From Lentzea tibetensis (GTDB lineage: Bacteria; Actinomycetota; Actinomycetes; Mycobacteriales; Pseudonocardiaceae), in contig NZ_VOBR01000003.1 of the NCBI RefSeq assembly GCF_007845675.1, positions 372,001 through 436,000 on the forward strand: 64,000 bases of DNA, read 5' to 3'. Numbering within the stretch: position 1 is the stretch's first letter; every line of letters begins with the position of its first letter. The notes under the pieces are model-generated. The model searched no databases and was not told where the DNA came from. It saw only the letters and a program-made list of their open reading frames with translations. Positions 1 through 64,000 of this stretch are shown here, piece after piece. The position numbers and the translations under genes are program-made.

Positions 1-640
1 GATGCACGGCTACACGCACCAGTTCGGCAAGGAAGCGAACCCGTACGACGGCATGTCCGCCAACGACTTCGAGTTCTACCGCGCCCACGTCGACGCCAAC
101 GACAGCGTGATCTACGACGGCCCGGTCCCCGGTGACTCGGCGGCGTGGATGCAGGGCAGGATCAACTCGGCGCGCACCGCGTTCATGCTCGCCGGCTTCC
201 CGGTGCCGACGATCTTCGAGCCGCCGCACTACGCCGCGTCGGCCGTCGACTACCAGCAGATCCAGAACAACTTCGGCAAGCGCTACGACCGCGGTCTCTA
301 CTTCGGCGGCTACTGCCCCGGTGGTGCGTGCGGCACGGGTGTCCCGCAGTACGACCGGATCTTCGGCCAGTACTTCCCGTACCTGGTGCGCGACATCTAC
401 GGTTCCGTCGTGGCGCCGGAGGGTCTGGGCAACGTCGAGCCCGAGCCGTTCAACAACCACCCGTCGCGCATGCCCGCGGACCTGATCGACACGGCGAAGG
501 CCATGAAGGTCGTCAACGACGGTGTGGCGAGCTTCTTCTACCACCCGTACCTGGGCGTCACGTACCTGCAGCAGACCGTCTCCGGCATCAAGGCGGCGGG
601 CTACCAGTTCGTGCCCGTCTCCACGGTGATGGCGGGCTGA
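1..640 (+). CDS. DUF2334 / polysaccharide deacetylase-like protein (5' truncated)
   Basis: Only the C-terminal 212 or so residues are in the window; the true start lies upstream. The visible part opens with HGYTHQ, which matches the metal-ligand motif of DUF2334 deacetylase-like proteins, and ends with FFYHPYLG and a following helix-strand segment (GIKAAGYQFVPV), also typical of that family. DUF2334 proteins share the NodB-type barrel of polysaccharide deacetylases, but their substrates are mostly unproven. A lipoprotein gene starts 5 bases after the stop, so the two are probably co-transcribed. A signal peptide cannot be judged because the N-terminus is missing. The reading frame is uninterrupted and the family call is fairly secure; the substrate is unknown. 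Confidence 0.75.
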   Translation, partial: MHGYTHQFGKEANPYDGMSANDFEFYRAHVDANDSVIYDGPVPGDSAAWMQGRINSARTAFMLAGFPVPTIFEPPHYAASAVDYQQIQNNFGKRYDRGLYFGGYCPGGACGTGVPQYDRIFGQYFPYLVRDIYGSVVAPEGLGNVEPEPFNNHPSRMPADLIDTAKAMKVVNDGVASFFYHPYLGVTYLQQTVSGIKAAGYQFVPVSTVMAG

Positions 641-645
641 GGACG

Positions 646-1365
646 ATGAGCGGGGTGCGCCGGCTTCCGTTGGTGTCGCTGGCGTTCCTCGCTGCCTGCT
701 CCTCGGTGGAGGGCACGCCGACCAGCGTGCCCTCCGCCAGCACGACGACCACCACTACTACCTCAGTCCCAGCGCCGACCACTTCCTCGGTCGCGCCTAC
801 GACCACGGTGCCGCCTTCGTCCACACCGCAGCAGGTGTCGACGGGGTGGCAGGTGACCGTCTACTACACCGCGGTGGAGTCGTTCCACAGTGGACCCGTC
901 CAGCAGGTGCGCGGCTGCCCGAAGATCGACTGCGAGAACGGTGACGACGACCTGGGCACGTACCCGGCGTCGTTCGCCAAGGCCGTCGAGGACGAGGGAA
1001 CCGGCCGCACCCGTTCGGGCAAGTACCTGAACTGGTCGCACGACAAGGGGTACTGGCTCGACACCGCCCCGCGTGACACGAACGGCAAGCCGTTGCAGCC
1101 CTTCGTCTCGGCGGCGGCCGACGGCGTGCCGCAGGGTTCCCGCATCCGCTTCGTCTCTTGTGGACAGTTGCCGGAAGGCGGCGCGGTGGACGCGAAGGTG
1201 TGCGAGAAGTTCAAGGCGTCGACGTGGGTGATCTCCGACGCGTTCACGCCGGGACTGGGCGGCGTGCGGCACGTCGACCTGTACCTGGGGGAGGAGAACG
1301 GCCCGCGCTTCACCGAGAGCGCGTGGTACACGACCTTCGCGCAGGCCGTCCTCCAGATCTCCTGA
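646..1365 (+). CDS. secreted lipoprotein with possible 3D/double-psi barrel domain
   Basis: A 239-residue protein with a short N-terminal hydrophobic segment ending in the lipobox LAAC (residues about 15-18), so it is probably a diacylglycerol-anchored lipoprotein. A low-complexity Thr/Ser/Pro linker (about residues 30-65) follows, typical of a cell-wall spacer. The C-terminal part contains GVPQGSRIRFVSCG and later WVISDAF...GVRHVDLYLGEE, which faintly resembles the 3D (Asp-Asp-Asp) domain of cell-wall lytic proteins. I am not certain of this match. The ATG at 646 is chosen because it precedes the signal sequence; the longer upstream reading frame overlaps the previous gene. The stop lies one base from the stop of the convergent peptidase gene. 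Confidence 0.7.
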   Translation: MSGVRRLPLVSLAFLAACSSVEGTPTSVPSASTTTTTTTSVPAPTTSSVAPTTTVPPSSTPQQVSTGWQVTVYYTAVESFHSGPVQQVRGCPKIDCENGDDDLGTYPASFAKAVEDEGTGRTRSGKYLNWSHDKGYWLDTAPRDTNGKPLQPFVSAAADGVPQGSRIRFVSCGQLPEGGAVDAKVCEKFKASTWVISDAFTPGLGGVRHVDLYLGEENGPRFTESAWYTTFAQAVLQIS

Positions 1366-1366
1366 C

Positions 1367-2902
1367 CTACCAGCCCGCGAGCTCCGCGAGGTGGTTGGCC
1401 TCGACGATCGGGTTCTTGGCGGCGCTACCGGGTGCGGGCAGCGGTACACCGGGGCACTGCGAGTCGCGCGGCGGCGTGACCCCGTCGACGATGAAGCTCT
1501 CGACGACGTTGTTGACGCACGCGTTGCCGAACCCGTAGATCCCGTGGTCGCCCTCGTCGTTGACCGTGAGCATCCGCGATCCGGCGAACCTGTTGTGCGC
1601 CTTGCGCGCACCTTCCAGCGGCGTGGCCGGGTCCCTGACCGACTGCACCATCAGCACCGGCGGCACCCCGATGCCGGTGGGCTGCTTGAGCTGGATGTTC
1701 GGCCGGTTCCAGAACGCGCAGGGCCCGGCGATCATGTAGTAGCCCATGAGCGGGCTCTTCCGCCCGGTCTGCTCGGAGAACCGGTTGAGGTACTCGCGCC
1801 CGCCGCGGAACGGGGTGTCGTTGCAGAGAATCCCGAACCGCGTGCCGATCAGCGCGTCCGGGAACGACGCGGTCGCCGTGAACTGTCCGGGGTTCGCGAT
1901 GAACGCGAGGTCCGCCGCGCCCTGCTGGAATCGCGCCTTGCTGTACTGCGCCTGGATGAGGATGAAGTCCAGCAACGTGGCCGTGACGACCGTGCCGTCC
2001 GGCAGCTGGAGCGGTTCCGCCGCGAGCCGCGCGCGGGTCGTCTCGTACACCTGCCTGACCTGCTCGGCGGTGGTGCCGAGGTGGAACACGTTGTCGTACT
2101 TCGCCACCCACGGCAGGAAGTCCGTGCGGAACCGGCGTTCGAACGCGGGCCCGAACGCACCGAAGATCGTCTGCCAGTCGTTGGTGAACTCCGTGTTCGA
2201 GTCGAGCACGAACTTGTCGACCTGCTTCGGGAAGTACGTCGCGTAGTAGGCGCCCATCCAGGTGCCGCCGGAGTAGCCGATCCAGCTGACCTTGTCCCTC
2301 TTGAGGAGCTGGCGCAGCAGGTCCAGGTCCTTGACCGTCTGGTCCGTCGAGATGAACGGGCCCAGCTCACCGGACTTGAGCTGGCAGAACTTCGCCTGCA
2401 GCTCCATCGTGTCGTTGAGGAGGTCCAGGTTGCGCGGATCCCGGTCCCGCGGGTCCACCGCGCCCAGGAAGTCGACGCCACCACAGGTGACGTTGCTGCT
2501 CGCGCCCGTGCCGCGCGGGTCGATGCCGATGATCTCGGCGTTGTCCGTGAGCTTCTTGCGGTCCAGGAAGATCAGCGGCGTCGTCCGGCCCGCCCCACCC
2601 GGTCCGCCGGGGTTGGTGAGGATCGTCTGCTTCGGGTTGGCCGCGGTCTTCAGCCTGCTCACCGCGATGGTGATGTCCTTGCCGTTCGGGCTGTTCCAGT
2701 TCATCGGCGTGGTGAAGGTGCCGCACTCGAGCTTCTCCGCGCCCGGCGGGAAGCCCGGTGGTACGGGGTTGAAGCACGGCTTCCAGTCGACGGTCTGGGT
2801 CAGGTACTTGGCGGGCACCTGCTGGGCGGCTCCGGCCGCCGGGGTGATCATCGTGGTGGCTGTCAGGGTGGCCACCAGGGCGGCGATCAACTTACTTCGC
2901 AT
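1367..2902 (-). CDS. secreted alpha/beta-hydrolase peptidase (S33, tripeptidyl aminopeptidase type)
   Basis: A 511-residue exported hydrolase. Residues 1-25 form a Sec signal peptide ending near AGAA. The oxyanion-hole motif NPGGPGG is at 98-104 and the nucleophile elbow GYSGGT places the catalytic Ser near residue 211. The C-terminal part carries the TAP-like domain, with SVRDPATP supplying the acid and EGDHGIYG the likely catalytic His. This is the layout of Streptomyces tripeptidyl aminopeptidases and related proline-type exopeptidases that trim peptides outside the cell. Length fits the family (about 500-540). It is transcribed alone, away from the ABC transporter terminator, and its promoter must lie in 2903-3019, where I see no clear motif. 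Confidence 0.88.
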   Translation of the reverse strand: MRSKLIAALVATLTATTMITPAAGAAQQVPAKYLTQTVDWKPCFNPVPPGFPPGAEKLECGTFTTPMNWNSPNGKDITIAVSRLKTAANPKQTILTNPGGPGGAGRTTPLIFLDRKKLTDNAEIIGIDPRGTGASSNVTCGGVDFLGAVDPRDRDPRNLDLLNDTMELQAKFCQLKSGELGPFISTDQTVKDLDLLRQLLKRDKVSWIGYSGGTWMGAYYATYFPKQVDKFVLDSNTEFTNDWQTIFGAFGPAFERRFRTDFLPWVAKYDNVFHLGTTAEQVRQVYETTRARLAAEPLQLPDGTVVTATLLDFILIQAQYSKARFQQGAADLAFIANPGQFTATASFPDALIGTRFGILCNDTPFRGGREYLNRFSEQTGRKSPLMGYYMIAGPCAFWNRPNIQLKQPTGIGVPPVLMVQSVRDPATPLEGARKAHNRFAGSRMLTVNDEGDHGIYGFGNACVNNVVESFIVDGVTPPRDSQCPGVPLPAPGSAAKNPIVEANHLAELAGW

Positions 2903-3019
2903 CGAACTCCCCCTTACTGATGCTCAGTTGCCGACCCACTCCACCCCGTCTGATCAGGTGGTCACAACCGCACAAAGGCTCTACTCGGCCGCGACTCTCG
3001 GCTTACCCCGAACGGCTGA

Positions 3020-3072
3020 GAACAGCGAACGCCCCCAGGTACCTCCTACGTACCTGGGGGCGTTCGCTGTTC
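3020..3072 (-). terminator. 22-bp perfect hairpin ending the sugar ABC operon
   Basis: Arms 3020-3041 and 3051-3072 are perfectly complementary over 22 bp with a 9-base loop. The core CGCCCCCAGGTA pairs with TACCTGGGGGCG. It starts 15 bases past the stop of the binding-protein gene on the minus strand, so it is probably the intrinsic terminator of the lacI-to-binding-protein operon. No long T tract follows, as is usual in high-GC actinomycetes. Confidence 0.85.
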
Positions 3073-3086
3073 AACGAAGGACTACG

Positions 3087-4058
3087 TCAGCACTTCTGCT
3101 TGTAGAAGTACTTCTCGTTGGCCGAAGCGTCGTCCTTGGTGATCGCGACGAGGTTGGTCTCGATGTCGCGCTTCACTTCCTTGCCCTCGATGGCGGCGAT
3201 CGCCTGCTCGACGCCCTGCTTGCCGATGCCAGCCGGGTCCTGCGCGATCAGGGCCTGCACAACCCCGCCCTGGAGGTCCTGCACCTGCTTCGGCGATGCG
3301 TCGAAGCCGACGAGGTTGACCGCACCCGTCTTGCCCGCGTTGCGCAGGCCGGTGGCGGCACCCTCACCGGTGTTGAGGTTGGTCGCGAACACGCCGATCA
3401 GGTCCGGGTTGGCGGCCAGCGTGGCCGTCACCTTCGACGCGGCCTGGTCGGGCTGGTTGTCCGTGTACTGCTGGCCGATGTACTTCAGGTTCGGGTACTT
3501 CTTGATCTCGTCCTCGAACCCCTTGGCGCGAGCGTCCGTTGTGGACGTTCCAGCCTTGGTGTTCAGCACCAGCACGGAACCGGACTTGCCCGCCGCAAGC
3601 TTGTTCAGCGTCTGCGCGGCGAGCTGGCCGCCCTGCTCGTTGTTCGACGAGATCGTGGAGACCGCGACGGAGGTGTCCTCGAGCTTGGTGTCCACCTCGA
3701 CGACCTTGATGCCCGCGTCCTTGAGCTGCTTCATCGGCGCGGCCAGTGCCTTGTCGTCGGTCGGTGCGATCAGCACCGCCGCCGGCTTGTTCGCCAGGAC
3801 ACCGGTGACCAGCGGGATCTGCTGGGGTGCGTCGAACGACGCCGGAGCCTGGACGTCGACCTCGTAGCCCGCTGCCTTGGCCGCGTCGCGGAAGCCGCAC
3901 TCCATCGAGATGTAGAACGGTTCGGCGGCGACGCCGGGGAGCAGCACCATCTTCTTGTTGCTGCTGGCTTGGTTGCCAGAGTCGCCGATCTGCCCGCCGC
4001 CACCACACGCGGTGAGGACGAGAGCAGCTGCGGCGACGATGCCTGCAGACCGAATCAT
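3087..4058 (-). CDS. sugar ABC transporter substrate-binding lipoprotein
   Basis: A 323-residue periplasmic-binding-protein-like lipoprotein; the lipobox LTAC places the lipidated Cys at residue 18. The fold is the ribose/fructose type (Peripla_BP_4): two lobes with motifs such as IAPTDDKALAAPMKQL, FATNLNTGEGAATGL and LVGFDASPKQVQ. It captures a sugar outside the cell and passes it to the permease 13 bases upstream. It is the last gene of lacI-manA-ATPase-permease-SBP and is followed directly by the terminator. Its neighbours (manA, GH47 and a mannose-linked palindrome) suggest mannose or a manno-oligosaccharide as ligand. The FrcB-like architecture also fits fructose or ribose; specificity cannot be read from the sequence. 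Confidence 0.9.
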   Translation of the reverse strand: MIRSAGIVAAAALVLTACGGGGQIGDSGNQASSNKKMVLLPGVAAEPFYISMECGFRDAAKAAGYEVDVQAPASFDAPQQIPLVTGVLANKPAAVLIAPTDDKALAAPMKQLKDAGIKVVEVDTKLEDTSVAVSTISSNNEQGGQLAAQTLNKLAAGKSGSVLVLNTKAGTSTTDARAKGFEDEIKKYPNLKYIGQQYTDNQPDQAASKVTATLAANPDLIGVFATNLNTGEGAATGLRNAGKTGAVNLVGFDASPKQVQDLQGGVVQALIAQDPAGIGKQGVEQAIAAIEGKEVKRDIETNLVAITKDDASANEKYFYKQKC

Positions 4059-4071
4059 TTCGTGGACCTTC

Positions 4072-5124
4072 CTAGCGTTGATTGCGCGCCCTGCGCCGGG
4101 ACTGGTCGAACCACACCGCTGCCACCAGCACGATCGCCACGGCGATCGGCTGCCAGTAGACGTTCACTCCGAGGATCACGAAGCCCTTGCGCAGCACCGC
4201 CGGGATGAACACACCCAGCACGGTGCCGACGACCGAGCCCGCGCCGCCGAACAAACTCGTGCCGCCGAGGACGACACCCGCGATCGCGTTCAGGTTGTCC
4301 GTGTCGTGGCCGGTGACCGAGGCGACCCGGAAGTACGCCATCGCCATGAACCCGGCCAGACCGGCCAGCACACCCGCGAGGAGGTAGATCTTCATGAGGT
4401 GTCCGGTGACCGAGATGCCGACGCGGCGCGCCGCCTCCTCGTTCGAACCGATCGCGTAGGTGTAGCGGCCGAACCTGGTGGTGGTGAGCAGCAGCGCGCC
4501 GATCGCGGCCACGACCGCGGCCAGCAGCACCAGGTTCGGGATGCCGAGGTACGTGCCGGTGCCGAGCGTGTTGCCCAGCACCTCCGGCACACCGGCCACG
4601 TTGGAGCCGTTGCTGATCAGCTGACCCGCGCCGAGCGCCGCGCCGAACGAGCCGAGCGTCACGATCAGCGGCGGGATCTTCGACTTCGCGATCAGGAGGC
4701 CGTTCAGCAGGCCCCACGCGGCGCCGCTGACGAGCGCGACCAGCAGGCCGACCCAGACGACGCCCCACCCGGCCTTCGTCGCGTCACCGCCGGACATGGC
4801 GTTCATCGTCATCGCCGACGTGACGCCGGAGAACACCAGCACCGAGCCGACGGACAGGTCGATGCCCGACGTGATGATCACGAACGTCATGCCGACCGCG
4901 AGCACGAGCAGCACGGACGTCTCGACGAGCGTGGTCTGCAGCGTGAACGTCGTCAGCACCGCGTCCGGGCGGATCGCGCCGAACACCGCGATCAGCAGCA
5001 GGAGCACCACGCCGATCCACAGCGTGTTCGCGCCTGCCAGCCGTTTCGCCAAGCTGGTGTGGCCCTCGTCCTCAGAAGACAACGTTGTCTCCCCATTGGT
5101 CTTGCTCTCCGGGACGGTGCTCAT
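4072..5124 (-). CDS. sugar ABC transporter permease (RbsC/FrcC family)
   Basis: A 350-residue membrane protein with about eight to ten hydrophobic segments. The family signature GIDLSVGSVLVFSG lies early in the protein, the loop ...GSNEEAARRVGIS... that contacts the ATPase is central, and GTSLFGGAGSVVGTVLGVF is near the C-terminus. The ATG at 5124 overlaps the ATPase stop as ATGA, giving translational coupling; the much longer upstream reading frame is only the shadow of the ATPase gene. It forms the membrane channel of the importer. Codons 12-16 contain the perfect palindrome AGACAACGTTGTCT, an apparent intragenic operator for the LacI protein of the same operon. Confidence 0.93.
   Translation of the reverse strand: MSTVPESKTNGETTLSSEDEGHTSLAKRLAGANTLWIGVVLLLLIAVFGAIRPDAVLTTFTLQTTLVETSVLLVLAVGMTFVIITSGIDLSVGSVLVFSGVTSAMTMNAMSGGDATKAGWGVVWVGLLVALVSGAAWGLLNGLLIAKSKIPPLIVTLGSFGAALGAGQLISNGSNVAGVPEVLGNTLGTGTYLGIPNLVLLAAVVAAIGALLLTTTRFGRYTYAIGSNEEAARRVGISVTGHLMKIYLLAGVLAGLAGFMAMAYFRVASVTGHDTDNLNAIAGVVLGGTSLFGGAGSVVGTVLGVFIPAVLRKGFVILGVNVYWQPIAVAIVLVAAVWFDQSRRRARNQR
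5077..5090. promoter_or_regulatory. intragenic LacI-type operator (AGACAACGTTGTCT)
   Basis: A 14-bp perfect palindrome with a central CG, as in LacI/GalR-family operators, inside the 5' end of the permease gene. Its 12-bp core GACAACGTTGTC is identical to the site over the lacI start codon at 7948-7959. A roadblock or looping site is the likely role; this is inference. Confidence 0.6.
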
Positions 5125-5885
5125 GCCGCGTCCTCCTGCGTGAGCGCGCCGGTCATGGCGCCGACGAGCTCTTCGACGGACGTGTCCGGGCCCTTGAACC
5201 GGGCGACGCGCCTGCCGAGGCGCAGCACCTCGATCCGGTCGGACACCGACAGCACCTCCGGCATGTTGTGGCTGATCAGCACCACGGCGATGCCTTCGTC
5301 GCGCACGCGCTTGATCACGTCGAGCACGCGTTCCCGTTGCACCACACCGAGAGCGGCGGTCGGCTCGTCCATGAACACGATCTTGCTGGCCCACGCGACC
5401 GAACGCGCCACCGCGACGCTCTGCCGCTGACCACCGGACAGCGCGGCGATCGGCACGTCGATGCTCTGCAGCGACACACCGAGCCGGTAGAAGTGCTCGG
5501 CGGCCCGCTTGCGCATCTCGTGCTTGTCCAGCACGCCCAGCCAGCCGAGCACGCCCGGCTTCCTCAGCTCGCGGCCGAGGTACAGGTTCGCGGCCGGGTC
5601 GAGGTCCGGCGCGACGGCCAGGTCCTGGAACACCGTCTCGATGCCGTGGTCCCGCGCGTCCGTCGGCGACGTCAGCTCGAGCGGCTCGCCCTCGAACAGC
5701 AGCGTGCCACCGGTCGGCCGCTCCACTCCGGACAGGCACTTCACGAGGGTCGACTTGCCGGCGCCGTTGTCGCCGATCAGCGACACGACCTCTCCGGGAT
5801 ACGCCGTGAAGGACGCGCCGCGCAGCGCCTCGACGCTGCCGTAGTGCTTGACGAGCTCGCGCGCCTCCAGCAACGGTTCACTCAC
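5121..5885 (-). CDS. sugar ABC transporter ATP-binding protein (single-domain, FrcA-like)
   Basis: A 254-residue ATPase with Walker A GDNGAGKST (38-46), signature ALSGGQRQ (about 148-155), Walker B KIVFMDEP (168-175) followed by TAALGV, and the switch His in ISHNMPE. Unlike RbsA or MglA, which carry two fused ATPase domains of about 500 residues, this is a single-domain protein as in the fructose FrcBCA system, so it must act as a homodimer. The start is GTG, immediately after the TAA of manA with no intervening base, and the stop overlaps the permease start by four bases. Both junctions indicate a tightly coupled operon powering sugar import. Confidence 0.93.
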   Translation of the reverse strand: MSEPLLEARELVKHYGSVEALRGASFTAYPGEVVSLIGDNGAGKSTLVKCLSGVERPTGGTLLFEGEPLELTSPTDARDHGIETVFQDLAVAPDLDPAANLYLGRELRKPGVLGWLGVLDKHEMRKRAAEHFYRLGVSLQSIDVPIAALSGGQRQSVAVARSVAWASKIVFMDEPTAALGVVQRERVLDVIKRVRDEGIAVVLISHNMPEVLSVSDRIEVLRLGRRVARFKGPDTSVEELVGAMTGALTQEDAA

Positions 5886-6920
5886 TTAGGAACCCTCCAC
5901 ACTGGACAGCAGTGGTGGACGACAACGAATCGCCACCAGTTCTCCGGTCAGCCCGGTCTCGCCCGCCGCGTGCGGCACGACGACCGTACTGCCCTTCCTC
6001 ACCGGCAGCGACCCGACCGAGCCGCTGCCCTCCAGCACCACCAGCACGGCGAACGACGGCTCGAGGCCGAACGATCCGTCGACGTGCAGCCGGTCCGCCT
6101 GGAAGAACGGATCGGCGTCGGCGCTGAACAGGTTGACGGAGCCCCGGAACGGGCCTCCGGTGTGCTGGGTCTCCTTGATCAGCGAACCGAGGTTCGCGCC
6201 CCAGCCGGTGCGGTCGACGCACTCCAGGGCCGCGTCGTAGCCGAGCCCGAGGTGGCCGACGTCCGCGTTGGCCAGGAAACCCTGCCACTCCAGCGTCACC
6301 GAGAAGTCGGTCGGCTGCTGGAGCTCGACGATGAACACGCCCTCGCCGATCGCGTGCGGAAGACCGGCGGGCACGAAGACCGTGTCGCCTGCCTTGACCC
6401 GCACCGGGTTGAGAGCGTCGAGCATCGCCGCAGTGTTCTGAGTGGACACCCAGTTGGCAACGGTGTCAGCCGAAACGTTATCGCGGAATCCGATGTAGAC
6501 GGTCGGGTTCGGCCCCGAGGTGCCGACGACGATCCACGACTCGGTCTTGCCGTGCCTGCAGTTCAGGTGCTTCGACGCGAACGCGTTCGACGGGTGGCAG
6601 TGCACCGGCAGCCGCTGACCCGCGTCGAGCAGCTTGACCAGCAACGCCGTGTCCGCGCCGAAGGTCGCCACGTGGTCGGCACCGAGCCAGCCGTCCGGGT
6701 CGGCCTTCACCGCGTCCCGCAACAACGTCCCGTCCGGCAGGGTCGACAGCCCCGCGTCGGAGCGGCCGAACAGCGTCGTCGTCGACGCGACCCAGTCCTC
6801 CGGGCCGAAGTCGGCGGACTCACCCCCGCGCAGCGCCGCGATGGCCTCGCCACCCCGGTAGAACTGCTTGGGCTGGTTGGCCGGTAATTCGACGGGCTGG
6901 TGCACGTCACCAGTGCTCAC
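5886..6920 (-). CDS. manA: mannose-6-phosphate isomerase, class I
   Basis: A 344-residue type I phosphomannose isomerase that converts mannose 6-phosphate to fructose 6-phosphate, the entry of mannose into glycolysis. Zinc-site motifs of the family are present: VHCHP (106-110) and KTESW (125-129), plus PAGLPHAIGEGVFIVELQQPTD with the downstream His and Glu ligands. The GTG start overlaps the lacI stop as GTGA. The position between a LacI regulator and an ABC sugar importer, opposite a GH47 mannosidase gene, strongly suggests a catabolic role for imported mannose. A separate kinase would be needed to make mannose 6-phosphate, and none is seen in this operon. It is shorter than many family members (about 390) but has all core motifs. 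Confidence 0.9.
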   Translation of the reverse strand: MSTGDVHQPVELPANQPKQFYRGGEAIAALRGGESADFGPEDWVASTTTLFGRSDAGLSTLPDGTLLRDAVKADPDGWLGADHVATFGADTALLVKLLDAGQRLPVHCHPSNAFASKHLNCRHGKTESWIVVGTSGPNPTVYIGFRDNVSADTVANWVSTQNTAAMLDALNPVRVKAGDTVFVPAGLPHAIGEGVFIVELQQPTDFSVTLEWQGFLANADVGHLGLGYDAALECVDRTGWGANLGSLIKETQHTGGPFRGSVNLFSADADPFFQADRLHVDGSFGLEPSFAVLVVLEGSGSVGSLPVRKGSTVVVPHAAGETGLTGELVAIRCRPPLLSSVEGS

Positions 6921-7960
6921 GCACGGACCTCCCCTGATCCTCTTGGCACCAAACGCACCGGCAGCACGACGCGGCGCGGTGGTGAGTTGTCGCCGTCCAG
7001 TCGGGCGAACAACAGATCAGTGGCCGCTTTGCCCAGTGCGCTCGCGTCGTGCGCGATGACCGTGACCGGCGGCGACAGCAGGTCGGCGAGCTCGAAGTCG
7101 TCGAAGCCGACGAGCGCGGGTCGTTCCGCCGCTCCGGCCAGTGCGCGCAGCACGTGCACCGTGATGCGGTTGTTGCCGGCCACCAGTGCGGTCGCCGGCT
7201 CGCGCCCGTGCTGCAGGCGGCGCAGGGCGGACGTGACGGTGTGCTCGTCGTGCGGGCCCATCACCACGAGCTCCTCGTGGTAGCCGATGCCCGCGCGCAC
7301 GCAGCCCTCGCGGTAGCCGCGCAGGCGCTCGTTGGCGGTGAAGATGTCGGGTGCGTCACCGAGGAAGGCGATGCGGTGGTGCCCGTGCGCGGCGAGGTGC
7401 GTGACCGCCTCGATGGTGCCGCCGATGTTGTCGACCAGCACGGTGTCCGCGACGACGTCCCCCGCGGGCCGGTCGAGGAACACGACGGGCGTGCCCGCGC
7501 GCATCTCCGGCACCAGGTAGCTGTGCTGCAGCCCGGCGGGGACGATCAGCAGGCCGTCCACGCGGCGCGAGCAGAACTCCAGCGCCAGCTCGCGTTCCCG
7601 GCCGGGATCCTCGTCCGATGATCCGGAGATCACCTGACGGCCGCGCAGCCGGGCGATCTCCTCCACGGCGCGCGTCACACCGGAGTAGAACGGGTTGCCG
7701 ACGTCCTCGAGCACGAGTCCGATGGTGCCGGTGGACGAGCCGCGGCGCAGGTTGCGCGCGCTGAGGTTGCGCCGGAAGCCCAGCTGGTCGATGGCCGCGA
7801 GCACGCGTTCGGCCGTCGACGGGTGCACGCCCGGTTCGTCGTTGACCACGCGTGACACGGTCTTGATGCTGACGCCCGCGAGGCGCGCGACGTCGTTCAT
7901 CGTCGCGCGGCGGACCTTGCGCGGGCCGACGGCGGTTCCGCCTGGGGACAACGTTGTCAT
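6917..7960 (-). CDS. LacI/GalR-family transcriptional regulator of the mannose locus
   Basis: A 347-residue regulator. The N-terminal HTH and hinge helix are clear (MNDVARLAGVSIKTVSRVVN at about 21-40, then the hinge segment NLSARNLRRGSS), followed by a periplasmic-binding-protein-like effector domain (GTIGLVLEDVGNPFYSG, VGFDDFELADLL). It is the first gene of the operon it probably controls: the stop overlaps manA as GTGA. The ATG at 7960 is chosen because its codons 1-4 lie on the palindrome GACAACGTTGTC, giving an obvious route to autoregulation; a much longer upstream frame is a shadow of the divergent GH47 gene. The effector is probably mannose, a phosphorylated mannose or a manno-oligosaccharide, by context only. 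Confidence 0.92.
   Translation of the reverse strand: MTTLSPGGTAVGPRKVRRATMNDVARLAGVSIKTVSRVVNDEPGVHPSTAERVLAAIDQLGFRRNLSARNLRRGSSTGTIGLVLEDVGNPFYSGVTRAVEEIARLRGRQVISGSSDEDPGRERELALEFCSRRVDGLLIVPAGLQHSYLVPEMRAGTPVVFLDRPAGDVVADTVLVDNIGGTIEAVTHLAAHGHHRIAFLGDAPDIFTANERLRGYREGCVRAGIGYHEELVVMGPHDEHTVTSALRRLQHGREPATALVAGNNRITVHVLRALAGAAERPALVGFDDFELADLLSPPVTVIAHDASALGKAATDLLFARLDGDNSPPRRVVLPVRLVPRGSGEVRA
7948..7959. promoter_or_regulatory. LacI-type operator at the lacI start codon (GACAACGTTGTC)
   Basis: A perfect 12-bp palindrome with the central CG of LacI/GalR operators, overlapping codons 1-4 of the regulator gene. The identical 12-mer recurs at 5078-5089 and 56862-56873 and nowhere else that I could find in the window. 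Binding here would block lacI-manA-ABC transcription or early elongation. Confidence 0.7.
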
Positions 7961-8064
7961 AGTGGCGGAATCACACACTGTCTCATCAGGGCTTGTCAAC
8001 AGGTTCGGAACCGGTACAGCGTTGGTTCTTTTGCCGGTGGACTGTCTGGAAGCGGACAGAACCC

Positions 8065-8095
8065 TTGACGCGCACCACACACGCTCCGCAAGGAT
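8065..8095 (+). promoter_or_regulatory. candidate promoter of the GH47 gene
   Basis: TTGACG at 8065-8070 is a good -35 match. AAGGAT at 8090-8095 is an acceptable -10 at a 19-base spacing. Transcription would start near 8102, directly at the operator-like site 8105-8116, an arrangement suited to repression. The rest of 7961-8137, between the divergent lacI and GH47 genes, also holds a weaker operator-like stretch at 8015-8026 (9 of 12 matches). Confidence 0.45.
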
Positions 8096-8104
8096 CCGGG
8101 CACG

Positions 8105-8116
8105 GACAGCGTTGTC
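8105..8116. promoter_or_regulatory. operator-like site upstream of GH47 (GACAGCGTTGTC)
   Basis: Differs from the perfect palindrome GACAACGTTGTC by one base. It sits just downstream of the candidate -10 and 21 bases before the GH47 start codon, so the LacI protein encoded next door probably represses the mannosidase gene from here. Confidence 0.6.
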
Positions 8117-8137
8117 ACCCCTGCATCTGGAGTAGTC

Positions 8138-9601
8138 ATGGGTAACCTGCCTCGGCGAAGCGTGCTGGCCCTGCTCGGCGCCGCCGGTCTGACCGGAGTC
8201 ACCGGGACCGCCTGGGGAGCACCTCCCTCGCCCTCCGCACCTCCTCCCGCCGACGGGACCGCGTCGGCACCTTCCGTCGCTGCCGAGACCTTCGCCCCGC
8301 CGCCCGGCGGCTGGCGCGCCGTCGCCGAGGACGTCCGGCGCGAGACCCAGTGGGCCTGGCGGTCCTATGTGGACAAGGCCTTCGGGCACGATCAGATCAA
8401 GCCGGTGTCCGGTGGCTTCGAGGAGTTCTTCGTCGACGGCCACCCGATGGGCCTCACCGTCGTCGAGGCGCTGGACACGTTGTGGTTCATGGAGCTCGAC
8501 GCCGAGTTCGCCCAGGGGCTCAAGTGGGTCCACGACAACCTCGACTTCGACGTGAACGCGTCGTTCCAGGTCTTCGAGACCAACATCCGCATGCTCGGCG
8601 GCCTGCTGTCGGCCTACCACGTCAGCGGCGACCCCAAGCTGCTCGAGCTCGCCCGCGACCTCGGTGACCGGCTGCTGGTCGCGTTCACCAAGTCGCCGAC
8701 CGGAATTCCTTACCGCTACGTGAACCTGCGCACCGGCGCGGTGTCGCAGCCGGAGACGAACCTCGCCGAGACCGGCACGTACATCACCGAGTTCGGCATG
8801 CTGTCGCGCTGGACCGGTGACCGGAAGTACTTCAACGCGGCCAAGAAGGCCTTCAAGTACACGTTCGACCGGCGGTCCTCTTTGGACCTGCTGCCGTGGG
8901 ACGTGCACGCGGAGACCGGTGCGTGGCGCAACCGCACGGCGACGGTCGGGCCGCCCGCCGACTCGTACTACGAGTACCTGTTCGACGGCTGGAAGCTGTT
9001 CGGCGACGCGGATCTCAAGCGCTGGTACGACGTGTTGATCGCGGGCATCAACCAGCGCCAGGCGGAGACCGTCGGCGGCAACCTCTGGTTCGCGCAGGTG
9101 GACGCGTTCACCGGACGGCGGGTCTCGCGGTCGCAGAGCGAGCTGGCGTCGTTCATGGGCGGCCTGTTCGCGCAGGCGGGCGACGTGGCGCGCGGCCGTG
9201 CGTACCACGACTCGTGGACCAAGGTGCAGGACCGCTACGGCGTGCTGCCCGAGGGCATCTCGTACCCGTCGCTCAACGCCACGTCCGTCGGCAACCAGCT
9301 GCGGCCCGAGTACGCCGACGCGGCGTTCTTCCTGTGGATGCACACGAACGACGAGCTGTACCGCAACCGCGCGTACACGCACTACCAGCAGATGAAGCGC
9401 ACCTCGAAGACGCGGTTCGGGTACACGATCCTGTCCGACGTCACGACCACGCCGAAGAGGCAGGGTGACTTCTGCCCCGGTTACTGGTGGTCGGAGCAGC
9501 TCAAGTACTACTGGCTGATCTTCGGCGACTCGCCGCGGTTCGACTACCGCGACAACTACCTGTCCACCGAAGGAAACGTCTTCCGCGGCGCCAAGCGCTG
9601 A
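8138..9601 (+). CDS. Tat-exported GH47 class I alpha-mannosidase
   Basis: A 487-residue exported glycoside hydrolase. Residues 1-28 look like a Tat signal (LPRRSVLALLGAAG). The body carries GH47 hallmarks: MGLTVVEALDTLWFMEL, the FET(N)IRMLGGLLSAY helix, GTYITEFGMLSRWTGD, SYYEYLFDGW, LRPEYADAAFFLW with the conserved RPE glutamate, and the terminal STEGNVF, equivalent to the Ca2+-binding xTE motif. GH47 enzymes are inverting, Ca2+-dependent exo-alpha-1,2-mannosidases, best known from eukaryotic ER and Golgi N-glycan trimming and scarce in bacteria. It faces the lacI-manA-ABC operon and has an operator-like site in its promoter, so it probably releases mannose from alpha-mannan or high-mannose glycans outside the cell for import. 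Confidence 0.9.
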   Translation: MGNLPRRSVLALLGAAGLTGVTGTAWGAPPSPSAPPPADGTASAPSVAAETFAPPPGGWRAVAEDVRRETQWAWRSYVDKAFGHDQIKPVSGGFEEFFVDGHPMGLTVVEALDTLWFMELDAEFAQGLKWVHDNLDFDVNASFQVFETNIRMLGGLLSAYHVSGDPKLLELARDLGDRLLVAFTKSPTGIPYRYVNLRTGAVSQPETNLAETGTYITEFGMLSRWTGDRKYFNAAKKAFKYTFDRRSSLDLLPWDVHAETGAWRNRTATVGPPADSYYEYLFDGWKLFGDADLKRWYDVLIAGINQRQAETVGGNLWFAQVDAFTGRRVSRSQSELASFMGGLFAQAGDVARGRAYHDSWTKVQDRYGVLPEGISYPSLNATSVGNQLRPEYADAAFFLWMHTNDELYRNRAYTHYQQMKRTSKTRFGYTILSDVTTTPKRQGDFCPGYWWSEQLKYYWLIFGDSPRFDYRDNYLSTEGNVFRGAKR

Positions 9602-9604
9602 GAA

Positions 9605-9704
9605 AACTGTCGGTGCCCCGCGCTAGCCTGGATTCGGGGGGTTCGCAGGCCCCCAAGGGGGCGTGAACTCCCCACTCCAAGCGTATCGCGGGGCACCGAC
9701 AGTT
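9605..9704. terminator. 100-bp nested inverted repeat between convergent genes
   Basis: Outer arms 9605-9622 and 9687-9704 pair perfectly over 18 bp (AACTGTCGGTGCCCCGCG against its complement). The 64 bases between them hold further GC-rich complementarity (GCCCCC..GGGGGC, and GGGG-GTTC with GAAC-CCCC). It separates the GH47 gene from the convergent CBM14-like gene and probably terminates both. It is larger than a normal terminator. Confidence 0.65.
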
Positions 9705-9711
9705 CCGCGGG

Positions 9712-10377
9712 TCAGCAGGAGACGATGATGCCGGTCAGGGCGTGGCAGGTGGCTGAATCGCGGTTGTTCGAGGCCTTGATGTCCACCGGGTTGCTGCCGT
9801 AGACCTCGCCGCGCACGGTCAACGCGCCGATGGTGAGCAGGTCGGGCGACGCCGTCAGGGTGATGTCGGCGGACGTGCCGTGCGCGACGCCCAGGTAGCA
9901 GTACGCGACGCGCTGCCCCTGCAGGCGCAGGCAGTCGGCGCTGTTGCCCCACGAGAGCCCGTCCGGCCACGTCACGCGCACGCGGACGCTGCCGAGGTCG
10001 CCGACGCCGTCGAGGTTGTGCGCGGTGACGCGGAACTTCAGCGCGCCGCCGAGCCGCACGGTGGTGCCGCGCGGCGCGTCGACGGAGACGCCCCAGTCGC
10101 CCAGCTCGGGCGGGAACACGTCACGCGAGACGCACGCCTCCGCGCCCACGGAGAACACCTGGTCGCCGGGGCAGCGCTCGTAGCGCGCCTTGCCGGCACC
10201 CAGACAGCGGTAGTAGCCGTCGGCACCGACGGGGTCGCCCAGTAACTCACCGGCACCCGTGCACTGAGAAGCGATTCCCGAATCAGGCGGCGGAAAAGCG
10301 TTTGCCGATGGTGTGAGGAGCAGGAACGCGGCGAGCACCGCCACGAGAACGCGCAATGGGGAAGGCATGACGACCAT
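9712..10377 (-). CDS. secreted protein with CBM14-like (peritrophin-A-like) and DUF11-like domains
   Basis: A 221-residue secreted protein with a signal peptide ending near ANA (about residue 27). Residues about 38-85 hold a Cys pattern with GYYRC, YERCPGDQVFS and EACV, resembling the CBM14/peritrophin-A chitin-binding fold, though only four Cys are visible instead of six. Residues about 95-210 look like a DUF11/CARDB-type beta-sandwich (VRLGGALKFRVTAHNLDGVGDLGSVRVRVTWPDGL) with its own Cys pairs. Two in-frame ATGs (10377 and 10368) are possible. A cell-wall or glycan-binding role next to a secreted mannosidase is plausible, but no substrate can be assigned. Confidence 0.7.
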   Translation of the reverse strand: MVVMPSPLRVLVAVLAAFLLLTPSANAFPPPDSGIASQCTGAGELLGDPVGADGYYRCLGAGKARYERCPGDQVFSVGAEACVSRDVFPPELGDWGVSVDAPRGTTVRLGGALKFRVTAHNLDGVGDLGSVRVRVTWPDGLSWGNSADCLRLQGQRVAYCYLGVAHGTSADITLTASPDLLTIGALTVRGEVYGSNPVDIKASNNRDSATCHALTGIIVSC

Positions 10378-10424
10378 TCACGTGCATCTTCATCCGCAAA
10401 AGCAATGAGGTGAACGGGTGGTCT

Positions 10425-11120
10425 TCATCCGCGAAGGATTGATTCCTGTAACCGGCGCAGTTCAGGACCGCTGCTGATGCCGTACTCGGCCGCCAGCCGA
10501 TGGCTCAGCCTGCGGTAGGTCTCCAGCGCGTCCGCCGAACGCCCGCAGCGGTACTGGGCCAGCATCAGCAGCTGGTGCAGCGACTCGCGCGTCGGGTGTT
10601 CCGACGTCAGCGCGGCCAGCTCGGGCACCACCGCGCCGTGCCTGCCGAGCCCCAGCTCGAGTGCGATCCGGCTCTCCAGCGCGTGCAGCCGCTCCTCCTC
10701 GAGCGACTGCGCGAGAACGGGCAGGTCAACGCAGGCCAGCGCCGGTCCGCGCCACCAGTTCAGCGCCTCGATCAGCAGCGCGACCGCCGTCGGCGGCTCC
10801 GCGATGCGGGCGCGTTCGACGCACGCCCGGAAGCGGAACAGGTCCACCTGACCCGGCGAGGTGGCCACCGCGTAGCCGGGTGCGCGGGTGGCCAGTGCGA
10901 CGCCCGCGCGGCGCAGTTCGGCCACCAGGCCCTGCACGCGATTGCGGGCCGTCGCGGGCGGTTCGTCCCAGAGCAGGTCGATGAGCCGGTCGACAGAAAC
11001 AGGTCTGCCCGCCGACAACAAGAGAATTGCGAGTAGCGCTCTGTTTTGCGGTCCTCCCAACCGCACGATTCCACCGTCCTCGCGTTCGGCGGTGACTTCC
11101 CCCAGCAACCGGAACAGCAT
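10425..11120 (-). CDS. SARP-type transcriptional regulator (AfsR N-terminal type)
   Basis: A 231-residue DNA-binding regulator. Residues 1-90 are an OmpR-like winged helix (MLFRLLGEVTAE...GGPQNRALLAILLLSAGRPVSVDRLIDLLW). Residues about 95-230 are the bacterial transcriptional activator domain (BTAD), ending in LSHRLAAEYGISSGPELRRL. The length matches small SARPs such as ActII-ORF4 and RedD, without the NB-ARC and TPR extensions of AfsR. No antibiotic cluster is present, so it may control the divergent lectin gene (87 bases away) or genes elsewhere. The region 11121-11207 between them must hold both promoters; no direct heptameric repeats were obvious to me. Confidence 0.85.
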   Translation of the reverse strand: MLFRLLGEVTAEREDGGIVRLGGPQNRALLAILLLSAGRPVSVDRLIDLLWDEPPATARNRVQGLVAELRRAGVALATRAPGYAVATSPGQVDLFRFRACVERARIAEPPTAVALLIEALNWWRGPALACVDLPVLAQSLEEERLHALESRIALELGLGRHGAVVPELAALTSEHPTRESLHQLLMLAQYRCGRSADALETYRRLSHRLAAEYGISSGPELRRLQESILRG

Positions 11121-11207
11121 GCGAGCCCCCTCAGCTCTTCCTCAGCGGACGCTCAGCGCGCTCACCGAGTCTTTCCCCCGTCATCACCCAACCAAGAGGG
11201 GGAGTCG

Positions 11208-11780
11208 ATGGGACGAAATACGTGGAGAGCCGCGATTGGTCTGCTCGCCGCAGCGGCGCTGCTCGTCGTGCCCGGTGTCGCCAGCGCGGCCGACGAGGCA
11301 GGCAAGGCGGACGCCTCGCAGCGGCCGGTGCTGTCGGCCGAGGACATCGCGACCAACGGCATCAACGTCAACGCCGTGTACTACCTGCGCAACCGGCACA
11401 GCAACAAGTGCCTGGAGATCTACGGCTGGTCGCAGGCCAACGGCGGGCTCGCCGTGCAGTGGGACTGCCACTACGGCAACAACCAGCTGTGGAGGTTCAT
11501 CCAGCACGCCGACGGCTACTACTCGCTGCAGAACGTCAACAGCAACAAGTGCCTCGACGTGTACGGCTGGTCGACCGCCAACGGCGCGCAGATCGTGCAG
11601 TGGGACTGCCACTGGGGTGACAACCAGCGGTGGTGGGAGGCCTTCCCCGGCAACAGCACCCTGCGCTACATCAGCAAGTTCAGCGGCAAGTCGCTCGAGA
11701 CCTACGGCTGGTCGCTGAACAACGGCGGCGCGGTCGTGCAGTGGGACTGGCACGGCGGCAACAACCAGCGCTGGTACTGA
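11208..11780 (+). CDS. secreted ricin-type beta-trefoil lectin
   Basis: A 190-residue secreted protein: signal peptide about 1-28 (ending ASA), a 30-residue spacer, then one ricin B-type beta-trefoil with three subdomains carrying the QxW-type motifs NNQLW, DNQRW and NNQRW and the repeated SxKCLEIYGWS / KCLDVYGWS / KSLETYGWS loops. Such domains bind galactose, xylan or other glycans and are usually fused to hydrolases; here the lectin stands alone. A strong purine-rich RBS (GAGGGGGAG) precedes the ATG at 11208. It lies between a SARP regulator and a GH92 mannosidase and is closed by a 13-bp hairpin. The Gln-x-Trp core is intact in all three lobes. Confidence 0.88.
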   Translation: MGRNTWRAAIGLLAAAALLVVPGVASAADEAGKADASQRPVLSAEDIATNGINVNAVYYLRNRHSNKCLEIYGWSQANGGLAVQWDCHYGNNQLWRFIQHADGYYSLQNVNSNKCLDVYGWSTANGAQIVQWDCHWGDNQRWWEAFPGNSTLRYISKFSGKSLETYGWSLNNGGAVVQWDWHGGNNQRWY

Positions 11781-11791
11781 TCATCCGAACG

Positions 11792-11824
11792 GGTCGTGGC
11801 CACCTGCTCCCGGTGGCCACGACC
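11792..11824 (+). terminator. 13-bp perfect hairpin after the lectin gene
   Basis: Arms GGTCGTGGCCACC (11792-11804) and GGTGGCCACGACC (11812-11824) with a 7-base loop. It begins 11 bases past the lectin stop and ends 14 bases before the GH92 start, so it either isolates GH92 from the lectin transcript or sits in the GH92 leader. Confidence 0.7.
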
Positions 11825-11838
11825 GCTATGGTGAGGTC

Positions 11839-14052
11839 GTGGCTGACGCGCCCCCACCGCCAGAGGCGATCGAGTCGGTGAACACGTTCATCGGCACGCA
11901 GGACGAGGGCAACACCTTCCCAGGGGCGTCGATGCCCTTCGGCAAGGCCCATTCGAGCCCGATCACCGCGCACTACGCCGGCTACCGCTACGGCGACCCG
12001 GTGATCCGCGGCTTCGGGCACTTCTTCCTCTCCGGCGCCGGGTGCTGGGAGCAGGGCGGGCTCGTCTCGATCCTGCCGGTGTACGGACCGCTGCCGGGGG
12101 TGTTCGACCAGCGGCGCTACGCCGCCCGGTACGCGCACGACGGCGAGGTCGGCAAACCCGGCTACTACAAGGTCCGGCTGGACCGCGACATCACCGTCGA
12201 GTGCACGGCGACGACGCGCACCGGTGTCGAGCGGTACACGTTCCCCAGCGGCAGCAACGGCACGCTGCTGGTGAACGTGGGGCAGGCCAACGAGAAGGAG
12301 CCCGTCTCGGCGAGCTCGGTACGGATCGTCGGCGACAACACGATCGTCGGAACCGTTGAGTCGCAGGCGTTCTGCGGCGGGCGCCCGTACGTCACGCACT
12401 TCGCGACGCGCTTCGACCGGCCGTTCACCGCGTTCGGCACCTGGTCGCCCGGCGGTTCGGCGCCGAACACCAGGGAGTCGGCCGGTGGCGCCGGGCTGCG
12501 CGGCGCGTGGGTCACGTTCGCGCCCGGCCCGGTCACCGCGATCACCGCGCTGTCGCACGTCGACGCGGACGGTGCCGCGCTCAACCTCACCGAGGCCACC
12601 GGGAAGACGTTCGACGAGATCCGCGTCCTCGCGCAGGACGCCTGGCGCGCCGAGCTCGCGTGCATCGACATCGAGACCGAGAACTGGGACGACCGCGCGG
12701 TCTTCTACACCGCGCTGTACCACGCGCTGCTGCAACCGTTGACGGGCAACGACCTCGACGGCCGCTATCGAGGTTTCGACAACCAGGTGCACACCGCCGA
12801 AGGCTGGACGTACTACGAGTACTTCTCGCTCTGGGACACCTATCGCGCGCACAACCAGCTGATCGCGTTGCTGCGCACCACGCGTGCCCGCGACATCGCC
12901 TGGTCGGTGCTCGCGATCCACGAGCAGGGCGGTTGGTTGCCGCGCTGGGCGTACGCGAACCAGGAGACGAACTGCATGACCGGCGACCCGGTCACGCCGT
13001 TCCTGGTCGACCTCTGGCGGTTCGGCGCGTTGAAAGGCCTGGAGGACAAGGCTTACGCGGCACTGCTGGAGAACGCCACCGGTGTTCCGCCTGCCGCGTC
13101 GAGGTTCCAGGGCCGCGCGGGCAACCCGTGCTACCTCCAGCGCGGGTTCGTCCAGTACGACAAGGCCTTCCGCAAGAAGGGCCAGGACGTCGACCCGCAC
13201 CACGGCGCGTCCGCGACGCTCGAGTACGCGCTGGCCGACGGCACGCTCGCGATCATGGCGCGCGAGCTCGGGCACCGCGAGGACGCCGAAGCGCTGGAGC
13301 GGCGCGGACGCAACCACCGCGCGCTGTGGGACCCGTCCGTCACCGACCGCGGCTTCACCGGCTTCCCGCGGCCGAAGCTCGCGGACGGCTCCTGGCTGAA
13401 ACCTTTCACCCCGCAGGGATCCGAGGGCTTCCACGAGGGCACCGCGTGGCAGTACCAGTGGCTCGCGCAGCACGACGTGCCCGGCCTGCTCGCGGCGCTC
13501 GGCGGACCCGCCGCCGCGGAGGCGCGGCTCGACGACTTCTTCGCGTACAGCGATCTTCTCGCCGACCCCGCGCGCACCGTGCGCGAGAAATGGGTGGTGG
13601 GTCCGTACGACTACTACAACCAGTTCCGATACAACCCCAACAACGAACCGGACTTGCACGCGCCGTGGATTTACGCGCTCATCGGGAAACCTGAGAAAAC
13701 TTCAGTCGTGGTCCGCGCCGCGCAAACGCTCTTCGTCAACGCCCCCAACGGTGTCACCGGAAACGACGATCTCGGCACGATGTCCGCGTGGTACGTGTTC
13801 AGCGCGCTCGGGCTGTACCCGGCCGTGCCCGGTACCGGCGAGTTCGTGCTGCACGCGCCCCGGTTCGTCCGCGCGGTGATCCATCTGGAGAACGGGCGCG
13901 ACGTCGTGATCAAAGCCGAGGATGCGGACACCTCGCGATTGCAACATGTGCAACGGGTGCGCGGAGGCTGGTTGCCCCGCAACAAATCGCACGTGGACCT
14001 GGCTCGACTCCGCGCGGGAGTGACGTTCGACGTCGATCTAGTTGATCACTGA
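11839..14052 (+). CDS. GH92 alpha-mannosidase, no signal peptide
   Basis: A 737-residue GH92 enzyme (Ca2+-dependent, inverting exo-alpha-mannosidase). Family motifs: SVNTFIGTQDEGNTFPGASMPFG near the N-terminus (galactose-mutarotase-like domain), GWLPRWAYANQETNCMTGDP, EGTAWQYQWLAQHD, NNEPDLHAPWIY and TGNDDLGTMSAWYVFSALGLYP in the (alpha/alpha)6 barrel. The GTG at 11839 is the only usable start and no signal peptide precedes the catalytic domain, so it is probably cytosolic and acts on imported manno-oligosaccharides, complementing the exported GH47. It has no GACAACGTTGTC palindrome, unlike the secreted GH92 at 54354-57608. Linkage specificity (1,2, 1,3 or 1,6) cannot be read from the sequence. 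Confidence 0.9.
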   Translation: MADAPPPPEAIESVNTFIGTQDEGNTFPGASMPFGKAHSSPITAHYAGYRYGDPVIRGFGHFFLSGAGCWEQGGLVSILPVYGPLPGVFDQRRYAARYAHDGEVGKPGYYKVRLDRDITVECTATTRTGVERYTFPSGSNGTLLVNVGQANEKEPVSASSVRIVGDNTIVGTVESQAFCGGRPYVTHFATRFDRPFTAFGTWSPGGSAPNTRESAGGAGLRGAWVTFAPGPVTAITALSHVDADGAALNLTEATGKTFDEIRVLAQDAWRAELACIDIETENWDDRAVFYTALYHALLQPLTGNDLDGRYRGFDNQVHTAEGWTYYEYFSLWDTYRAHNQLIALLRTTRARDIAWSVLAIHEQGGWLPRWAYANQETNCMTGDPVTPFLVDLWRFGALKGLEDKAYAALLENATGVPPAASRFQGRAGNPCYLQRGFVQYDKAFRKKGQDVDPHHGASATLEYALADGTLAIMARELGHREDAEALERRGRNHRALWDPSVTDRGFTGFPRPKLADGSWLKPFTPQGSEGFHEGTAWQYQWLAQHDVPGLLAALGGPAAAEARLDDFFAYSDLLADPARTVREKWVVGPYDYYNQFRYNPNNEPDLHAPWIYALIGKPEKTSVVVRAAQTLFVNAPNGVTGNDDLGTMSAWYVFSALGLYPAVPGTGEFVLHAPRFVRAVIHLENGRDVVIKAEDADTSRLQHVQRVRGGWLPRNKSHVDLARLRAGVTFDVDLVDH

Positions 14053-14071
14053 GTTGTGCATCACGAAAGAT

Positions 14072-14085
14072 TCCAATTGAGACAT
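14072..14085 (+). promoter_or_regulatory. candidate operator TCCAATTGAGACAT upstream of the AfsR/LuxR gene
   Basis: This 14-mer recurs with two changes (TCCAGTTGAGACGT) at 16427-16440, just past the end of the same gene and upstream of the following one. It also overlaps a GATTCC...GGAATC inverted repeat. It may be the binding site of the LuxR protein encoded between the two copies. Confidence 0.35.
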
Positions 14086-14110
14086 CGGAATCACTTGTAC
14101 CCTCTGCCTG

Positions 14111-16435
14111 ATGAGTGAGTCGGGCACCTGTGAGTCGTGTGGCACGGCAATGACGCCGCGCCAGGCGAACGCGCGCGTGTCCAGGTACTGCTCGAACGCC
14201 TGCCGCCAGCGCGCGTACCGGCAGCGGCTGAGCAGCACTCCGTCCGATCCGGACCTGCCCGAGTACCCGGATGTTTTCATCGGCAGGGAATCCGAAATCG
14301 CCGACCTGGGACCGTTGCTGCGCAAGCATCGTCTGCTCACGCTGCTCGGACCTGGCGGTGTGGGCAAGACGCGGCTGGTCATGGAGCTGTTGCGGCTGTC
14401 GCGGCACATCGAGGCGCGCGTCGTCGAGATCGCCCGCCTGACGAGGCCGGAACAGGTCGTGCAGGCGGTCGCCGAGGCCGCCGGTGTTCCCGAGCTGCCG
14501 GGAACCCCGTTGCGCGCCAGGGTGCTCGCGGACCTCGCGGGCCGGAAGATCACGCTGGTGCTGGACAGCTGCGAGCACCTGGTGGACGCGTGCTGCGAGC
14601 TGGTCGACGAGATGCTCGCGCGCTGTCCCGGTGTCCGCGTTCTCACGACGAGTCGCGAAGCGTTGCGCGCGGTGGGTGAAGCTGTCTACCCGTTGAAAGG
14701 TCTGTCGGTCGAGGGACGGCCGTGGTCGGAGGCGGAGCGACTTTTCGTCGAGCGGGCACGTGAGAGCGCAACCACGTTCCAGCCGTCGGAGTCCGACCAC
14801 GACCTGATCGCGGCGGTGTGCGCGCGTCTCGACGGGATTCCGCTCGCGATCGAACTCGCGGCACGTCTCGTCAGGCCGCTGTCCGTCAGGGAGATCAGTC
14901 ACCACCTCGACCGCAGGCTGGACCTGCTGAACATCGGGCACCGCGGTGCCGAGGCGCGGCACCAGAGCCTGCGCGCGGCGATCGCGTGGAGCTACGACCT
15001 GCTGACATCTCCCGAACAGACGCTGTTCCGCAGGCTTTCCCTGCTGCCGGGCGGTTTCGCGCTGGACACCGCGCAGGTCGTCTTCGACGGCGACGTGCTG
15101 GGCACGCTCACGAACCTCGAGGCCAAGTCGCTGGTGTCGCGCGAGGGCAACGGCCGGTTCCGGATGCTGGAGTCGGTGCGGCTCTACGCGCTCGAACGAC
15201 TGCGCGAGCACGGCGAGGAGGAGGTGATGAACGAGCGGATCCTCACCTGGCTGTGCGAGATCGCCGAACCCGGTGTCACGTCGTCGATCCTGACCGAGAG
15301 GCAGATCAGGCGGCAGCGCGACGAGTACGACAACGTGGCGTACGCGTTCGGCCGCATGGCCGACGTCACCGACGAGCGCAGGCTGATGCTCGCGTCGATC
15401 CTCCTGCGCGTGCGGTTCGACCAGGGCTACGTCACCGAAGCCGGTGCGGTGCTGGTGGACGTGCTCGCGACGACGCCGGCGACGTCGCGGTTCCGCTGCC
15501 TGGCGCTGGAATACGCGGCGTTGTTCGCGTTGCACCAGGGCCACCTCGACGACGGTCACCGGTACGCGACCGAAGCGATCGACACCGCCTCGACGACCGG
15601 CCAGGAACGGATTCTCTGCCGCCTGTACCGCACGCTGGCCTCCGTGTGCATGGCGCGCGGCGACACCGCGGCCACCATCGTGATGCTGCGGCGGTCGATC
15701 GAGCACGGGCTGAGCAACGGCAACGAGATCAGCGTGGCGTGCACCAAGCAGAACCTGGCGTGGATCCTGCTGATCCAGGGCGACATCGCGGGCGCGCGGG
15801 AGCTCGTCGACGTCGCGTTGCCCAGCATGCGCGCGCACGCCCGTCCGGACATCGTCGCGGTCGTGCTGCACACCACGGGATGCGTCGCGCTGGAGGCGGG
15901 CGACCACGGCTGGGCGTTGTCTTGTTTCGAGGAAGGCGTGCGGGTCGGCGTGGACGCGCTGCGCACGTACCTCGACTGCATCGAGGGCTGCGGCGTGATC
16001 GCACTCCGAAGTGGACAGCTGGAACGCGGTGTGCGGCTGCTCTTCGCGGGTGAGTCGGCCCGCATGGTGCTCGACTGGGCGCGGGAGCCGTGGTGGCAGG
16101 AGCGTTACGATCTGGCGCTCACCACCGCACGTGAGTTGTTGTCACGAAACGTGTTCGAGCAGGCGTCCGTGACGGGCTGCGGCATGGACCTGTACCAGGC
16201 GGCGGACTACGCGCTGGACGAGGACTCGTGGCGGCCGGAAGCGGAACCCGTGCTCAGCGCACGTCAGCAGGTGGTCGCGGGCATGATCGCGCAGGGCATG
16301 ACCAACGTGCAGATCGCCGCGCGTCTCAACATCTCGCACCGCACCGTGGAATCCCACGTGCGCAACATCAAGACAGCACTCGACGTATCCTCACGCGCCC
16401 AATTGGCGGCATGGGTGTCTCAACAGTCCAGTTGA
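14111..16435 (+). CDS. LuxR-family ATPase regulator with N-terminal Cys cluster
   Basis: A 774-residue signal-responsive regulator. Residues 1-36 carry CESCG...YCSNACRQRAYRQR, a putative zinc-ribbon-like cluster found in a group of actinobacterial regulators. Residues about 56-330 are an AfsR-like STAND ATPase (Walker A GPGGVGKT at 80-87, Walker B ITLVLDSCEH, DGIPLAIELAARL). The middle, about 380-690, looks like helical TPR repeats. The C-terminal 60 residues are a LuxR HTH (LSARQQVVAGMIAQGMTNVQIAARLNISHRTVESHVRNIKTAL). Such proteins switch with ATP binding and an unknown ligand. The gene starts 58 bases after GH92 and precedes an unknown gene, with similar 14-mers at both ends suggesting autoregulation and control of the downstream gene. 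Confidence 0.88.
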   Translation: MSESGTCESCGTAMTPRQANARVSRYCSNACRQRAYRQRLSSTPSDPDLPEYPDVFIGRESEIADLGPLLRKHRLLTLLGPGGVGKTRLVMELLRLSRHIEARVVEIARLTRPEQVVQAVAEAAGVPELPGTPLRARVLADLAGRKITLVLDSCEHLVDACCELVDEMLARCPGVRVLTTSREALRAVGEAVYPLKGLSVEGRPWSEAERLFVERARESATTFQPSESDHDLIAAVCARLDGIPLAIELAARLVRPLSVREISHHLDRRLDLLNIGHRGAEARHQSLRAAIAWSYDLLTSPEQTLFRRLSLLPGGFALDTAQVVFDGDVLGTLTNLEAKSLVSREGNGRFRMLESVRLYALERLREHGEEEVMNERILTWLCEIAEPGVTSSILTERQIRRQRDEYDNVAYAFGRMADVTDERRLMLASILLRVRFDQGYVTEAGAVLVDVLATTPATSRFRCLALEYAALFALHQGHLDDGHRYATEAIDTASTTGQERILCRLYRTLASVCMARGDTAATIVMLRRSIEHGLSNGNEISVACTKQNLAWILLIQGDIAGARELVDVALPSMRAHARPDIVAVVLHTTGCVALEAGDHGWALSCFEEGVRVGVDALRTYLDCIEGCGVIALRSGQLERGVRLLFAGESARMVLDWAREPWWQERYDLALTTARELLSRNVFEQASVTGCGMDLYQAADYALDEDSWRPEAEPVLSARQQVVAGMIAQGMTNVQIAARLNISHRTVESHVRNIKTALDVSSRAQLAAWVSQQSS

Positions 16436-16438
16436 GAC
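16416..16438. promoter_or_regulatory. dyad GTCTCAAC-N7-GTTGAGAC overlapping the LuxR stop codon
   Basis: Perfect 8-bp arms at 16416-16423 and 16431-16438. The right arm is the TTGAGAC element also seen upstream of the LuxR gene. It lies 79 bases before the next gene's start and could be its activator site; a weak terminator is the alternative. Confidence 0.4.
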
Positions 16439-16516
16439 GTAACGCTGGGGTTCATCCTGATGACTTCTGGCTCATCAAGGCTCACTGTTGTTGGTATCAA
16501 AGGGGGGAGGTGGGAC

Positions 16517-17356
16517 ATGGAGGCGGACCGGTTCCAGGCGGCGCAGTTCCGCCTGCTGCATCCCGACCTCGTTCCGCAACGCCGCGAGGTGCTCTCGCAC
16601 GCGGCGTCGATGCTCGTGCAGATGGGCCTCGACGACACGCTCGTCTCGGCGTCACCGGTGCACCAGCGGCTCGCCCGCGTCGTGCTCGCGAGCAGCGACG
16701 TCATCGAGTGGTCGCCCGCGCGCGGCTACGGCCTGGACGAGCCGACGGACTACGACGTGCACTTCGGCGTCGTGCGCGTCGGCGGTGACCGCGGCGCGGT
16801 GTTCCTCTCCGGCCTGCTGATCGCCTACCTGGACGTGCTGGAGAACGCCGCCAGGATGGGCACGACGCTGCCCGAGGAGGACTGGCGCACGCTCATGTGG
16901 GCGCCCACGGCGCTGTTCGACCACGTGCTCGGCCGCGCGCCAGCGGGCATGACGATCACGACACCCGCGCGGCGCGGTCCCGAGCACCTGCCGCAGGAGC
17001 GCTGGATGACCGGGCACCGGCTGTTCTACGCGCTGCTCCAGGCCGTGCGGTTCGCGGTGGGCGGCGTGCTGCGCGCGTCGGTCGACGGTGCCGAGTCGCA
17101 GGTCGTCGACGAGATCGAGCTCGCGACGTCCACGCTGCGGGCGGCGACGGTCGCGCTGCGGTTCGCCGGAGACGTCGCGCCCGGCGCCGTGCCGCAGGGC
17201 ACCCGGCTGGAGACGCGGGACCACTGCTACCTGTGGAAGGTGCTCGACCAGGTGCGCGTCGCCGCGCCGCGCGTGCTGTACGAGCGCTATGCGACCGCGT
17301 TGCGGCGTCTCAACGACCTCCGCACCTCGACCGCGTTGTTAGCAGCGGGTAACTGA
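16517..17356 (+). CDS. conserved protein of unknown function
   Basis: I do not recognise this 279-residue protein. It has no signal peptide and no membrane segment; it is mostly alpha-helical and Arg/Ala-rich. A conserved-looking middle contains DYDVHFGVVRVGGDRGAVFLSGLLIAYLDVLENAARMG. The ATG at 16517 is chosen over an in-frame ATG at 16460 because a strong Shine-Dalgarno (GGGGGGAGGTGGGAC) sits just before it. It follows the LuxR/ATPase regulator by 81 bases, with a dyad shared with that gene in between, so it is probably a direct target or partner of the regulator. No enzymatic motif was found. Confidence 0.6.
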   Translation: MEADRFQAAQFRLLHPDLVPQRREVLSHAASMLVQMGLDDTLVSASPVHQRLARVVLASSDVIEWSPARGYGLDEPTDYDVHFGVVRVGGDRGAVFLSGLLIAYLDVLENAARMGTTLPEEDWRTLMWAPTALFDHVLGRAPAGMTITTPARRGPEHLPQERWMTGHRLFYALLQAVRFAVGGVLRASVDGAESQVVDEIELATSTLRAATVALRFAGDVAPGAVPQGTRLETRDHCYLWKVLDQVRVAAPRVLYERYATALRRLNDLRTSTALLAAGN

Positions 17357-17440
17357 GCAAATACACTCGAAGGTCTCGATCGGAAACGACTTTGGTTGTT
17401 TCTACCTCGTGTTTCGCGGCGCGTGACCTAGCTTTTTCCC

Positions 17441-18352
17441 ATGACGGAAGAACGCGCGGCGGTCGCGGTCAGCGACATCCGCAAGAGCTACGGCGATCTG
17501 CACGCGGTCGACGGTGTGTCGTTCACCGTCGCCGAGGGTGAGTTCTTCGGCATCCTCGGCCCCAACGGCGCGGGCAAGACCACCACGCTGGAGATCATCG
17601 AGGGTCTGCGCAAGCCGGACTCGGGTGACGTGCGGCTGCTGGGGGAGAACCCGTGGCCGCGCAACAGCAAGCTGCTGCCGCGCATCGGCGTCCAGCTCCA
17701 GGCGTCGTCGTTCTTCGAGAAGCTGACGGCGAAGGAGCAGCTCCAGACGTTCGGCTCGCTGTACGGGGTGAGCGCGGCCACCGCCGCGAGCTACCTCGAG
17801 CTGGTCGGGTTGACCGACAAGGCGAACGAGCAGGAGAACAAGCTCTCCGGCGGCCAGCGGCAGCGGTTGTCGATCGCGTGCGCGCTGGTGCACGACCCGG
17901 ACATCGTGTTCCTCGACGAGCCGACGGCCGCGCTGGACCCGCAGGCGCGCCGCAACCTCTGGGACGTGCTGCGCGAGATCCAGAAGCGCGGCAAGACGAT
18001 CGTGTACACGACGCACTACCTCGACGAGGCCGAGATCCTGTGCGACCGCGTCGCGATCATGGACAACGGCAGGATCCTCGCGATGGACCCGCCCGCGGTG
18101 CTCGTGCGCGGCCTGGACGCGCCGACGCACGTGACGCTGCAGAAGGGCGCCCTGTCGCTGGAGGACGCCGAGGCGCTGCCCGGCGTCGAGGAGACGCACG
18201 AGAACGAGGTGTCGCTGTCGATCTCGACGCGCCGCCCCGCCGAAGTGCTGTCCACGCTGGCGGAACGCGGTGCGCTGGACGGGCTTCAGGTCCGCACCGC
18301 GACGCTGGAAGACGTTTTCTTGAACCTCACTGGGCGGGAGTACCGGGCATGA
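17441..18352 (+). CDS. ABC-2 exporter ATP-binding protein (DrrA/NodI type)
   Basis: A 303-residue ATPase with Walker A GPNGAGKT (40-47), Q-loop QLQASSFFEKLTAKE, signature LSGGQRQRLS, Walker B DIVFLDEPTAALDPQARR and the switch His in YTTHYLDEAE. The C-terminal 80 residues are the DUF4162-like extension of drug and polyketide exporters. It powers the permease encoded next; the two genes are joined through a 13-codon ORF with ATGA overlaps at each end. Substrates of such pairs are typically hydrophobic compounds (antibiotic self-resistance, lipids). Nothing here points to a specific one. Confidence 0.92.
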   Translation: MTEERAAVAVSDIRKSYGDLHAVDGVSFTVAEGEFFGILGPNGAGKTTTLEIIEGLRKPDSGDVRLLGENPWPRNSKLLPRIGVQLQASSFFEKLTAKEQLQTFGSLYGVSAATAASYLELVGLTDKANEQENKLSGGQRQRLSIACALVHDPDIVFLDEPTAALDPQARRNLWDVLREIQKRGKTIVYTTHYLDEAEILCDRVAIMDNGRILAMDPPAVLVRGLDAPTHVTLQKGALSLEDAEALPGVEETHENEVSLSISTRRPAEVLSTLAERGALDGLQVRTATLEDVFLNLTGREYRA

Positions 18353-18390
18353 CCGTCGACGTGATCCTCAACGCGGAGGCGGCATCATGA
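18349..18390 (+). CDS. 13-codon coupling ORF between ABC ATPase and permease
   Basis: The ATG overlaps the ATPase stop (ATGA at 18349-18352), and its own TGA overlaps the permease ATG (ATGA at 18387-18390). It encodes MTVDVILNAEAAS. It contains the permease RBS (GGAGG at about 18375), so ribosomes finishing the ATPase could reinitiate, cross this short frame and hand over to the permease. A role as coupling device rather than peptide is likely; it could also be chance in GC-rich DNA. Confidence 0.4.
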   Translation: MTVDVILNAEAAS

Positions 18391-19430
18391 CCGCGTTCAG
18401 GTCCCTTTCCGGGGCGATGTTCAAGGGCTTCTTCCGCGACCGCCTCGCGTTGTTCTTCACGTTCCTCTTCCCGCTGATGTTCCTGGTGATCTTCGGCCTG
18501 CTGTTCCGCGACGCCGGTGCGGACAAGCAGAAGATCGCGATCGTCGGTGACAGCCCGATCGTCGCCGCGATGGAGCAGAGCGGCGTGTTCGAGCTGGAGC
18601 GCTTCAACGACGAGCCGGCCGCACTGCAGAAGGTGAAGGACGGCGACATCCCGGCCGCACTGGTCATCCGCGGCCAGGAGCTCGACCTGAGGTTCGCGTC
18701 GAGCGACCAGGTGCAGGCGGCGACGGTCGTCGGCATCGTGAACGGCTTCGTGGACAAGGCGAACGTGGTGGCGACGGGTCAGCCGCCCGCGTTCAACCTG
18801 AAGACGGAGAAGGTCGAGGACTCCTCGCTCAAGCCGATCCAGTTCCTGACGCCGGGCATCCTGTCGTGGGGTGTTTCGGTGTCGGCCGTGTTCGGTGCCG
18901 CGCTGACCCTGGTGTCGTGGCGCAAGAAGCAGGTGCTGCGGCGCATCCGTCTCGCACCCGTCGGTGCCGGGACCGTGCTGTCGTCGCGGCTGCTGGTGAG
19001 CATCGGCGTCGCGCTGCTGCAGGGCGTGCTGTTCGTGGCACTGGCCTCCACGCCGCTGTTCGGGCTGCAGCTGTCCGGGCAGTGGTGGCTCGCGATCCCG
19101 TTGCTCGTCATGGGAACGCTGGCGTTCTTCTCGGTCGGCATGCTCGTGGGAGCGTTCTCGAAGTCCGAGGAAGCGGCCAGCGGCGCGGCGAACCTCGTGG
19201 TGCTGCCCATGGCGTTCCTGTCCGGGTCGTTCTTCCCCGTCGAGGCCGCGCCGAAGTGGGTGCAGACGGTGTCGAACCTGCTTCCGTTGCGGCACATGAA
19301 CGACGGCATGCTCGACGTGCTGGTGCGCGGCAAGGGCATCGAGGCGTTGGCGTTGCCTTCGGCGGTGCTGATCGGTTTCACGCTGGTGGTCGGCTTCATA
19401 GCGTCCCGCGTGTTCCGCTGGGAGGACTGA
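18387..19430 (+). CDS. ABC-2 type exporter permease
   Basis: A 347-residue membrane protein of the ABC-2 (DrrB-like) group: one N-terminal transmembrane helix (LALFFTFLFPLMFLVIFGLLF), a soluble extracytoplasmic domain of about 130 residues, then five C-terminal helices, including the conserved segment PLLVMGTLAFFSVGMLVGAF and LVVLPMAFLSGSFFPVEAAPKWVQTVSNLLPLRHMNDGM. It forms the membrane part of the exporter with the ATPase just upstream. The large external loop is typical of the YhgE/ABC-2 subgroup. The RBS GGAGG lies about 8 bases before the ATG. Confidence 0.9.
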   Translation: MTAFRSLSGAMFKGFFRDRLALFFTFLFPLMFLVIFGLLFRDAGADKQKIAIVGDSPIVAAMEQSGVFELERFNDEPAALQKVKDGDIPAALVIRGQELDLRFASSDQVQAATVVGIVNGFVDKANVVATGQPPAFNLKTEKVEDSSLKPIQFLTPGILSWGVSVSAVFGAALTLVSWRKKQVLRRIRLAPVGAGTVLSSRLLVSIGVALLQGVLFVALASTPLFGLQLSGQWWLAIPLLVMGTLAFFSVGMLVGAFSKSEEAASGAANLVVLPMAFLSGSFFPVEAAPKWVQTVSNLLPLRHMNDGMLDVLVRGKGIEALALPSAVLIGFTLVVGFIASRVFRWED

Positions 19431-19470
19431 AAACACCCTGCTGCCTCGGTGAGCGCGGTCACTGTCCAGA

Positions 19471-19785
19471 ATGGGGCCCATGTTCTCCACTGCTGCTGGA
19501 CGTTTCCGCGTGCTCGCGCTCGCCGAGGCGGTGTCGTGGGCAGGCCTGCTGGTCGGCATGTTCTTCAAGTACGTGGTCGTGCACAACGAGATCGGCGTGA
19601 AGGTCTTCGGGCCGATCCACGGCGTGATCTTCGTCGGCTACGTGCTCGTCACGCTGATGGTGCGCGAGCCGCTGGGCTGGGACCGGCGCACGACGTTCCT
19701 GGCGCTGCTGGCGAGCATCCCGCCGCTCGCGACGGTGTTCTTCGAGCGCTGGGTGTCAGCCCGTCAGGCTCAGCGCGGCGCGTAG
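19471..19785 (+). CDS. DUF3817 small membrane protein
   Basis: A 104-residue membrane protein with three hydrophobic helices (LALAEAVSWAGLLVGMFFKY; IHGVIFVGYVLVTLMV; TFLALLASIPPLATVFFERW) and the DUF3817 pattern GPIHG between them. The function of DUF3817 is unknown. The ATG at 19480 is an alternative start. Its 3' end overlaps the 3' end of the convergent phosphotransferase-like gene by 30 bases, and transcription of both may interfere. It is probably a separate unit from the exporter, 40 bases upstream. Confidence 0.8.
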   Translation: MGPMFSTAAGRFRVLALAEAVSWAGLLVGMFFKYVVVHNEIGVKVFGPIHGVIFVGYVLVTLMVREPLGWDRRTTFLALLASIPPLATVFFERWVSARQAQRGA

Positions 19786-20832
19786 CTCCTCGGCGGGGTC
19801 GCCCTCGTGGTAGACCCGCTCGCTGTCCTCGATGTTGTCCAGGAACTCCTGGTACCGCACCGCGTTCAGCAGTCGCGCGGCCGGCCGGGCGACCTTCAGC
19901 GCGGCTACCGGATCGCTCTTCGGGAAGTGCTCGCGCCAGGCACCGGCCCAGACGTCGACGATCAACGGGTGCAGGTGCGCGTCGGTGTACTCGATGAGCC
20001 GGGCCGCGTCGATCGACGGGTGACCCCACAGCGCGTCCGCCCAGTCGAGCACGACCTCGCTGGTCCGCCAGTTGCCGGGGTGGAAGTCACCGTGCACCAG
20101 GGTGTCCGGCAACCCGAACGACGGCATCGGGACCGGGCGCCGTCCGAGCACCGGCTTGGTGTCCGCCAGTGCGGCCTGCGCCGCGACCAGTCGCGGCACC
20201 ACGGACCGGATCAGCTCCGGCGACGGGTCCCAGCAGTCCTCACCCGGCGCGTCGGCGAGCAGCAGACGACCCGGTCCGGACGCCAGCACCTCCGGGACGA
20301 GCGCGGGGTCGTGCGCGGCCACCACCCCGATGACCGCGGCTTCGTCCGCCGCGAACGGGGCCACCGCCTTGAGCCACACCGGGCCAGCCGCGGTCGGCAG
20401 CCGGTGGATGCTGGCCAGGTTCCAGGTGCGGACCTGGACCGCCGGTCCGGTTCGGGTGATGTGCCCCTCAGCCCACTCGACGAGCTCACAGGGCCCGCCG
20501 AGCCGCGCCCACTGCATCCGGTGCGGTGCGTCGCACGAGGGCCGCTCGCCGGGGTGCAGCGCGGTCCGGTCCGGCTCGCCGTGCGCCTCGACGTGGTAGG
20601 TCACGGTGCCGCCGTGCGCCTGCCGTCCCGTGGTGCTGATCAGGCGCAGGACGCTCGTGCGCACCCCGAGCAGCTCCTCGAGCGCGGCGTTCACCGGCTC
20701 CACGTGGTTCCACCACGGGGTTTCCACCGGGAACGGGCCGACGGCGCCCGCGAACCCGCTGGGTGCGCTGACGAGCGCGATCACCGAACGTTCCTGCATC
20801 CGGTCATCAGGCCATGCGGCGGCGGCGACCAC
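19756..20832 (-). CDS. aminoglycoside phosphotransferase (APH)-family kinase-like protein
   Basis: A 358-residue protein with the APH/choline-kinase-like C-terminal lobe: catalytic loop LVHGDFHPGNW and the metal-binding DWADALWGHPSIDAARL. The N-terminal third lacks a recognisable glycine-rich loop, so the substrate is unclear. Such proteins phosphorylate small molecules and are not necessarily resistance determinants. The start may be ATG 20832 or the in-frame ATG at 20799 (MQERSVIALV), which would drop a poorly conserved-looking leader. It lies 21 bases downstream of marR on the same strand, so the two may be co-transcribed. Its 3' end overlaps the DUF3817 gene. Confidence 0.75.
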   Translation of the reverse strand: MVAAAAWPDDRMQERSVIALVSAPSGFAGAVGPFPVETPWWNHVEPVNAALEELLGVRTSVLRLISTTGRQAHGGTVTYHVEAHGEPDRTALHPGERPSCDAPHRMQWARLGGPCELVEWAEGHITRTGPAVQVRTWNLASIHRLPTAAGPVWLKAVAPFAADEAAVIGVVAAHDPALVPEVLASGPGRLLLADAPGEDCWDPSPELIRSVVPRLVAAQAALADTKPVLGRRPVPMPSFGLPDTLVHGDFHPGNWRTSEVVLDWADALWGHPSIDAARLIEYTDAHLHPLIVDVWAGAWREHFPKSDPVAALKVARPAARLLNAVRYQEFLDNIEDSERVYHEGDPAEELRAALSLTG

Positions 20833-20853
20833 AACGCAATTTCCGTTGGGTGG

Positions 20854-21357
20854 TCAGTCCTCGAAGTCGCCCGCCGCGCGGCGGACCTTCGCGAGCAGGT
20901 CGGTCAGCTGCTCGGTCTGCCGGTCGGTGAGGCCGCGCAGGCCCAGGTTCACCGCGACGACGGCCTCGGTGGCCGCCTCGCGGCGCGCACGGCCGGCGTC
21001 GGTGATCTCGACGAGCGTGGTGCGGCGGTCCGTCGGGTGCGGGACGCGCTGGGCGAGGCCGTCGCTCTCCAGCCGGTCGACGATGTTCGTGACGCTCGTC
21101 GGGTGCAGCTGCAGCCGCTCGCCCATGACCCGCATCGGCAGGCTGCCCTTGCGCGAGAAGTACAGCAGCACCAGCGCCTCGTAGCGGGCGAACGTGAGGC
21201 CGTGCGGCTTGAGCGCGGCGTCGACAGCGGACTGGATGATCTGCTGGACTCGCATGACGCTCGTCACCGCGGCCATCGAACCGGCCGGTCCGACGTGCTC
21301 GTTCCACAGCTCCGCCGCGCGAGCGATCGGGTCGAACGGCAGCGGCTGCGGTGTCAT
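20854..21357 (-). CDS. MarR-family transcriptional regulator
   Basis: A 167-residue winged-helix regulator. The core FARYEALVLLYFSRKGSLPMRVMGERLQLHPTSVTNIVDRLESDGL and the wing VPHPTDRRTTLVEIT are diagnostic of MarR proteins, flanked by dimerisation helices. ATG 21357 is preferred to a TTG nine bases upstream. It is divergent from the thiamine-binding gene with only 38 bases between the starts, so one operator there could control both. MarR proteins usually respond to phenolic or oxidising compounds; the ligand is unknown here. Confidence 0.9.
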   Translation of the reverse strand: MTPQPLPFDPIARAAELWNEHVGPAGSMAAVTSVMRVQQIIQSAVDAALKPHGLTFARYEALVLLYFSRKGSLPMRVMGERLQLHPTSVTNIVDRLESDGLAQRVPHPTDRRTTLVEITDAGRARREAATEAVVAVNLGLRGLTDRQTEQLTDLLAKVRRAAGDFED

Positions 21358-21395
21358 GAGGCCCAAAGCTACCAGTCAGTACCAAGGAGGCAGTT

Positions 21396-21698
21396 GTGCT
21401 CGTCGCGTTCAGCGTGAGCCCGCTCGGCGGGGATTCCGACGGCGTCGCGGAGGCCGTCGCCGAGGCGGTGCGGGTCGTGCGCGACTCCGGACTGCCGAAT
21501 GAGACGAACGCGATGTTCACCTTGGTCGAGGGTGAGTGGGACGAGGTGATGGACGTCGTGCGACGCGCGACAGAAGCGGTGCAGGCCAGGGCCCCGCGGG
21601 TGTCCCTGGTGCTGAAGGCCGACGTCCGTCCCGGCTACACCGGACAGCTCACGGCCAAGGTCCAGCGTCTTGAGGAGCATCTCGCCGACACGCCATGA
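21396..21698 (+). CDS. MTH1187-family thiamine-binding protein
   Basis: A 100-residue protein of the MTH1187/YqgV (formerly DUF77) family, which folds as a ferredoxin-like tetramer and binds thiamine in characterised members. The family pattern is clear: [11 protein letters not shown]...[42 protein letters not shown] and the C-terminal VLKADVRPG. The start is GTG with the strong RBS AAGGAGG seven bases before it. It is divergent from marR. Confidence 0.85.
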
Positions 21699-21725
21699 TG
21701 CACACGACGCCGCCGCCGTCACCTG

Positions 21726-23543
21726 ATGCGCGGAGGACTCGTGAGACTCATGGTCGCCCTGCTGCTCGCACTGCTGGTGGTCGCCCCACCCGTGCACGCG
21801 GCACCCACCAAGGCCAACTGGGAGAACATCGGGCCGAACGGCGTCGGCGGGCGGCTGGCGTTCAGCCAGTCCCGTGTGTACGTCCTGCCGGGAGCGGGAC
21901 AGCACGTCTTCCGGTCCGACGACCGAGGCAAGCGCTGGTTCCAGGGCGGGTACTTCCCCGGTGACGGCCTGCGCGGCAACGCGGTCACCGCGGACCCGCG
22001 CAGGCCGGACACCGTCTACGTGGCCGGGTACGTCGGTGGTGGCGGCGCGGGTGCCGTGCTGCGCAGCACCGACGGCGGCGCCACGTTCAAGTCCGTACTG
22101 GACACTCCGTCCGGTGTGGAGGACGTCGCGGTCGGGTCCGTCTCGTACGCGTCCTCTGAGGAGGGCGTGTACCGCAGCACGGACGGCGTGAGCTGGAAGC
22201 TGATGCCCGGCTCGCCGAAGAAGGCCGAGGACCTGCACCTCGTCGGCTCGGACCTCTTCGTGGCCGCGGGCGACCTGTACGCGTTCCGCGGCGGCAAGTG
22301 GTCCAAGGCGACGTCGAACGCCGAGTGGATCAGCTCGCGCGGCAACGTCGTGGTGACCCGCGACTTCACCGACGGCGTGCAACTGTCCAAGGACCGCGGC
22401 CGCACCTGGACGCCCGTCAAGGGCCCGTGGTCCGGCTGGACGATCTTCGGCGCGATCACCGCGTCCGGGCAGATGCAGGTGCAGACGCTCGACGGCCACT
22501 TCGTCAGCGACGACCTCGGCACCACCTGGCGGCGCACGCTCGCGATGGAGGCCATGGACGTCTACGACGACCTCGGCAGCTTCCCGGACGACCCGTCGCT
22601 GCACGTGGTCTCCGCGACAGGTGGCGTCTACACGACCCGCGACTCCGTGCGTTTCCAGCGCATCGGCGTGCCGGGCGCCAACGTGCTGTCGCTGGCCGCG
22701 ACCGGCAACTCGCTGATCGCGGGCACCTATCTCGGTTCGCACCAGACGACGCTGCCCGGCGACAAGCAGGACTGGGGCTTCGACGGCACCGCGCCGCCCT
22801 CGATCGGCAACCGGATCGGCGCGCTGGCCGTCCTGCGGCCGGGCGTCGTGCTGCGCGGGCGCAACGCCTACCGCGGCTCCATGGACCGCATCTTCCTCGA
22901 ACAGTCCGTCGACGCGGGCAAGACGTGGGTGACGATCTCCGAGGAGGCCGGCAACACGCGCTCGATCTCGGTCGACCCGGTGCACCCGATGCGCGTCTAC
23001 GTCGGCGCGTACCTCGTCAACTGCTTCTACGTCAGCGACGACGGCGGCGTGACCCTGCAGCCGCGGATCCACAACTTCCTCAGGGGCGTGAAGTCGGTGG
23101 CCGCGGACGACGGCGGCGTCTGGGTCGGTGACGTCAGCGGCCTGTACCGCAGCTCCGACGGCGGCGTGACGATGATCAAGGTGTTCGACGGCGTCATCAA
23201 CGCCGTGCTCGTCGACCCGCGCGACGACCGGCACGTCGTCGTGCTCGGCAACACCTCGACGTGGACGTCGTTCGACGGCAAGACCTTCACCGAGACGCCG
23301 AAGGTGAGCGAGGAGAACCTCAGCTCCGTCGCGATCGGACCGGACGGTGTGCTGTACGCGGCGGCGCGCACGTTCCGCGGCACCTCGGGTCCCGGCGTGC
23401 TGCGGTCGGTCAACGGCGGGCGCACGTGGTCGTCGTTCGGCGGCCCGAACGAGGGCATCGACTCGCTGCTGGTGTCACCGGACGGCCGCTGGCTGTTCGC
23501 GGGCACTCAAGCCGGAGGGGTGCACAGGCGCGCGCTGAGGTGA
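21726..23543 (+). CDS. secreted Asp-box (BNR/VPS10-like) beta-propeller protein
   Basis: A 605-residue secreted protein: signal peptide about 1-25 (VRLMVALLLALLVVAPPVHA), then repeated Asp-box motifs such as FRSDDRGKRW, LRSTDGGATF, YRSTDGVSW, LSKDRGRTW, VDAGKTW, YVSDDGGVT, YRSSDGGVT and LRSVNGGRTW, one per propeller blade. This is the fold of sialidases and VPS10/photosynthesis-stability-factor-like proteins, but I see no sialidase RIP motif or arginine triad, so catalysis is doubtful. A wall-associated binding or scaffold role is possible. It starts 27 bases after the thiamine-binding gene. Confidence 0.75.
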   Translation: MRGGLVRLMVALLLALLVVAPPVHAAPTKANWENIGPNGVGGRLAFSQSRVYVLPGAGQHVFRSDDRGKRWFQGGYFPGDGLRGNAVTADPRRPDTVYVAGYVGGGGAGAVLRSTDGGATFKSVLDTPSGVEDVAVGSVSYASSEEGVYRSTDGVSWKLMPGSPKKAEDLHLVGSDLFVAAGDLYAFRGGKWSKATSNAEWISSRGNVVVTRDFTDGVQLSKDRGRTWTPVKGPWSGWTIFGAITASGQMQVQTLDGHFVSDDLGTTWRRTLAMEAMDVYDDLGSFPDDPSLHVVSATGGVYTTRDSVRFQRIGVPGANVLSLAATGNSLIAGTYLGSHQTTLPGDKQDWGFDGTAPPSIGNRIGALAVLRPGVVLRGRNAYRGSMDRIFLEQSVDAGKTWVTISEEAGNTRSISVDPVHPMRVYVGAYLVNCFYVSDDGGVTLQPRIHNFLRGVKSVAADDGGVWVGDVSGLYRSSDGGVTMIKVFDGVINAVLVDPRDDRHVVVLGNTSTWTSFDGKTFTETPKVSEENLSSVAIGPDGVLYAAARTFRGTSGPGVLRSVNGGRTWSSFGGPNEGIDSLLVSPDGRWLFAGTQAGGVHRRALR

Positions 23544-23555
23544 AGTATCTGACGG

Positions 23556-24371
23556 GTGGATCCCCGTCAGATGTGGTTTCGCTACGAGCCCTACCACGAC
23601 GTCACGTACTTCACGCCCGAGTCGCGCGCCGCGACCGACGCGCTGGGGTGCAAGGGCGGCTGGATGGGGTACTTCGGGATGAGGGCCGCACCGCTCGGTG
23701 CGGCCTCGCCCGAGCTGGTGACCGCGGTGTTCTACAACTTCGCGCCGCGCATGGTGCACCGGGCTCTTCCTGACGCGTGGGCGGTCGCGTCTCCCGCTGA
23801 GTTCCTGGAGACGCGACTGCTCGGCGCCGACCGGGCGTTGCGGCGGATGCTCGGTGACGTGTCCGGGATGGACGAGGTGGCTCTGCTGGCGCAGGAGGCC
23901 GCGCTGCGCGCACCCGTCGCCGGACGGCCGCTCGCCGCCGCGAACCGGGCGCTGCCGTGGCCGTCGGAGCCGCACCTCGTGCTCTGGCAGGCGTGCACGA
24001 TCCTGCGCGAGTCGCGCGGTGACGGGCACGTGGCCGCGCTGGTGTCGGCCGGCGTCGGCCCGCTGGAGGCGTTGGTGCTGTACGCCGCCGCGCACGGGCT
24101 GGACCCGGCCTACATGCAGGTGGCGCGCGGCTGGACGCCCGACGAGTGGAACGCGGCGTCTCCCACCGGCGACCTGGAGGCGGTCGAACGCGCGACCGAC
24201 CTGGCCGCGGCCGAGCCGTGGCTGTCGCTCGGCGCGGAGAAGACGGCGCGGCTGGCGGCGCTGCTGGAGCCGCTGGCGTTGCGCATCGCGGGGCAGAACG
24301 AGGCGATGCGAGTGAACCCGATGGCCCTCGACCCGGTCCGCGAACTGGCCGTGCCAGGATGGAACACGTGA
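23556..24371 (+). CDS. SCO6745-like conserved protein
   Basis: A 271-residue soluble, helix-rich protein. The opening segment ([17 protein letters not shown], then [32 protein letters not shown]) and the region [21 protein letters not shown] are, as I recall, characteristic of the actinobacterial SCO6745 family, whose biochemical function is not established. The start is GTG 23556, 12 bases after the propeller gene. The last codons overlap the start of the thioredoxin/TPR gene by 13 bases, so translation is probably coupled. Confidence 0.65.
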
Positions 24372-25339
24372 CAAGGCCTGATCCTCGCAAGACCGCCGCA
24401 CTGTCCGCCGCGCTCTCCGGTGCCGTCGACCTGGGCGCTCTCAAGGCCCGTGCCGACGCGGCCCGTCAGCAGCCAGCCGCTCCGTCCGCCGCGTCCGCGA
24501 ACGGCGCCCCCGCCGCCGGGCAGGTGCCGTGGATCGTGGACGTCACCGAGGCCATGTTCCAGGCCGTGGTGGAGCAGTCCTTGCAGGTACCCGTGGTCGT
24601 GCACCTGGGTGCCGCGTACAGCCCCGAGTCGCAGCAGCTGGGCGCGACGCTCGAGAAGCTGGCGCAGGTCAGCGGCGGCTCGTGGATCTTCGCGCGGGTC
24701 GACCTCGAGCAGTCGCCGCGCATCGGCCAGGCGTTCGGCGTGCAGTCCGTGCCGACCGTCGTCGCCATCGCCGCGGGCCAGCCCATCGACGCGTTCGCGG
24801 GCCCGCTCGGCGAGCCCGAGGTGCAGCAGTGGATCGCGCGCCTGCTCGACGCGCTGCGCGACCGCCTGCCCGGCATCCGCGCGGGCGAGGCCAACGCCGG
24901 TGAGGTGCCGGTCGCCGAGGAGGCGCCCGAGGACCCGCGCTTCGTCGCCGCCGAGGAAGCCTTCGAGCAGGGCGACTACGCCGGCGCACAGGCCGCCTAC
25001 GAGCAGATCCTGGCGTCCGAGCCGGGCAACGAGCTCGCCAAGGAGGGCTTGGCGCAGGTCAAGTTCGCGGCGCGCGCCGAGGCCGTCGACCCGGACGTCA
25101 TCGCCCGCGCCGACGCGGCCCCGGACGACATCGACGCCCAGCTCGCGGCTGCGGACGCCGAAATCGTGCAGCAGCGCGTCGAGGAGGCGTTCAAGCGCCT
25201 GGTCGACACCGTGCGCCGCGTGTACGGCGACGACCGCGACCGAGTGCGCGAGCACCTGGTCGGCCTGTTCGAGCTCTTCGCCGCCGACGACCCCCGCGTG
25301 GCCGTCGCTCGCCGCAACCTGGCGAGCGCCCTGTACTAA
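24359..25339 (+). CDS. YbbN/CnoX-like co-chaperone: thioredoxin fold plus TPR
   Basis: A 326-residue cytosolic protein. After a 50-residue Ala-rich leader, residues about 60-165 form a thioredoxin-like domain ([40 protein letters not shown]...[21 protein letters not shown]). The CxxC position reads AAYSPES, so the redox cysteines are absent and it cannot act as a disulfide reductase. Residues about 190-325 are TPR-like helices ([38 protein letters not shown]). This is the layout of YbbN/CnoX, which holds substrates for GroEL and DnaK. GTG 24368 is an alternative start with better RBS spacing (AGGA at 24355). It overlaps the upstream gene. Confidence 0.85.
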
Positions 25340-25388
25340 CGCGGGTTTCCGCAGCAGGTGATCATCGGGCCAAGTAGGGTGCGGGCCC

Positions 25389-26825
25389 ATGGGGAAGGCA
25401 CGGGTCGTCGCGGCTGTGGCCGCGCTGGCGTTGCTCAGCGGGTGCACCTCGGTCGTCGAGGGCACCGCGAGAGGCGAGCGCCCGGACCCGACGAAGGTCG
25501 CCGGCCTGGAGATCACCAACGGCGCGTCCGGCCCCCGCGAGGGCGTGCCGGACGCGGACCTGCGCGTGGAGAACGCCGACGGCGGCGACATGGACCGCCT
25601 GGCGATCAACACGCTGGCCGACGTCCAGGAGTACTGGACCGCTGAGCTGCCCGCCCAGTTCGACGGCAAGACGTTCGAGCCGGTGAAGCGCCTGGTGTCG
25701 TACGACTCGACGGGCAAGGGCGTCGAGGTCTGCAAGACCGACACGACCGGCGTCGCCAACGCCTTCTACTGCTCGCTGGACGACAGCATCACGTGGGACC
25801 GCGGCGACCTGCTCCCGATGCTGAACGACTCGTTCGGCCCGCTCGCCGTGGTCACCGTGCTGGCCCACGAGATGGGCCACGCCGTGCAGTACAAACTCGG
25901 CCCGGCGTCCGGCATCACCCAGGCGACCCCGTCGATCGTGAAGGAACAGCAGGCCGACTGCTACGCGGGCACGTTCTTCCGCTGGATGGCTGAGGGCAAG
26001 GCGAAGCACTTCGAGATCTCCACCGGCCCAGGCCTGAACAAGGTCCTGACCACGATGTTCTTCATCCGCGACCAGGCGGGCACGTCGTTCGAGAAGCAGG
26101 GCGCCCACGGCAGCGCCTTCGACCGCGTCTCGGCATTCCAGTTCGGCTTCGCCCGCGGCGCCCGCCGCTGCGCCGACATCGACGAGGCCGAGATCGAAGC
26201 CCGGATCACCGAGCGCAAGTTCGAGCCCGCGGACACCGACAAGGGCCAGGGCCGAGGCAACGCGAAGGTCGACGACGACAAGTTCCTGCGCGCACTGGAG
26301 AACAGCCTGCGCAACGCCTACAAGACCTCCGGCGCCACGTTCCCCGCGATCAACCGGGATGGCGCGGGCTCGTGCTCCGACGCGGAGCCGACCACTCCCG
26401 CCACCTACTGCCCCGCCACCAACCAGGTCGGACTAGACCTGCCCGGACTCGTGCGGATCGGCACGCCCCCGAAGAAGGGCCAGAAGGGCGGCATCGGCGA
26501 CTTCGCCGCGTTCGCGGTGATCGCGTCGCGGTTCTCGCTGTCGATCCAGAAGGCCACCGGGTTCAAACTCGACGACGAGGCCGCCGGGCAACGCACCGCC
26601 TGCCTCACCGGCGCCTGGGCGGGCGAGGCCAACAAGCCGACCGCCGAGCTGCGCCTCTCGCCCGGCGACCTGGACGAGGCCGTGTCCGAACTGCTGGCCG
26701 ACGACAGCCTGATCGCCGCCGACGTCAACGGCGCCACCGTGCCTTCCGGGTTCGCACGGGTGGAGGCGTTCGGTGACGGCTTCTTCGGCGGCTCCTCAAC
26801 CTGCGTGCGCAAGTACAACCGCTAA
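25389..26825 (+). CDS. neutral zinc metallopeptidase lipoprotein (YpfJ-like), copy 1
   Basis: A 478-residue lipoprotein with lipobox LLSGC (Cys 19). The catalytic zinc motif HEMGH is at 160-164, with downstream EQQADCYAGTFFRW supplying the probable third ligand, as in the YpfJ/neutral zinc metallopeptidase family. The C-terminal half has paired Cys (GSCSDAEPTTPATYCP; RTACLTG) and a conserved end, LSPGDLDEAVSELL. It is anchored outside the membrane and presumably cleaves proteins at the cell surface. A paralogue with the same architecture faces it at 27701-29071, across an 875-bp repeat-rich spacer. Confidence 0.85.
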   Translation: MGKARVVAAVAALALLSGCTSVVEGTARGERPDPTKVAGLEITNGASGPREGVPDADLRVENADGGDMDRLAINTLADVQEYWTAELPAQFDGKTFEPVKRLVSYDSTGKGVEVCKTDTTGVANAFYCSLDDSITWDRGDLLPMLNDSFGPLAVVTVLAHEMGHAVQYKLGPASGITQATPSIVKEQQADCYAGTFFRWMAEGKAKHFEISTGPGLNKVLTTMFFIRDQAGTSFEKQGAHGSAFDRVSAFQFGFARGARRCADIDEAEIEARITERKFEPADTDKGQGRGNAKVDDDKFLRALENSLRNAYKTSGATFPAINRDGAGSCSDAEPTTPATYCPATNQVGLDLPGLVRIGTPPKKGQKGGIGDFAAFAVIASRFSLSIQKATGFKLDDEAAGQRTACLTGAWAGEANKPTAELRLSPGDLDEAVSELLADDSLIAADVNGATVPSGFARVEAFGDGFFGGSSTCVRKYNR

Positions 26826-26834
26826 CGCGCGCTA

Positions 26835-27560
26835 GTGCTTGACGTGCGGTGCGGGCGTGCTTTCGCAGGCGTCCTCGCACGCGAGAAACCCCCGAATCGA
26901 TGCTCTCAGCCGGCACTGACAACTCCGGGCCCCGCAGCCACGCCGACCGTGAATTCACCGAGAAAGCAGGGCTCGCTGCGCACGGCTGGGAGCGAGGCGG
27001 GCGCGGGTCGCGGCCATGCTCACGCAGGCGTCCCCCGCGTGTGAGAACCCCCCGATTCCATGGTCTCTGCCAGCACCGACAATCCCCGGCCCGCAGGCAC
27101 GCAAACCACTGAATCCGGCAGGTACCGAGGGAGCGCAGCCCAAACCGGCGGGTACTAAAGGAGCACCGCTCAAACCGGCGGGCACCAAGGGGGCGCGAGC
27201 CCAACTGGCGGGCACCAAGGGAGTATCGCCGAAACCGGCAGGTACCGAGGGGGCGCGGCCCGAACCAGCGGGTACTAAGGGAGCACCGCTCAAACCGGCG
27301 GGCACCAAGGGAGCGCGAGCCCAACCGGTGGACACCAAGAGTGCACGGCGAAACCGGCGCGAACCAAGCGAGCACCCCCTCAACCGGCAGATACCAAGAG
27401 CCGAGCGAAACCGGCAGATACCAAGGGAGCACCGCCAAAACCGGCAGATACCAAAAGAAAAGAGCGCCCGCCGCACTAGCAACCCCCGCACTGCCAACCG
27501 GGCGCGGCCCCCGAACACAAACCGGCAGCCAAATGATCAGAACAAACTTTCCCGGAGGGC
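26835..27560 (+). repeat. dispersed repeat element, copy A: two end modules plus twelve 30-bp tandem units
   Basis: Between the convergent metallopeptidase genes. Two similar end modules (about 26860-26945 and 27020-27105; shared core GAGAAACCCCCGA/GAGAACCCCCCGA and CCGACAATCC-like stretches) are followed by about twelve imperfect 30-bp units from 27113 to 27455, each with a core like AAACCGGCGGGCACCAAGGG. Four units form a 120-bp super-repeat that occurs twice in a row (27113-27232 and 27233-27352). A conserved tail follows (27456-27540, containing AAACCGGCAGCCAAATGATC). An inverted, shorter copy (B) is at 45190-45660. No unique spacers (not CRISPR) and no transposase. One frame stays open through it, but without a convincing start or RBS. 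Confidence 0.8.
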
Positions 27561-27562
27561 GG

Positions 27563-27690
27563 GGTGGGGAGAGGTTCGCGGATCAGGCGAAGCCTTGCCA
27601 TATTTTCAGGTCGGGGTCAAGACGTCTTTTTGTCTTGACCCCGCCCTGAAAATATGGCCACCTCTGGTGATCCGCGAACCTCTCCCCACC
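27563..27690. repeat. 128-bp nested inverted repeat (long hairpin)
   Basis: Outer arms 27563-27585 and 27668-27690 match perfectly over 23 bp. Inner arms 27597-27623 and 27632-27658 match over 27 bp with one mismatch (CAGGTCGGGG against CAGGGCGGGG), closing on an 8-base T-rich loop. It begins just after repeat copy A and ends 10 bases before the stop of the minus-strand metallopeptidase. The inner part contains A/T-rich stretches (CATATTTTCAGG) unusual for this DNA. It could terminate the two convergent genes; the size and composition also fit a MITE-like insertion. Confidence 0.75.
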
Positions 27691-27700
27691 CAGAGGAATC

Positions 27701-29071
27701 TCAGCCCACCCCACACTTCTTGGGCCCCTCGAACACACCTTCACGAAACACAGCAACCCGCTTGAACCCAGGCTCAAGCGCAGACCCACCTTTACTGTCC
27801 CGAGCCGCGTAGTCGTACTCGAGCAACACGTTGACGGCCTCGTCCATATCGCCGGGCGAAAGCCCGAACCCCTTCTCACGAGCAAGCACAGACCCGGTGT
27901 AAGCGCCGGCCAAGCACAACGCACTGCGGCTAGCGTCCTCACCCTCCAAGGGCTTCCCGAGAACAGCCAACTCAGCCATCCCGTACCGCGAGGCGAGCAA
28001 CACGCCAGTCGCGTAGTCACCCAGCTCAGCGTGCAAAGCGGGCAACTCCTCCTTGACGTCAACGGCGATCGACTTGGCAGAAGGGCAGTACGCAACCGGC
28101 CCTTGGTTACCGGAGCAGTCGGGCTCGGTCTGGCTGGCCTCGGCCTTGGGCGGAGTCCACGTCTTGCCGAGCTGCTGGGCGATGGACGCGTAGTACCCGT
28201 CCAGGTCGGGCGTGATCGACTCGAGCATCTTCGCGAACGGCAGGTTGCCGCCGGTGGCGCGGTCGTCGGCGTTGGTGAACGCCCGCTGCGTGAAGACGCG
28301 GTTCTGCACGGTCATCGCGGCGCAGAACTTGGTGCCCTGCTCGTACCCGTCCTGGAACGCCGCGACGCGGTCGAACGCGCTGCCGTGCGCCTGCTCGTCA
28401 GTGGGCGACGTGCCCACCGGGTCGCGGAACGTGATCAACGCGCCCAGCGCTGAGTCGAGCGTGTTGGAGCCGATGTCGAGGTGGTCGGACTTGCCGTCGT
28501 TGACCCACCGGATGAACGAGCCGGCGAAGCAGTCGGCCATGGCCTCGGTGAGGATCGTGGGGAACCGTTCCGGCTCGCGGCGTTCGGCCTCCGGGGTGAT
28601 GCCCATGCGGCGCTGCACGGCGTGGCCCATCTCGTGCGCCAGCACGATGACCACGGCGGCCTGCCCGAACTTGTCCTCCAGCACGGGCAGCAACGCGGTC
28701 CGGTCCCAGGCGATCGCGTCGGCGGCGGGGCAGTAGAAGGCGTTGCCTTCGACGTCCGAGGCCTTCTGGGTGCACGGCGGCGGCTTGGCGGTGTTGTCGG
28801 AGGTGTCGACGGAGTAGTAGCCGCCGGTGAGCTTCTGCCACGGCTTGTTGAACGTCGGCTGGGACGCGTCGGTCCAGAACTGCTCGATGTCCGTCAGCGC
28901 GGTCGCGGCCAGCTGGTCGATGCGGCCGCCGTCCGTGCCGCGGACCACGGCCGTGTCGATGCCCTCGTTGTTCACCACCTTCGCGGCGACCGGACGGCCT
29001 GGGATTGCGTTGGAGCACCCGGTGACCACGAGTGCCAAGACGACCAGGAACGCGATCCGAGAGTGCCGCAT
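27701..29071 (-). CDS. neutral zinc metallopeptidase lipoprotein (YpfJ-like), copy 2
   Basis: A 456-residue paralogue of the protein at 25389-26825. Lipobox VTGC (Cys 19), zinc motif HEMGH at 146-150, and the third-ligand region TEAMADCFAGSFIRW. The Cys pairs PDCSGNQGPVAYCP and SALCLAG and the C-terminal LSPGDMDEAVNVLLEYDY correspond one to one with copy 1. The ATG at 29071 is chosen because it directly precedes the lipoprotein signal; the longer frame upstream adds 20 residues without any signal character. The two genes converge, so they are an inverted duplication that has diverged considerably. Substrate unknown. Confidence 0.85.
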   Translation of the reverse strand: MRHSRIAFLVVLALVVTGCSNAIPGRPVAAKVVNNEGIDTAVVRGTDGGRIDQLAATALTDIEQFWTDASQPTFNKPWQKLTGGYYSVDTSDNTAKPPPCTQKASDVEGNAFYCPAADAIAWDRTALLPVLEDKFGQAAVVIVLAHEMGHAVQRRMGITPEAERREPERFPTILTEAMADCFAGSFIRWVNDGKSDHLDIGSNTLDSALGALITFRDPVGTSPTDEQAHGSAFDRVAAFQDGYEQGTKFCAAMTVQNRVFTQRAFTNADDRATGGNLPFAKMLESITPDLDGYYASIAQQLGKTWTPPKAEASQTEPDCSGNQGPVAYCPSAKSIAVDVKEELPALHAELGDYATGVLLASRYGMAELAVLGKPLEGEDASRSALCLAGAYTGSVLAREKGFGLSPGDMDEAVNVLLEYDYAARDSKGGSALEPGFKRVAVFREGVFEGPKKCGVG

Positions 29072-29142
29072 CACCCCATTGTGCCGGGTGCGCGGTGTGG
29101 TGGGGGGCATGTCAAGGCCAACGTGCCTCACCCCGCACCGGT

Positions 29143-30294
29143 TCAGGTGCGTTGGGCTGATAGTGGGACGTTCGGACTGCTCGCACCGATGCAGTCGTGC
29201 ACGCCGACCCCGTCAGCGACATAGGACTCGTCGCTCTCGACCTGCAGGTTGTAGACCCAGCCGTCGAATTTCGGCGAGGTGACGCCCTGCACCCGCCGCC
29301 ACACAGCGGTGTCGTCGACCTTGGGCAGGTTGGTCCCGTTGCCGTAGGGAAACGACAGGTCGTACCGGGTCTGTCGGGTCGCGGCGTGTCGGTTGAGGCT
29401 GGGCTCGGACTGACGCAGACCGACTGGCCGTCCGAGCGTGGTGGCGATGGCGAGCATGTCCAACGCGAGCTGGCGGCACACCGTTACGCCGACCACCAGC
29501 TGCCGGTCCTGCCGGTCAGAGCCGTCGCCAGCCAGCCAGCCGTCCAGCAACGCCTCGAGATACGGGGCCGGGCCGTACGTCACGTGCGCGGACAGCCTCT
29601 TGTCGCCGTGCTTGGCAGTACCGGGCACCAGGATTTCGAACAACCGCTTCCACGTCTTGCCGTACAGCACGACGATCATGGCCCCGTTCGGGCGCTGCTG
29701 AATCCGCGAAGTCGCTCCGAACGCGTCCTTGATCAGGGCACATGTTTCCGGGACCAGGGTGTCGCGTTCGTGGCTGCCGTAGGTCCAGGTGACCTTGTTG
29801 GGAGTGACGTTCCCTTCGGCCGCGTACAGGCCGAGCAAGCGACCGAGCGACGGAGTGCGGGCCAACAGCGTCGGCAGTGGCGCGATCTCGCTGATCACGC
29901 CGCCGACGTTGATCGTGCCGTCGATGGTCCCTCGCAGGTCCTTGACGTTGACCAAGCGCTCCACGTGGATCAGATCGTCTCCGGCGGCGTGGTAGCGGGT
30001 GATCGACACGTGGTCGCCGTTGCGGAGATCCTTCGCGGCGACGTAGCCGCGAGTCGTGCGCACCGGGTGGTTCGGAGTGCAGTGCAGTGGCATGTGCCCG
30101 CGAAAGGTCACCTCCACCAGACCGTCGTCCGCGCGCCGCACCATCGTGTGCAGTACCCGCCCGGTACGCCCTTCGGCGGTGACCACCTCGTCGAGCAGCC
30201 GGATCTGCTCGATGGGGCGCTGGCTGCCGTCGGCCAGGCGCACGTACGTCCCGGCCGGGACGCACACGCTCAACGGTTGGAAAGCCCTCTTCAT
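29143..30294 (-). CDS. free-standing intein: HINT domain with LAGLIDADG homing endonuclease
   Basis: A 383-residue protein that reads as an almost bare intein. The first ten residues (MKRAFQPLSV) form a minimal N-extein. Cys11 opens block A (CVPAGTYVRLADGSQRPIEQ), and block B is LHCTPNHPV with the conserved His. LAGLIDADG blocks LLGLYAAEGNV and LLDGWLAGDGS lie in the middle. Block F is GWVYNLQVESDESYVADG and block G is VGVHDC, with Asp where inteins usually have Asn. Only CIGASSPNVPLSAQRT follows as C-extein. The ATG lies seven bases after the glgB stop, so it is probably co-transcribed with the GlgE operon. A host protein is not recognisable; splicing would leave a peptide of 26 residues. 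Confidence 0.8.
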   Translation of the reverse strand: MKRAFQPLSVCVPAGTYVRLADGSQRPIEQIRLLDEVVTAEGRTGRVLHTMVRRADDGLVEVTFRGHMPLHCTPNHPVRTTRGYVAAKDLRNGDHVSITRYHAAGDDLIHVERLVNVKDLRGTIDGTINVGGVISEIAPLPTLLARTPSLGRLLGLYAAEGNVTPNKVTWTYGSHERDTLVPETCALIKDAFGATSRIQQRPNGAMIVVLYGKTWKRLFEILVPGTAKHGDKRLSAHVTYGPAPYLEALLDGWLAGDGSDRQDRQLVVGVTVCRQLALDMLAIATTLGRPVGLRQSEPSLNRHAATRQTRYDLSFPYGNGTNLPKVDDTAVWRRVQGVTSPKFDGWVYNLQVESDESYVADGVGVHDCIGASSPNVPLSAQRT

Positions 30295-30301
30295 GGCAAC
30301 G

Positions 30302-32449
<2,148 letters not shown>

Positions 32450-32452
32450 GAC

Positions 32453-33765
32453 TCACTCTCCTCCGCTGGTGATCCGGGCGATCGACGACAGGGGGATCGT
32501 CAACCACTCCGGCCGGTTCGCGTGCTCGTAAGCGACCTCGTAGACCGCCTTGTCCAACTCGAACGCCTGCAACAGGAAGGCGTGCTCGCGCGGGTCCGAC
32601 AAGACCTCCGCGTACCCGTCGCAGAACGCCGCGCGGTTGCGCCGCGCCCACTCCAGCGCTCGGTAGGCGAGCTGGTCGTCGTCCTGACCGACCAGCAGCT
32701 GGTGCGCCGCGTAGTCGAAGGATCGCAGCATTCCGGCCACGTCGCGCAGTGGCGAGCGCATCGCCGTCCGCTCCGCGATCGGTGCGGCGGGCTCACCTTC
32801 GAAGTCGATCAGCAGCCAGCCCTGCACGGTCCGCAGCACCTGACCGAGGTGCAGGTCGCCGTGGATGTGCTGGATCGCGATGTCGCCGAGGTGCTCGCGC
32901 GCCTGCTCGAACACCTCCCGCAGCGCCGCCGAGTGCTCGCCCAGCTCCGGGACGTCGTGCAGCACGGCGTCCAAACGGGACTGCATCGACGCGATCGCCG
33001 ACGCGATCTCGGTGGCGCCCGCGGTCTGCGTGCCGAGCGCCCGCGCCAGGTCCGCGTGCACGGACGCCACCGCGTGGCCCAGCCGGTGCGCCTCGGCCGC
33101 GAAGTCGCCGCCGACCTCGTCCGCGTGCAGGTCCGCCTCGGCCATCAGGTCGCGCACGCTGGTCGTCGCCATCGCCCAGCCGTCGACCGCGTCGGGCAGG
33201 AACTCCTGCAGCATGCCGAGCGTCACCGGCGTGCCGTCGAGGTCCGTCGTGATCGACCCGAGCGGCTGCGCGATGTGCTGGCAGCCGACGCCGCGCAGCG
33301 CCCGGTGCAGCACCAGGTCCGGGTTCTCGCCGAGCGTCAGCTTGCGGAACAGCTTCAGGATGTACTGCTGTCCGTAGATCAGCGACGTGTTGGACTGCTC
33401 GACCCCGACCGGCCGTCCGCGCAGCCCGGTGCGCAGCTCGGTGTCCGGCTCGTGCGCGAACACCAGGCCGTCCACCCGCTCGCCGCGGGCGATCAGGTCG
33501 AGGAGCACGCCGTTCAGCTCGGGGTCGGCCGTCGACTCGTAGGAGTCGGCCAGTTCGGAGATCAGCAGCTGGTACGGGCTCGACCGGCCGTCCTGGTCGA
33601 CCGCGACGATCACGTGCACCAGGTCGTCGTCCAGCAGTGTCGTCCGAAGTGGACGGACGCCGCTGACGGGCCGGTCCTTGCCGCCGAACCAGCGCAGGTT
33701 CGGCAGCATGTCCGGCAGCGCGGACACCAGCTTGTCGACGAGTTCGTGCGGGTCGATCACGCGGT

Positions 33766-33769
<4 letters not shown>
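32453..33769 (-). CDS. mak: maltokinase
   Basis: A 438-residue maltokinase (Pep2 type) that uses ATP to make maltose 1-phosphate, the substrate of GlgE. Recognisable features: the N-terminal cap domain with [11 protein letters not shown], the family segment [22 protein letters not shown], and the catalytic lobe with [12 protein letters not shown] (HGDxHxxQ) and LLIDFEGEP. The GTG start at 33769 overlaps the treS stop as GTGA, so translation is coupled to the enzyme that supplies maltose; in some mycobacteria the two are even fused. The reading frame upstream of this start is the shadow of treS. The length is that of the mycobacterial enzyme. Confidence 0.94.
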
Positions 33770-35586
<1,817 letters not shown>

Positions 35587-35623
35587 GTACTGCTCCCACG
35601 TCATCGGGGGTTGCGGGGGACCC

Positions 35624-37600
<1,977 letters not shown>

Positions 37601-37764
37601 GCGCAGCGCCCCTCTCGCCGTGTTTGTGCCAATCCTGCCTTGCTCGATCAAGCCGCCGATCACCGGGCAGGTCACGGCGGGAGTCCCACCCAGTCCGTAC
37701 CCCGTACTTGTCGATCGCACACCCTTGTCCCGAGCGTGTCCAGAGGAGGCCGCCAGTACTGGTA

Positions 37765-37779
37765 GATAACGCTGTTATC
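37765..37779. promoter_or_regulatory. dyad GATAAC-GCT-GTTATC between glgE and the kinase gene
   Basis: A perfect 6-bp inverted repeat with a 3-base centre in the 217-bp divergent intergenic region, 38 bases before the kinase GTG. It is AT-rich against its surroundings and a plausible operator for either gene. No matching copy was noticed elsewhere in the window. Confidence 0.4.
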
Positions 37780-37817
37780 GGCACGTCGGCGGTGGTCGGT
37801 CGGTACTCTCGGCCGCC

Positions 37818-39146
37818 GTGACCAAGCTTGGTGACCGATACCTCCTGCTCGACGAGCTGGGCAGCGGTGCGATGGGCGTGGTGTGGCGGGCGCGCGACGA
37901 GCTGCTGCACCGCGAGGTCGCGATCAAGCAGCTGCTGCTGCCCGATCTGGCGCCCCGGCAGGTGGACGAGGCCTGTCAACGGGCGATGCGGGAGGGCCGG
38001 ATCGCGGCCCGGCTGCAGCACCCGAACGCGATCGGGGTCTTCGACGTCGTGATCGAGGACGGCAAGCCGTGCCTGGTCATGGAGTACCTGCCGTCCCGCA
38101 GCCTGTCCGCTGTGCTCGCCGAACGAGGTCCGCTGCCGCCTGCCGAGGCCGCGCGGATCGGCGTGCACGTCGCTGCGGCGCTCGCCGCCGCGCACGAGGC
38201 GGGGATCGTGCACCGGGATGTCAAACCCGGCAACGTCCTCATCGGATCCAACGGCAGCGTCAAGATCACGGACTTCGGGATCTCCCGAGCGGCCGGTGAC
38301 GTGGCGGTCACCCGGACCGGGATGCTGGCGGGCACGCTCGCCTACCTCGCGCCCGAGCTGGCCCGCGGCGCGGACCCCGACGCCGCGTCGGACGTGTTCT
38401 CGCTCGGGGCGACCCTCTACGCGCTGACCGAGGGACAGCCGCCGTTCGGGCGCACCGACAACGACTTCGGCCTGCTCTACAAGATCTCGATGGGACAGAT
38501 CACGCCACCCGCGCGGTCCGGCGCGCTCGGGCCCCTGCTCTCCCGGCTGCTGGCGATCGACCCCGCGGCCAGGCCGACCGCCGCGCAGGTCGCCGAGCTG
38601 CTGGCGGGCATCACCGGTCCGGCCACCGCCGTCCAGCCCGTGCCGAAGCGGCGCACGGGCGTGGTCGTCGCCGCCGCTGCGGTGGTGCTCGTCGCGACGG
38701 TCGTGGCCGCGTCGTTCCTGGTCGACCGCGGCTGGACCGCGGGGTCGGTCGGCAGTTCGACGCCGCAGACGTCCCAGTCGACATCCCAGTCGGCGTCTGC
38801 GCAGCACACGGCGTTCACCACGCGGCAGGTGGACGCCTTCGTTCAGCAGCACTTCGCCAAGCTGCCGAAGGACACCGCGGGCGCGCGGCAGGACTGGGCG
38901 CCGGAGTTCCGGCCCGCCGAGTGGAACGACGATCAGTTCTGGAGCGCGTACGAGGTGGTGGCGATCTACGGCGCACCGGTGATCAGCAGCAGCGCGCAGG
39001 ACGAGAGGTTCGCCGTCAAGGTCGACCTGACGCTGCGCAGGCGGGACGCCGCCGAGCACGACGTGTCGATCAAGTCCCACCAGCTCGACGTGATGGCCAG
39101 GGACGGCAGGCTGCTCATCACCCACGCGATCGAGGCCGGCAACTGA
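37818..39146 (+). CDS. membrane-anchored Ser/Thr protein kinase (PknB family)
   Basis: A 442-residue Hanks-type kinase. Glycine loop LGSGAMGVVW (14-23), ATP Lys in VAIK (about 37), catalytic HRDVKPGN (132-139), DFG at 152-154, activation-loop segment TRTGMLAGTLAYLAPE. A transmembrane helix at about 276-296 (VVVAAAAVVLVATVVAASFLV) places the remaining 145 residues outside the cell: a Ser/Gln-rich stalk, then a small domain (TTRQVDAFVQQHF...YEVVAIYGAPVISSS...). That sensor domain is not PASTA and I do not recognise it. The gene is divergent from glgE and 140 bases upstream of glgP, so control of alpha-glucan turnover is an attractive but unproven idea. GTG start. Confidence 0.9.
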   Translation: MTKLGDRYLLLDELGSGAMGVVWRARDELLHREVAIKQLLLPDLAPRQVDEACQRAMREGRIAARLQHPNAIGVFDVVIEDGKPCLVMEYLPSRSLSAVLAERGPLPPAEAARIGVHVAAALAAAHEAGIVHRDVKPGNVLIGSNGSVKITDFGISRAAGDVAVTRTGMLAGTLAYLAPELARGADPDAASDVFSLGATLYALTEGQPPFGRTDNDFGLLYKISMGQITPPARSGALGPLLSRLLAIDPAARPTAAQVAELLAGITGPATAVQPVPKRRTGVVVAAAAVVLVATVVAASFLVDRGWTAGSVGSSTPQTSQSTSQSASAQHTAFTTRQVDAFVQQHFAKLPKDTAGARQDWAPEFRPAEWNDDQFWSAYEVVAIYGAPVISSSAQDERFAVKVDLTLRRRDAAEHDVSIKSHQLDVMARDGRLLITHAIEAGN

Positions 39147-39286
39147 CCCCGCCTGTGGGCTGACTCTCCTGTCGCGCTGTTTGCGCAGGTCGCGGGCTCG
39201 TTCGTCTTGATCGGTTCTGCAAGTCGTTGCAGGCTTGGCCGGGAATCTTGTCGAGGCATCGGGGGCGGGAGATAAGGTCGCTCGCC

Positions 39287-41872
39287 ATGCGAGCACTTCG
39301 CCGGTTCACCGTCCGAGCCAGCCTGCCGGAGCCTCTGTCCGCGCTGGCCACGCTCGCCACCAACCTGCGCTGGACGTGGCATCCGCCGACGCAGGATCTG
39401 TTCGCCTCGATCGACGCCTCCGTCTGGTCCGAGGTGGGTGGCGACCCGCTGCGCCTGCTGTCCGTTGTCGACGCGGGGCGGCTCGAGACACTGGCACGCG
39501 ACGAGCAGTTCCTCCTCCGCGTCCGCGCACTGGCCGACGACCTCGACCGGTACGTCACCGGTCCGCGGTGGTACCAGAAGCGCCAGGACGAGATCACGCA
39601 GCGGAGAGAGCACGGCGTCGGTGACGACAAGCCGTTGCCCACGTCCGTCGCGTACTTCTCGATGGAGTTCGGTGTCACCGAGGCGCTGCCCAACTACTCG
39701 GGAGGTCTCGGCATCCTCGCCGGTGACCACCTGAAGGCGGCGTCGGACCTCGGCGTGCCGCTGATCGCGGTCGGGCTGCTCTACCGGTCCGGGTACTTCC
39801 GCCAGTCGCTGTCGCTGGACGGCTGGCAGATCGAGCACTACCCGGTGCTCGACCCGCGCGGCCTGCCGCTGGAGCTGCTGACCGAGCCGTCCGGGCTGCC
39901 GCTGCTCGTGCACGTGTCCATGCCTGGCAACAGGGTGCTGCGCGCCAAGGTGTGGAAGGCCCAGGTCGGCCGGATCCCGCTGCTGCTGCTCGACTCCGAT
40001 GTGGAGCAGAACGACGACGACCTGCGCGGCGTCACCGACCGCCTCTACGGCGGCGACCAGGGGCACCGCATCCGCCAGGAGATCCTCGCCGGCATCGGCG
40101 GCGTGCGCGCCGTGCGCACCTTCTGCGAGCTCACCGGCCACCCGCAGCCCGAGGTGTTCCACACCAACGAGGGCCACGCCGGATTCCTCGGCCTGGAGCG
40201 GATCCGCGAGTACATCACCAACGAGGGCCTCGACTTCGACCAGGCGCTGGCCGCGACCCGCGCCGGTGCCGTCTTCACCACGCACACGCCCGTGCCCGCC
40301 GGCATCGACCGCTTCCCGGTCGACCTCGTCCAGCACTACTTCGGCGACGAGCAGCTCGTGCCCGGCGTGAACACGCAGCGGATCCTCGCGCTCGGCGCCG
40401 AGGACAACCCCGGCATGTTCAACATGGCGCACATGGGACTGCGCCTCGCGCAGCGCGCGAACGGCGTGTCCAAGCTGCACGGTGAGGTCTCGCGGGACAT
40501 GTTCCGCGGCCTGTGGCCGGGCTTCGACGTCACCGAGGTGCCGATCGGCTCGGTCACCAACGGCGTGCACGGCCCGACCTGGGCGGCGACCGAGATCAGC
40601 AAGCTGCTCGGCGGCTCGGACGCGGACACCGCGTCGTCCAGCACTGGCTTCGGCTCGTTCGAGCCGGTCACCGACGGGCTGCTGTGGGAGCTGCGCTGCG
40701 AGCTGCGCGCGCGGCTCGTCGGCGAGGTCCGGCGGCGGCTGCGGGAGTCGTGGCTGCAGCGCGGCGCGTCGGCGCTCGAGCTCGGCTGGACCGACTCCGT
40801 GTTCGACCCGAGCGTGCTCACCGTCGGCTTCGCCCGGCGCGTGCCCACCTACAAGCGGCTCACGCTGATGCTGCGCGACCCGGAGCGGCTGCGGCACCTG
40901 CTGCTGCACCCGGAACGTCCCGTGCAGCTCGTCGTCGCGGGCAAGTCGCACCCGGCCGACGACGGCGGCAAGGCGCTGATCCAGCAGATCGTGCGCTACG
41001 CCGACGAGGCGGGCGTGCGGCACCGGATCGTGTTCCTGCCGGACTACGACATGTCCATGGCCCGGTACCTGTACTGGGGCTGCGACGTGTGGCTGAACAA
41101 CCCGATGCGCCCGCTCGAGGCGTGCGGCACGTCCGGCATGAAGGCCGCGCTGAACGGCGGGCTCAACCTGTCCATTCGCGACGGCTGGTGGGACGAGCTC
41201 TACGACGGCAGCAACGGCTGGGCCATCCCGACCGCCGACGGCGTCGCGGACCCGATCCGCCGTGACGACCTGGAGGCCAACGCGCTCTACGAGCTGCTCG
41301 GCTCGCAGGTCGCGCCGCTGTTCTACGACCGAGGCGAGGACGGCGTGCCGACCCGCTGGATGTCGATGGTGCGGCACACGCTCGCGTCGCTCGGCCCGGT
41401 CGTGCAGGCGTCGCGCATGGTCCGCGAGTACGTCGAGACCTACTACGCGCCTGCCGCGGCGTCCGCGCACAACGTGCTCGGCGAGGGCTTCCGCGGCGCG
41501 AAGGAGCTGTCCGCCTACCGGCACCGGCTGCGCGCGTCGTGGACGCGGGTGCGGGTGCTCGACAGCGACCTGTCCATCGGCGGTCCGGCCGTGCCCGTGC
41601 TGGGTGCGCCGGTCCACGTGCGGGCGCGGGTCGAGCTGGCCGGGCTGGAGCCGTCCGAAGTGGACGTCCAGGTCGTGCTCGGCAAGGTCGGCGACAGCGA
41701 CGAGCTGTACGACCTCGTGAGCGCGCCGATGCACTACGCGGGCAACGGCAACTACGAGGTCGACGTGCCGCTGCCGCACGCCGGGACCCTCGGCTACACC
41801 GTCCGCGTGCTGCCCCGGCACAACCTGCTGGCCTCCCCGGCCGAACTCGGTCGCGTCGTCCTGGCCTCGTGA
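39287..41872 (+). CDS. glgP: alpha-glucan (glycogen/maltodextrin) phosphorylase, GT35
   Basis: An 861-residue PLP-dependent phosphorylase that releases glucose 1-phosphate from alpha-1,4-glucan. It has the actinobacterial-type N-terminus (RFTVRASLPEPLSALATLATNLRWTW) and the catalytic-domain motifs YFSMEFGVTEALPNYSGGLGILAGDHLKAASDL, NEGHAGFL, and EACGTSGMKAALNGGLNLSIRDGWWDE with the Lys that binds PLP. The ATG at 39287 is preferred; a longer TTG-initiated frame adds 20 residues without family similarity. It opposes the biosynthetic glgE operon on the other strand, giving synthesis and breakdown modules side by side. An 11-bp hairpin follows the stop. Confidence 0.94.
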   Translation: MRALRRFTVRASLPEPLSALATLATNLRWTWHPPTQDLFASIDASVWSEVGGDPLRLLSVVDAGRLETLARDEQFLLRVRALADDLDRYVTGPRWYQKRQDEITQRREHGVGDDKPLPTSVAYFSMEFGVTEALPNYSGGLGILAGDHLKAASDLGVPLIAVGLLYRSGYFRQSLSLDGWQIEHYPVLDPRGLPLELLTEPSGLPLLVHVSMPGNRVLRAKVWKAQVGRIPLLLLDSDVEQNDDDLRGVTDRLYGGDQGHRIRQEILAGIGGVRAVRTFCELTGHPQPEVFHTNEGHAGFLGLERIREYITNEGLDFDQALAATRAGAVFTTHTPVPAGIDRFPVDLVQHYFGDEQLVPGVNTQRILALGAEDNPGMFNMAHMGLRLAQRANGVSKLHGEVSRDMFRGLWPGFDVTEVPIGSVTNGVHGPTWAATEISKLLGGSDADTASSSTGFGSFEPVTDGLLWELRCELRARLVGEVRRRLRESWLQRGASALELGWTDSVFDPSVLTVGFARRVPTYKRLTLMLRDPERLRHLLLHPERPVQLVVAGKSHPADDGGKALIQQIVRYADEAGVRHRIVFLPDYDMSMARYLYWGCDVWLNNPMRPLEACGTSGMKAALNGGLNLSIRDGWWDELYDGSNGWAIPTADGVADPIRRDDLEANALYELLGSQVAPLFYDRGEDGVPTRWMSMVRHTLASLGPVVQASRMVREYVETYYAPAAASAHNVLGEGFRGAKELSAYRHRLRASWTRVRVLDSDLSIGGPAVPVLGAPVHVRARVELAGLEPSEVDVQVVLGKVGDSDELYDLVSAPMHYAGNGNYEVDVPLPHAGTLGYTVRVLPRHNLLASPAELGRVVLAS

Positions 41873-41879
41873 GATCAAC

Positions 41880-41934
41880 TCAGGGCATCCGGTTCGCGGG
41901 TTTGAAGCGGACTGGATGCCCTGATGCGTCTATC
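41880..41934 (+). terminator. hairpin after glgP
   Basis: Arms TCAGGGCATCC (41880-41890) and GGATGCCCTGA (41924-41934), 11 bp and perfect, with a 33-base loop. It begins 8 bases after the glgP stop. Confidence 0.65.
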
Positions 41935-42160
41935 TTGACGCCCCTCTGGTGACTGCTGGTCACCTGCTTCGCGCCTGCGTGCTCATTTGTGCCCTTCCCT
42001 CATTGGAATGAGGGCGTTTCGTTCGGGTGATTTCCTCATCTCCGCTGGTAGAGCCTGGTATGCGGGCATACGCTCTGTCGCATGGAATGACCCGGTGCCC
42101 GCAAATACGGACATTCTCGGGTTGGTTTACTGGAAATGCGCATGAGGAAAGCAGGTAGCC
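41935..42160. other. intergenic region with two palindromes upstream of the secreted small protein
   Basis: No gene is visible in these 226 bases. They hold CCCTCATT-GG-AATGAGGG (41997-42014) and GTATGC-GG-GCATAC (42058-42071), both perfect short palindromes. They are candidate regulator sites for the gene starting at 42161. The local base composition is more AT-rich than the flanking genes, as expected of a promoter region. Confidence 0.4.
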
Positions 42161-42688
42161 GTGAAGAAAACAGTTACCGTTATCTCGCTCGTCGCAGTTG
42201 TGTTTACCGCCTCGATCGTCCCCGCAGCCTCCGCCTCCGACCACCGCGCTGATCCACCCGCCGCCTGCGCTGGGCTCGTGACGCAGCTCGTCGACACCCT
42301 CAAGAAAGTGATCGGATCGCTCACGGCTCTGCCTCCGAATCCGGGCAACGCCGCCGCCCCGCTCGGCGACATCCTCGGCGTGCTGTCCGCGTTGCAGGGC
42401 GCGAAGTGCCTGCCGACGCCACCGGTGAGCGCGCCCGTCGCGCTGCCCGTCGACCTGCAGTGGCAGGGCCCCGAGGAGTGCCTGCCGGTCGTCATGAGCC
42501 TGTTCTCGAACGTGTTCGGCCTGCTCGGCAAGGTGCTGCCGGGCGCGGGTCTGCCGGACCCGACGAAGTTGTTGTCGCTGGTCACGGACCTGCTCAAGAC
42601 GTTGACCGACGCGCTGCAGAAGTGCGGCCTGCCCGCACCTCCGGGTGGCCTGCCGACGCTGCCCGGACTCCCAGGACTGCCCACCTGA
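42161..42688 (+). CDS. small secreted protein of unknown function, Cys-containing
   Basis: A 175-residue secreted protein with a clear signal peptide (MKKTVTVISLVAVVFTASIVPAASA, cleaved near residue 25). The mature part has four Cys (ACAGL, AKCLP, EECLP, QKCGL), probably two disulfides, alternating with Leu/Val-rich helices (LVTQLVDTLKKVIGSLTAL; LLSLVTDLLKTLTDALQKC), and ends in a Pro/Gly/Leu-rich tail (GGLPTLPGLPGLP). I do not recognise the family; the shape is reminiscent of small helical secreted proteins of actinomycetes. The start is GTG; the use of Lys-Lys after Met fits a signal peptide. It is monocistronic with a strong terminator. Confidence 0.75.
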   Translation: MKKTVTVISLVAVVFTASIVPAASASDHRADPPAACAGLVTQLVDTLKKVIGSLTALPPNPGNAAAPLGDILGVLSALQGAKCLPTPPVSAPVALPVDLQWQGPEECLPVVMSLFSNVFGLLGKVLPGAGLPDPTKLLSLVTDLLKTLTDALQKCGLPAPPGGLPTLPGLPGLPT

Positions 42689-42700
42689 CCGCGGGGTAGG

Positions 42701-42738
42701 GAAAGGGGCTGTCACCCTCACCGGTGACAGCCCCTTTC
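42701..42738 (+). terminator. 16-bp perfect hairpin terminator
   Basis: Arms GAAAGGGGCTGTCACC (42701-42716) and GGTGACAGCCCCTTTC (42723-42738) with a 6-base loop, followed by TCTCTTGT. A strong intrinsic terminator for the secreted-protein gene. The remaining bases 42739-42903, up to the convergent gene, show nothing I can name. Confidence 0.85.
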
Positions 42739-42903
42739 TCTTGTGACGCACCGCGTTATTCGGCTTGCTGTGGAATAGAGTCCGTGAGCTGCCCGGTCAC
42801 TCTTCAGAACCGGGTCAAGCGGTATTCCGGGAATGCGCACAATGGTGCGACAGATTCCTGTTCCGGCGCGAACCGGGGCTAATGTCCGTCCGGGGTGGCG
42901 GGA

Positions 42904-44019
42904 CTAACCGATCGACAGTCGGGCGCGGGTCGCCGCGACCCTCGGGAACCAGCCCGCGAGCTCGTGGGCGACGTCCATGAGCTCGCGGGCCTTCTTGTTG
43001 TCACCGGCCGCCATGTACGCCTTCGCGACCGTCGTCAGGCCGTCCGCCCGGTCGACCGCTCGCTCGCTCGACTCGGCGGCCCGGTTGCCCAGGTCGATCG
43101 CGCTGCTCGTGTCGCCTTCCAGCAGGGCGATGATCGCCAGCGTTCCGGTCGCGCGGTACGAGGGGTAGCCGACCTGGATGGCGCCTTCGAGGGTGCGGCG
43201 GGCCGCCGGGACCCCGATCTCGCCCGGCAGCTGGCCCGCGTCGACGGCCAGCGCGGTGAGCCCGGCCGTCGTCGCCATCACGTACGCCATCTCCCGCGGC
43301 GACAGGTCCTGCCTGCTGACGAGCCCGGTGACCAGGCCGAGCGCCTGGCCGTACTGGTTGCGGCCGCAGAGCGTCGAGATCTGGAGCCCGATGACCGTCA
43401 GCAGCTCGGGGTGCTCGCCGGTGAGCTCGGCCGAGATCCGCTCGGCGGTGTCGAGATCGCCGACGTTGAACGCGTCCTTCGCCGCCGTGATGCGCGGCGT
43501 CGACTCCATCTCGGCCAGCTCGCGTCCGGCGAGGCGGGGGAGTCCGAGCACGAACCAGCCGATGCTCGTGCCGCCCGGCTTGCGCACCGGGATGAGCTCG
43601 TAGACGAGCGCGGCCGCGGCGGCGAGCGCGAGTCCCTTGCCCAGGTCCGCGCCGACGGTCAGCCAGGTGGCGGCGGCCGTCGCGGTGGCGGTGACCGCGG
43701 AGGCGGCGCCCGCCGCGACCATCCTGCGGCGCACCGGTGTCCGCTCGCCCGCGATGCCGACCGTGAAGAGCACGGGGATGTTGCGCAGCACCACGCGGCG
43801 CTTGGCCGTCGTCCACTCGCGGAGCTCGCCGCCGATGCCGATGATCACGTGGGTGACCCGCAGTCCGAAGAGGACCGCGCCCAGCATCAGCCCGAGCTGG
43901 AACGCCGCCTGCACCAGCAGCAGCCCCAGCAGTGTTCCCGCCAGGCTCGCGAAGCCAGGCGCCCACAGTTCCGCGATTGCGACGACCAGCGCCGCAGACC
44001 CCCACCGCACATACCTCAC
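42904..44019 (-). CDS. membrane protein with C-terminal helical repeats, function unknown
   Basis: A 371-residue protein. The N-terminal 150 residues hold about four hydrophobic segments (SLAGTLLGLLLVQAAFQLGLMLGAVLFGL; an Ala/Thr-rich stretch near 115; LGKGLALAAAAALVYELIPV) and a loop with RRVVLRNIPVLFTVGIAGER. This resembles the membrane part of M50-like or site-2-protease-like proteins, but no HExxH is present. The C-terminal 200 residues form TPR-like helical pairs (AAKDAFNVGDLDTAERISAELTGEHPELL; AAGDNKKARELMDVAHELAG). I cannot assign a function. It starts 33 bases downstream of the rhodanese gene on the same strand. Confidence 0.7.
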   Translation of the reverse strand: MRYVRWGSAALVVAIAELWAPGFASLAGTLLGLLLVQAAFQLGLMLGAVLFGLRVTHVIIGIGGELREWTTAKRRVVLRNIPVLFTVGIAGERTPVRRRMVAAGAASAVTATATAAATWLTVGADLGKGLALAAAAALVYELIPVRKPGGTSIGWFVLGLPRLAGRELAEMESTPRITAAKDAFNVGDLDTAERISAELTGEHPELLTVIGLQISTLCGRNQYGQALGLVTGLVSRQDLSPREMAYVMATTAGLTALAVDAGQLPGEIGVPAARRTLEGAIQVGYPSYRATGTLAIIALLEGDTSSAIDLGNRAAESSERAVDRADGLTTVAKAYMAAGDNKKARELMDVAHELAGWFPRVAATRARLSIG

Positions 44020-44052
44020 GGGAGGCAGACGCTACCGGCCGCCGCGGGTTCC

Positions 44053-44445
44053 TCAGGAGACCGCCTGCGATCCACCTTCGCGAATCGGCAGCCCGGCCGC
44101 GCGCCACGCCCGGTAGCCGCCGATCAGGTCGGTCGCCTTGGGCAGCCCGATGCGCTTGAGGTCGCGCGCCGCGAGGCTCGACGAGTACCCCTCGTTGCAC
44201 ACGACGATCACCGGCGTGTCCTTCGTGAAGCCGGGCAACCGCCAGTCGCCGCTCGGGTCGAGCCGCCACTCCAGCACGATCCGCTCCACGACCACGGACC
44301 CCTCGATCTCACCCTCGGCGAGCCGGTTGTGGTGCGGCCGGATGTCGACGATCAACCCGCCCAGCCTCCGCAGACCGTCCGCTTCTTCAGGACTCACGCG
44401 CGTGATCTCGGCGCGCGCGTCTTCGAGGAACGCGTCGACGCTCAC
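44053..44445 (-). CDS. rhodanese-like sulfurtransferase
   Basis: A 130-residue single-domain rhodanese. The active-site loop CNEGYSS (within VVCNEGYSSSLAARDL) supplies the persulfide Cys, and GGLIVDIRP is the conserved strand-loop near the N-terminus; DLIGGYRAWRAAGLPI closes the domain. The GTG start overlaps the cysteine dioxygenase stop as GTGA, so the two are coupled and probably act in the same pathway: disposal or transfer of sulfur from cysteine oxidation products. Similar CDO-rhodanese pairs are common in actinobacteria. Confidence 0.9.
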   Translation of the reverse strand: MSVDAFLEDARAEITRVSPEEADGLRRLGGLIVDIRPHHNRLAEGEIEGSVVVERIVLEWRLDPSGDWRLPGFTKDTPVIVVCNEGYSSSLAARDLKRIGLPKATDLIGGYRAWRAAGLPIREGGSQAVS

Positions 44446-45020
44446 GGACCCTCCAGGTCGGCTCGGAGCTTCAGCTCGGCCAGCGGCAGTCGTTGCGCCG
44501 GCAGCGGTGGTATCTCGGCGGGGATGTCCGCGAGACTCGGGTACTCCCTCGTCGGCACCAGCGGCGGCGAGTACGCGTGCACCGTCGCCGCCGGCTTCTC
44601 CCCGGCGTTGCGCACCTGGTGCGCCCGCCCCGACCCGAACCCGACGGCCTCGCCGGTGTGCCGGACCGTGGTCCTGATCGGGCCGGAGGGGTACCGGTAG
44701 TCCTCGGTCAGCTCGCCGGTCAGCACGGTGAAGCTGCCCGCGGCGCCACCGTGGTCGTGCGGCTCGGTGCCCTGGCCGGGCAACCAGCTCAACAACCACA
44801 GCTCGACGCCCTCGGTGAGGCCGAGCCTGGTCCACCAGCGCTGCTCAGGCACGTACCGCAGCACCTGGAGCAGAGGCGTGGTCAGTTCACTCGCGACCGT
44901 CGACGTCAGCTCGCGCAGCTCGCGCGGCGTCCACAGGTCGCGGTCCGGGTGGATGAGGTCGCGCAGGAACTGGACGTCCAGCGCGGGGTGCAGGTCTGCT
45001 CCAGAAATGGTCGTGGTCAC
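44442..45020 (-). CDS. cysteine dioxygenase type I
   Basis: A 192-residue cupin that oxidises L-cysteine to cysteine sulfinate with a mononuclear Fe(II). The metal site is visible: EPHDHGG gives two His ligands and GRAHQVRN the third. GSFTVLTGELTEDY is the linking cupin strand. The GTG start at 45020 has AGGAG seven bases before it. A 25-codon leader ORF rich in terminal Cys codons ends 53 bases upstream, which suggests control by cysteine supply. It is followed by the coupled rhodanese gene. Confidence 0.9.
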   Translation of the reverse strand: MTTTISGADLHPALDVQFLRDLIHPDRDLWTPRELRELTSTVASELTTPLLQVLRYVPEQRWWTRLGLTEGVELWLLSWLPGQGTEPHDHGGAAGSFTVLTGELTEDYRYPSGPIRTTVRHTGEAVGFGSGRAHQVRNAGEKPAATVHAYSPPLVPTREYPSLADIPAEIPPLPAQRLPLAELKLRADLEGP

Positions 45021-45060
45021 GCGTGCGCTCCTGATGGCTTGCTTCCGGAATGCCGACAGC

Positions 45061-45083
45061 GCGGCGCTCGGATCTAGCGCCGC
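45061..45083 (-). promoter_or_regulatory. hairpin over the leader-peptide stop codon
   Basis: Arms GCGGCGCT (45061-45068) and AGCGCCGC (45076-45083) form an 8-bp stem with a 7-base loop. On the minus strand the TAG stop of the Cys leader ORF lies in it, so a ribosome stalled on or clearing the Cys codons would change whether it folds: a candidate attenuation switch for the dioxygenase operon. Confidence 0.45.
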
Positions 45084-45151
45084 GGGCAGCTACACGCACA
45101 CGAGGCGACCAGCACGAGGTCGATCGTGCGGTCGGACCACAGGAAAGCCAC
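45074..45151 (-). CDS. Cys-rich leader peptide of the cysteine dioxygenase operon
   Basis: A 25-codon ORF from GTG 45151 to TAG 45074. The middle reads DRTIDLVLVAS and the end CACSCPRR, i.e. three Cys codons within five just before the stop. The pattern RxxDLxxVxSxxC is that of short leader peptides found upstream of sulfur-metabolism genes in actinobacteria, where ribosome progress on Cys codons controls the downstream genes. No Shine-Dalgarno precedes the GTG; CAACAT lies 6 bases upstream as a possible -10, so translation may be leaderless. The stop overlaps a small hairpin, and the dioxygenase starts 53 bases later. The peptide itself need not have a function. Confidence 0.65.
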   Translation of the reverse strand: MAFLWSDRTIDLVLVASCACSCPRR

Positions 45152-45189
45152 GAGGCGATGTTGGCACGGGTACCTCGTGTTCGGCTAGT

Positions 45190-45660
45190 GCTCCCAGGCA
45201 ATGGACACGAACGTTGCGATGTCCGGGGGAGTTCTGCAGGCGGGGCTTTGGTGGTGGGCCTCCCCGCCCCCGGCCGTTCGGATGCTTGGGATCATTCGGC
45301 TGCCGGTTTGTGCTCGGAGGCCGCGCCCGGTTGGCAGTGCGGGGGTCGCTAGTGCGGCGGGCGCTCTTTTCTTTTGGTACCTGCCGGTTTCGCTGGGGCT
45401 CTCTTGGTATCTGCCGGTTTCGCCGGGCTCTTTTGGCGCCTGCCGGTTGGGCCGGTGCGCCTCTGGTATCTGCCGGTTTGGTCGGTGCTCTCTTGGTTCT
45501 GCCGGATCGTGGTGGGTCGCCGGGTGTGCTGGCGTCGCTTCGCTCGCTCGTTCTCGGCTTACGTGCCTGCAGGGCCGGGGATTGTCGGTGCTGGCTGAGA
45601 GCATCGACTCGGGGGTTCTCGCTGCCAGGGGACGCCTGCGTGAGCGTGGCCTGGCAGCGA
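45190..45660 (-). repeat. dispersed repeat element, copy B (inverted, shorter)
   Basis: On the minus strand it repeats the parts of copy A (26835-27560) in the same order: end module (about 45565-45650), about five 30-bp units (45374-45512, core CTGCCGGTTT on the plus strand), and the conserved tail (about 45285-45373, containing GATCATTCGGCTGCCGGTTT). The tail differs from copy A at only a handful of positions in about 90 bases, while unit number differs (5 against 12). The rest of 45152-45818, between the leader peptide and glgX, holds no gene that I can support. Confidence 0.75.
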
Positions 45661-45818
45661 GCTACCGGGCACGTCGACACGCCGAAAAAACGCCGCGTCC
45701 CGTACACCTCAGACCCCAAAAACCCAGCCCCGACAACGCGGGTACGTCGACACGCCTGAATCTCGCCCGACCTCGTACTCGGCCGCGCCCGGCGAAGAGC
45801 GCCAACGTCGGGCGAGCG

Positions 45819-47939
<2,121 letters not shown>

Positions 47940-48029
47940 ACCTCCGATCTTGTCATCATCCACCGACAAAAAACGCCCTACATAACCCCCTTGGACGGAT
48001 GGCTGAGGGCGTTCGGAAACAATGGGCCC

Positions 48030-48833
48030 GTGGCGGACGTCGACGTGACAGATCTGGTCGTGCACATGGCGGGCGTGTCGGTCCGCCGGGGGAAGAACAT
48101 CCTGGTCGGGAACATCGACTGGGCCGTTGAGCTGGACGAGCGGTGGGTGGTGCTCGGGCCGAACGGCGCGGGCAAGACCACGCTGCTCAGGCTGGCCAGT
48201 GCCGAGGTGCACCCGACCAAGGGCAAGGTGCACCTGCTCGGCGAGCGGCTCGGCAAGACCGACATCTCGGAGCTGAAGCCGCGCATCGGGCTGTGCTCGG
48301 CTGCGCTGAACGGCCGCGTCCCGGCCGAGGAGAAGGTCGTCGACGTCGTGGTCAGCGCCGGCTACGGCGTGCTCGGCCGCTGGCGCGAGGAGTACGACCA
48401 GCTCGACACCGGCCGGGCGCGCGAGCTGCTCGGCACCCTCGGCATCGAGCACCTCGCGGACCGCACCTACGGCACGCTGTCCGAAGGGGAGCGCAAGCGC
48501 ACCCTCATCGCGCGCGCACTCATGACGGACCCGGAGATGCTGCTGCTCGACGAGCCCGCCGCCGGACTCGACCTCGGCGGCCGCGAGGACCTCGTCGCCA
48601 AGCTGTCCGAGCTGGCGATGGACCCGGACGCGCCCGCCACCGTGCTGGTGACGCACCACGTCGAGGAGATCCCGCCGGGCTTCACGCACTGCCTGCTGCT
48701 GCGCGAGGGCAGCGTCGTCGCGCAGGGCCTGCTGGACGACGTGCTGACGGAGGAGAACCTCTCCAAGACCTTCGCGCAGGACCTGGAGCTGACGCGCTCC
48801 GGCAACCGTTTCTTCGCCCGCAGGAAGGCTTGA
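48030..48833 (+). CDS. ABC transporter ATP-binding protein (Rv3041c-like)
   Basis: A 267-residue stand-alone ABC ATPase. Walker A GPNGAGKTTLL, Q-loop LCSAALNGRVPAEE, signature TLSEGERKRTLIARALM (LSEGE variant), Walker B MLLLDEPAAGLDLGG and switch His in VTHHVEEIPPG. It belongs to the ModF/PhnC-like group of soluble ATPases lacking a neighbouring permease. GTG 48030 is preferred over a TTG 39 bases upstream. It lies 43 bases before an enoyl-CoA hydratase gene, the same order I recall for mycobacterial Rv3041c and Rv3039c. The partner or substrate is unknown. Confidence 0.88.
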   Translation: MADVDVTDLVVHMAGVSVRRGKNILVGNIDWAVELDERWVVLGPNGAGKTTLLRLASAEVHPTKGKVHLLGERLGKTDISELKPRIGLCSAALNGRVPAEEKVVDVVVSAGYGVLGRWREEYDQLDTGRARELLGTLGIEHLADRTYGTLSEGERKRTLIARALMTDPEMLLLDEPAAGLDLGGREDLVAKLSELAMDPDAPATVLVTHHVEEIPPGFTHCLLLREGSVVAQGLLDDVLTEENLSKTFAQDLELTRSGNRFFARRKA

Positions 48834-48876
48834 GTTACCGCCAGGTAACCTGCGCGGCGAGACCAAGGAGGAGACC

Positions 48877-49656
48877 GTGGCTGAGTTCGTCAGGCTGGAA
48901 GTCGAGGACGGGATCGGCACGATCCGGCTGGATCGCCCCCCGATGAACGCCCTGAACCGGCAGTTGCAGTCCGAGCTCGCGGCCGCCGCCAAGGAGGCGA
49001 CCGACCGCTCCGACGTCTACGCCGTGATCGTCTACGGCGGCGAGAAGGTCTTCGCGGCTGGCGCGGACGTCAAGGAGTTCGCCACCATCTCGCACGCCGA
49101 GATGACGCTGCGGGCCAAGGCGCTCTCGGACGGACTCGGCGCGCTCGCGAGCGTCCCGAAGCCGACGGTCGCCGCGATCACCGGCTACGCGCTGGGCGGC
49201 GGCTTCGAGGTCGCGCTCGGCTGCGACCGTCGCATCGCCGGTGACAACGCGAAGCTCGGCCAGCCCGAGATGCTGCTCGGTCTCATCCCCGGCGGCGGCG
49301 GCACGCAGCGGCTCGCCCGCCTGGTCGGCCCCGCGAAGGCCAAGGACCTGATCTACACCGGCCGCTTCGTCGGGGCCGAGGAAGCACTGCGGATCGGCAT
49401 GGTCGACGAGGTCGTCGCGCCGGACGACGTCTACCCGGCCGCGGTCCGCTGGGCGAAGCAGTTCGTCAACGGTCCGGTGCTCGCGCTCGCTGCCGCGAAG
49501 GCCGCGATCGACGGTGGCCTCGAGACCGACCTCGAGAGCGGGCTCAAGCTGGAGAGCCACCTCTTCGCGATGCTGTTCGCCACCGAGGACAAGAAGACCG
49601 GCGTCGAGTCGTTCATCGCGAACGGACCTGGAAAGGCCAAGTTCAGTGGCAACTGA
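48877..49656 (+). CDS. enoyl-CoA hydratase/isomerase (EchA17-like)
   Basis: A 259-residue crotonase-fold enzyme. Oxyanion-hole segments FAAGADVKEFA and ITGYALGGGFEVAL are intact, and both catalytic glutamates are in place (GGGFEVAL and KLGQPEMLLGLIPGGGGTQRL), so it should hydrate 2-enoyl-CoA. Strong RBS (AAGGAGGAGACC) before the GTG start. The following methyltransferase starts inside its last codons (11-base overlap), a coupling also present in gene order at mycobacterial Rv3039c-Rv3038c. The physiological acyl chain is unknown. Confidence 0.92.
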   Translation: MAEFVRLEVEDGIGTIRLDRPPMNALNRQLQSELAAAAKEATDRSDVYAVIVYGGEKVFAAGADVKEFATISHAEMTLRAKALSDGLGALASVPKPTVAAITGYALGGGFEVALGCDRRIAGDNAKLGQPEMLLGLIPGGGGTQRLARLVGPAKAKDLIYTGRFVGAEEALRIGMVDEVVAPDDVYPAAVRWAKQFVNGPVLALAAAKAAIDGGLETDLESGLKLESHLFAMLFATEDKKTGVESFIANGPGKAKFSGN

Positions 49657-50602
49657 CCCCGCACCGAACCCGCACGCGACGGCCGAGGAGATCGAGGCCG
49701 CGTGGCAGGACCCCAAGCTCGCCAACGTCCTCTACCACGACTGGGAAGCCGGGACGTACGACGAGAAGTGGTCGATCTCGTACGACGACCGCTGCATCAC
49801 CTACGCGGTGGACCGCTTCAAGGCCGTCGCCGGTGACGTCGGCCCGTACGAGCACGCGCTGGAACTGGGCTGCGGCACGGGTTTCTTCCTGCTGAACCTC
49901 ATGCAGGGCGACGTGATCGAGAAGGGGTCGGTCACCGACCTCTCACCCGGCATGGTCGAGGTCGCGCTGCGCAACGCCGAGCACCTGGGCCTCCCGGTCG
50001 ACGGCCGGGTCGCGGACGCCGAGCGGATCCCGTACGACGACGACACGTTCGACCTCGTCGTCGGGCACGCGGTGCTGCACCACATCCCGGACGTCCAGGC
50101 GGCGATGCGCGAGGTGCTGCGCGTGCTCAAGCCGGGTGGCAAGTTCGTGTTCGCGGGCGATCCGACGAACATCGGCAACTTCTACGCCCGCAAGCTCGGC
50201 CAGGCGACCTGGTGGCTGACCACCAACGTCACCAAGGCGATCCCGGCGCTGAACGACTGGCGCCGTCCGCAGGAGGAGTTGGACGAGTCGTCCCGCGCCG
50301 CCGCGCTGGAAGCCGTCGTCGACCTGCACACGTTCGACCCCGCCGACCTGGAGCGGACGGCGAAGCGCGCGGGCGCGGTCGAGGTGAAGGCCGTGACGGA
50401 CGAGCTGACCGCCGCGCTCTTCGGCTGGCCGGTGCGCACGTTCGAGTCCGCGGTGCCGCGCGAGAAGCTCGGCTTCAGCTGGGCGCTGTTCGCCTACCGC
50501 ACGTGGCAGAACCTGTCCTGGGTGGACCAGAACGTGTTCGCCAAGGTGCTGCCGCGCGAGGTCTTCTACAACGTCTCGGTGACGGGCAAGAAGCCGCTCT
50601 GA
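49646..50602 (+). CDS. SAM-dependent methyltransferase (Rv3038c-like)
   Basis: A 318-residue class I methyltransferase. Motif I LELGCGTGFFLLNL binds SAM, with DLSPGMVEVALRNAEHLGL, DDDTFDLVVGHAVLHHI (post-II acidic region) and VLRVLKPGGKFVFAGDP (motif III) in canonical order. The N-terminal 50 residues (AEEIEAAWQDPKLANVLYHDWEAGTYDEKWSISYDDRC) and the C-terminal helical extension ending FYNVSVTGKKPL are characteristic of the actinobacterial Rv3038c group. GTG start within the end of the hydratase gene; the next methyltransferase follows after one base. Its acceptor is not established; context suggests MGLP or a lipid. Confidence 0.88.
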   Translation: MATDPAPNPHATAEEIEAAWQDPKLANVLYHDWEAGTYDEKWSISYDDRCITYAVDRFKAVAGDVGPYEHALELGCGTGFFLLNLMQGDVIEKGSVTDLSPGMVEVALRNAEHLGLPVDGRVADAERIPYDDDTFDLVVGHAVLHHIPDVQAAMREVLRVLKPGGKFVFAGDPTNIGNFYARKLGQATWWLTTNVTKAIPALNDWRRPQEELDESSRAAALEAVVDLHTFDPADLERTAKRAGAVEVKAVTDELTAALFGWPVRTFESAVPREKLGFSWALFAYRTWQNLSWVDQNVFAKVLPREVFYNVSVTGKKPL

Positions 50603-50603
50603 C

Positions 50604-51767
50604 GTGGGCTACACCTTCTCGCTGGACGACGTGGCGTACCTGCGCTCCGATGCCGGGTGCGCCGCGTTGTCCGAGGTCGCGGCGCTGCCGCTGACCCCGG
50701 CGTCGCACCTGCACGACATCGGTGTCGCGCGGAAGACGTCTCCCGACCGCTTCGCCGCGCTCGTCGAGACCGTGCTGCTGCGCCGCCGTGCCCAGTCCAA
50801 ACTGGACGGTGCGGATGGCTGGCTCTTCACCGACGACGCGCTCCAGCAGGCCACCGCCTCGCCCGTCGCCGGGCACCGCGCGCGGCGCTTCGCCGGACGC
50901 GACGTGCACGACGTGACGTGCTCGGTCGGCGCCGACCTGGTCGCGCTCTCGCAGGTCGCCGCGAGGTGCATCGGTTCCGACCTCGACCCGGTCCGCCTCG
51001 CCATGGCGCGCAACAACTGCGGACCCGATCAGCTCCTCCTGAAAGCCGACGCGCTGAAGCCCGCGTCGAGGGCGACGGCCGTCACCGCGGACCCCGCGCG
51101 CCGCGACTCGGCGGGCCGCCGCAAGTGGCACCCGTCGGACTTCGTGCCGCCGTTGGACGAACTGGCGGACGCCTACGCCGGCCGCGACCTCGCCGTGAAG
51201 TGCGCACCCGGCATCGACTTCGCCGTCGCGCCGTGGGCCGACGAGGTCGAGCTCGTGTCGCTCGACGGCCAGGTGCGCGAAGCATGTTTGTGGACAAGGG
51301 GTTTGGCGACACCGGGTGTCACGCGCCGAGCCTCCGTCCTGCACGGACGAGGCGAGTGGACGATCACCGACGCCGAGCCGGACGACTGCCCGGTGCGCGC
51401 GCCGGGGGAGTGGATCATCGATCCGGACGGCGCGGTCGTGCGGGCCGGTCTGGTGCGGCACTACGCCGCGCGCCACGGGTTGTGGCAGCTCGACGAACGC
51501 ATCGCCTACCTCAGCGGTGACACCCCGCCACCGGGCATCCGCGCGTTCCGGGTGCTCGAACACGCCCACTACACCGAGAAAGCGCTGCGCACGTCGCTGC
51601 GCGCACACGGCATCGGCAGGCTGGAGATCCTGGTGCGCGGCCTCGACGTGGACCCGAACACGTTGCGCAAACGGCTCAAGCTCGCCGGGCCGGACGAGGC
51701 CACGGTCGTGCTCACCCGCATCGGCTCCCGCCCCACCGCGGTCCTCTGCCGCGCGACCAGGACGTGA
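50604..51767 (+). CDS. SAM methyltransferase with THUMP-like C-terminal domain (Rv3037c-like)
   Basis: A 387-residue protein. The central Rossmann part shows VHDVTCSVGADLVALSQVA (motif I) and CIGSDLDPVRLAMARNN. TADPARRDSAGRRK lies at the position of motif IV. The C-terminal about 80 residues (FRVLEHAHYTEKALRTSLRAHGIGRLEILVRGLDVDPNTLRKRLKL) form the THUMP-like domain of this family. GTG start one base after the previous gene. In mycobacteria the homologue has been linked to methylglucose lipopolysaccharide, from memory; RNA modification would be the alternative suggested by the THUMP-like part. Confidence 0.87.
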   Translation: MGYTFSLDDVAYLRSDAGCAALSEVAALPLTPASHLHDIGVARKTSPDRFAALVETVLLRRRAQSKLDGADGWLFTDDALQQATASPVAGHRARRFAGRDVHDVTCSVGADLVALSQVAARCIGSDLDPVRLAMARNNCGPDQLLLKADALKPASRATAVTADPARRDSAGRRKWHPSDFVPPLDELADAYAGRDLAVKCAPGIDFAVAPWADEVELVSLDGQVREACLWTRGLATPGVTRRASVLHGRGEWTITDAEPDDCPVRAPGEWIIDPDGAVVRAGLVRHYAARHGLWQLDERIAYLSGDTPPPGIRAFRVLEHAHYTEKALRTSLRAHGIGRLEILVRGLDVDPNTLRKRLKLAGPDEATVVLTRIGSRPTAVLCRATRT

Positions 51768-51873
51768 GAGCGCTCCCACCAACGGAATATTACGTAGTGG
51801 ATGCGCAGCGACACCAGGCGTAATGTGCAGGGCAGCCCCCAGTGCCGCCGCCCGCTGCGAGCAAGAGGCACCC

Positions 51874-52695
51874 ATGCCGAAATGCATGCGATCAACGAGG
51901 ATCGCAGTGCACTGTTGGGACCGGTTGACCGGCGATGCCATCGCCAGCTGGCTGGACGCACTGCCCGGCTGGTTGGTGGTGGGCACGACTGTCGCGGTCG
52001 ACGACTTCGTTCTGCTGTGCCGGTTGCGGCCGCCTGATGTGGCCGTGTGCCAGCTCGAACCGGTGGAGCTGGGCCTGCCCCGGCTGCTCAGCCGCACGCT
52101 GCCCGGCCTCCACGTGATCGGGATCTGCCCGGAGTTCCGCGACGAGGACGAGATGCTGCTGCGGGCATCCGGTGTGCATCAGGTGGTCTGCGTGCGCGGC
52201 GGGCTCGCCTCGTTGCGCGCGGCGCTGGACCGGGCGTGGGTTGGTCGCGCTCCCGCGTCCGCGCCGGGTGCGCTGACCGATCGCGAGCTCGAGGTGCTCG
52301 CGCTGGTCTGCATCGGGCTCACGGCCGCGGAGCTGGGCGACAAGCTGCGGCTCAGCCCGCACACCGTGGTCAACCACAAGCGCCGCATCTTCGGGAAGCT
52401 CGGCGTGCAGAGCAGGGCGCAGGCCGCGGCCGAGGCGACCCGGCTGGGCCTGATCCGGCCCAACGGCCACGTGCCCGGCGTGCGCGTCCGCCCGGAAGCG
52501 GCACCTGCGCTGACCCATCGCGACCACGACATCCTCGCGTCCATCGCGCGCGGCGAGTCCGTCCGGCAGACCGCGCAAGCGCTTGGTATCGCCGTCAAGA
52601 CCGTGGAGGCCGAACAACATCAACTGTTCGTGAAACTGCGCGTGCACAACCGCGCGCAGGCGCTGACGGAGGCGCAGAGGCTCGGGCTGGCCTAG
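51874..52695 (+). CDS. LuxR-type regulator with two tandem HTH domains and a degenerate receiver
   Basis: A 273-residue regulator. Residues about 10-115 look like a receiver domain in layout, but the phosphoacceptor position reads PDVAVCQLEP (Gln instead of Asp), so phosphorylation at the usual site is not possible. Residues 134-192 are a LuxR HTH (LTDRELEVLALVCIGLTAAELGDKLRLSPHTVVNHKRRIF). Residues 213-271 are a second, more diverged one (LTHRDHDILASIARGESVRQTAQALGIAVKTVEAEQHQLFVKL). Two HTHs in one chain would let a monomer contact a full dyad. The ATG at 51874 is used. It lies 106 bases after the methyltransferase and 69 bases before the peroxidase gene, its probable target. Confidence 0.85.
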   Translation: MPKCMRSTRIAVHCWDRLTGDAIASWLDALPGWLVVGTTVAVDDFVLLCRLRPPDVAVCQLEPVELGLPRLLSRTLPGLHVIGICPEFRDEDEMLLRASGVHQVVCVRGGLASLRAALDRAWVGRAPASAPGALTDRELEVLALVCIGLTAAELGDKLRLSPHTVVNHKRRIFGKLGVQSRAQAAAEATRLGLIRPNGHVPGVRVRPEAAPALTHRDHDILASIARGESVRQTAQALGIAVKTVEAEQHQLFVKLRVHNRAQALTEAQRLGLA

Positions 52696-52764
52696 GAGTT
52701 TCTCGTCCTCCTAGTGTTTGTTCGTCCGTGTCACGTGGACGATTGGTCTGGACAATCTCCAGCC

Positions 52765-54291
52765 ATGGGCAATCTGACCAGACGGAGATTCCTGGGAGGC
52801 TTCACCGCGGGCGCCGCAGGCGCCATCGCGATGAGACCTTCTTCAGCCGTCGCCGATGTCACGGCACCAGCGACGTCGCCGAGGTTCTTCGGCCGGATGT
52901 TCCAGCTTCCCCCGTTCGCCGAGAACACCCCGCGCGTGCAGGAGGCGTTGCGGGCGTTCGGCGCTCCGGGCGGGATCCTGGACGCGAAGGACCCGTTGCA
53001 CGAGGGACCGATCCGACTCATCACCAACCCCGAGCTGAGCCCGAACAACCGGGACAACCCGTTCCACACCGCGGGTACGACGTTCCTCGGGCAGTTCGTC
53101 GACCACGACTTCACGTTCGACCTCGGTTCGCGGCTGGCGGTGCCCGCGGTGCCGGAGCAGTCGCCGAACACGAGGAACCCCACGCTCTCACTGGACTCCG
53201 TGTACGGCGGCGGGCCGACGGCCACTCCGCAGCTGTACGAAACGGCCGACCGCGCCAAGCTGCGCGTCGAGAGCGGCGGCGCCTTCGAGGACGTGCCGCG
53301 CCGCGCGGACGGGGTGGCGATCATCGCCGACCCGCGCAACGACGAGAACCTGATCATCTCCGGTCTGCAGGCCGCGTTCCTCAAGTTCCACAACAACGTC
53401 GTCGACCGGCTGCGCTCGCAGGGCGTGCCGAACGATCGCGTGTTCGAGGAGGCTCAGCGTCTGGTCATCTGGCACTACCAGTGGATCGTGGTGCACGAGC
53501 TGTTGCCGCAGCTCGTCGGTCACGGCATCGCGCTGGACGTGCTGACGCACGGCAGGCGGTACTTCCGGCCGCGGCCCGGCCAGCACTTCATGCCCGTCGA
53601 GTTCCAGGGCGCGTGCTACCGGTTCGGGCACAGCATGGTCCGCCCGTCGTACCGGGCGAACCTCAAGGGCGACGTCGGCGGCACACCGTTCTTCGCCTTC
53701 ATCTTCGACCCGGCGGGCGAGGGACAGGCCGACCCGGTGGATCTGCGCGGAGGACGGCGGGCGCGCAGGCGTTTCATCGGCTGGCAGACGTTCTTCGACT
53801 TCGGCGACGGTCAGGTGAAGCCGAACAAGCGGATCGACACGAAGATCTCGACGCCGCTGTTCCGGTTGCCGCTGGGCGCGATCGCGTCCGGCGACCCGCC
53901 GACGTCGCTGCCGCAGCGCAACCTGTTGCGGCACCTCACGTGGTCGCTGCCGTCCGGTCAGGCGATCGCGAAGGCGATGGGGATTCCCGTGCTGGGAGCG
54001 GACGTCTTCCCCGAGCTGCGGCAGTTCGGCGTGGGACTCGAGGCCAGCACACCGCTCTGGTACTACACGCTGAAGGAGGCCGAGTTCCTCGGTGACGGCA
54101 TCTCGCTGGCGGGATCGGGCGCCCGGCTGGTCGCCGAGGTCTTCGTCGCCATGCTGCAGCTGGACCCGGACTCGTACCTGTCGGTGAACCCCGGCTGGAA
54201 GCCGACCCTGCCAAGCCGCCGCGCCGGCGACTTCGCGATGGTCGACCTGCTGCGCTTCGCACAGGTCGATCCGTCGAGCCGCGGCCAGTAG
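52765..54291 (+). CDS. Tat-exported animal-type haem peroxidase
   Basis: A 508-residue peroxidase of the An_peroxidase (peroxidase-cyclooxygenase) superfamily. The N-terminus NLTRRRFLGGFTAGAAGA is a Tat signal, so the enzyme is exported folded with haem. FLGQFVDHDFTFD places the distal His at about 114; the catalytic Arg is in NDRVFEEAQRLV (about 225); CYRFGHSMVRPSY gives the proximal His at about 289. Related bacterial enzymes oxidise halides or organic substrates with H2O2. A GTG at 52714 would add 17 residues before the Tat motif and is less likely. The gene converges on a secreted GH92 mannosidase across a shared terminator. Confidence 0.88.
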   Translation: MGNLTRRRFLGGFTAGAAGAIAMRPSSAVADVTAPATSPRFFGRMFQLPPFAENTPRVQEALRAFGAPGGILDAKDPLHEGPIRLITNPELSPNNRDNPFHTAGTTFLGQFVDHDFTFDLGSRLAVPAVPEQSPNTRNPTLSLDSVYGGGPTATPQLYETADRAKLRVESGGAFEDVPRRADGVAIIADPRNDENLIISGLQAAFLKFHNNVVDRLRSQGVPNDRVFEEAQRLVIWHYQWIVVHELLPQLVGHGIALDVLTHGRRYFRPRPGQHFMPVEFQGACYRFGHSMVRPSYRANLKGDVGGTPFFAFIFDPAGEGQADPVDLRGGRRARRRFIGWQTFFDFGDGQVKPNKRIDTKISTPLFRLPLGAIASGDPPTSLPQRNLLRHLTWSLPSGQAIAKAMGIPVLGADVFPELRQFGVGLEASTPLWYYTLKEAEFLGDGISLAGSGARLVAEVFVAMLQLDPDSYLSVNPGWKPTLPSRRAGDFAMVDLLRFAQVDPSSRGQ

Positions 54292-54303
54292 GGGTAAAGG
54301 GGT

Positions 54304-54345
54304 CGTGAGTGGTTGGGGTCGTTGCGGCAACCCCAACCACTCACG
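54304..54345. terminator. bidirectional hairpin between peroxidase and GH92
   Basis: Arms CGTGAGTGGTTGGGG (54304-54318) and CCCCAACCACTCACG (54331-54345), 15 bp and perfect. The loop can form a further TTGC/GCAA stem. It lies 12 bases past the peroxidase stop and 8 bases past the GH92 stop on the other strand. Confidence 0.8.
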
Positions 54346-54353
54346 GCTGTTCC

Positions 54354-57300
54354 CTACGCGGTGGCCACCGCGAAGACGTGCAGGTCCTCGTCGGTGGGCA
54401 GCGTGACGCTCCTGAGCTGCTTGCCCTCGGGGACGGTGTACGTCTTGGTGGCGAGGATGTGCGTCGCCACCTTCTCGTTGCCGCCGCCCAACTGGTTGCG
54501 GTACGGCGTGTTCGCGACGATCACGTTGCCGTACGACGGGGTCTGCTGGCCGCCGCCGAGCGTCCAGTCGCTGAACCCGAGCTCGATCGTCGCCGTGGTG
54601 CCGTCGGTGAACGTCACGGTGGCGGTCTTCACCCGCGCGCCGTTCGTGGCGGAACCGACGAACGCCAGCTTCGTGCCGGTGACGTCGATCCGCTGACCGG
54701 CGGCCTCGGCGTTGTCCGGCCTGCCAGGGGGCGAGCTGGGCCAGGTGAACGTCAGGCCGTCCACCGTGCTCGTGCCGCCCGGCTTCAGCCCCGCGGCCGC
54801 CAGTGCCTGCCGCGAGTAGCTGTAGCCGCCGCCGTCGAAGTCACCCTCGCCGGTCTCGTCGTCGGACGCGCCGACGTTGTTGACCGCGGCGAGCAGGCTG
54901 CCCTCCGGCGCGACCTTCACCGTCAGCGGGATCACGACCGGCTTCGCCCCCTCGACGTTCACCGTGACCGTCGCGGAGTAGAACCCTTGCGCCGCAGCGG
55001 GAGCCGCGGTGATCGTGAAGTCCGCGGGCACCGGTCCGGACGCCGGGCTGAACGTCAGCCCCTCCTGGCCGGTGATCGTGTACGTCACCTTCGGGTCGCC
55101 GTCGTACAGCTTCTTGGCGGTCACCTTGGCGTTCAGCGTGCCGCCCGGCGTGACGGTCGGGCTGCCCGGCACGACCTCCAGGAAGTACGGCTGGTCGTGC
55201 TTGATCGGCTGCTCGCCCTCGCGGAACGACGGCGGCGCGTCCGACGCGGCCGAGCCCCACGCCTTGTTCGGCGTGGCACCGAGCGTGAAGTCGAGCCTCC
55301 CGCCGCGCTCCACGAAGGACTCCGGCAGCCAGGTCTTGGTCGTGGCGCGACCGTTGACCTTCAACGACTGCACGAACTTCGTCTTCGCGTTCGCCTGCGG
55401 CGCGGTGATCGTGATGTCCTTGCCGTGCCCGCGGTTGATCTTGACGGACGTGAACAGCGGGCTGCCGACGGCGAGCTCGGCGCGGGCCGGAACCTGCGGG
55501 TAGAAGCCCATCGTGGCGAACACGTACCAGGACGACATGGCGCCGAGGTCGTCGTTGCCGGGGATGCCGCCGGACTGCGTCGTCCACAGCGTGTTGACGA
55601 CCTCGCGAACGGTCTCCTGCGCCTTGTACGGCTGGCCGGTGTAGTTGTAGATCCACGGCACGTTCAGCGACGGTTCGTTGTCCAGCTCGGACTTCTCGTC
55701 GCCCGCCTTGGACAGCGCCCAGCTGCCGTCGGCGTTGTGGAAGAAGTCGTCGAGCCGCTTGTTCGTGCGCTCGACGCCGCCCAGCGACTCGACGAGACCC
55801 GCCACGTTGTGCGGGACCATCCAGGTGTACTGGGCGCTGCTGCCCTCGACGAACCCGTTTCCGGTGCCCGGCGTGAAGTTCGGGACCCACGAGCCGTCCG
55901 CGTTGCGGTTGCGGATGTAGCCGCCGGTGCCGTGCGCGACCGGGTCGAAGTTGTTCTGCCACCACTGCGACCGGGCGGCGAACTCCTTCTCGGTCCTGCG
56001 GTCGCCGGTGCGCGCGGCGAGCTGGCTGAGCGCGAAGTCCGCGCCGGACATCTCCAGCGTCTCGGCCGCACCGCCCCACGCGTTGGAGATGGACGGCATG
56101 TACTGGTGCTTCAGGTACTTGTCGAGCGACGGCCGCTGGCCGACCGACATGACGGCCCAGCCGTCCTTGCTCAGGTCGAACTTCGTCGGCACCTTCGCCG
56201 CCTGCACCAACGACTTCAGCGCGGTGCGCGCGTCGTACCGGTCACCGCCGAACGCCAGGATGCCCGCGAGCGCCTGCGCCGACGGGTCGCCGTTCATGAC
56301 GTGCGTGCCGCCGTTGTTGTGCGACCAGCGGTCCCACACGCCGCCGTTCTGCTCGGCCTGGTTCAGCAGTGACTGCGCCATGTCCGAGCCGATCTCCGGC
56401 TCCAGCAGCGTCACCAGCTGCACCTGCGAGCGGTAGGCGTCCCAGCCGGAGAACGTGCCGTACTGGGCCTTCTGCCGCCTGGTGACCTGCTTCGGCTTGC
56501 CGTCGAAGCCCGCGTACTGGCCGTTGACATCGCTGAAGAGGTTGGGGTGCAACAGGGAGTGGTACAGCGCGGTGTAGAACTTGGTGCGCTCGTCATCGGA
56601 GCCGCCGCCGACCTCGATGCGCCTGAGCTGCTTCTGCCACGCGCGGTACGCGTTGTCCCTCATGTCCTCGATGGACTGGTTCTTGTTCTCCGCCTTGAGG
56701 TTCGCCTTCGCGTTCTCCAGGCTGACGTACGAGATGCCGATCTTCACGCCGACCGTCGAGCCGGGCGCGAAGCCGAGATAGCCGCCAGAACCCTTGCCCA
56801 GCACCGGCCAGCCGTTCGTGCCGTACGTGGTGCCGCCCTGCGAGGCGGTGCTGCCGGGGGTGACAACGTTGTCCTGGTAAGTGCCGACAGACGTGAACGG
56901 CTGGTCGAACTCCGCCACGAAGTGCAGCGTGTAGTAGCTGCGCCTGCCGACCTGGTTGATGTAGCCGCAGAAGTTGCCACTGGTGACGCTGCCGGTGACG
57001 GTCTTGTTGGCCTGGTCGATCGTCGTCTGCGCGTCGCTGCTGCCGACCTGCGATTTGGACGTGTTGATGAGCATCGTGGCCGGCTTGTCCGCGGGGAACG
57101 TGAACCGGCCCGCGCCGGTGCGTTCGGTCGCGGACAGCTCGACCTGCGCGCCGGACTTGAGCTTCACGTCGTACCGGCCGGGCTTGGCGACCTCGTCGGC
57201 GTGGGCGAAGTCGCTGGCGTAGACCTCGTCCTTCGCGTCGGTCGTCGGGCTCGTCGTGACGGTGCCGACGTGCGGGAAGATCGGGATGTCCCCGGAGCCG

Positions 57301-57608
57301 CCCGCGCAGCCGGTGCCGGACATGTGCGTCAGGCTGAAGCCGCGCGCTCGCGTGGCGTCGTACCGGTAGCCGCCGGGCGCCGCCGCACGCAGGGTGTTGC
57401 CGCGGGAGCCCTCCGGGCTGAAGGAGAACATGCCGAACGGCACCACCGCGCCGGGGAAGACGTTGCCGAGGTTGGTCGTGCCGATGAACGGGTTGACGTG
57501 CGCCGCTGGATCAGGGACGACCTGAGCCTGCGGTTGCGCCATGGCAGGGGCCGCGCCGAACGCCAGCGCGGCTGTCACGGATGTGATCAGGACGCTTCTT
57601 CGCTGCAT
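54354..57608 (-). CDS. secreted GH92 alpha-mannosidase with C-terminal accessory domains
   Basis: A 1084-residue exported enzyme. Signal peptide about 1-24 (ends AMA). GH92 region about 35-770: HVNPFIGTTNLGNVFPGAVVPFGMFSFSPEG, GTFSGWDAYRSQVQLVTLLEP, NNGGTHVMNGDPSAQALAGILAFGG, NEPSLNVPWIYNYTGQP and GIPGNDDLGAMSSWYVFATMGFYP, consistent with an active exo-alpha-mannosidase. An Ig-like domain (about 800-890, PGGTLNAKVTAKKLYDGDPKVTYTITGQEGLTFSP) and a carbohydrate-binding-like beta-sandwich (about 900-1080, NNVGASDDETGEGDFDGGGYSYSRQAL) follow. At 56862-56873 the gene contains a perfect GACAACGTTGTC palindrome, the same as at the lacI-manA operon, linking it to that regulon. It is about 350 residues longer than the cytosolic GH92 at 11839. 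Confidence 0.92.
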   Translation of the reverse strand: MQRRSVLITSVTAALAFGAAPAMAQPQAQVVPDPAAHVNPFIGTTNLGNVFPGAVVPFGMFSFSPEGSRGNTLRAAAPGGYRYDATRARGFSLTHMSGTGCAGGSGDIPIFPHVGTVTTSPTTDAKDEVYASDFAHADEVAKPGRYDVKLKSGAQVELSATERTGAGRFTFPADKPATMLINTSKSQVGSSDAQTTIDQANKTVTGSVTSGNFCGYINQVGRRSYYTLHFVAEFDQPFTSVGTYQDNVVTPGSTASQGGTTYGTNGWPVLGKGSGGYLGFAPGSTVGVKIGISYVSLENAKANLKAENKNQSIEDMRDNAYRAWQKQLRRIEVGGGSDDERTKFYTALYHSLLHPNLFSDVNGQYAGFDGKPKQVTRRQKAQYGTFSGWDAYRSQVQLVTLLEPEIGSDMAQSLLNQAEQNGGVWDRWSHNNGGTHVMNGDPSAQALAGILAFGGDRYDARTALKSLVQAAKVPTKFDLSKDGWAVMSVGQRPSLDKYLKHQYMPSISNAWGGAAETLEMSGADFALSQLAARTGDRRTEKEFAARSQWWQNNFDPVAHGTGGYIRNRNADGSWVPNFTPGTGNGFVEGSSAQYTWMVPHNVAGLVESLGGVERTNKRLDDFFHNADGSWALSKAGDEKSELDNEPSLNVPWIYNYTGQPYKAQETVREVVNTLWTTQSGGIPGNDDLGAMSSWYVFATMGFYPQVPARAELAVGSPLFTSVKINRGHGKDITITAPQANAKTKFVQSLKVNGRATTKTWLPESFVERGGRLDFTLGATPNKAWGSAASDAPPSFREGEQPIKHDQPYFLEVVPGSPTVTPGGTLNAKVTAKKLYDGDPKVTYTITGQEGLTFSPASGPVPADFTITAAPAAAQGFYSATVTVNVEGAKPVVIPLTVKVAPEGSLLAAVNNVGASDDETGEGDFDGGGYSYSRQALAAAGLKPGGTSTVDGLTFTWPSSPPGRPDNAEAAGQRIDVTGTKLAFVGSATNGARVKTATVTFTDGTTATIELGFSDWTLGGGQQTPSYGNVIVANTPYRNQLGGGNEKVATHILATKTYTVPEGKQLRSVTLPTDEDLHVFAVATA
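56862..56873. promoter_or_regulatory. GACAACGTTGTC palindrome inside the secreted GH92 gene
   Basis: Identical 12-bp palindrome to those at 5078-5089 and 7948-7959, 735 bases into the GH92 coding sequence, encoding a plain DNVV stretch. Either a distant LacI roadblock site or chance; the shared mannosidase function makes a regulatory link worth considering. Confidence 0.4.
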
Positions 57609-57666
57609 GGCGCGGACCCTACTTAGAGTCGTCTTTCAACCCCAGACCGTGAGCGATTCTTGTCGC

Positions 57667-57966
57667 CTACCGGACAGCTGACACGTCGACCTGCACCTCG
57701 AAGCGTTCGATCTGGGTTCGCTCCCACGGCCGCTTCAGCTCGAGGCGCACCTTCGACAGCCCGGGATCGGTGGCGCGCAAGCGGATCACCCGCTCACCGT
57801 TCGACCGCGTCTCGGTGAGCTCGTCGTCGACCAGTTCGACGTGCCTGCCCAGGTCCATGATCGTCCACTGGTACCCGGTCGTGGTGTTCTCGGTGAGGCG
57901 GATGACGATCTCTTCACCCGGTGCCGCCTCCACACGGGTGCCGCTCGCGGTGATTTCGACGGCCAT
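57667..57966 (-). CDS. chagasin-like (I42) protease inhibitor, no signal peptide
   Basis: A 99-residue beta-sandwich protein of the I42 family. The three inhibitory loops of chagasin are recognisable: ENTTTGYQW (loop 2, NxTTGY), a diverged middle loop, and LELKRPWERT (loop 6, RPW). I42 proteins block papain-type cysteine proteases. There is no signal peptide, so it acts in the cytosol or leaves by another route; many bacterial members are secreted. It starts three bases after the nucleoside hydrolase stop, so the pair is co-transcribed, an odd association with no obvious pathway. Confidence 0.8.
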   Translation of the reverse strand: MAVEITASGTRVEAAPGEEIVIRLTENTTTGYQWTIMDLGRHVELVDDELTETRSNGERVIRLRATDPGLSKVRLELKRPWERTQIERFEVQVDVSAVR

Positions 57967-57969
57967 GTC

Positions 57970-58860
57970 TCACGGTCTCATGAGGCGGTCCTTCAGGAAC
58001 TCCCTCAGCGCGTCCAGATCGGTGCCGGTCGCGACGTCGATCTCGTGGGGGCCTTCTTTCAGTGCGCCCTCGTCGTCTGTGGTGAGGTGGTAGGTCTTGG
58101 TTTCGAGGATGCCCGGCACGATCGCCTCGGCCACCGCGACCGCGTCGTGGACGACGATGCCGTCCTTGCCCGTCCTTCCTTTGAAGTACTCGCGGTACTG
58201 CTTCGCGAAGCCGACGAGGATCTTGCCGAGGCCGGACTCCCCGACCAGGTCGAGCCAGTCCGCGTAGACCGCGCACCTTCGGGTCAGGTCGATGGTGACG
58301 AGCGTCGGGTTCGCCTTGGCCAGCACCGTCTTCGCCGCTTCGGGATCGCTCCAGAGGTTGAACTCGGCGGTGCTGGTGACGTTGCCTTCGTCGAGCCCGC
58401 CGCCCATCACGACGAGCCTGCCGATCCTGCTCGCGGTCGCCGGGTGGTCCTCGATCAGTTTCGCGATGTTGGTGAGCGGTCCGATGGCCGCGACCGTGAC
58501 GCGGGCGTCCGTTCCCTCGATGGTGTCGCGGAGGAACGTGACCGCGTCTCGTTCGTCGAGCGGCCTCGTGGGCTCCGGCAGCGTGTGGGCGAGCCCGGAC
58601 AGGCCGTCGTCCCCGTGCACGTCGCCCGCGTCGCGCTTCTTCCGCTCACCCCTGGGATGCGCTTCGCCTCTGGCCACCGGCGCGTCGTGGCCGAGGAACT
58701 TCAGCAGGCGCCGGGCGTTGCGGGTGGTGTGGTCGAGGTCGACGTTGCCGAACACCGTGGTGACGCCGATCAGGTCGACCTCGGGGCTGCGGGCCGCGAG
58801 TGCCAGCGCGAACGCGTCGTCCACGCCGGGGTCGGTGTCGATGATGAGTGGGATCGCCAT
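57970..58860 (-). CDS. inosine-uridine preferring nucleoside hydrolase
   Basis: A 296-residue IU-nucleoside hydrolase that cleaves ribonucleosides to base and ribose. The Ca2+-binding N-terminal motif DTDPGVDD is at 8-15, AIGPLTNIAKLIEDHP and VVMGGGLDEGNVT follow in the conserved order, and AEFNLWSDPEAAKTVL contains the Asn/Asp contacts to the ribose. HDAVAVAEAIVPG supplies the late His-Asp pair. Length is normal (about 310). It is followed three bases later by the chagasin-like gene. Specificity among purine and pyrimidine nucleosides cannot be told. Confidence 0.92.
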   Translation of the reverse strand: MAIPLIIDTDPGVDDAFALALAARSPEVDLIGVTTVFGNVDLDHTTRNARRLLKFLGHDAPVARGEAHPRGERKKRDAGDVHGDDGLSGLAHTLPEPTRPLDERDAVTFLRDTIEGTDARVTVAAIGPLTNIAKLIEDHPATASRIGRLVVMGGGLDEGNVTSTAEFNLWSDPEAAKTVLAKANPTLVTIDLTRRCAVYADWLDLVGESGLGKILVGFAKQYREYFKGRTGKDGIVVHDAVAVAEAIVPGILETKTYHLTTDDEGALKEGPHEIDVATGTDLDALREFLKDRLMRP

Positions 58861-58902
58861 GCGATCAGCCTGCCTGGCACCTCGTCCGTTCGGCCAGGCG
58901 GC

Positions 58903-59358
58903 TCAGGTCCGGCAGGGTGGCCCGAATCGACGGTTCTTGGGGGTCGTGAACCACTCGGCTGCGCGCAATGCCATCTCCTCAGCGGTGTGTCCGGCCGCTC
59001 GCAGGTCCAGCCCGTCGGGGCCGGACACGTCGATCTGCGCCGCCTCGGCTCTCACCCCGTCGTCCCAGTTGAGGCAGGCGGGGCTCCAGCCCCCGCGGAT
59101 GCCGTTCTCGTCGAAGTCCAGCCGGAGGGTGGCGAGCACCGCGCGGTCCTCGATCACGTCGTGCGACACCAGGAGCCACGGTGTGCCGTCGCCATCGGCG
59201 TGCAGCCAGAAGTCCAGCCAGCAGTTCTGCCTCGGGACCAGCGCGGTCAACGCCGTCGCGAAGTCGAGCTCGGCCTGTGTCGGCTCACCCCCGCGGCTGC
59301 CGCCCCAGTCCACGTCGCCGGGGCCGGCCACTCGGCGTTCGGCTTCTTCCTGCGGCAC
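58903..59358 (-). CDS. conserved protein of unknown function (151 aa)
   Basis: I do not recognise this protein. It is acidic and Trp-rich, with no signal peptide or transmembrane helix. A central beta-rich part (NCWLDFWLHADGDGTPWLLVSHDVIEDRAVLATLRLDFDENGIRGGWSPACLNWDDG) and a C-terminal helix with AEEMALRAAEWF suggest a small single-domain fold, perhaps an immunity-type or SMI1-like protein, but that is a guess. The start is GTG 59358. It lies 42 bases upstream of the nucleoside hydrolase gene on the same strand. Confidence 0.6.
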   Translation of the reverse strand: MPQEEAERRVAGPGDVDWGGSRGGEPTQAELDFATALTALVPRQNCWLDFWLHADGDGTPWLLVSHDVIEDRAVLATLRLDFDENGIRGGWSPACLNWDDGVRAEAAQIDVSGPDGLDLRAAGHTAEEMALRAAEWFTTPKNRRFGPPCRT

Positions 59359-59459
59359 GTGCGTCCCCCGTTCCCCCGAAACCGTCTCGGGGCGCGAGGC
59401 CCCCGACCTGGCAACCCTAGCGGCGAGTCCGGTGCTGGTCGGGAGCTAAGGTGCCCGCC

Positions 59460-60206
59460 ATGACCAGCATGTGGGGTGCACCGGTGTGGACCAGGTGGCG
59501 GAGGAACCGCCGCGACCCGATGCAGGCGCGCTTCCTGACGCTCGCCTCCCTGCGCTGGATGCTGCGCCACCGCGCGTACACGCCGTGGTACCTGGTCCGC
59601 TACTACCGCCTGCTCAAGTTCCGCCTGCTCAACCCGCACGTGGTGCTGAGGGGCATGGTGTTCTTCGGCAAGAACGTCGACATCATGTGCCGCCCCGGCT
59701 ACGGCCGCATGGAGATCGGCCGCTGGGTGCACATCGGCGACGGCAACGCGCTCCGGTGTCACGAGGGCAGCATGCGGATCGGCGACAAGGCCGTGTTCGG
59801 CAAGGACAACACGGTCAACTGCTACCTCGACGTCGAGATCGGCAGCGCCACGCTCGTCGCGGACTGGGTGTACATCTGCGACTTCGACCACGTGACGGCG
59901 GACATCAACCTGCCGATCAAGGACCAGGGCATCGTCAAGTCGCCGGTGCGGATCGGGCCGGACTGCTGGCTCGGCGCGAAGGTCACGGTGCTCAAGGGCA
60001 CCCGCGTCGGCAAGGGCTGTGTCCTGGGCGCGCACGCCGTCGTCCGGGGCGACGTGCCGGACTTCAAGATCGCCGTGGGCGCGCCCGCCCGCGTGGTGCG
60101 GGACCGGCGCGCCGACTACGAGGCCGAGGCGCAGAAGCGCGCGGACATCGCGGACATGGCCCGCAAGGCCGAGGACGCGCTCAACCGCTCACTGGAGCGG
60201 CAGTAG
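59460..60206 (+). CDS. left-handed beta-helix (hexapeptide) acyltransferase, Rv3034c-like
   Basis: A 248-residue acyltransferase. After a basic N-terminus (WRRNRRDPMQARFLTL...RHRAYTPWYLVRYYRLLKFRLLNP) come hexapeptide turns with I/V/L-G-x4 periodicity (MEIGRWVHIGDGNALRCHEGSMRIGDKAVFGKDNTVNC; VRIGPDCWLGAKVTVLKGTRVGKGCVLGAHAVVRGDVPDFKIAVGAPARVV), a trimeric left-handed beta-helix of the maltose/galactoside acetyltransferase type, with a catalytic His in DFDHVT. From memory, the mycobacterial counterpart lies in the MGLP gene region and is proposed to acylate it. GTG 59451 is an alternative start. Its end overlaps the convergent SGNH hydrolase gene by 18 bases. Confidence 0.87.
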   Translation: MTSMWGAPVWTRWRRNRRDPMQARFLTLASLRWMLRHRAYTPWYLVRYYRLLKFRLLNPHVVLRGMVFFGKNVDIMCRPGYGRMEIGRWVHIGDGNALRCHEGSMRIGDKAVFGKDNTVNCYLDVEIGSATLVADWVYICDFDHVTADINLPIKDQGIVKSPVRIGPDCWLGAKVTVLKGTRVGKGCVLGAHAVVRGDVPDFKIAVGAPARVVRDRRADYEAEAQKRADIADMARKAEDALNRSLERQ

Positions 60207-60953
60207 CTCCGGGCGCTTCGGGGTGAAGCCGTCGCCGGGGGAGCGGCCGATCAGGCGGTTCCGCACGCGGGTGTAGGCGACGGGCAGGACCTGGGTGCGC
60301 AGCCACGACACGTGGTCCGCGAGCGACGCCGGAGCGGCCTGGCCGGGCAGCGGCGAGAGCCACGACGACGGGAACGGCTCGTCCAGCGCCGACAGCAGGT
60401 GGCCCGCGAGACGCAGGTGGCCGAGCGTGGACAGGTGCAGCCGGTCGGGGCCGAAGTAGCGCGAGTCGTGCACGGCCTGGTCCGCCCACACGTCGACCAG
60501 CACGGCGCCGTAGCGCGCAGCCGAGGTGCGCACCGCGTCGTTCAGCGCCTCGATGCGCGGACCCATGCGCCAGCCGAACGGCATCCGGCGCGAGATGTCG
60601 CTCAAGGTGAACACGGCGACGACCGGTGCGGCAGAGGTGGCCGCGCGCACGGCGGCGTCCACCCGGCGCGCGAGAACAGCAGCCGAGTACCCGCCGGACA
60701 TCAGGTCGTTGCCACCGCCGAACAAGGCGACGAGATCAGGCCGCAGCGACTCCAGCGACGGGATCTGCTCGACGGTGATCTGGTCGAGCCGGCGGCCGCG
60801 CACGCCGAGGTTGGCGTAGCCGAACCGGGGGTTGCCTTGAGCGAGGACCGACGCGGTGAAGTCGGCCCATCCCCGGTACACGCCATCAGGCTGCAAGTCG
60901 TCCAGACCCTCGGTGCAGCTGTCCCCGAGGGCCACGAAGCGTTCGTATCTCAT
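60189..60953 (-). CDS. SGNH/GDSL-family hydrolase or acyltransferase
   Basis: A 254-residue SGNH-fold enzyme. Block I FVALGDSCTEG (Ser nucleophile), block II Gly in VRGRR, block III GGGNDLM with the conserved Asn, and block V DRLHLSTLGH with the Asp and His. The C-terminal 55 residues are an Arg-rich extension. SGNH enzymes are esterases or acyltransferases. In mycobacteria an SGNH-type octanoyltransferase (OctT) acylates early MGLP intermediates, so within this MGLP-like cluster a similar role is conceivable, though the genomic position differs from what I recall. 48 bases downstream of the GT4 gene on the same strand. Confidence 0.85.
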   Translation of the reverse strand: MRYERFVALGDSCTEGLDDLQPDGVYRGWADFTASVLAQGNPRFGYANLGVRGRRLDQITVEQIPSLESLRPDLVALFGGGNDLMSGGYSAAVLARRVDAAVRAATSAAPVVAVFTLSDISRRMPFGWRMGPRIEALNDAVRTSAARYGAVLVDVWADQAVHDSRYFGPDRLHLSTLGHLRLAGHLLSALDEPFPSSWLSPLPGQAAPASLADHVSWLRTQVLPVAYTRVRNRLIGRSPGDGFTPKRPELLPLQ

Positions 60954-61001
60954 TCAAGTCCCAGTAACCCGGCGTTCACGTAGCCGGGCACTGTAGCGGG
61001 T

Positions 61002-62246
61002 CTAGATGAACGCGTTGCCCGTCGCGATCTTGGGACGACCCAGCGGCGGGTGCTCGCGCACCACGGCGGCCGCGTAGACGGCCGCGGTGTCGGAGGCGAT
61101 CTTCGCCCAGTCGAAGTCCGTTGCCAGCCTTGCTTTCGCGGCCTTCGCACGGCGTACCGCAGCCGGGCGGTCGGACAGCACGTCGCGCACCGCGCGGGCC
61201 AGTCCGTCGATGTCGCCGGGGGTGAAGGAGAGACCGGTCTCACCGTCGAGCACGACCTCGCCGAGCCCGCCCGCGGTCGACGCGACCAGAGGCGTCCCGG
61301 CCGCGGCGGCCTCCAGGGCGACGATGCCGAACGGCTCGTACTTCGACGGCAGCACAACGGCGTCCGCCGCGGACAGCAGCGCGGCGAGCGAGCGGTCCGG
61401 CAGGTGGCCTGCGAAGTGCACCGCGCGCAGCACCTTGTGCTTGCGCGCCTGCTCGGTCAGCCACTGCTTCTGCGAACCGCCACCGGCGACGACGACGCGC
61501 GTGCCGCGGTGGTGCCGCCGCACGCGGGGGAGCGCGGCGATCAGGTCCTGCACGCCCTTCTCCCACTCCAGCCTGCCGAAGAACAGCAGCAGCGGGTCGC
61601 CGTGCGGGCTGTACTCGGCCCGCGCCGCCGCCACGTCGGCCGGCCGCACGCGCCAGCCGTGCGGCTCGATCCCGTTGTGCAGCACGGTGATCCTCGCGGT
61701 GTCCACCTCGAACAGGTGCGCCACCTCGGCGCGCATCGCGGACGAGCAGGTGATCAGCGAGTCGGCGCGGTTCGCCAGCCACCACTCGACCGAGTGAACT
61801 TGCTGGTTGAGCGGGTGCGACAGCCAGCCGCTGTGACGGCCGGCCTCGGTCGCGTGCACGGTCGCCACCAGCGGCACCCCGTACGCCTCGGCCAGCGCCA
61901 CCGCCGGGTGCGTCACGAGCCAGTCGTGCGCGTGCACCACGTCCGGCTTCCAGTTCAGCGCGAGGCCAGCGCGGGCCATCGCGTGCCCCATCGCCAGCGT
62001 CCACGCGACCAGGTCTTTCTCGAACACCAGGTGCGCGGGGTCCTCGGCGACGCGCACCAGCCGCACGCCCTCGGACACGACGTCCGACGTCGGGTGCGTG
62101 ATCGCGTCGCTGCCGGACGGCTGGCGGCACAGCACCACCACGTCGTGCCCCTGCGCCGCGAGCTGCGTGGCGAGCGCGTGCACGTGCCTGCCCAATCCGC
62201 CGACGACCACCGGCGGGTACTCCCAGGACAGCATCAGCACGCGCAT
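61002..62246 (-). CDS. GT4 alpha-1,4-glucosyltransferase (Rv3032-like)
   Basis: A 414-residue GT-B glycosyltransferase, the same length as mycobacterial Rv3032. N-terminal MLSWEYPPVVVGGLGRHVHALATQLAAQGHDV is the acceptor lobe's nucleotide-binding loop; VVHAHDWLVTHPA is the conserved family segment; the donor-side motif is EPFGIVALEAAAAGTP (E-x7-E). It is expected to elongate alpha-1,4-glucan chains from UDP- or ADP-glucose, in MGLP or glycogen. It is divergent from a 42-residue membrane protein gene that leads into the GH57 branching gene, the same enzyme pair as Rv3032-Rv3031. Confidence 0.92.
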   Translation of the reverse strand: MRVLMLSWEYPPVVVGGLGRHVHALATQLAAQGHDVVVLCRQPSGSDAITHPTSDVVSEGVRLVRVAEDPAHLVFEKDLVAWTLAMGHAMARAGLALNWKPDVVHAHDWLVTHPAVALAEAYGVPLVATVHATEAGRHSGWLSHPLNQQVHSVEWWLANRADSLITCSSAMRAEVAHLFEVDTARITVLHNGIEPHGWRVRPADVAAARAEYSPHGDPLLLFFGRLEWEKGVQDLIAALPRVRRHHRGTRVVVAGGGSQKQWLTEQARKHKVLRAVHFAGHLPDRSLAALLSAADAVVLPSKYEPFGIVALEAAAAGTPLVASTAGGLGEVVLDGETGLSFTPGDIDGLARAVRDVLSDRPAAVRRAKAAKARLATDFDWAKIASDTAAVYAAAVVREHPPLGRPKIATGNAFI

Positions 62247-62296
62247 GCCGCATCCTCTCTTGGATCGCGCTACCGTGGGGACGGGGAGGGGTAGTC

Positions 62297-62425
62297 GTGA
62301 TCTACACGTTGGTCATCTTGGTTCTGCCTGTGGTGCTGGTACTGCTGGGGGCGCTGGTCATCAAGCCGAAGGACGAGTCAGCCGAGCACGCGATGCAGGG
62401 CTCGCGCCTGTCAGTTCGGCCTTAG
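62297..62425 (+). CDS. 42-residue single-pass membrane protein
   Basis: A small ORF from GTG 62297 to TAG 62425, preceded by a strong RBS (GGGGAGGGG, five bases from the start). Residues 2-22 are one hydrophobic helix (IYTLVILVLPVVLVLLGALVI), then a charged tail KPKDESAEHAMQGSRLSVRP on the cytosolic or outer side. It lies between the divergent GT4 gene and the convergent GH57 gene, whose end it overlaps by 15 bases. The clear RBS and helix argue for real translation. Function unknown; a membrane tether for the polysaccharide enzymes would fit. Confidence 0.6.
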   Translation: MIYTLVILVLPVVLVLLGALVIKPKDESAEHAMQGSRLSVRP

Positions 62426-63871
62426 CGAGCGCGCGTCGAGGTGCCCGAACGGGCCGTCCGCCGCACGCAGCTCGGAGGCTCGGGCGTGGCCGCGACCTGA
62501 GCGGAACAACGTCGCCAGCTCGCTGAACCGGTCGCTGTGGATCTTCGCCCGGTAGCGCGCGTAGTCGGCGGCCGAGTCCTTCGTGACCATGAACGCCCAG
62601 TCGCTCGAGAGCGCCAGCAGCGCCTCGCGCACGGCCTGGTCGAGCACCGGGTCGCGCACCTCGCCGGAGAAGTCCAGCTCCAGCAGCTCGCGCTGCACCT
62701 GGGTGTTGAGCGACACGATGTCGGAGACCTGCGCGCCGTCCCAGACGCGCCAGTCCTTGCCGGTGCCCCACGACGAGGCGGGCAGCTCGATCGGCGTGCC
62801 GACGTGCCCGGCGTCAACGGCGCCGCGCAGCGTCGTCACGTGCACGCCCGCTTCGGGCAACGCGCGCAGCACGGCTTCGAGCCACTGCGGGCCCTCGTGC
62901 CACCAGTGCCCGAACAGCTCGGTGTCGTAGGCCGCGACGATGAGCCCGCCGTCGACGGCGCGCAACCGCCGCACGACCGTCTCGACGAAGTCCGCGACGT
63001 GCCGTTCCAGCGCGACCGACGCCAGCGCGGGCTCGTAGGGCCGCTTCTCGTGCGGCGCCACGTTCTTGCCGGTCACCCGCGCGGGCTTGAGGCCCGTCGG
63101 GTGGTCGTAGGTGTGGAAGTCGCGGTACGCCGGGTCGCCGGGGTAGCCGACCTTGGGCGACCAGACGCGGTACGACACCTCGAGGTCGCGCCCGAACGCC
63201 AGTACGTCGGAGTCACCGACGGGGCGCGCACTGGACGTGTCGCCGTGCATCGCGGGCCCGTCGACCATGAAGCGCCGCACGCCCGCGCGGGCGTAGTCGT
63301 GCTCCATGCCGGGCGAGTAACCGCACTCCGGCGCCCAGATGCCCTCCGGTGCCGAGCCGAGCCGCAACGCCGTGTCGGCGAGCCCGGTGCGCAGCGCGAA
63401 GTCGCGGATCCGCGGGTCGAGCAACGGCTGGAAAGGGTGCGTCGCCGGCCCGCCGAGCAGCTCGATTGTCGAGGAGTCCGTCAAAGCGCGTAAGAGCGGC
63501 GAGAACCCGTGGCGCCAATGGGTTTCGAACTGCTCCAGCGACCACGTGGCCGCGCGGTGCTCGTACGCGGACAGCTCGCGCAGCCGAGGGCCGGCGTACT
63601 GGGCGCGCAGGTGCCAGTTGCCGAGCCAGTCGTGCGCGCCGCGCAGGCAGTACGGGTCGTCCAGCTGCGCCGCGAGCACGGGCGTGACGCCCAGCGTCAG
63701 CACGTCGGTGCGGCCCTCGTCGGCGAACCGCCGCAGCATGTCGACGACCGGCAGGTACGAGTGCGCCCACGCCTGGTAGAGCCACTCCTCGCCGACCGGC
63801 CACGCGCCGTGGTGCGCGAGCCAGGGCAGGTGGCTGTGCAGGACGAGGCAGAACGTGCCCTCGCGCTTCAC
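62411..63871 (-). CDS. GH57 1,4-alpha-glucan branching enzyme (Rv3031-like)
   Basis: A 486-residue GH57 enzyme. Family motifs: LVLHSHLPWLAHHG (region 1), RLGSAPEGIWAPECGYSPGMEHD (region with the nucleophile Glu), and AYDTELFGHWWHEGPQWLEAVL (region 4 with the catalytic Asp). The C-terminal domain carries LSSDWAFMVTKDSAADYARYRAKIHSDRFSELATLF, typical of GH57 branching enzymes. It would add alpha-1,6 branches to short glucans in MGLP assembly, distinct from the GH13 GlgB in the GlgE operon. GTG start 63871 overlaps the upstream methyltransferase stop as GTGA. Confidence 0.93.
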   Translation of the reverse strand: MKREGTFCLVLHSHLPWLAHHGAWPVGEEWLYQAWAHSYLPVVDMLRRFADEGRTDVLTLGVTPVLAAQLDDPYCLRGAHDWLGNWHLRAQYAGPRLRELSAYEHRAATWSLEQFETHWRHGFSPLLRALTDSSTIELLGGPATHPFQPLLDPRIRDFALRTGLADTALRLGSAPEGIWAPECGYSPGMEHDYARAGVRRFMVDGPAMHGDTSSARPVGDSDVLAFGRDLEVSYRVWSPKVGYPGDPAYRDFHTYDHPTGLKPARVTGKNVAPHEKRPYEPALASVALERHVADFVETVVRRLRAVDGGLIVAAYDTELFGHWWHEGPQWLEAVLRALPEAGVHVTTLRGAVDAGHVGTPIELPASSWGTGKDWRVWDGAQVSDIVSLNTQVQRELLELDFSGEVRDPVLDQAVREALLALSSDWAFMVTKDSAADYARYRAKIHSDRFSELATLFRSGRGHARASELRAADGPFGHLDARSLRPN

Positions 63872-64000
63872 GGGCGCACCGCCACCGAGACGAGGTCGAG
63901 GCTCGTGTCGAGGTCGCGCGTCGTGATCTCGAAGTCCGCGCACGTCACCGACACGACCGCCTCCAGCAGTTCGTCCGGCCACGGCGCACCGGACACCGCG
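63868..64000 (-). CDS. C-terminal end of a methyltransferase (Rv3030-like), cut by the window
   Basis: Only the last 43 codons are inside the window; the gene continues past 64000. The visible end (WPDELLEAVVSVTCADFEITTRDLDTSLDLVSVAVRP) overlaps the GH57 start by four bases (GTGA). The identity is inferred mostly from position, since the mycobacterial GH57 gene is preceded by the SAM methyltransferase gene Rv3030. No SAM-binding motif is visible in this piece. Confidence 0.5.
   Translation of the reverse strand, partial: AVSGAPWPDELLEAVVSVTCADFEITTRDLDTSLDLVSVAVRP

Follow-up and report, generated by a model that had tools for sequence, protein, structure and literature searches.

BIMEs and REPs are described as non-coding, intergenic repeats that lie between convergent or unidirectional genes and are dispersed, palindromic and in some cases species-specific (PMC3733652), and REPINs as inverted arms that form a single-stranded DNA hairpin and are disseminated within a genome (PMC3116915). 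The elements considered here belong to a Lentzea genome, and two of them, copies A and B, lie in the window, the whole stretch of 64,000 nucleotides that was analysed. With BIMEs and REPs as portrayed in PMC3733652 they share a non-coding, intergenic, dispersed and palindromic nature, a setting between convergent or same-strand genes and a position behind coding regions, and like BIMEs they are mosaics of modules in differing combinations. They differ in that their palindrome, P, is a four-way junction of ~130 b rather than a set of REP units of 20-40 b that alternate in orientation, and in the addition of tandem 29-30-b units and a promoter-like head, with no RAYT found. The inverted arms, the hairpin and the within-genome dissemination are those ascribed to REPINs (PMC3116915), but the stems of P are much longer, and Y1_Tnp (PF01797, RAYT-type) was found in neither of the two genomes searched, the elements' own (G000) and that of its closest relative (G020), whereas 5 of 14 named genomes contained the control; a RAYT-driven REPIN was rejected on this result. 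No enzyme that could mobilise the elements, transposase or other, was identified. The elements also resemble MITEs and IS-derived repeats in being short, non-autonomous and dispersed, but no target-site duplication or transposon ends were recognised by eye, and the parent-element search was one for Y1_Tnp. Streptomyces telomere palindromes carry GNA triloop minihairpins, for example C-GAA-G or C-GCA-G, beside long palindromes. P has the same arrangement, but the Lentzea elements are internal and dispersed.

The best reading of these data is that the elements are BIME-like mosaics, recently amplified and homogenised without a RAYT. We consider it fairly probable that A and B belong to a non-coding, interspersed mosaic family that is specific to the species and has some 63 members or more, and that this family arose by amplification with copying through a hairpin.

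Modular anatomy of copies A and B

The preliminary description proposed two inverted copies sharing one order of modules, and reading both copies bears this out: each runs from a head through units of ~30 b to a tail. The complete order is head (H), unit array (U), tail (T) and then palindrome (P), the last being present in A only. The shared modules of copy A are real, but its extent was drawn too short, because two head modules are present and the element runs on to about 27691; the long palindrome beyond 27560, where the copy had been thought to end, had been missed. Copy A lies on the plus strand and begins with H1 (26857-26930) and H2 (27018-27092), which correspond to the H model (R1) matches L081:2448-2527 and G000:C33:399006-399086, respectively. 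These are followed by U (27111-27454; about 12 units of 29-30 b with the core AAACCGGCRGRYACCAAGRG), T (27453-27538), a type A linker (AGAACAAACTTTCCCGGAGGGC; 27539-27561) and the strand-neutral P (27562-27691), a four-way junction composed of an outer stem, an AGGC-GAA-GCCT minihairpin, a long inner hairpin and a CACC-TCT-GGTG minihairpin. Copy B, on the minus strand, comprises a head (45571-45645; H model (R1) match G000:C33:417578-417657), about 5 units (45370-45505), a tail (45290-45388) and, at 45240-45289, a type B linker with remnants of the outermost P arms, recognised by eye, the palindrome itself being absent. The proposed difference in unit number (~12 versus 5) agrees with tandem arrays of 30-b period at 27115-27454 (11.5 copies) and 45370-45505 (4.6 copies), and the proposed likeness of the tails with 95% identity between A and B over 99 b. 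A setting of convergent or tail-to-tail genes holds for copy A, which occupies an 875-b gap between two convergent PF04228 metallopeptidases, but not for copy B, which lies between two minus-strand genes encoding a CBM_48/alpha-amylase protein and a cysteine dioxygenase.

The consensus of the RecA-NDp (P1) promoter is given as tTGTCRgtg-8 nt-TannnT (PMC5656591), and RuvA is assigned to the PafBC regulon (PMC8223512). The opposite strand of H carries a motif like this DNA-damage (RecA-NDp, PafBC) promoter, namely TTGTCAGTG-N8-GAGCAT in H1 (26922-26900), TTGTCGGTG-N8-GACCAT in H2 (27082-27060) and, on the plus strand, TTGTCGGTG-N8-GAGCAT in the head of copy B (45582-45604). Exact TTGTCRGTG occurs in 43 of 50 own-genome heads found with a loose pattern; in the own genome the hexamer reads GAGCAT in 32 of 43 and its first base is never T, unlike TannnT. 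Exact TTGTCGGTG-N8-TANNNT is found in other genera (L298, L299 and L303), and the list of H motifs, having been chosen with the RecA-NDp pattern itself, is no independent proof. The likeness extends to context, since H precedes a Pfam-confirmed RuvA at two loci of other Lentzea (L189 and L200); in about ten genomes an ORF of equal size follows it at 25-73 nt. Lentzea H differs from the RecA-NDp promoter in being followed by a conserved hairpin, in the replacement of the first T of the -10 element and in its abundance, this genome having at least 145 matches to the H model at E<=0.01; this model (R1) does not count heads twice (12 heads gave 12 matches). Of the genes that flank the H side, 32 point towards it and 24 away, which leaves H without a gene that it drives consistently. 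From the sequence we infer that H is a putative dispersed copy of a RecA-NDp/PafBC-type promoter-like module that points out of the element, and if H is active, an interspersed repeat would have carried a DNA-damage promoter along in its amplification. Reading H as a coding tail was rejected, as one-base differences change the reading frame in several copies (by eye).

The tail is terminator-like on its reverse strand. In copy A the minus strand reads GCGCCCG(N28)CGGGCGC and then TCTTTTCTTTT, a 7-b GC stem followed by that motif. Scans for terminator-like sites stayed close to background, with 3 versus 1.8 (sd 1.5) and 3 versus 0.8 (sd 1.0) in shuffles. The folding energy of T is not better than that of shuffles and does not support T as an exceptional RNA hairpin.

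Family size, spread and occupancy of sites

The two copies first noticed are real and far beyond chance, but the family is not limited to two: a search for the tail core gives 63 sites, spread over many contigs of this Lentzea genome (reversed-pattern control, 0), and 39 more tails of 90-98% identity are among the BLAST matches listed. The search of the tail against the whole genome and its relatives, which the preliminary description had called for, shows dispersal genome-wide, but within 25 Lentzea genomes the high-identity tail is confined to its own species. Full-length matches are found in the own genome only, the core at comparable identity is absent from the 24 other Lentzea genomes, and the weaker matches are two at 76-77% in G020 and one marginal match each in G004, G019 and G021. 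The exact tail core was not found in named GTDB genomes, a set that may lack records of this genome or of its nearest neighbours. The head and palindrome modules, by comparison, are present in most of the genus. P-model matches were detected in 21 of 25 Lentzea genomes and range from 0 to 131 per genome (131, 80, 76, 67, 56, 53, 52, 48, 45, 27, 19, 14, 11, 11 and 10, then six genomes with 1-3 and four with 0); because both strands are counted (11 test palindromes gave 22 matches), palindromes number about half of these values. Within the window there were no Rfam matches at gathering score, and none of the papers that the literature searches brought up describes this family, judged by title or start of abstract.

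Composition is mosaic. Among the 63 copies, the linker is of type A in 24, type B in 27, both in 1 and neither in 11; the units number 0 to 12 per copy; P is present or shortened; and module states are reassorted, all four combinations being seen in 9 of 10 pairs of module positions, a pattern that recurrent mutation could mimic. The right end fades 14-20 b past P and the left end lies at H with no shared flank, and neither a sharp left boundary nor a target-site duplication was recognised (junctions by eye). In G020 the element is absent from 12 of 15 compared sites, on which both models and BLAST agree, and these empty sites could reflect deletion in G020 instead of insertion in this genome. 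The dispersed tails, the empty sites in the closest relative and the reassorting module states speak for the initial suggestion of a mobile or recombinogenic non-coding element. The genus offers a natural series of species, from those that lack one hairpin module to those with dozens of it, together with sites that carry an element in one species but none in the next, which makes the RAYT-free multiplication of palindromic repeats and the upkeep of arm complementarity testable.

Paired change in the palindrome and its explanation

P measures 130 b in copy A and folds into a four-way junction (-105.9 kcal/mol, z -11.8); aligned, the palindrome is one long junction of this kind spanning 124-126 b. 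Across 31 distinct copies, 99.1% of 1674 stem cells are paired, and 23 of 54 pairs show changes on both sides. Double-change cells number 187, compared with 58.5 for shuffled and 17-55 for slid controls; 1707 of 1728 cells are Watson-Crick, 5 are G-T and 16 are other. The two minihairpin stems are invariant within this genome. The arms vary among copies and species yet stay complementary, almost without G-T intermediates, and they change together, probably at the DNA level; RNA-level selection could be an alternative keeper of their complementarity. We propose that each lineage amplifies its own version through a duplicative process, which would pass through, or be corrected through, a hairpin form of DNA in which one arm templates the other, and that slippage would then remove inner parts, as in copy B, and alter the unit number. 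With H promoter-like outwards and T terminator-like from the other side, an inserted element may, as judged from these motifs, halt transcription that enters at the P end and, at the H end, initiate transcription in response to damage.

One alternative is that selection for RNA structure maintains P, T and H as functional RNA elements of 3' ends (bidirectional terminators or mRNA stabilisers), their number reflecting need and not mobility. We consider it unlikely. In its favour, the dispersed elements lie mostly near gene 3' ends, a gene points into the P end in 43 of the 54 copies with a called downstream gene, and 10 of 18 measured P modules start 18-42 b after a stop codon with no other hairpin found between. 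In other genera (L296, L300 and L302) H, too, has by eye the appearance of a terminator hairpin placed straight after stop codons, and of 67 heads, 12 are separated by 0-22 nt from an opposite gene's end. The strong covariation in P would also suit selection on RNA, but so few G-T cells beside so many double changes argue against it, as does the range of P matches, from 0 to 131, among species of one genus. Moreover, some native terminator-like hairpins persist beside P (stems >=8 in 4 of 18 flanks versus 2.2% of shuffles), the hairpin at L068 is also present in the G020 counterpart (by eye), and T is not unusually stable. Returning to amplification without a RAYT, we regard as doubtful the more specific proposal that P represents a new class of non-autonomous element, which would spread as a single-stranded four-way-junction hairpin with one arm copied into both at each transposition, use a RAYT-independent mobiliser and, through its H modules, come under PafBC, so that spread or transcription would rise with DNA damage.

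Unit arrays and the remaining alternatives

A unit spacing near three helical turns fits a reading of the elements as putative chromosome-organising binding sites, for gyrase or nucleoid proteins, in which the 29-30-b units would be tandem protein sites, and protein binding is ascribed to REP/BIME elements elsewhere (PMC2817692). The range in unit number, down to none at all, speaks against this, and we consider it improbable. A repeat-peptide gene family of PAGTKGA-type decapeptides, which the preliminary description had also entertained, is scarcely credible: the array of copy A is open in one frame (249-aa ORF, 27016-27765), but no more than 123 of the 243 spacings between units can be divided by three, 29-b spacings (71) being common alongside 30-b ones (102), and the frame shifts between units in both copies (by eye), so the spacing breaks the frame and leaves no peptide gene. 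Local duplication of simple intergenic sequence inside the window would account for two inverted copies 18 kb apart, but merits almost no belief, being contradicted by the 63 sites on many contigs and by copies that differ in linker and in the possession of P. A CRISPR array was rejected because the unit period is 29-30 b throughout, with no room for spacers; the direct neighbours of copies A and B, checked for this reading, are the peptidases, the amylase-family protein and the dioxygenase.

A dispersed mosaic repeat family in Lentzea

The two inverted repeats of the window belong to a family with a mosaic structure that is dispersed through the Lentzea tibetensis genome. As the preliminary description had read directly from the sequence, copies A (26835-27691, plus strand) and B (45190-45660, minus strand) share 30-b units and a tail; Tandem Repeats Finder gave 11.5 units of 30 b in A (27115-27454) and 4.6 units of 30 b in B (45370-45505), and a 99-b comparison of the tails shows 95% identity. 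The convergent gene setting that it had proposed for both holds for copy A, found in an 875-b gap between convergent genes that both encode PF04228 zinc metallopeptidases (25389-26825, plus strand; 27701-29131, minus strand), but not for copy B, which lies between minus-strand genes for a CBM_48/alpha-amylase protein and cysteine dioxygenase. In the more distant relatives displayed, the first PF04228 gene has another gene behind it. A minus-strand ORF at 29146-30417 shows similarity to intein and Hint domains (PF14890 Intein_splicing at 35.5 bits, just below the cut-off of 35.8; PF13403, PF14623 and PF05203 weaker, all below cut-off). As called, it runs into the 3' end of glgB, and it may be an intein or Hint remnant next to this glycogen gene.

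The 101-b tail had at least 41 strong BLAST matches in its own genome (40 of 85 candidates scored), and a tail-core pattern with up to 3 mismatches found 63 sites, compared with 0 for the reversed pattern, which disposes of a local duplication with two copies only. The set of 63 tails in fetched loci, used below, includes one 4-mismatch site and omits one doubtful pattern site; one BLAST copy with an indel (contig C53) is absent from both pattern counts. Among 24 other Lentzea genomes, clear tail relatives were found only in the closest relative, G020 (two matches, 76-77%), with one marginal match each in G004, G019 and G021. Among the 25 Lentzea genomes, high-identity tails are confined to this species, in whose genome they are widely dispersed. 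The exact tail core was not found in GTDB contigs, from which near-identical records may be omitted; the exact head pattern matched seven GTDB records, every one Lentzea. A literature search found no published description of the family.

Elements run from a head (H, ~75 b, one or two copies) through a variable stretch, 0-12 units of 29-30 b, the tail and a linker to a ~130-b palindrome (P). For 40 of the 63 tails, an H lies no more than 1.5 kb upstream (a count by rows, that of L072 being doubtful). The linker is type A in 24 copies, type B in 27, both in 1 and neither in 11. P is complete in 32 copies, 31 of them distinct, shortened in L074, L084, L098, L104 and L116, inverted in its loop in L110 and missing from copy B. 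Of the 105 contigs in the assembly, several start or stop within P (for example, C33:1-125, C49:1-122 and C53:1-125), which makes it likely that short-read assembly is interrupted by these palindromes; P was seen at the ends of C53, C33, C32, C49, C23, C73, C17 and C38. Three tandem tails with 113-b spacing (L114, 3028-3300) represent local tail amplification, and no P was found at that site. At further places the inner module of P is matched but combined with other outer arms (C66:341182, C16:230135, C18:185759, C21:170577, C48:19313 and others). By eye, another family of dispersed palindromes, GGGCCTTGACTTGGGGCCCCTCGCGG...CCCCAAGTCAAGGCCC, is represented upstream of some copies (L007, L010, L025), partly together with short CCGTCGGACTCGCCTTCCG-like tandem units. 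Distances between units (n = 243) were 30 b in 102 cases and 29 b in 71, and only 123 were divisible by three, so the suggested repeat-peptide gene family is rejected.

Fold, co-variation and distribution of the palindrome

The P of copy A folds at -105.9 kcal/mol (shuffles -52.5, z -11.8) into a predicted four-way junction with minihairpins AGGC-GAA-GCCT and CACC-TCT-GGTG. Across the 32 aligned copies, both sides changed in 23 of 54 pairs, and pairing was kept in 99.1% of 1,674 stem cells of the 31 distinct rows, in which both minihairpin helices are invariant. Double-change cells numbered 187, compared with 58.5 after shuffling and 17-55 with slid partners, figures that are not probabilities as the copies are kin. 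The main rival explanation is an RNA role as a terminator, which is compatible with a mobile element. Selection on RNA only would be expected to leave G-U intermediates, but of 1,728 cells in all 32 rows 1,707 were Watson-Crick, 5 G-T and 16 unpaired. This near-absence suggests that the arms are rewritten together in DNA, via hairpin-templated correction or by spread in hairpin form. States of the outer stem, minihairpin loops and inner stem are reassorted, with all four combinations seen at least once in 9 of 10 position pairs, the exception being two inner-stem stretches; recurrent change could contribute to these combinations.

P is more widely distributed than the tail. Relatives' loci contained 13 long palindromes, 12 with a CACGCTTTTCG-type loop in either orientation, of which 10 align with eight L. 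tibetensis copies. A covariance model (18 sequences, 134 positions) matched 21 of 25 Lentzea genomes at E ≤ 0.001, with rough E-values and at most the best 134 candidates scored per genome. Matches numbered at least 131 in L. tibetensis (G000), 80 in G020, 76 in G023, 67 in G016, 56 in G008, 53 in G001, 52 in G022, 48 in G004, 45 in G012, 27 in G018, 19 in G017, 14 in G024, 11 each in G005 and G007 and 10 in G011; on the same candidates, six genomes had 1-3 and four had 0. Since 11 of 11 test palindromes matched on both strands, copies are about half of these matches, and those listed represent at least 55 distinct places in L. tibetensis and at least 27 in G020. Versions are lineage-specific. 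The 20 copies fetched from G022 and G016 have another mosaic, with GCGATGCCGCAGGCGAGCCGTCC-like units before P and CAACCGGCAGCCGCCC-like sequence after. By eye, their outer stem is almost fixed and their inner stems are variable yet complementary; the two genomes share at least two versions of the inner stem (for example, L398 and L407).

A promoter-like head

On its opposite strand, H reads TTGTCRGTG-N8-nAnnAT with a hairpin and GGGGACGCCTGCGTGAGC behind it, and thereby resembles the RecA-NDp promoter, for which tTGTCRgtg - 8 nt - TannnT is given as consensus (PMC5656591). PafBC is described as activating this promoter, with RuvA and RuvC in its regulon (PMC6789036, PMC8223512). TTGTCRGTG was exact in 43 of 50 L. 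tibetensis heads from a loose-pattern set; the hexamer was GAGCAT in 32 of these 43 and its first base never T, unlike the consensus TannnT. The pattern that supplied the motif matches (68, three discarded as spurious) already required the motif. A model from 31 of these matches, which in a check matched one strand per head, found H in 25 of 25 Lentzea genomes at E ≤ 0.01: at least 145 matches in L. tibetensis (145 of 150 scored), 73 in G020 and 4-33 in the others. In the family sample (E ≤ 0.001), H matched 24 of 150 genomes and 10 of 46 genera, own genus counted, and several other-genus matches have the full consensus with TANNNT (L298, L299, L303). Surroundings were called for 67 heads, 64 of them from genomes besides L. 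tibetensis and G020. A RuvA-size ORF, mostly 194 aa, lies 25-73 nt downstream of 10, with RuvA confirmed by Pfam at two (L189, L200). Twelve of the 67 lie 0-22 nt from the end of an opposite gene, where H resembles a terminator hairpin, so this promoter-like module may serve two directions. The hairpin is degraded in L. tibetensis.

Sites compared with the closest relative, gene context and known repeats

G020 is the closest relative (metallopeptidase identity 86%, other genomes 76-79%), and 15 L. tibetensis sites were compared with it. Joined gene-end fragments gave syntenic flanks on both sides at 12 of 16 sites searched; L081 (copy A), L113 and L073 were added separately. G020 has a short gap with no repeat at six sites (copy A, L068, L080, L096, L107, L122), the convergent PF04228 stop codons overlapping as CTAG at the copy A site, a coding-like ORF at three (copy B, 183 aa; L074, 243 aa; L100, 364 aa) and a gap of 1.4-4.4 kb at L098, L101 and L118. 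At these 12 sites no element was detected by the P model, the H model or BLAST searches using both window copies and the G020 family. L113, L073 and L112 have a P of G020's own (L163, L167, L182), with no H model match. By eye, both species keep a terminator-like hairpin, GTCGTGAGTG..CACTCACGAC, at L068, where it stands beside the L. tibetensis element; this favours insertion over deletion there. Conservation fades 14-20 b past P and at the H start. The mobile or recombinogenic non-coding element first proposed is favoured by dispersal, by reassorted module states and by sites without the element in G020, whereas no target-site duplication was recognised and no Y1_Tnp was found in L. tibetensis and G020 (control positive in 5 of 14 genomes), which also argues against a RAYT-driven REPIN.

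Gene context was drawn from a simple GC-frame gene caller for the 63 copies, not wholly independent as some loci carry more than one tail. Of the 54 copies with a called P-side gene, 43 have that gene directed into the element (9 of 63 uncalled); H-side genes point towards it in 32, away in 24 and are uncalled in 7. Eighteen complete P modules that a gene points at were measured: 10 start 18-42 b past the stop codon with no hairpin found in the interval, and the other 8 have a longer flank; a stem of at least 8 pairs occurs in 4 of the 18 flanks, compared with 2.2% of shuffles. A mobile element landing behind genes and ending transcription would be tolerated at such sites.

Among known repeats, the family comes nearest to the REP/BIME class. 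Such sequences are described as extragenic palindromes located between convergent and unidirectional genes and in some cases species-specific, with CGTC REPs apparently having no dedicated transposase (PMC3733652). The Lentzea family behaves like BIMEs, but its palindrome does not fit the 20-40 b REP unit, and it differs from REPINs, which occur with RAYTs (PMC3116915), in the L. tibetensis and G020 searches. Beyond BIMEs, it has a long predicted four-way junction, tandem units and a promoter-like module.
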